From Frankiales bacterium (lineage in GTDB: Bacteria; Actinomycetota; Actinomycetes; JAFAQI01): DNA of 13,638 bases. The translations under genes and the position numbers were made by a program. The stretch is from the NCBI GenBank assembly GCA_019246495.1, contig JAFAQI010000162.1, positions 1-13,638 of the forward strand, given 5' to 3'. The notes under the pieces were generated by a model. It saw only the letters and a list, made by a program, of their open reading frames with translations. It ran no database searches and was not told the origin of the DNA. Positions 1 through 13,638 of this stretch are shown here, one piece after another (the stretch's first letter is position 1; each line of letters begins with the position of its first letter).

Positions 1-1344
1 CACGCTGCGCCGGGCGCGCTGCGCATCACCGGCACGGGCGCCGGCTCGGGGGCACGGTCGCCGGCGTTTGCCGTGACGCCCGGCGATCGCTACGTCGGAT
101 CGGCCTGGGTGCGCGCCGCGAGCGGTGGCCACCGGGTCGCGGCCGGACTCGTGTTCTTCGACAGCACCGGCGCGGCGATCGCATCGGCGGCCCAGCGCGG
201 CGAGCCGGTGACCGACAACACCGCGGGCTGGGTCGCCACCTGGCCGGTCGCCGCCGTCGCACCGCCACAGGCCAGCTCGGCTGCGATGACCGTCGTCAGT
301 GCCGACTCGACATCCGGCGTCGACGAGGTCGACGACGTGACGATGACGGAGGCGAGCGCCGGCCCGGCCGCGCTCGTCCCGCCGCTCACCACCAGTGGCA
401 CGACGGTCCTCGACGGTCTCGGCCGGGCGGTGCATCTGCACGGCGTACAGCTCGGTGGCATGGCCGACCGGCAGTGGACCCCCGGCACCGTCTCGACGGA
501 GGAGATCGGCGTCGTGCACTCGTGGGGTGCCAACTTCGTGCGGCTGCCGTTGCTCGAGAACGCGGTTGTGCCGGGCGACTGCCTCTACGACGCCGGCTAC
601 CTCGCCGAGGTCGACCGCATCGTGCACGACGTCACGAGCCTCGGCATGCTCGTCAGCGTCGACCTGCACCTGTCCGCGGTGACGCCGTGCGGCAGCTATG
701 GCAAGCAGGACCTGCCGGACTCCAAGGGCGTGCGGTTCTGGCAGATCGTGGCAGCGCGCTACCGGTCCAACCCGCTCGTTGCGTTCGACCTGTTCAACGA
801 GCCGCACAACGTCACCGACGTGCTGTGGCGCGACGGCGGTGTGGTCACGTCCGGCGGGATGCGCTACGCCGGTATCGGGATGCAGCGTCTCTACGACACC
901 GTGCGCGCGACCGGTGCGACCAACCTCGTGTTCGTCAGCGGCACTCGCTGGGCGACGACCGCGCCGACGACGTCATTGTCCGGCACCACGAACACGGTCT
1001 GGGGCGTGCACGCCTACACCTGCCCGACGAAGACCGCCGCCCAGGGCGGCAAGTGCACGCCCGGACCGGCCGGCCCGACGGATCCGACGGGAATCCTGAG
1101 CCGGTGGGTCGGCGTGCACGACGCACCGGTGATGGTCACGGAGTTCGGCTATCCGGACCCTTCGCTGGAGGACTACATCGCGCACACCGACGCGTTCGCA
1201 CGGTCACACGGCTGGGTCGGCTGGAACGCGTTCGTCATGGACGGCGGCAAGACGAGTGCGTTCCGGCTCGTGCGCGACACCAGCCCGACGTGGAACCCCG
1301 AAGCCAGCGGCATGGCGGTGCTGGCGGGGATGCTCGACGACTGA
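1..1344 (+). CDS. Secreted-type GH5 glycoside hydrolase with N-terminal carbohydrate-binding-like domain (5' partial)
   Basis: The frame is open from base 1 and ends in TGA at 1342-1344, so the N-terminus, and any signal peptide, lies outside the window. A GTG at 73 is probably internal, because the codons before it continue the same beta domain. Counting codons from base 1, codons 1 to about 119 look like a beta-sandwich of the CBM4/9 type (motif TPGDRYVGSAWVRA). The GH5 barrel follows to the end: Arg181 in NFVRLPL, His223 in VDLHLS, the acid/base Glu267 in FDLFNEP, His337 and Tyr339 in GVHAY, and the nucleophile Glu381 in VTEFGYP. Both catalytic glutamates are present, so the enzyme should be a retaining beta-glycanase. 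Four cysteines (194, 230, 341, 352) fit an extracellular protein. Its substrate cannot be read from sequence. It converges with the exporter operon, with a single base between the stop codons, and may act on the glycan made here. Confidence 0.9.
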   Translation, partial: HAAPGALRITGTGAGSGARSPAFAVTPGDRYVGSAWVRAASGGHRVAAGLVFFDSTGAAIASAAQRGEPVTDNTAGWVATWPVAAVAPPQASSAAMTVVSADSTSGVDEVDDVTMTEASAGPAALVPPLTTSGTTVLDGLGRAVHLHGVQLGGMADRQWTPGTVSTEEIGVVHSWGANFVRLPLLENAVVPGDCLYDAGYLAEVDRIVHDVTSLGMLVSVDLHLSAVTPCGSYGKQDLPDSKGVRFWQIVAARYRSNPLVAFDLFNEPHNVTDVLWRDGGVVTSGGMRYAGIGMQRLYDTVRATGATNLVFVSGTRWATTAPTTSLSGTTNTVWGVHAYTCPTKTAAQGGKCTPGPAGPTDPTGILSRWVGVHDAPVMVTEFGYPDPSLEDYIAHTDAFARSHGWVGWNAFVMDGGKTSAFRLVRDTSPTWNPEASGMAVLAGMLDD

Positions 1345-1345
1345 C

Positions 1346-2644
1346 CTACGGCGTGGGGTCGGCCGGGCCCGGGTCAGAGTTCGCGATGTCGCTGCGCCCG
1401 GCCAGTCGCTCGCGCGGTGGCGCCGTGACCGGCCGGCCGTCGATTGCGATCTCGGCCTCGAGGTTCACGAACCCACCGGCGAGCACGCCGACGCTGCTCA
1501 CGTAGAACGACTCGGGTGTGGTCGAGCCGAGCATGACGTCGCCGTCGCTCTCATACGCCGCGACGGTGACCGTGTAGCCGCCGGCGAGCAGCCGGACGTT
1601 GAGCGTGATCTCGGCGTTCAGCGGCCGACCAGGGCCGTGAGTGCCGCGGTAGGCGCCCTTGTCGGTGAACGTCGTGTAAGCCGGGGAGCCGAGCCCCACG
1701 GGCGCGACCATCAAGCCGAGGATGGGGTCGGTGACCTCGCGCTCGAACATCACGTCCATGCGAATGACCAGCTGGTCACCGGTGGCGAACGTGCGCTGCC
1801 GCACACCAGTCGTGTCGACGAGGTCGAGCACGACCTCGGCGCCGCCGAGATAGGTGGGGGCGTTGCCCTCCTGAAGCATCAGGTCGTCGCGACCGCCGCG
1901 GTCCCGGGTCTCCTGCTGCATCACCTCGTGCATCCGGCCGATCGCCTGCTCGGTCGGGCCGTCGTACACGAGCTTGCCGTGCGACAGCAGCACGGCTCGC
2001 GGAGCAATCCGGTCGAGGGTGTGCAGGTTGTGCGTGACGATGACGATCGTCGTTCCGCTCGCCTGGATCTCGCGCATGCGCGCCATGCACTTCAGCTGGA
2101 ACGCGAGGTCCCCGACGGCCAGGATCTCGTCCAGGACGAAGACCTCGGGCGTGGTGTGGATCGCGACGGCGAACGCGAGGCGCAGGAACATGCCGGAGGA
2201 GTAGAACTTCACCGGGGTGTCGATGAACTGCTCGATCTCGCTGAAGTCGACGATCGCGTCGAAGTTCGCGCGGATCTCCGCGGGCGTCATGCCGAGCAGC
2301 CGGCCGTTGACCTCGACGTTCTCGCGGCCCGTCAGCTCGTTGTTGAACCCGACGCCGATGCCGATCAAAGGCGCGACCCGGCCGACGACGCGCACCCGCC
2401 CGGTGGTCGGTGCCGACACCCCGGACAGCAGCCGCAAGAGCGTGGTCTTGCCGGAGCCGTTGCGACCGATGATGCCGATCGTCTCGCCCTGCTCGATCTC
2501 CAGGTCGATGTCACTGAGCGCCCACAGCGGGTTGCGGGAGCGCCGGCGGCCGAGGGCGAGCAGCTTCTTGTAGAACAGGTCGCTCGACTGGTGCGTCTGC
2601 GTGTAGCGCTTGCCGACACCGTGCAGCTCGACGGAGTTCGCCAT
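1346..2644 (-). CDS. ABC transporter ATP-binding protein of a polysaccharide exporter (Wzt-like, with C-terminal glycan-binding domain)
   Basis: A 432-residue ATPase that would energise export of a lipid-linked glycan with the permease encoded just upstream. The nucleotide-binding domain covers about residues 1-240: Walker A GRNGSGKTT at 60-68, a degenerate signature YSSGM at 148-152 as is usual for the Wzt/TagH group, Walker B VFVLDE at 168-173 and switch His205. Residues of about 260-405 form a second, beta-rich domain resembling the Wzt C-terminal domain (motifs GDQLVIRMDV, GLMVAP, GGYTVTVAAYES), which in known Wzt proteins binds the finished glycan. The ATG at 2644 is chosen because it overlaps the permease stop by one base (TGATG). 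The frame stays open 29 codons upstream, but that stretch lies inside the permease gene. The last 25 residues are Pro/Arg/Asp-rich and probably disordered. This is the last gene of the operon. Confidence 0.92.
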   Translation of the reverse strand: MANSVELHGVGKRYTQTHQSSDLFYKKLLALGRRRSRNPLWALSDIDLEIEQGETIGIIGRNGSGKTTLLRLLSGVSAPTTGRVRVVGRVAPLIGIGVGFNNELTGRENVEVNGRLLGMTPAEIRANFDAIVDFSEIEQFIDTPVKFYSSGMFLRLAFAVAIHTTPEVFVLDEILAVGDLAFQLKCMARMREIQASGTTIVIVTHNLHTLDRIAPRAVLLSHGKLVYDGPTEQAIGRMHEVMQQETRDRGGRDDLMLQEGNAPTYLGGAEVVLDLVDTTGVRQRTFATGDQLVIRMDVMFEREVTDPILGLMVAPVGLGSPAYTTFTDKGAYRGTHGPGRPLNAEITLNVRLLAGGYTVTVAAYESDGDVMLGSTTPESFYVSSVGVLAGGFVNLEAEIAIDGRPVTAPPRERLAGRSDIANSDPGPADPTP

Positions 2645-3501
2645 CAGAGCCGGTCCACCGAGACTCGCTCGAAGCGCGAGTAGAGTACCAGCGTTGCCAG
2701 CAGGAACAGGACCGTCCAGCCGCCGGTCCACAGCAGCGACCGGCCGAGGTAGTCGGCGTGCCCGGTCAGCGCATAGCGCGCGAACTGTACGACGCCGGTC
2801 GCCGGGTTGGCGATGACGTAGTCGCGCAGCGACGCGGGCAATGCGCGGCGTCCGCCGTTGGCCGACAGGCCGTAGATGATCGGTGCGGCGTAGAAGAGGA
2901 TCAGCGTCAGTGCCTGGATGACGTAGCGGACGTCACGCGAGTAGACGTGCGCCATCGACATCACGGCGCCGATCGAGACCACGAGGATCCAGGCGAGCAC
3001 GACGACCGCGGGCAGCAGCAACAACGTCAGGTGCAGCCCGGCTCCGGTCACCAACGCGATGACCTCGGCGATCAGCAACGAGATGACGAGTCCGGGGACG
3101 TTGGCCGACGCGGGGATCGCCGGCAGCAGCAGCCGCGGAAAATAGATGCGTCCGGCGATCGCTCCGCTGTCGACGATGGACGTGCTCGCGGACGTGACGG
3201 TCTGGGACAGGAACGACCACGCCGACATCCCGACGATGACGTAGGGGACGTACGCCTTCGCACGACCACCGCCGACGAGGTGGCTGAAGACGATCGCGAT
3301 GACGACGCCCTGGAGCAGTGGCAGGCTGACACTCCACATCAGCCCGAGCGACGCGCTGCGATAGCGCGACCGGTAGTCGTGCCGCGCCATCATCACGAGC
3401 AGGTCGCGGTGCCGGAAGACATCCCGGAGCAGGACGTGGACCGGAGTCCGCTGACCGGTGAGCTCGAAGACCTCGCGCTCGGCAGCCGTTCTGGAGGTCA
3501 T
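2644..3501 (-). CDS. ABC-2 type polysaccharide export permease (Wzm/TagG-like)
   Basis: A 285-residue integral membrane protein, the usual size for Wzm/TagG permeases. It has a cytoplasmic N-terminal helix with the family pattern HRDLLVMMARHDYRSRYRSA (31-50), then about six hydrophobic segments near residues 52-74, 84-106, 136-154, 156-181, 195-211 and 257-274. The stretch YSRDVRYVIQ (187-196) followed by FYAAPIIY (203-210) is typical of ABC-2 glycan permeases (membrane-proximal region D-[VIL]-x-x-[VIL] then SPIxY-like). The start codon ATG at 3501 overlaps the stop of the sulfotransferase (ATGA), with a GGAG four bases upstream as ribosome binding site. With the Wzt-like ATPase it should form the two-plus-two exporter. 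The polymer moved is not identified by sequence; the neighbouring glycosyltransferases and sulfotransferase suggest a decorated glycan. Confidence 0.93.
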   Translation of the reverse strand: MTSRTAAEREVFELTGQRTPVHVLLRDVFRHRDLLVMMARHDYRSRYRSASLGLMWSVSLPLLQGVVIAIVFSHLVGGGRAKAYVPYVIVGMSAWSFLSQTVTSASTSIVDSGAIAGRIYFPRLLLPAIPASANVPGLVISLLIAEVIALVTGAGLHLTLLLLPAVVVLAWILVVSIGAVMSMAHVYSRDVRYVIQALTLILFYAAPIIYGLSANGGRRALPASLRDYVIANPATGVVQFARYALTGHADYLGRSLLWTGGWTVLFLLATLVLYSRFERVSVDRL

Positions 3502-4865
3502 CGGGCTCCAGAGCCTCGACCGACCACGACGATGCGTTCCACGAGCCCCTCGCTGTCGAGGAACACCTGGTGCAGGAACTGCCGGGCACCGCCGTCGGAC
3601 CAGCGCATCGTCGCAGCGACTTCGTCGGCTTCGAGCACCAGCAGGCGACAGCCGGTCAGCTGCGTGACGAGGTGGTCGGCCACGGTGTCGCGGCCCTCGA
3701 CGCGGTCGTCGCCGTCGAGCAGCGCGACCTTGGCGCCGAGGTTCTGGGCGGCGTCCGCCGTGTTGCCGGCGCTGATCGCCTCGGCAAGCCCGCGCGCCCG
3801 GCGGCGGATCACTCCGCGGCGCTGCACATCGGTCGGCCGGCGGGTCACTCGCCGCGCGTTGCGCCTAGCCCGGCCGACCGCCTTGCGGGCGAGGTCGCGT
3901 CCTTCGACCGCCGTACGCCGCACCGAACGTTGCGCGAGCACCCGGTCGCGGTGCTCCGCCGTCACGTAGCCGAGGTCGACCAGCAGGTCGCCGGCCGCGA
4001 CGAGGATGTCGCGTTCGATGTCACCGCTGATGCGCTCCCACTTGCGGGCGCGCACGTCGGGCATCGACGGGCGAAGGTTCACCGGCGTCTTGCCGAAGTC
4101 CGCGACGCTCGTCAGGTAGTTGTCGTCGTACGGAAGGCCGATCGCATCGAGCGCGCGCGCCAGCTCGCGGGGCGTGTCGGCCAGCAGGTCCTCGTAGCGC
4201 AGCTCGACGTAGTTGAGGCCGGACAGGTGCTCGCGGCAGTCGAGCACCGCCTCACGCCACCGCGCCGCGTTGGCGAGGTGGTCGCGATAGGTGGAGCTCC
4301 ACGACCAGAGGTTGTGCGCACTCGCCGCCGAGTCGCGGCCGTCACGGATGATCTGGATGTAGGTGGCGTCGGGATAGACCTCGGCCGCCTGTGCGGCGTA
4401 AGGGATGTGGTTCGGCGTCTTGTCGAGGACGTGCGTCGCCTCCGGGCGGATCGTCTCGCGCAGCCGGCCGAAGACGCCGTCGACGAGCTCGCGCATCAAC
4501 GTCACGAGCTCAGGTCGGGTCAGCCAGCCGGAGAGGTTGAAGTAGGGGTCCTCGCTCGCGTGGTTGTCGAGCAGCGGCCCGATGCCTTCACAGAAGATGT
4601 GCGACTCGCCCGCGGTCGCGACCTGCGGATGCAGCATCAACAGCTGGTGCAACCACGTTGTGCCGCTGCGTGGTGCGCCGAGGACGAAGACCACGCGCCC
4701 GTGCAACGGGCTCGCGGTCGGGTTGAATGCCGGGCCGGCCGTGGGGTCGTTGCCGCGAGCCTTCGCCCGGATGTAGACCTCATATGCGGACTGCAGCACC
4801 GGCTCGACGGGCATGTGGCCGGACTGTACTCCAGCGGATTTCGGCGCCGGCTCGTTGTTGGTCAC
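3498..4865 (-). CDS. PAPS-dependent sulfotransferase with C-terminal NTF2/SnoaL-like domain
   Basis: A 455-residue protein. Residues 58-310 are a sulfotransferase domain: the 5'-phosphosulfate-binding P-loop FVLGAPRSGTTWLHQL (60-75), a VLDKTPNHIPYA segment (146-157) and the 3'-phosphate-binding motif IIRDGRDSAASAH (172-184) with its Arg and Ser. It should transfer sulfate from PAPS to a hydroxyl of a sugar or lipid-linked acceptor in the cytoplasm. A basic linker (about 313-358, rich in Arg) leads to a roughly 95-residue C-terminal part (about 360-455) whose pattern (LAEAISAG, VEGRDTVADHL, FLDSEGLVERIVVVG) resembles an NTF2/SnoaL fold, an unusual addition. GTG at 4865 is chosen as start: AAGGAG lies 5 bases upstream and the GTG overlaps the stop of the SGNH gene (GTGA). 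A later ATG (Met18) is less likely. Its place next to the exporter suggests that it modifies the exported glycan. Confidence 0.88.
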   Translation of the reverse strand: MTNNEPAPKSAGVQSGHMPVEPVLQSAYEVYIRAKARGNDPTAGPAFNPTASPLHGRVVFVLGAPRSGTTWLHQLLMLHPQVATAGESHIFCEGIGPLLDNHASEDPYFNLSGWLTRPELVTLMRELVDGVFGRLRETIRPEATHVLDKTPNHIPYAAQAAEVYPDATYIQIIRDGRDSAASAHNLWSWSSTYRDHLANAARWREAVLDCREHLSGLNYVELRYEDLLADTPRELARALDAIGLPYDDNYLTSVADFGKTPVNLRPSMPDVRARKWERISGDIERDILVAAGDLLVDLGYVTAEHRDRVLAQRSVRRTAVEGRDLARKAVGRARRNARRVTRRPTDVQRRGVIRRRARGLAEAISAGNTADAAQNLGAKVALLDGDDRVEGRDTVADHLVTQLTGCRLLVLEADEVAATMRWSDGGARQFLHQVFLDSEGLVERIVVVGRGSGAR

Positions 4866-5698
4866 GTCGACTCCTTGGCCGCATCGGCTCGTTGCTGCTC
4901 GAGCCAGGCGACCACCTCGCCGGCCAGCAGCTCGCCGACGCGACGATGCGTGTCCGGCGAGTAGTGCATCCCGTCCGGCAGCATTTCGACGCCACCACCG
5001 CGGGTCAGCTCCGACACCTTGACGAGCCGGACGTCGGGAGCGTCGAACGACGCGACGACGCGCGCGATGCGTTCCTGATAGATCGCGTGCCGCGGCTCGA
5101 GGTTCGGCAGGAAGTGCGCGAGCGTGCCGCTCGGTTCGTCGATGTCGAGCACGAGGATGAGCGGCTTCCCTTCGCTGCGGACGGTGCGGATCAGCCGGCG
5201 CAGGTGCCCGGCGAAACGACGAGGTGTGGTCTGCCAGGTGTGCACGCCGACGAGAGGCGCAACGCGGCGGCGGTAGCCGCGCACCTGCTTCCACGCCGGC
5301 CGCGCGATGTGGCGGCGGTAGCGGGTGGCGAACCGGCCGACAGCCCGGTGCTGCACCATCAGATGCCGGATGAGCCAGATCGGCACGAGCCACGGCTGGT
5401 ACTCGTTCAGGCCGAACTGCACGATCAACACGTCGGGGACGTGCGACCGCACCCGCGTCTCGTAGTCGCGCAGCGCACGGTGCAGGAAGTCGAACCACTT
5501 GCCTTCGAGATGCGGCGTCACCGGCACCCCGCGCTCGGCGAGGCAGTCGGCGAGCACCTCGAGATAGTTGCCCTGGCCGCGGTCGGCGGCGGCCGGCATC
5601 TGCATGAACGTCACGCTGTTGCCGAACGCGACGACCGACAGCGGTCGGCGTCCCGCCGGCCAGGGCAGCTGCGGCCGCACCCCGCGCTGGGTGTTCAC
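4862..5698 (-). CDS. SGNH/GDSL-family hydrolase or acyltransferase-like protein, predicted cytoplasmic
   Basis: A 278-residue protein from a GTG at 5698 that overlaps the preceding stop (GTGA). SGNH motifs are visible: block I FGNSVTF (25-31, Ser28 as nucleophile, with GNS instead of the usual GDS), block III QFGLNEY (94-100, GLNE where GxND is usual) and block V LPDGMHYSPD (240-249, Asp242 and His245). The second strand of the core is VPDVLIVQFG (87-96) and a later one KPLILVLDID (178-187). Between them lies a basic segment (about 104-165) that is long for the family. No signal peptide or membrane segment is seen, so the protein probably works in the cytoplasm, as an esterase or acyl-group handling enzyme on a glycan intermediate. 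That role is inferred from position between glycosyltransferases and the sulfotransferase. The start is less sure than the frame because its ribosome binding site is weak. Confidence 0.8.
   Translation of the reverse strand: MNTQRGVRPQLPWPAGRRPLSVVAFGNSVTFMQMPAAADRGQGNYLEVLADCLAERGVPVTPHLEGKWFDFLHRALRDYETRVRSHVPDVLIVQFGLNEYQPWLVPIWLIRHLMVQHRAVGRFATRYRRHIARPAWKQVRGYRRRVAPLVGVHTWQTTPRRFAGHLRRLIRTVRSEGKPLILVLDIDEPSGTLAHFLPNLEPRHAIYQERIARVVASFDAPDVRLVKVSELTRGGGVEMLPDGMHYSPDTHRRVGELLAGEVVAWLEQQRADAAKEST
4871..4876 (-). promoter_or_regulatory. Ribosome binding site of the sulfotransferase gene
   Basis: On the minus strand this reads AAGGAG, five bases before the GTG at 4865. It is the best Shine-Dalgarno match in the operon and decides the start. 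The much longer upstream open frame is therefore only an antisense-like extension over the neighbouring genes. Confidence 0.8.
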
Positions 5699-6621
5699 AG
5701 CAGCACCGCCCGGTGCCGGATCGATCCGGCGATGAGCACGCCGGCCTCGACGACGTCGCTCACGGCAAGTGCGGCGGCGCGACGTGGCGGGTGCTTGCGC
5801 AGCCGGCGTACGACGACCGGCGCCGCAAGAAGCAATGCGCCGGACGAGATCGGCGTCAGCGCAATGCCGGCCAGCGCGAGGCAGGCGGCCGGATGGTTGT
5901 CCTTCCAGAACCAACGCCGATAGCCGAGCCGGTCGCGCAGTTGCGGATGACGGCGTACGACGAGAGGCAGGTCGCCCCAGCGAGGCAACGAACGGAGATG
6001 TCCGACGAAGTCGACCGCGCGCACCGCATGCCAGATGAGGGCGTCCGGCGCCCAGGCGGCGGCGCCATGCTGTTCGATCACCCGCCACGCGAGATCGGTG
6101 TCCTCGCCCGCCTGCATCGCCGGGTCGAAGCCGTCGGTCGCCTCGAGCGCCGAGCGACGCAGCAGCAGGTTGCAGCCGGGGTAGTAGCCGCTCTCCACCG
6201 GCTGGTTCACCGTGCGCGCCCACGGCCCGGTCACGCCGGCATCCTCGGGATGCGGAGCGACCGGGCCGGCGACGAGCGCCCGGTCGTCGCCCGCCGCCTG
6301 CACCAGCGCGGTGAGCCAGCCGACCGACGGCTCGCAGTCGTCGTCGGTGAACGCGACGAGATCGGCTCGCGCGGCCCGCCAGCCGGCGTTGCGCTTCGCC
6401 GACACTCCGCGTTCGTCGATGCGGAGACCGCGCACCGGCAGGTCGTCCGCGACCTCGGCGAGCAACGCCGTGATGCCGGCGTTGCCGTCGTGCACGACGA
6501 CCACTTCATAGGGGTCGGCGAGGTCCTGGCCGGCCAGCCCGCGCAGGCAGCGCCGGAGTAGCTCGACCCGGTCGACGGTGGGCACGACGACGGTGACGAC
6601 GGGCGGGACGGATCCGGTCAC
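5695..6621 (-). CDS. GT2 family glycosyltransferase
   Basis: A 308-residue GT-A fold enzyme that should transfer a sugar from a nucleotide donor to a lipid-linked or growing glycan. Visible motifs are VTVVVPTVDRVELLRRCL (9-26), VVVVHDG (40-46, where DNGSTD is usual), RNAGWRAA (77-84), the metal-binding DDD in FTDDDCEPS (91-99) and the acceptor-side acidic motif GEDTDLAWR (172-180). A hydrophobic part (about 244-272) suggests membrane association. The protein ends in a tail GSIRHRAVLL that matches two other glycosyltransferases in the window in both motif and spacing. The GTG start at 6621 overlaps the previous stop (GTGA) and its own stop overlaps the SGNH gene. Donor and linkage cannot be inferred. 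Confidence 0.9.
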   Translation of the reverse strand: MTGSVPPVVTVVVPTVDRVELLRRCLRGLAGQDLADPYEVVVVHDGNAGITALLAEVADDLPVRGLRIDERGVSAKRNAGWRAARADLVAFTDDDCEPSVGWLTALVQAAGDDRALVAGPVAPHPEDAGVTGPWARTVNQPVESGYYPGCNLLLRRSALEATDGFDPAMQAGEDTDLAWRVIEQHGAAAWAPDALIWHAVRAVDFVGHLRSLPRWGDLPLVVRRHPQLRDRLGYRRWFWKDNHPAACLALAGIALTPISSGALLLAAPVVVRRLRKHPPRRAAALAVSDVVEAGVLIAGSIRHRAVLL

Positions 6622-7571
6622 AGCACCGGAGTCCGTTCGCGCAGCGAGCCGTGCAGCAGCGCGGCCGACACCGCGAGGTCGAACGCCGCCGCCCCCGCGC
6701 TGTCCGCCAAGGCGCGCCGGTTCACTCCGCGCGGCCGGTGTCGCCAGGCGAAGGGGAGCAGTGCGGCCAGCGGCTCAGGTCGGCGCAGCAGGATCGCCGT
6801 GACCGCGCCCGCGAGCGCCAGGTCGGTCTCGGCGGACCGGCGCCGCAGGAACAGCCCGTGCCAGAGCAGGTCCCGGCGCTCGGGAAAGCGGCGCAGCAGC
6901 GACGGCCAGTTGGCATAGCCGCGGGCCCGCCGCAGATGCCAGCCGAGGCCGGGAGTCGTCACCACATGAGAGACAACGGCGTCAGGGGCCCATCCATCGC
7001 GCCATCCGGCCCGCAAGACCGACCAGCCCGCGGCGGTGTCCTCACCGAAGAACCCGACTTCTTCGTCGAAACCGCCCGCCGAGATCAGTGCGCGGCGGCG
7101 ATAGAAGACGTTGCACGCCTCGAACAGGCCCGACGGCTCGGCGATGTCCTGGGTGGCGGACCAGCGGGCGACCGGCGGGTGCTCGGGCACGGTGCGTCCC
7201 TGGACGACGCCGACCTCCTCGTCGGCGAACGGCGCGAGGCCCGCGCTGAGCCAGTCCGGCTCCGCCGTGCAGTCGCTGTCGGTGAAGGCAACGATGTCGC
7301 ACGTCGCCGTACGGACCGCGGTGTTGCGCGCACGGCCGAGCGTGCCGGTGTCCTGGACGACGCGCAGGTTCGGCACCGTGCCCGCCGCTTCCGCCATCGC
7401 CTCGAACGTGCCGTCGGTGCTGCCGTTGTCGACCACGACGATCTCGGCGGCGGCGTGGAACTGCGTGACGATCGAGTCGAGACAGCGCAGCATCAGCTCG
7501 CGACGGTCCTTCACGACGACGCACACCGAGACGGTCAACCCGGCGCTCGCGGTCTCGTCGCGCTCGCTCAC
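6618..7571 (-). CDS. GT2 family glycosyltransferase
   Basis: A 317-residue GT-A type glycosyltransferase with all standard landmarks: VSVCVVVKDRRELMLRCLDS (14-33), VVVDNGSTDGT (45-55), GRARNTAV (79-86), metal-binding DSD in AFTDSDCTAEPDWL (95-108) and GGFDEEVGFFGEDTAAGW (166-183) with the catalytic-side Glu-Asp. After the catalytic domain comes WPSLLRRFPERRDLLW (222-237), then hydrophobic stretches at about 250-275 and 288-306 that may dip into the membrane, and the tail GSLRERTPVL. The GTG start at 7571 overlaps the stop of the GT4 gene (GTGA), and the 3' end overlaps the next GT2. It is more like the C-terminal half of the fusion protein at 8779-10980 than like the GT2 at 10989-11900, judged by these shared motifs. 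Confidence 0.9.
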   Translation of the reverse strand: MSERDETASAGLTVSVCVVVKDRRELMLRCLDSIVTQFHAAAEIVVVDNGSTDGTFEAMAEAAGTVPNLRVVQDTGTLGRARNTAVRTATCDIVAFTDSDCTAEPDWLSAGLAPFADEEVGVVQGRTVPEHPPVARWSATQDIAEPSGLFEACNVFYRRRALISAGGFDEEVGFFGEDTAAGWSVLRAGWRDGWAPDAVVSHVVTTPGLGWHLRRARGYANWPSLLRRFPERRDLLWHGLFLRRRSAETDLALAGAVTAILLRRPEPLAALLPFAWRHRPRGVNRRALADSAGAAAFDLAVSAALLHGSLRERTPVL

Positions 7572-8701
7572 GGCCGCGCCCCGGCATAGACCTGCTCGAG
7601 CGCCGGCACGACCGCGGCGTCCCAGTCATAGGCCCGTGCGCGCTCCCGGCAGGCATCCGCTGTGTCGGCCTGCCGGGCGAGGTCGAGCGTCTCGCCGATC
7701 GCGTCGGCGAGCGACGCCGCGTCCGGGCCGCTGCACCGGCCGATGCGGTCGTCGTCGACGATTTCCGCCGGACCGCCGCCATCGGCGCGTACGACGGCCG
7801 GGGTCCCGCTCGCCAGCGACTCGACGACGGTCATGCCGAACGACTCCGCAGTTGATGGAAGTGCGGTCACCCACGCCTTGGCATAAGCCGCACGCAGCTC
7901 CGCATCGGACGCGAGCTTGCACATCGTCACCGCAGCGCGGACCTCCGCCGTCGTCGCCGACAGCAGCGGCGCCGCGTCACCCGGACCGAGCAGCCAGAGC
8001 TGGAGATTCGGCTCGCGGCGCAGCAGCTGGTCGACTGCCGCGAGCAGCAACGGAAGTCCCTTGCGCGACTCCGTGAGGCTGCCCGCATAGAGCACGGTCG
8101 GCCGATCAGCGCGCGCCTTTGCGACCTCGTGCGCGCTCACGTCGACACCGGGCGGGACGACCGCGGCGGTCCTGCCGTAGTCGCGGGCGAGACAGTCCGC
8201 TGCGGCCTTTGACACGCAGACATACGCGCCGATCCGGCGTACGACGGTGGCGTGCGCCGCCCGGTCGGGCCGCGCATCCCGTGACGCCCGGGCCGGAAAC
8301 CCGTGGTCGGTGAACACCGTGCGCGCCGACGAGTGCAGCCGTCCGGCGACGGCGCCGCACCAGGCGGCCGCAGCGCCGTCACCGGTCGACGTGGCATGCC
8401 AGACATCGAATCGGCCGGCAAGAAAGGCGGGTGCGAGGTGACCGAAAGCCTGCGCGCCGAACGCCCGCTCGATCGCGAGGTCGGACCAGGGCGGCGGGAA
8501 GTTGCGGCGCCGCGCGTGGCGCACCGGCAGCCGCTGCACCGGGACGTCGAGCACGCGGTCACGGCCGGGATGGATGCCGGTCGAGAGGATGCGCACGTCG
8601 TGGCCGGCACGCCGCAGCGCCGCCGACAGCTCGTGCGCGTAGCGCTCGCCGCCGCGTCTCACATCGGGCCAGCAGTGCACGGAGGTGAGCACCACCCGCA
8701 T
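7568..8701 (-). CDS. GT4 family (GT-B fold) glycosyltransferase
   Basis: A 377-residue retaining-type glycosyltransferase, first gene of the seven-gene minus-strand operon. The N-terminal Rossmann domain has the donor/acceptor loop RRGGERYAHELSAALRRAGH (15-34) and FDVWHATS (98-105). The C-terminal domain holds VLYAGSLTESRKGLPLLL (203-220) and the family's E-x7-E motif in TAESFGMTVVESLASGTPAV (284-303), Glu286 and Glu294. The ATG at 8701 fits the start of the first beta strand (MRVVLTS). An AAGG lies 8 bases upstream, and a GAGGAG abuts the start codon too closely to be ideal. The long open frame upstream of 8701 has no family resemblance and lies antisense to the fusion gene. The stop overlaps the next gene (GTGA). 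A likely role is adding an early sugar to the glycan; the substrate is unknown. Confidence 0.9.
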   Translation of the reverse strand: MRVVLTSVHCWPDVRRGGERYAHELSAALRRAGHDVRILSTGIHPGRDRVLDVPVQRLPVRHARRRNFPPPWSDLAIERAFGAQAFGHLAPAFLAGRFDVWHATSTGDGAAAAWCGAVAGRLHSSARTVFTDHGFPARASRDARPDRAAHATVVRRIGAYVCVSKAAADCLARDYGRTAAVVPPGVDVSAHEVAKARADRPTVLYAGSLTESRKGLPLLLAAVDQLLRREPNLQLWLLGPGDAAPLLSATTAEVRAAVTMCKLASDAELRAAYAKAWVTALPSTAESFGMTVVESLASGTPAVVRADGGGPAEIVDDDRIGRCSGPDAASLADAIGETLDLARQADTADACRERARAYDWDAAVVPALEQVYAGARP

Positions 8702-8778
8702 CTCCTCGGCCTTGCAACCAGTTGCCAGCGCCCGTGCCACACTCTCACGGCTGTTGAGGCGGCCCGGGGAGGTGGCGC
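8702..8778. promoter_or_regulatory. Divergent promoter region between the minus-strand operon and the GT4-GT2 fusion gene
   Basis: These 77 bases separate two divergent start codons and must carry the start signals for both sides, unless transcription begins within the genes. I cannot pick convincing -35/-10 boxes. A short inverted repeat GCAAC-CA-GTTGC lies at 8714-8725, overlapping the leader of the operon, and could be an operator. It is short enough to be chance. Confidence 0.45.
8766..8772 (+). promoter_or_regulatory. Ribosome binding site of the GT4-GT2 fusion gene
   Basis: GGGGAGG lies six bases before the GTG at 8779. It supports that GTG as the start over later candidates. Confidence 0.75.
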
Positions 8779-10980
8779 GTGCGACGCCCGACCGTGCTGC
8801 ACCACGTGGAGCACTGGGCCCGGCCGAGCGAGGGCTTCGTCGTCGACACGATCCGCTCGACGACCGCCACCCGTGCTGTCGTCGCCGTGCATCGCCGGGT
8901 GCCGGACAGCGCAGCGGCCTGGCCCGGACGCACCTGGGATCTGTCCCGCTCGCGCGGTGCGCTGCCACCCGACAAGTCGCTCGGCGCGCTGCCGGCCGGC
9001 GCCCGCGACGCGCTCTGGTCCCCGGTGCCGGTGTCGGGCGCACTCGCCGCCGTCGCCGTGCTCGAGCGCGCTGCCGTGCTCCATGCGCACTTCGGTTTCG
9101 CCGCGCCATGGGTGTGGCGCGCGGCCCGCCGCCTGGGCCGTCCCTACGCCGTCTCGCTGCACGGCTGGGACGCGCTCGTGACCGTGCACCGCGACCCGCA
9201 TGTCGCCGATGCGGTGCGCAGCGCAGCGCTCGTCGTCGTGCCCAGCCGCTTTCTCGCCGGAGTTGCCGAGGGCTTCGGTGTCGATCCGGAGCTGATCCGC
9301 GTCGTGCCGAGCGGGCTCGACCTCGCGTCGCTGCCGTTTCGGGAACGTACGGCGCCGGCCGGCGTGCCGCTCGTGACGTTCGCCGGGCGGTTCGCGCCGA
9401 AGAAGGGAGTACTCGACGTCGCCGAGGCACTCGCCGTTGTCGCCGCCACCCGTCCGCTGCGGGTGCGCTTCGTCGGGTCCGGGCCGCTGGAGGCCGAGCT
9501 GCGTGCGCTGCTCGCCGCACGCCGTCTCGACGCGGAGATCGTCGACGGCCGGCCCGCCGGTGCGGTGCGGGCAGCGCTCGCCGAGACCGACCTCGCCGTC
9601 ACTGCGAGCCGCACTGCGCCCAACGGCGACGCCGAGTCGCTCGGTCTCGTCAACCTCGAGGCACAGGCCTGTGGGGTGCCGCTCGTCACGACCCGGCACG
9701 GCGGTGTTCCCGAGGCGGTGAGCGCGGACGGCGCGGTGCTCGTCGACGAGCACGGTGATATCCCCACGCAGCTCGCCGCGGCAGTGACGAGGTTGCTCGA
9801 CGCACCCGACCGTTGGGCCGCGATGGGCCGGGCGGGCCGTGCACACGTCGCCGCGAACTTCGAGCTCGGCGCAAGGACCGCCGACCTCGAGGAGCTGTGG
9901 CTCGCTCTCGCGGCCGGGGCGCGAGGCGCGGCTCTTCCCGCCGTACGCGCTGTCCCGCCACCGCCCGCGAGGACCGCGGTCGTGCTCGTCACGCACAACC
10001 GCCGCGAGCTGGTCGACCGCGCGCTCGACGCCATCGCCGCCCAGACGCGAGCGCCGGACGAGGTCGTCGTCGTCGACAACGGATCGACGGACGGCACCGC
10101 CGAGCTGCTCGCCCGACGCAGCGACTCACAGTCACCCATGGGTCTGAAAGTGTTGTCTCGCAACGAAAACCGGCCGGTCGCGGAGAGCCGGAACCTCGCC
10201 GCGGCTGCCACGTCAGCTGACGTGATCGCGTTCACCGACGACGACTGCCGACCGCGGCCGACGTGGCTCGAGGCGTTGCTGGCCGGTCGCCGCGAGGGGG
10301 TCGGCCTCGTGCAGGGACGCACCGGTGCTGACCCCGCGCAACCGTTGCGACCGCTGTCGCGCACGCAGTGGACACCGGCGGAGTTCGGTCTTTATGAGAC
10401 GTGCAACATCGCCTACGAGCGATCGGCCTTGCAGAGTGCACCGCCGTCGCAAGGTGACGGGCCGTTCGATCTTGCATTCGCGGAAAACATCGCGACAGCC
10501 GTCGGCGAGCGCTGGGGTCACCTGCCGTTCGGCGAGGACACCGAGCTCGGCTGGCGGGTGAAGTCGCGCGGTGTCGCGAGCCGGTTCGCGGTGCACGCCG
10601 TCGTCGACCACGAGGTCTGGCCGCCCGACCCGTCGTTGCTGCGGCGCCGCGCAGCGCTCGCGGCCGGTTTTCCCGCGCTGGTCCGTCGCGTGCCCGAGCT
10701 TCGCGAGACGTTCCTGTGGCATCGCGTGGTGCTCGGCCGGCATCGTGCGCTGTTCTGGCTCGCGGTCGGCGGTGTCGCCGCGGCCGGCGGTGCGCGCACG
10801 CCGTGGCCCGCTGTCGCTGTCGCGCCCTACGCCGTCGACCTCGTCGGTGGCCTGCGCGCACTCGCCCGGCCGGGTCGCCGCGCCCGGATCGCCGCCGCGC
10901 CGGTGATCCTTGCGAAGGACCTGCTCGAGACCGCCGCGCTGCTCCGCGGCAGCGTGCGCGCCCGCCGTTTCGTTGTGTAG
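8779..10980 (+). CDS. Bifunctional glycosyltransferase: GT4 domain fused to GT2 domain
   Basis: A 733-residue protein of two complete glycosyltransferase units. Residues 1 to about 380 are a GT-B/GT4 domain: HAHFGFAAPW (102-111), SLHGWD (126-131), VPSGLDL (176-182), TFAGRFAPKKG (200-210) and the E-x7-E pair Glu286/Glu294 in DAESLGLVNLE. After a Pro/Ala linker (about 381-398), residues 399-733 are a GT-A/GT2 domain: VVLVTHNRRELVDRALDAIA (401-420), VVVDNGSTDGT (430-440), FTDDDC (485-490) and FGEDTELGWR (584-593). A stretch of about 25-30 residues before the GEDT motif (around 552-580) is longer than in the neighbouring GT2s. Hydrophobic helices (about 656-690) precede the tail GSVRARRFVV. The GTG start has a good ribosome binding site. 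The fusion implies two successive transfers by one polypeptide. The gene converges on the next GT2 with 8 bases between stops. Confidence 0.9.
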   Translation: MRRPTVLHHVEHWARPSEGFVVDTIRSTTATRAVVAVHRRVPDSAAAWPGRTWDLSRSRGALPPDKSLGALPAGARDALWSPVPVSGALAAVAVLERAAVLHAHFGFAAPWVWRAARRLGRPYAVSLHGWDALVTVHRDPHVADAVRSAALVVVPSRFLAGVAEGFGVDPELIRVVPSGLDLASLPFRERTAPAGVPLVTFAGRFAPKKGVLDVAEALAVVAATRPLRVRFVGSGPLEAELRALLAARRLDAEIVDGRPAGAVRAALAETDLAVTASRTAPNGDAESLGLVNLEAQACGVPLVTTRHGGVPEAVSADGAVLVDEHGDIPTQLAAAVTRLLDAPDRWAAMGRAGRAHVAANFELGARTADLEELWLALAAGARGAALPAVRAVPPPPARTAVVLVTHNRRELVDRALDAIAAQTRAPDEVVVVDNGSTDGTAELLARRSDSQSPMGLKVLSRNENRPVAESRNLAAAATSADVIAFTDDDCRPRPTWLEALLAGRREGVGLVQGRTGADPAQPLRPLSRTQWTPAEFGLYETCNIAYERSALQSAPPSQGDGPFDLAFAENIATAVGERWGHLPFGEDTELGWRVKSRGVASRFAVHAVVDHEVWPPDPSLLRRRAALAAGFPALVRRVPELRETFLWHRVVLGRHRALFWLAVGGVAAAGGARTPWPAVAVAPYAVDLVGGLRALARPGRRARIAAAPVILAKDLLETAALLRGSVRARRFVV

Positions 10981-10988
10981 GAGGCGGC

Positions 10989-11900
10989 TCAGACGAAGTG
11001 GCCGTCGACCACCGACGCGCGAATGCCGCGGGTGAAGCCGACGACGAACCCGCGGATCCGGTTGAGGTCGACGACCGTGGCTCGCCAGCGCAGCCGCCAG
11101 ACGTGCTCCCACAACGTGACGACACCCCACGACCACAAGTTCTCGGCGGCCACGACCCTGAGCCGTTGCCGGTCGGTGCGCAGCAGCTTGGCCATCCGCG
11201 CGCCGGCGCCGACGCCATAGCCGTAGTGCAGCCGGATGACCTCACCCGTGCCGCGCCACGACTCGTGCCACGCCCGCGCGCTCGGTTCGAAGCGTCCAGT
11301 CCGGCCGATCGCAAAGATGCGGTCGAACAGGTCGACCTCCGGCGACGCGCGGAATCGCGAGCCGGCCCCCATCGACTCGTCGAACCCGCGGATCTTCTCG
11401 AGCACGTCCCGGCGTACGGCGAGACTCGCGCTGTGGCCGAGCACACCTCGGGTCGTCGAGTCGAGCACGACGGGTTGCTCGTCAGTCTTGAGTGCGACGG
11501 TGAAGCGCGCGTCGGGCTCGCCCATCGCGCCGATCCACCCGGTGACGAATGCCGCCTCCGGGTGTGTCGCGAAGCATTCGACGAAGGCGTCCGCCCAGGC
11601 CGGGTCGACGGTCACGTCGTCGTCGGTAAACAGCACGATGTCGTGCTGCACGGTGCGCCAGCCCGCGTTGCGGGCGCGATCCACCCCGGGAAGCTCGCAC
11701 CGCACGAGCCGGGCGCCGTGTCGCTGCGCTGCGGCCGCGACGGCGTCGGCGGCGATCGACGCCGAGTCCACCACGACGAGCTCGTCACCGTCGCGCAACG
11801 CGCCGCGCAACGAGCCGAGGCAGCGGTCGAGCTTCTCCGGCCGATCACGGCTCGGCACGATGACCGCGACAGGAGGTCGGCCAATCGCGTCGAATGACAC
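10989..11900 (-). CDS. GT2 family glycosyltransferase (divergent member)
   Basis: A 303-residue GT-A enzyme transcribed opposite to its neighbours. Motifs are PPVAVIVPSRDRPEKLDRCL (9-28), LVVVDSAS (41-48), GVDRARNAGWR (72-82), metal-binding DDD in LFTDDDVTVDPAWADAF (90-106) and GFDESMGAGSRFRASPEVDL (172-191). In the last, SPEVDL stands where the other GT2s of the window have GEDT, keeping Glu188 and Asp190. WHESWRGTGE (211-220) follows. It lacks the strongly hydrophobic C-terminal part and the G-S-x-R-x-R tail of the other three GT2 domains, so it is from a different subgroup and may be soluble or peripheral. GTG at 11900 begins the first strand; the upstream sequence holds a GAAAGGG eight bases before it. 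Substrates are unknown. Confidence 0.9.
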   Translation of the reverse strand: MSFDAIGRPPVAVIVPSRDRPEKLDRCLGSLRGALRDGDELVVVDSASIAADAVAAAAQRHGARLVRCELPGVDRARNAGWRTVQHDIVLFTDDDVTVDPAWADAFVECFATHPEAAFVTGWIGAMGEPDARFTVALKTDEQPVVLDSTTRGVLGHSASLAVRRDVLEKIRGFDESMGAGSRFRASPEVDLFDRIFAIGRTGRFEPSARAWHESWRGTGEVIRLHYGYGVGAGARMAKLLRTDRQRLRVVAAENLWSWGVVTLWEHVWRLRWRATVVDLNRIRGFVVGFTRGIRASVVDGHFV

Positions 11901-12015
11901 GGAAACCGCCCTTTCTCAAGGCCAGGCCCGCGGGCGGGGCGCTGCTAGCGTCGTACCAAACCTCTCACGGGGTGGGCCCGGCTCGCGGAACTGTTGCGGA
12001 TGAGGTGAGGGTGCC
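11901..12015. promoter_or_regulatory. Divergent intergenic region between GT2 and the Wzz-like gene
   Basis: These 115 bases lie between divergent start codons and should hold promoters for both. A TAnnnT-type -10 candidate (TAGCGT, 11946-11951) preceded by TGC is present on the plus strand, without a clear -35 box. GAGGTGAGGG at 12002-12011 is the ribosome binding site for the ATG at 12016. No strong inverted repeat was seen. Confidence 0.4.
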
Positions 12016-12951
12016 ATGGCTGAGGGCGACGCGTCGGAGGCGACGCCACGTCCGACGCGCCGTCGTGCGACCACCACCCGCAAGGCCACCTCGGCGACGG
12101 CCACGACCCGGCTGCGCCGCCCGGTGGCCTCCGCGGACGTCGACGACGCGGCTGCCTCCGGCACGACGCGGGGCTCTGCAGGCGAATACGGGGCGGTGGA
12201 GAACGGCCAGGTGGAGTCGACGCCCTACGTCGAGACTCCGCCGGCAGCCGCCGCGGTGCCTCCGCCGCCGACGGCGGCCGCGCCACCTCCGCTTGCGCCG
12301 CTGGTCGGCCAGCCCGCCCGCAGCGTCGCGCCGGAGAGCTCGCCGGTGCGCCGGGCGATTGGCTCGCCGGCGCTGATCCTCGCGATCATCGCGCTCGTCA
12401 TCGGCATCCTCGCCGGCGGCTTCACGGCCTACTACGAATACACGCGGCCGGCGACCTATCGCAGCTCTGCGGTGATGCTCATCGACCAGCCCGCGACGCT
12501 CAGCGCGAGTGCGGACGTCGGCGTCGTCACCAAGCTGTCGCAGCTGCGCATCAAGTACGTCGGCATCGTGAAGACGCAGGTCTTTGCGCAGCCCGTCGCC
12601 GACCAGACCGGGTTGCCGGTCGGCCTCGTCCTGCACTCGCTGACCGCAACGGCCGACCCGACGTCCCTGCTGGTGCTCATCAGCTCGACGACGAAGGACC
12701 CGGCGCAGGCGCACACGATCGCCGAGGCCGCGGCCAACGAGCTGACCACCTACGTCAAGACCGAGCAGGACGCGGCCGGCATCCCGCAGCGGCGGCAGAT
12801 CACGTTCTCGACCGCGACACCCGCGACCAACGCCGTACGCGTCACTCCCGACCGTTCGCGCGCGAAGCTGGTCGGGTTGTTCGTGTTCATCGCCATCACG
12901 CTCGTCGGTTTCCTGGGTGCGGATCTGCTGCGGCGGCGTCGCCGAGGCTGA
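12016..12951 (+). CDS. Wzz-like polysaccharide co-polymerase / chain-length determinant family membrane protein
   Basis: A 311-residue protein with two membrane helices at about 118-138 and 284-305 framing a region of about 145 residues, the topology of Wzz-type co-polymerases. The segment just after helix 1, YYEYTRPATYRSSAVMLI (139-156), has the typical pattern of this family, and a proline-containing stretch (ATPATNAVRVTPDRSRAKL, 267-285) precedes helix 2. The framed domain is short and lacks a long coiled coil. The first 117 residues are a disordered cytoplasmic tail, first Thr/Arg/Ala-rich, then Pro/Ala-rich, and unlike classical Wzz. There is no kinase domain: the protein ends in a run of Arg six residues after helix 2. 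It probably regulates chain length or assembly of a polymer, together with the Wzy/WaaL-like protein that begins three bases after its stop. ATG 12016 has a clear ribosome binding site. Confidence 0.78.
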   Translation: MAEGDASEATPRPTRRRATTTRKATSATATTRLRRPVASADVDDAAASGTTRGSAGEYGAVENGQVESTPYVETPPAAAAVPPPPTAAAPPPLAPLVGQPARSVAPESSPVRRAIGSPALILAIIALVIGILAGGFTAYYEYTRPATYRSSAVMLIDQPATLSASADVGVVTKLSQLRIKYVGIVKTQVFAQPVADQTGLPVGLVLHSLTATADPTSLLVLISSTTKDPAQAHTIAEAAANELTTYVKTEQDAAGIPQRRQITFSTATPATNAVRVTPDRSRAKLVGLFVFIAITLVGFLGADLLRRRRRG

Positions 12952-12954
12952 TCC

Positions 12955-13638
12955 GTGCCTAGTGCCGTCCTCGACCTGCTGGCCGTGCTGGCCGTGGTGG
13001 CCGTGCTGCGCGCCCGGCCTTCGGTGGCGCTGACGGTCCTTGTCGTCGAGATGGTGGCGTTTCCGCCTACGCTCGTCGTGCCGCACACGCACACGCAGTA
13101 CGCGACGCTCACTCACGTCCTCGGCCTGGCCGGCGCCGTCCGGCTCGTGAGCATGCGCGTGGACCGCACCGCGGTTCGCGGCATGATGCGGCGCACGCCG
13201 GTGCACGTCGCGCTGATCCTCTTCATCCTCGCGGTGTTCACGTTCGGCGTCGCGTTCAGCTCGCAGGCGAGCGGCCTCGGCTCCGCAAACGTGCGGCTGG
13301 CCGGGCTGCTCGAGCAGCTGGCCTTCTTCATCGTGTGCATGGCCCTCGTGCGGGTCATCGGCAACATCGACGCCGCGCTGCGGGCGCTCGCAGCTGCGGC
13401 CGTGATCGCTGCGGCCATCGCCATCATCGAGCACATCACGCTCGGCTCGTGGGGGCACTGGCTGTTCGAGCACGCGACGCAGAACCGCTTCACCAACGCC
13501 TCCCACCAGCTGGCGCTGCGCGGCGACACCCGGCGGGTGAAGGCCGGCTCGGACTTCGCGTTGGAGTTCGGCTGGGTGATGGTTGTGCTGCTGCCCGCTG
13601 TGGTCGTCACGTCGTTGCGGCACAAGTGGTCGCAGGTG
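12955..13638 (+). CDS. Polytopic membrane protein, O-antigen polymerase/ligase (Wzy/WaaL)-like, 3' partial
   Basis: From GTG at 12955 the frame is open for 228 codons to the window edge with no stop, so the C-terminus is missing. GAGG lies seven bases before the GTG, and only three bases separate it from the Wzz-like stop, so the two genes are surely co-transcribed. Hydrophobic segments occur at about residues 4-19, 22-42, 50-66, 83-101, 116-134, 140-158 and 203-220. Between the last two, a polar stretch (HATQNRFTNASHQLALRGDTRRVKAGSD, split 173-192 and 193-200) is followed by FALEFGWVMVVLLP. The pattern of an Arg-rich loop followed by a small-residue helix is seen in O-antigen ligase/polymerase proteins. 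The essential periplasmic loop of that family would lie beyond the window, so polymerase and ligase cannot be told apart. Confidence 0.75.
   Translation, partial: MPSAVLDLLAVLAVVAVLRARPSVALTVLVVEMVAFPPTLVVPHTHTQYATLTHVLGLAGAVRLVSMRVDRTAVRGMMRRTPVHVALILFILAVFTFGVAFSSQASGLGSANVRLAGLLEQLAFFIVCMALVRVIGNIDAALRALAAAAVIAAAIAIIEHITLGSWGHWLFEHATQNRFTNASHQLALRGDTRRVKAGSDFALEFGWVMVVLLPAVVVTSLRHKWSQV

What the first reader, a model, noticed from the sequence alone, without database searches (positions are those of the whole stretch)
1346..8701. Candidate actinobacterial pathway for a sulfated, ABC-exported glycan
Seen: three glycosyltransferases, an SGNH protein, a P-loop sulfotransferase and a complete Wzm/Wzt-like exporter in one operon whose six junctions all overlap. 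Known: Wzm/Wzt pairs export lipid-linked glycans such as O-antigens, and bacterial PAPS sulfotransferases modify sugars or lipids. Inference: the sulfate is placed on the glycan before export, making a sulfated surface polymer or glycolipid. Mycobacterial sulfolipids use a different kind of exporter (MmpL), so an ABC route would be distinct.
Basis: partly seen in the sequence, partly recalled or inferred. Interest (0 to 1): 0.75.

Follow-up and report, generated by a model that had tools for sequence, protein, structure and literature searches.

The report
Likely sulfated-glycan export operon
An uncultured actinobacterium carries a gene set that probably builds a sugar chain inside the cell, adds sulfate to it and pumps it out through an O-antigen-like ABC transporter; several relatives, one with a complete genome, keep a sulfate-adding gene beside such a pump, but nobody has yet looked for the sulfated sugar.

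Summary
The operon is real: GT4, GT2, GT2, SGNH, PF13469 sulfotransferase, Wzm and C-terminal-domain-bearing Wzt at 1346-8701, minus strand, with overlapping junctions. Neighbourhood: in its order (13 genomes) 8 of 10 close Wzm copies have a sulfotransferase within four genes, against 1 of 11 exporters with short Wzt; the pairing also occurs in other Actinomycetota, including the complete genome IMCC26256. PAPS: the host assembly shows no APS kinase, but 11 of 13 order genomes do; cysD lies 9-13 kb from wzm in three relatives, and the host contig with the matching flank stops two genes short of cysC. Surface sulfate cannot be tested here. Best reading: a lipid-linked glycan sulfated in the cytoplasm, then exported (0.6). 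Of 17 inferred long SGNH-Wzt contigs, 16 show no listed sulfotransferase, so sulfation looks accessory in this clade, and Wzt's C-terminal domain does not track it. Sulfated clusters in the papers read are Wzx/Wzy-type, or ABC-type in cyanobacteria by prediction; this is a new variant.

The parts
7568..8701 (-). GT4-type glycosyltransferase, first gene of the operon
   Evidence: Pfam PF00534/PF13439; NCBIfam weak MSMEG_0565 family
6618..7571 (-). GT2-type glycosyltransferase (GT2a)
   Evidence: PF00535 88 bits
5695..6621 (-). GT2-type glycosyltransferase (GT2b), two C-terminal hydrophobic segments
   Evidence: PF00535 75.9 bits; hydropathy
4862..5698 (-). SGNH protein without hydrophobic segment; probable sugar O-acyltransferase or esterase (inferred)
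   Evidence: PF13472; 32-row alignment; weak NCBIfam hit to diglucosylglycerate octanoyltransferase, 18 bits
3498..4865 (-). PAPS sulfotransferase (PF13469) with a C-terminal NTF2-like domain
   Evidence: PF13469 108 bits; profile matches protein-tyrosine sulfotransferases and, at 338-436, designed NTF2 folds
2644..3501 (-). Wzm-like ABC-2 permease
   Evidence: NCBIfam NF050109 E 9e-16; five hydrophobic segments
1346..2644 (-). Wzt ATPase with C-terminal carbohydrate-binding-type domain
   Evidence: PF00005, PF14524; Aquifex aeolicus Wzt over residues 31-364, E 4e-63
8779..10980 (+). GT4-GT2 fusion, divergent; neighbour in the same locus
   Evidence: PF00534 and PF00535; GT4-part homologues in L120, L121, L154
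10989..11900 (-). GT2-type glycosyltransferase (GT2c)
   Evidence: PF00535; two homologues in each of L120, L121, L154
12016..12951 (+). Wzz-like protein with two hydrophobic helices (assignment by architecture; no Pfam hit over cut-off)
12955..13638 (+). N-terminal part of an O-antigen ligase/polymerase-like protein, cut by the contig end
   Evidence: no Pfam hit itself; homologue L121:214-2085 has PF04932 Wzy_C
1..1344 (+). GH5 glycosidase, cut by the contig end, convergent with wzt
   Evidence: PF00150 99 bits

Best explanation
The operon makes a surface glycan by an ABC-transporter-dependent route. The GT4 and two GT2 enzymes extend a lipid-linked sugar chain in the cytoplasm (families shown; sugars and lipid unknown). 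The SGNH protein and the PAPS sulfotransferase, both cytosolic by sequence, modify that chain (inferred from gene coupling and topology). Wzt's C-terminal domain engages the finished chain and Wzm/Wzt moves it across the membrane (inferred from O-antigen Wzm/Wzt). Neighbouring ligase-like and Wzz-like genes may attach it or make a second polymer (inferred). PAPS would come from cysD, cysN and cysC with an Inositol_P-family gene (that family holds PAP phosphatases such as CysQ; recalled), which in relatives lie near the same locus. The first rival below, sulfate as cap, is a special case of this reading.
For: Families and overlapping junctions. A sulfotransferase within four genes of 8 of 10 close Wzm copies in the order, against 1 of 11 exporters with a short Wzt; Fisher p 0.0019, not corrected for relatedness; a tblastn check that does not use my gene caller found no sulfotransferase in the negative loci. 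Wzm-Wzt-sulfotransferase with 4-bp overlaps in L117, L120, L121; three sulfotransferases after wzt in L118; an 8-bp gap before it in L119. Outside the order: Wzm-Wzt-sulfotransferase in L056, and Wzm, 397-aa Wzt, GT2, sulfotransferase with overlapping junctions in IMCC26256 (L059) and its near relatives L058 and L061. A sulfotransferase of another Pfam family (PF17784) with an SGNH gene beside a second long-Wzt exporter in L157. The 8 genomes of the order with a close Wzm are the 8 with a relative of this sulfotransferase; the other 5 have neither. cys genes near the locus in relatives. No hydrophobic segment in sulfotransferase or SGNH.
Against: No chemistry. APS kinase is not in the host assembly (0 of 1). 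Two of ten close Wzm copies lack an adjacent sulfotransferase (L154; L153 is cut by the contig end). Of 17 inferred SGNH-Wzt contigs of 8 kb or more, 16 show no sulfotransferase among the 120 listed. The nearest solved relatives of the sulfotransferase are protein-tyrosine sulfotransferases. cysD and cysN also stand in relatives without this exporter (L181, L182). No chain-initiating enzyme was identified among the window's genes.
Confidence: 0.6

Rival explanations
1. Special case of the best reading: the sulfate is the chain-terminating cap. The sulfotransferase sulfates the non-reducing end, stops elongation, and the Wzt C-terminal domain reads the sulfated end as the export signal, as methyl, (methyl)phosphate or Kdo caps do in O-antigens.
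For: A sulfotransferase directly follows wzt in L117, L118, L119, L120, L121 and L056, the position of the cap-enzyme gene in the E. coli O9a cluster (recalled). In the order the association is with long Wzt: 9 of 13 against 1 of 11 short ones. Known caps: PMC9445017 (abstract and passages).
Against: Wzt C-terminal identity to the window spans 42-64% in 6 inferred sulfotransferase-plus contigs and 35-66% in 16 -minus ones. L154, L158 and L246 have long Wzt and no adjacent sulfotransferase. GT2-methyltransferase fusions (L117, L121) and methyltransferases beside the IMCC26256 operon offer other caps. Sulfotransferases also stand beside short-Wzt exporters in L156 and L201.
Confidence: 0.18
2. 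The sulfotransferase acts on something else (a protein tyrosine, a membrane lipid or a small molecule) and the exporter carries an unsulfated, perhaps acylated, glycan.
For: Nearest solved relatives are protein-tyrosine sulfotransferases; the host has 8 PF13469 matches, two of them pieces of one frame, so sulfation may have several uses; sulfotransferase not listed for most SGNH-Wzt contigs.
Against: Recurrent pairing with this exporter type and overlapping genes; no other small gene lies within the operon, all junctions being overlaps.
Confidence: 0.14
3. The sulfated product is a Wzy-type exopolysaccharide made by the neighbouring GT, Wzz-like and ligase/polymerase-like genes, and the ABC exporter serves another glycan.
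For: Wzz-like and ligase-like genes lie beside the operon in the window, L120 and L121, and a Wzz-like gene in L154; the published Actinoplanes and Synechocystis clusters are Wzx/Wzy-type.
Against: In 7 of the 8 loci the sulfotransferase is directly beside wzm or wzt; no Wzx-family match among the window's genes.
Confidence: 0.08
4. The host cannot make PAPS, so the sulfotransferase is idle.
For: No APS kinase, and a single PF01507 gene, in the host assembly.
Against: 86.8% complete assembly; 11 of 13 order genomes have APS kinase, the two misses being the host and G005; the host contig C22 with the matching flank ends two genes short of cysC; the one PF01507 gene lies beside a nitrite/sulfite-reductase gene, as CysH would, which implies that sulfate activation exists (inference).
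Confidence: 0.03

Closest known systems
Aquifex aeolicus / E. coli O9a type Wzm-Wzt O-antigen exporter with C-terminal cap-binding domain (PMC9445017, abstract and passages)
   Same: Permease plus ATPase with a PF14524 C-terminal domain; sequence match to A. aeolicus Wzt over the NBD and part of the CBD
   Different: Actinomycetota host; sulfotransferase and SGNH gene in the operon; cap chemistry unknown; 'sulf' does not occur in that paper's main text
Synechan xss cluster of Synechocystis, and the ABC-type cyanobacterial clusters mentioned with it (PMC8205485, abstract and passages)
   Same: Sulfotransferases in surface-polysaccharide clusters; [quoted passage not shown]
   Different: xss itself is Wzx/Wzy-dependent; other phylum; no SGNH gene or cys genes named in the passages read
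wps-1 cluster of Actinoplanes missouriensis (PMC13390465, abstract and passages)
   Same: Actinomycete cluster with two predicted sulfotransferases and an adjacent gene of the sulfate adenylyltransferase/APS kinase family
   Different: Wzx/Wzy-dependent; sulfotransferases given other InterPro families; product unproved
E. coli K5 transporter-dependent capsule (PMC13171606, one passage)
   Same: ABC-type capsule cluster in which KfiB is called a putative sulfotransferase
   Different: Other phylum and exporter type; K5 polymer is not sulfated (recalled)
Mycobacterial galactan exporter RfbD/RfbE (NCBIfam NF050109, NF050108)
   Same: Only NCBIfam permease match and second-best ATPase match
   Different: Far below both cut-offs (58 of 380, 162 of 400 bits); the galactan ATPase model is 244 positions long, without a C-terminal domain
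Mycobacterial sulfolipid pathway (Stf0, MmpL8; recalled)
   Same: PAPS sulfotransferase in an actinobacterial envelope pathway
   Different: ABC exporter and glycosyltransferases here; no MmpL match among the window's genes

Membership tests
CBD-dependent Wzm/Wzt exporter | Wzt with NBD plus C-terminal Wzt_C domain | tested here: met
   PF00005 71 bits, PF14524 37 bits over cut-off 30.4; A. aeolicus Wzt E 4e-63
CBD-dependent Wzm/Wzt exporter | Permease of the Wzm kind encoded beside it | tested here: met
   NF050109 E 9e-16 though below its cut-off, five hydrophobic segments, 1-bp overlap
CBD-dependent Wzm/Wzt exporter | A dedicated cap is added to the non-reducing end and read by the CBD | not testable with these tools
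   Indirect only: C-terminal similarity does not track the sulfotransferase
PAPS-dependent sulfotransferase (PF13469) | PAPS-binding loops and catalytic Glu | tested here: met
   P48 to T52, Glu70, R157, S165 invariant in 30 rows; PF13469 over cut-off
PAPS-dependent sulfotransferase (PF13469) | Sulfate transfer to a glycan | not testable with these tools
   needs biochemistry
Host able to make PAPS | APS kinase and ATP sulfurylase genes in the genome | tested here: inconclusive
   APS kinase 0 of 1 own genome, 11 of 13 in the order; contig break before cysC
Wzx/Wzy-type sulfated EPS cluster (synechan, wps-1) | Wzx flippase and Wzy polymerase with the sulfotransferase | tested here: not met
   No Wzx-family match among the window's genes; the exporter is Wzm/Wzt; a partial ligase/Wzy-like gene is near by. 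Only this 13.6-kb contig was examined for Wzx
Mycobacterial galactan exporter | NCBIfam equivalog cut-offs | tested here: not met
   58 of 380 bits and 162 of 400 bits

The most novel reading that the evidence does not exclude
Sulfate, or a sulfated terminal sugar, is an export licence: the sulfotransferase caps the chain and the Wzt C-terminal domain admits only sulfated chains. This would be a new cap chemistry for ABC-dependent glycan export. Sulfotransferases, methyltransferases and acyltransferases swapped beside a conserved exporter would then set serotype-like variants.
Probability: 0.18. Interest if true: 0.75.

Novelty: new variant of a known kind. Interest (0 to 1): 0.54.

Why it matters
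Two of the papers read call sulfated bacterial polysaccharides a cyanobacterial trait, one of them adding a predicted actinomycete case, both clusters by the Wzx/Wzy route (a sulfated O-polysaccharide of Cobetia, cited in a third, shows that the trait is wider). A recurrent ABC-export version in Actinomycetota, within a lineage with 7-11 PF13469 matches in each of eight genomes (pieces counted), would give these bacteria an acidic surface and a set of exchangeable sulfation genes, and it lets one ask whether sulfate can serve as an export cap. The finding of a like operon in IMCC26256, which has a complete genome record, makes the question more testable.

Tried and rejected
Sulfate as the one cap read by Wzt: compared NBD and C-terminal identities in 6 inferred sulfotransferase-plus and 16 -minus contigs; no separation. 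Host without PAPS: set aside on synteny. Galactan exporter orthologue: rejected on NCBIfam cut-offs. Genome-contig scan with A1: the two chosen peptide patterns were narrow; 58 loci, identities mostly 21-34%. My codon-usage gene caller, trained on this GC-rich window, first gave Wzm or Wzt matches in 5 of these 58; a tblastn check made while checking this report showed that it had missed L058, L059 and L061. Corrected: Wzm and Wzt near the sulfotransferase in 4 of 58 (L056, L058, L059, L061; the last three are one close group), a long Wzt-like ATPase beside two sulfotransferases in L060, and only weak ATPase matches (23-29%) in L062, L064, L065, L084, L090, L093. Family of G426: sulfotransferase in 1 of 3 genomes. 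Class sample: 3 of 393 genomes matched the sulfotransferase at 1e-40 and 7 of 393 the SGNH protein at 1e-20; of the four SGNH genomes outside the order, G033 (L212) ends at SGNH, before the place of the exporter genes, and L213-L215 (27-31% identity) show no Wzm/Wzt. Contig sharing is inferred from equal contig lengths, with shifted lengths as control; one search held only the first 66 of 120 sulfotransferase rows and was redone with all 120; 118 of 119 SGNH rows (one has no contig length) and 120 of 120 listed Wzt rows were used, and these lists are themselves the best 120 of 616 and of 7,893 for the sulfotransferase and Wzt.
Full report
WHAT IS THERE. The window is the whole of contig C448 (13,638 bases) of a 2.84-Mb, 580-contig, 86.8%-complete assembly. 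On the minus strand at 8701-1346 lie GT4, GT2a, GT2b, SGNH, sulfotransferase, Wzm and Wzt, with five 4-bp overlaps and one 1-bp overlap. SGNH is only just over its Pfam cut-off, but Asp242 and His245 are invariant in a 32-row alignment and Ser28 kept in at least 90%. In the sulfotransferase P48 to T52, Glu70, R157 and S165 are invariant in 30 rows. Its last 100 residues match designed NTF2 folds (5trv, E 1.4e-5); of the exporter-side sulfotransferases tested this tail is seen in the window and L116. Neither SGNH, sulfotransferase nor Wzt has a hydrophobic segment by a simple hydropathy scan.

PHYLUM. One genome of the 'same phylum' sample has the contig length of the IMCC26256 complete genome (2,461,858), and another that of L056, labelled Actinomycetes bacterium (40,807). 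Some close proteins are labelled Frankiales, Mycobacteriales or Actinomycetota bacterium. So the host belongs to Actinomycetota; its order has 13 genomes here and is unnamed.

NEIGHBOURHOOD IN THE ORDER. A Wzm search in the 13 genomes found 24 places, and I read the genes around all 24. Ten, the window included, are close (E below 1e-45); all ten have a long Wzt (391-432 aa). Eight of these ten have a sulfotransferase within four genes: window, L116, L117, L118, L119, L120, L121, L155. In L154 there is none and L153 ends one gene after wzt. Three further exporters have a long Wzt (by length only): L157 has a sulfotransferase of another family (PF17784) next to an SGNH gene; L158 and L246 have none. 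Of eleven exporters with a short Wzt (229-279 aa), seven beside an FMN dehydrogenase gene, one has a sulfotransferase: the host's own C341 (L156); its counterpart L159 in a genus mate lacks it. Several of these stretches are short or end at contig ends. tblastn with eight sulfotransferases found none in the negative loci. Fisher p is 0.0019 for 8/10 against 1/11 and 0.0045 for 9/13 against 1/11; a chance model with 8 sulfotransferases in 3,000 genes gives 2e-11 for 8 of 10. All ignore relatedness. By genome, the eight with a close Wzm are the eight with a P0001-like sulfotransferase and the five others have neither, though G007 and G001 have other PF13469 matches. In a tree the exporter-side sulfotransferases fall in at least two well-supported clades (window with L116; L117 with L120 and L121), the rest less surely placed, so the pairing was made or exchanged more than once.

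OUTSIDE THE ORDER. IMCC26256 (L059, CP011489.1) has Wzm 7030-7887, a 397-aa Wzt 7877-9070, GT2 9063-10028 and sulfotransferase 10025-11014, all overlapping; L061 and L058 have the same order, at 80-99% protein identity. These Wzt have no Pfam Wzt_C match at 0.001 in L059. L060, labelled Flavobacteriales, has a long Wzt-like ATPase followed by a sulfotransferase, one unscanned gene and another sulfotransferase. G681 (L201) has a sulfotransferase beside a short-Wzt exporter. My first gene calls had missed three of these loci; the correction strengthens the neighbourhood test, and interest was raised from 0.52 to 0.54 for it.

SGNH AND ACCESSORY SULFATION. Equal contig lengths among three protein searches suggest shared contigs of 8 kb or more: SGNH-Wzt 17 against 0.04 expected, sulfotransferase-Wzt 5 against 0.05, sulfotransferase-SGNH 3 besides the window against 0.05, all three on one 12,547-base contig. 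So SGNH plus exporter is the more constant pair in the window's clade: 16 of the 17 show no sulfotransferase among the 120 listed. Wzt's C-terminal domain is no closer to the window's in sulfotransferase-bearing contigs. This speaks against sulfate as the sole cap.

PAPS. The host assembly gives no APS kinase and one PF01507 gene beside a nitrite/sulfite reductase gene, hence CysH-like. APS kinase is present in 11 of 13 genomes of the order; misses are the host and G005, and G010's is a fragment at a contig end. G005 keeps cysD, cysN and the Inositol_P gene (L188). In G009 the set is cysC, Inositol_P gene, cysN, cysD followed by glycosyltransferases, a nucleotidyltransferase and a GDP-mannose-dehydratase-like gene. 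In G006, G011 and G012 cysD lies about 10.2, 9.2 and 12.8 kb from the close wzm; in G012 cysC is on another contig, at its end. In G003 and G007, without this exporter, cysD and cysN stand away from any glycosyltransferase match in the 20 kb read, so PAPS genes are not specific to it. Host contig C22 (5,029 bases) matches the flank of G009's cysC (72, 82 and 41% identity over three genes) and ends before the next two genes, the second of which is cysC. The absence is therefore best read as a contig break.

LOCUS. In L120, L121 and L154 the exporter is flanked by homologues of the window's GT4-GT2 (GT4 part), GT2c (two copies) and Wzz-like genes, with the ligase-like gene in L120 and L121; L121's ligase-like gene has Wzy_C. 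L180, from the same contig as L121, has a GH5 homologue. The window is thus a version of a glycan locus shared by several genera of the family, with changed glycosyltransferase and modification genes.

MECHANISM. Shown: gene families, overlaps, recurrent pairing, cytosolic-looking modification enzymes, PAPS genes in relatives. Inferred: lipid-linked chain, sulfation and acylation before export, recognition by the Wzt C-terminal domain, ligation outside. Confidence 0.6 for sulfation of the exported glycan (0.18 for sulfate as its cap, a special case), 0.14 for another substrate, 0.08 for the neighbouring Wzy-type product.

PRINT. PMC8205485 (abstract and passages): synechan cluster, Wzx/Wzy, and sulfotransferase genes in ABC-type cyanobacterial clusters by prediction. 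PMC13390465 (abstract and passages): Actinoplanes wps-1, predicted sulfated, Wzx/Wzy. PMC9445017 (abstract and passages): methyl, (methyl)phosphate and Kdo caps; the term 'sulf' does not occur. PMC6801904 cites a sulfated O-polysaccharide of Cobetia (reference-list passage). PMC13171606 calls KfiB of the E. coli K5 transporter-dependent capsule a putative sulfotransferase (one passage). Eight searches of an open-access library listed no paper whose title or shown start of abstract describes an ABC-exported sulfated glycan of Actinomycetota; subscription papers are mostly not held, and most listed papers were seen only as listings.

Noticed in passing
window 3507-3803, minus strand (C-terminal part of the sulfotransferase): NTF2-like domain fused to a sulfotransferase; among the exporter-side sulfotransferases tested it is seen in the window and L116 only.
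   Followed up: partly
L118:3392-6622 (G009:C254): Three sulfotransferase genes in a row right after wzt, then a hexapeptide transferase gene.
   Followed up: partly
L156:502-1578 (G000:C341): A second host exporter with short Wzt has a sulfotransferase between FMN dehydrogenase and wzm; the genus mate's locus L159 lacks it.
   Followed up: partly
order of the host, 13 genomes: 7-11 PF13469 matches (pieces counted) per genome in eight members, none in three, while only 2 of 14 control genomes have any.
   Followed up: no
L058 (CAMDSG010000056.1): A contig labelled Bifidobacterium breve has an exporter operon 88-98% identical to that of IMCC26256 at the protein level, so the label or binning is doubtful.
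   Followed up: no
window 8779-10980: GT4 and GT2 domains in one ORF, divergent from the operon.
   Followed up: no
window 1-1344: GH5 glycosidase ends 1 bp from the wzt stop, convergent; weak endoglycoceramidase-model match.
   Followed up: no
L117:4786-6306 and L121:10362-11870: GT2-methyltransferase fusion directly after the sulfotransferase, a possible capping enzyme.
   Followed up: no
L212 (G033:C155): Another family of the class keeps GT4, GT2a, GT2b and SGNH at 58-65% identity with a divergent GT4-GT2-like gene, a second SGNH gene and two hexapeptide transferases; the contig ends at SGNH.
   Followed up: partly
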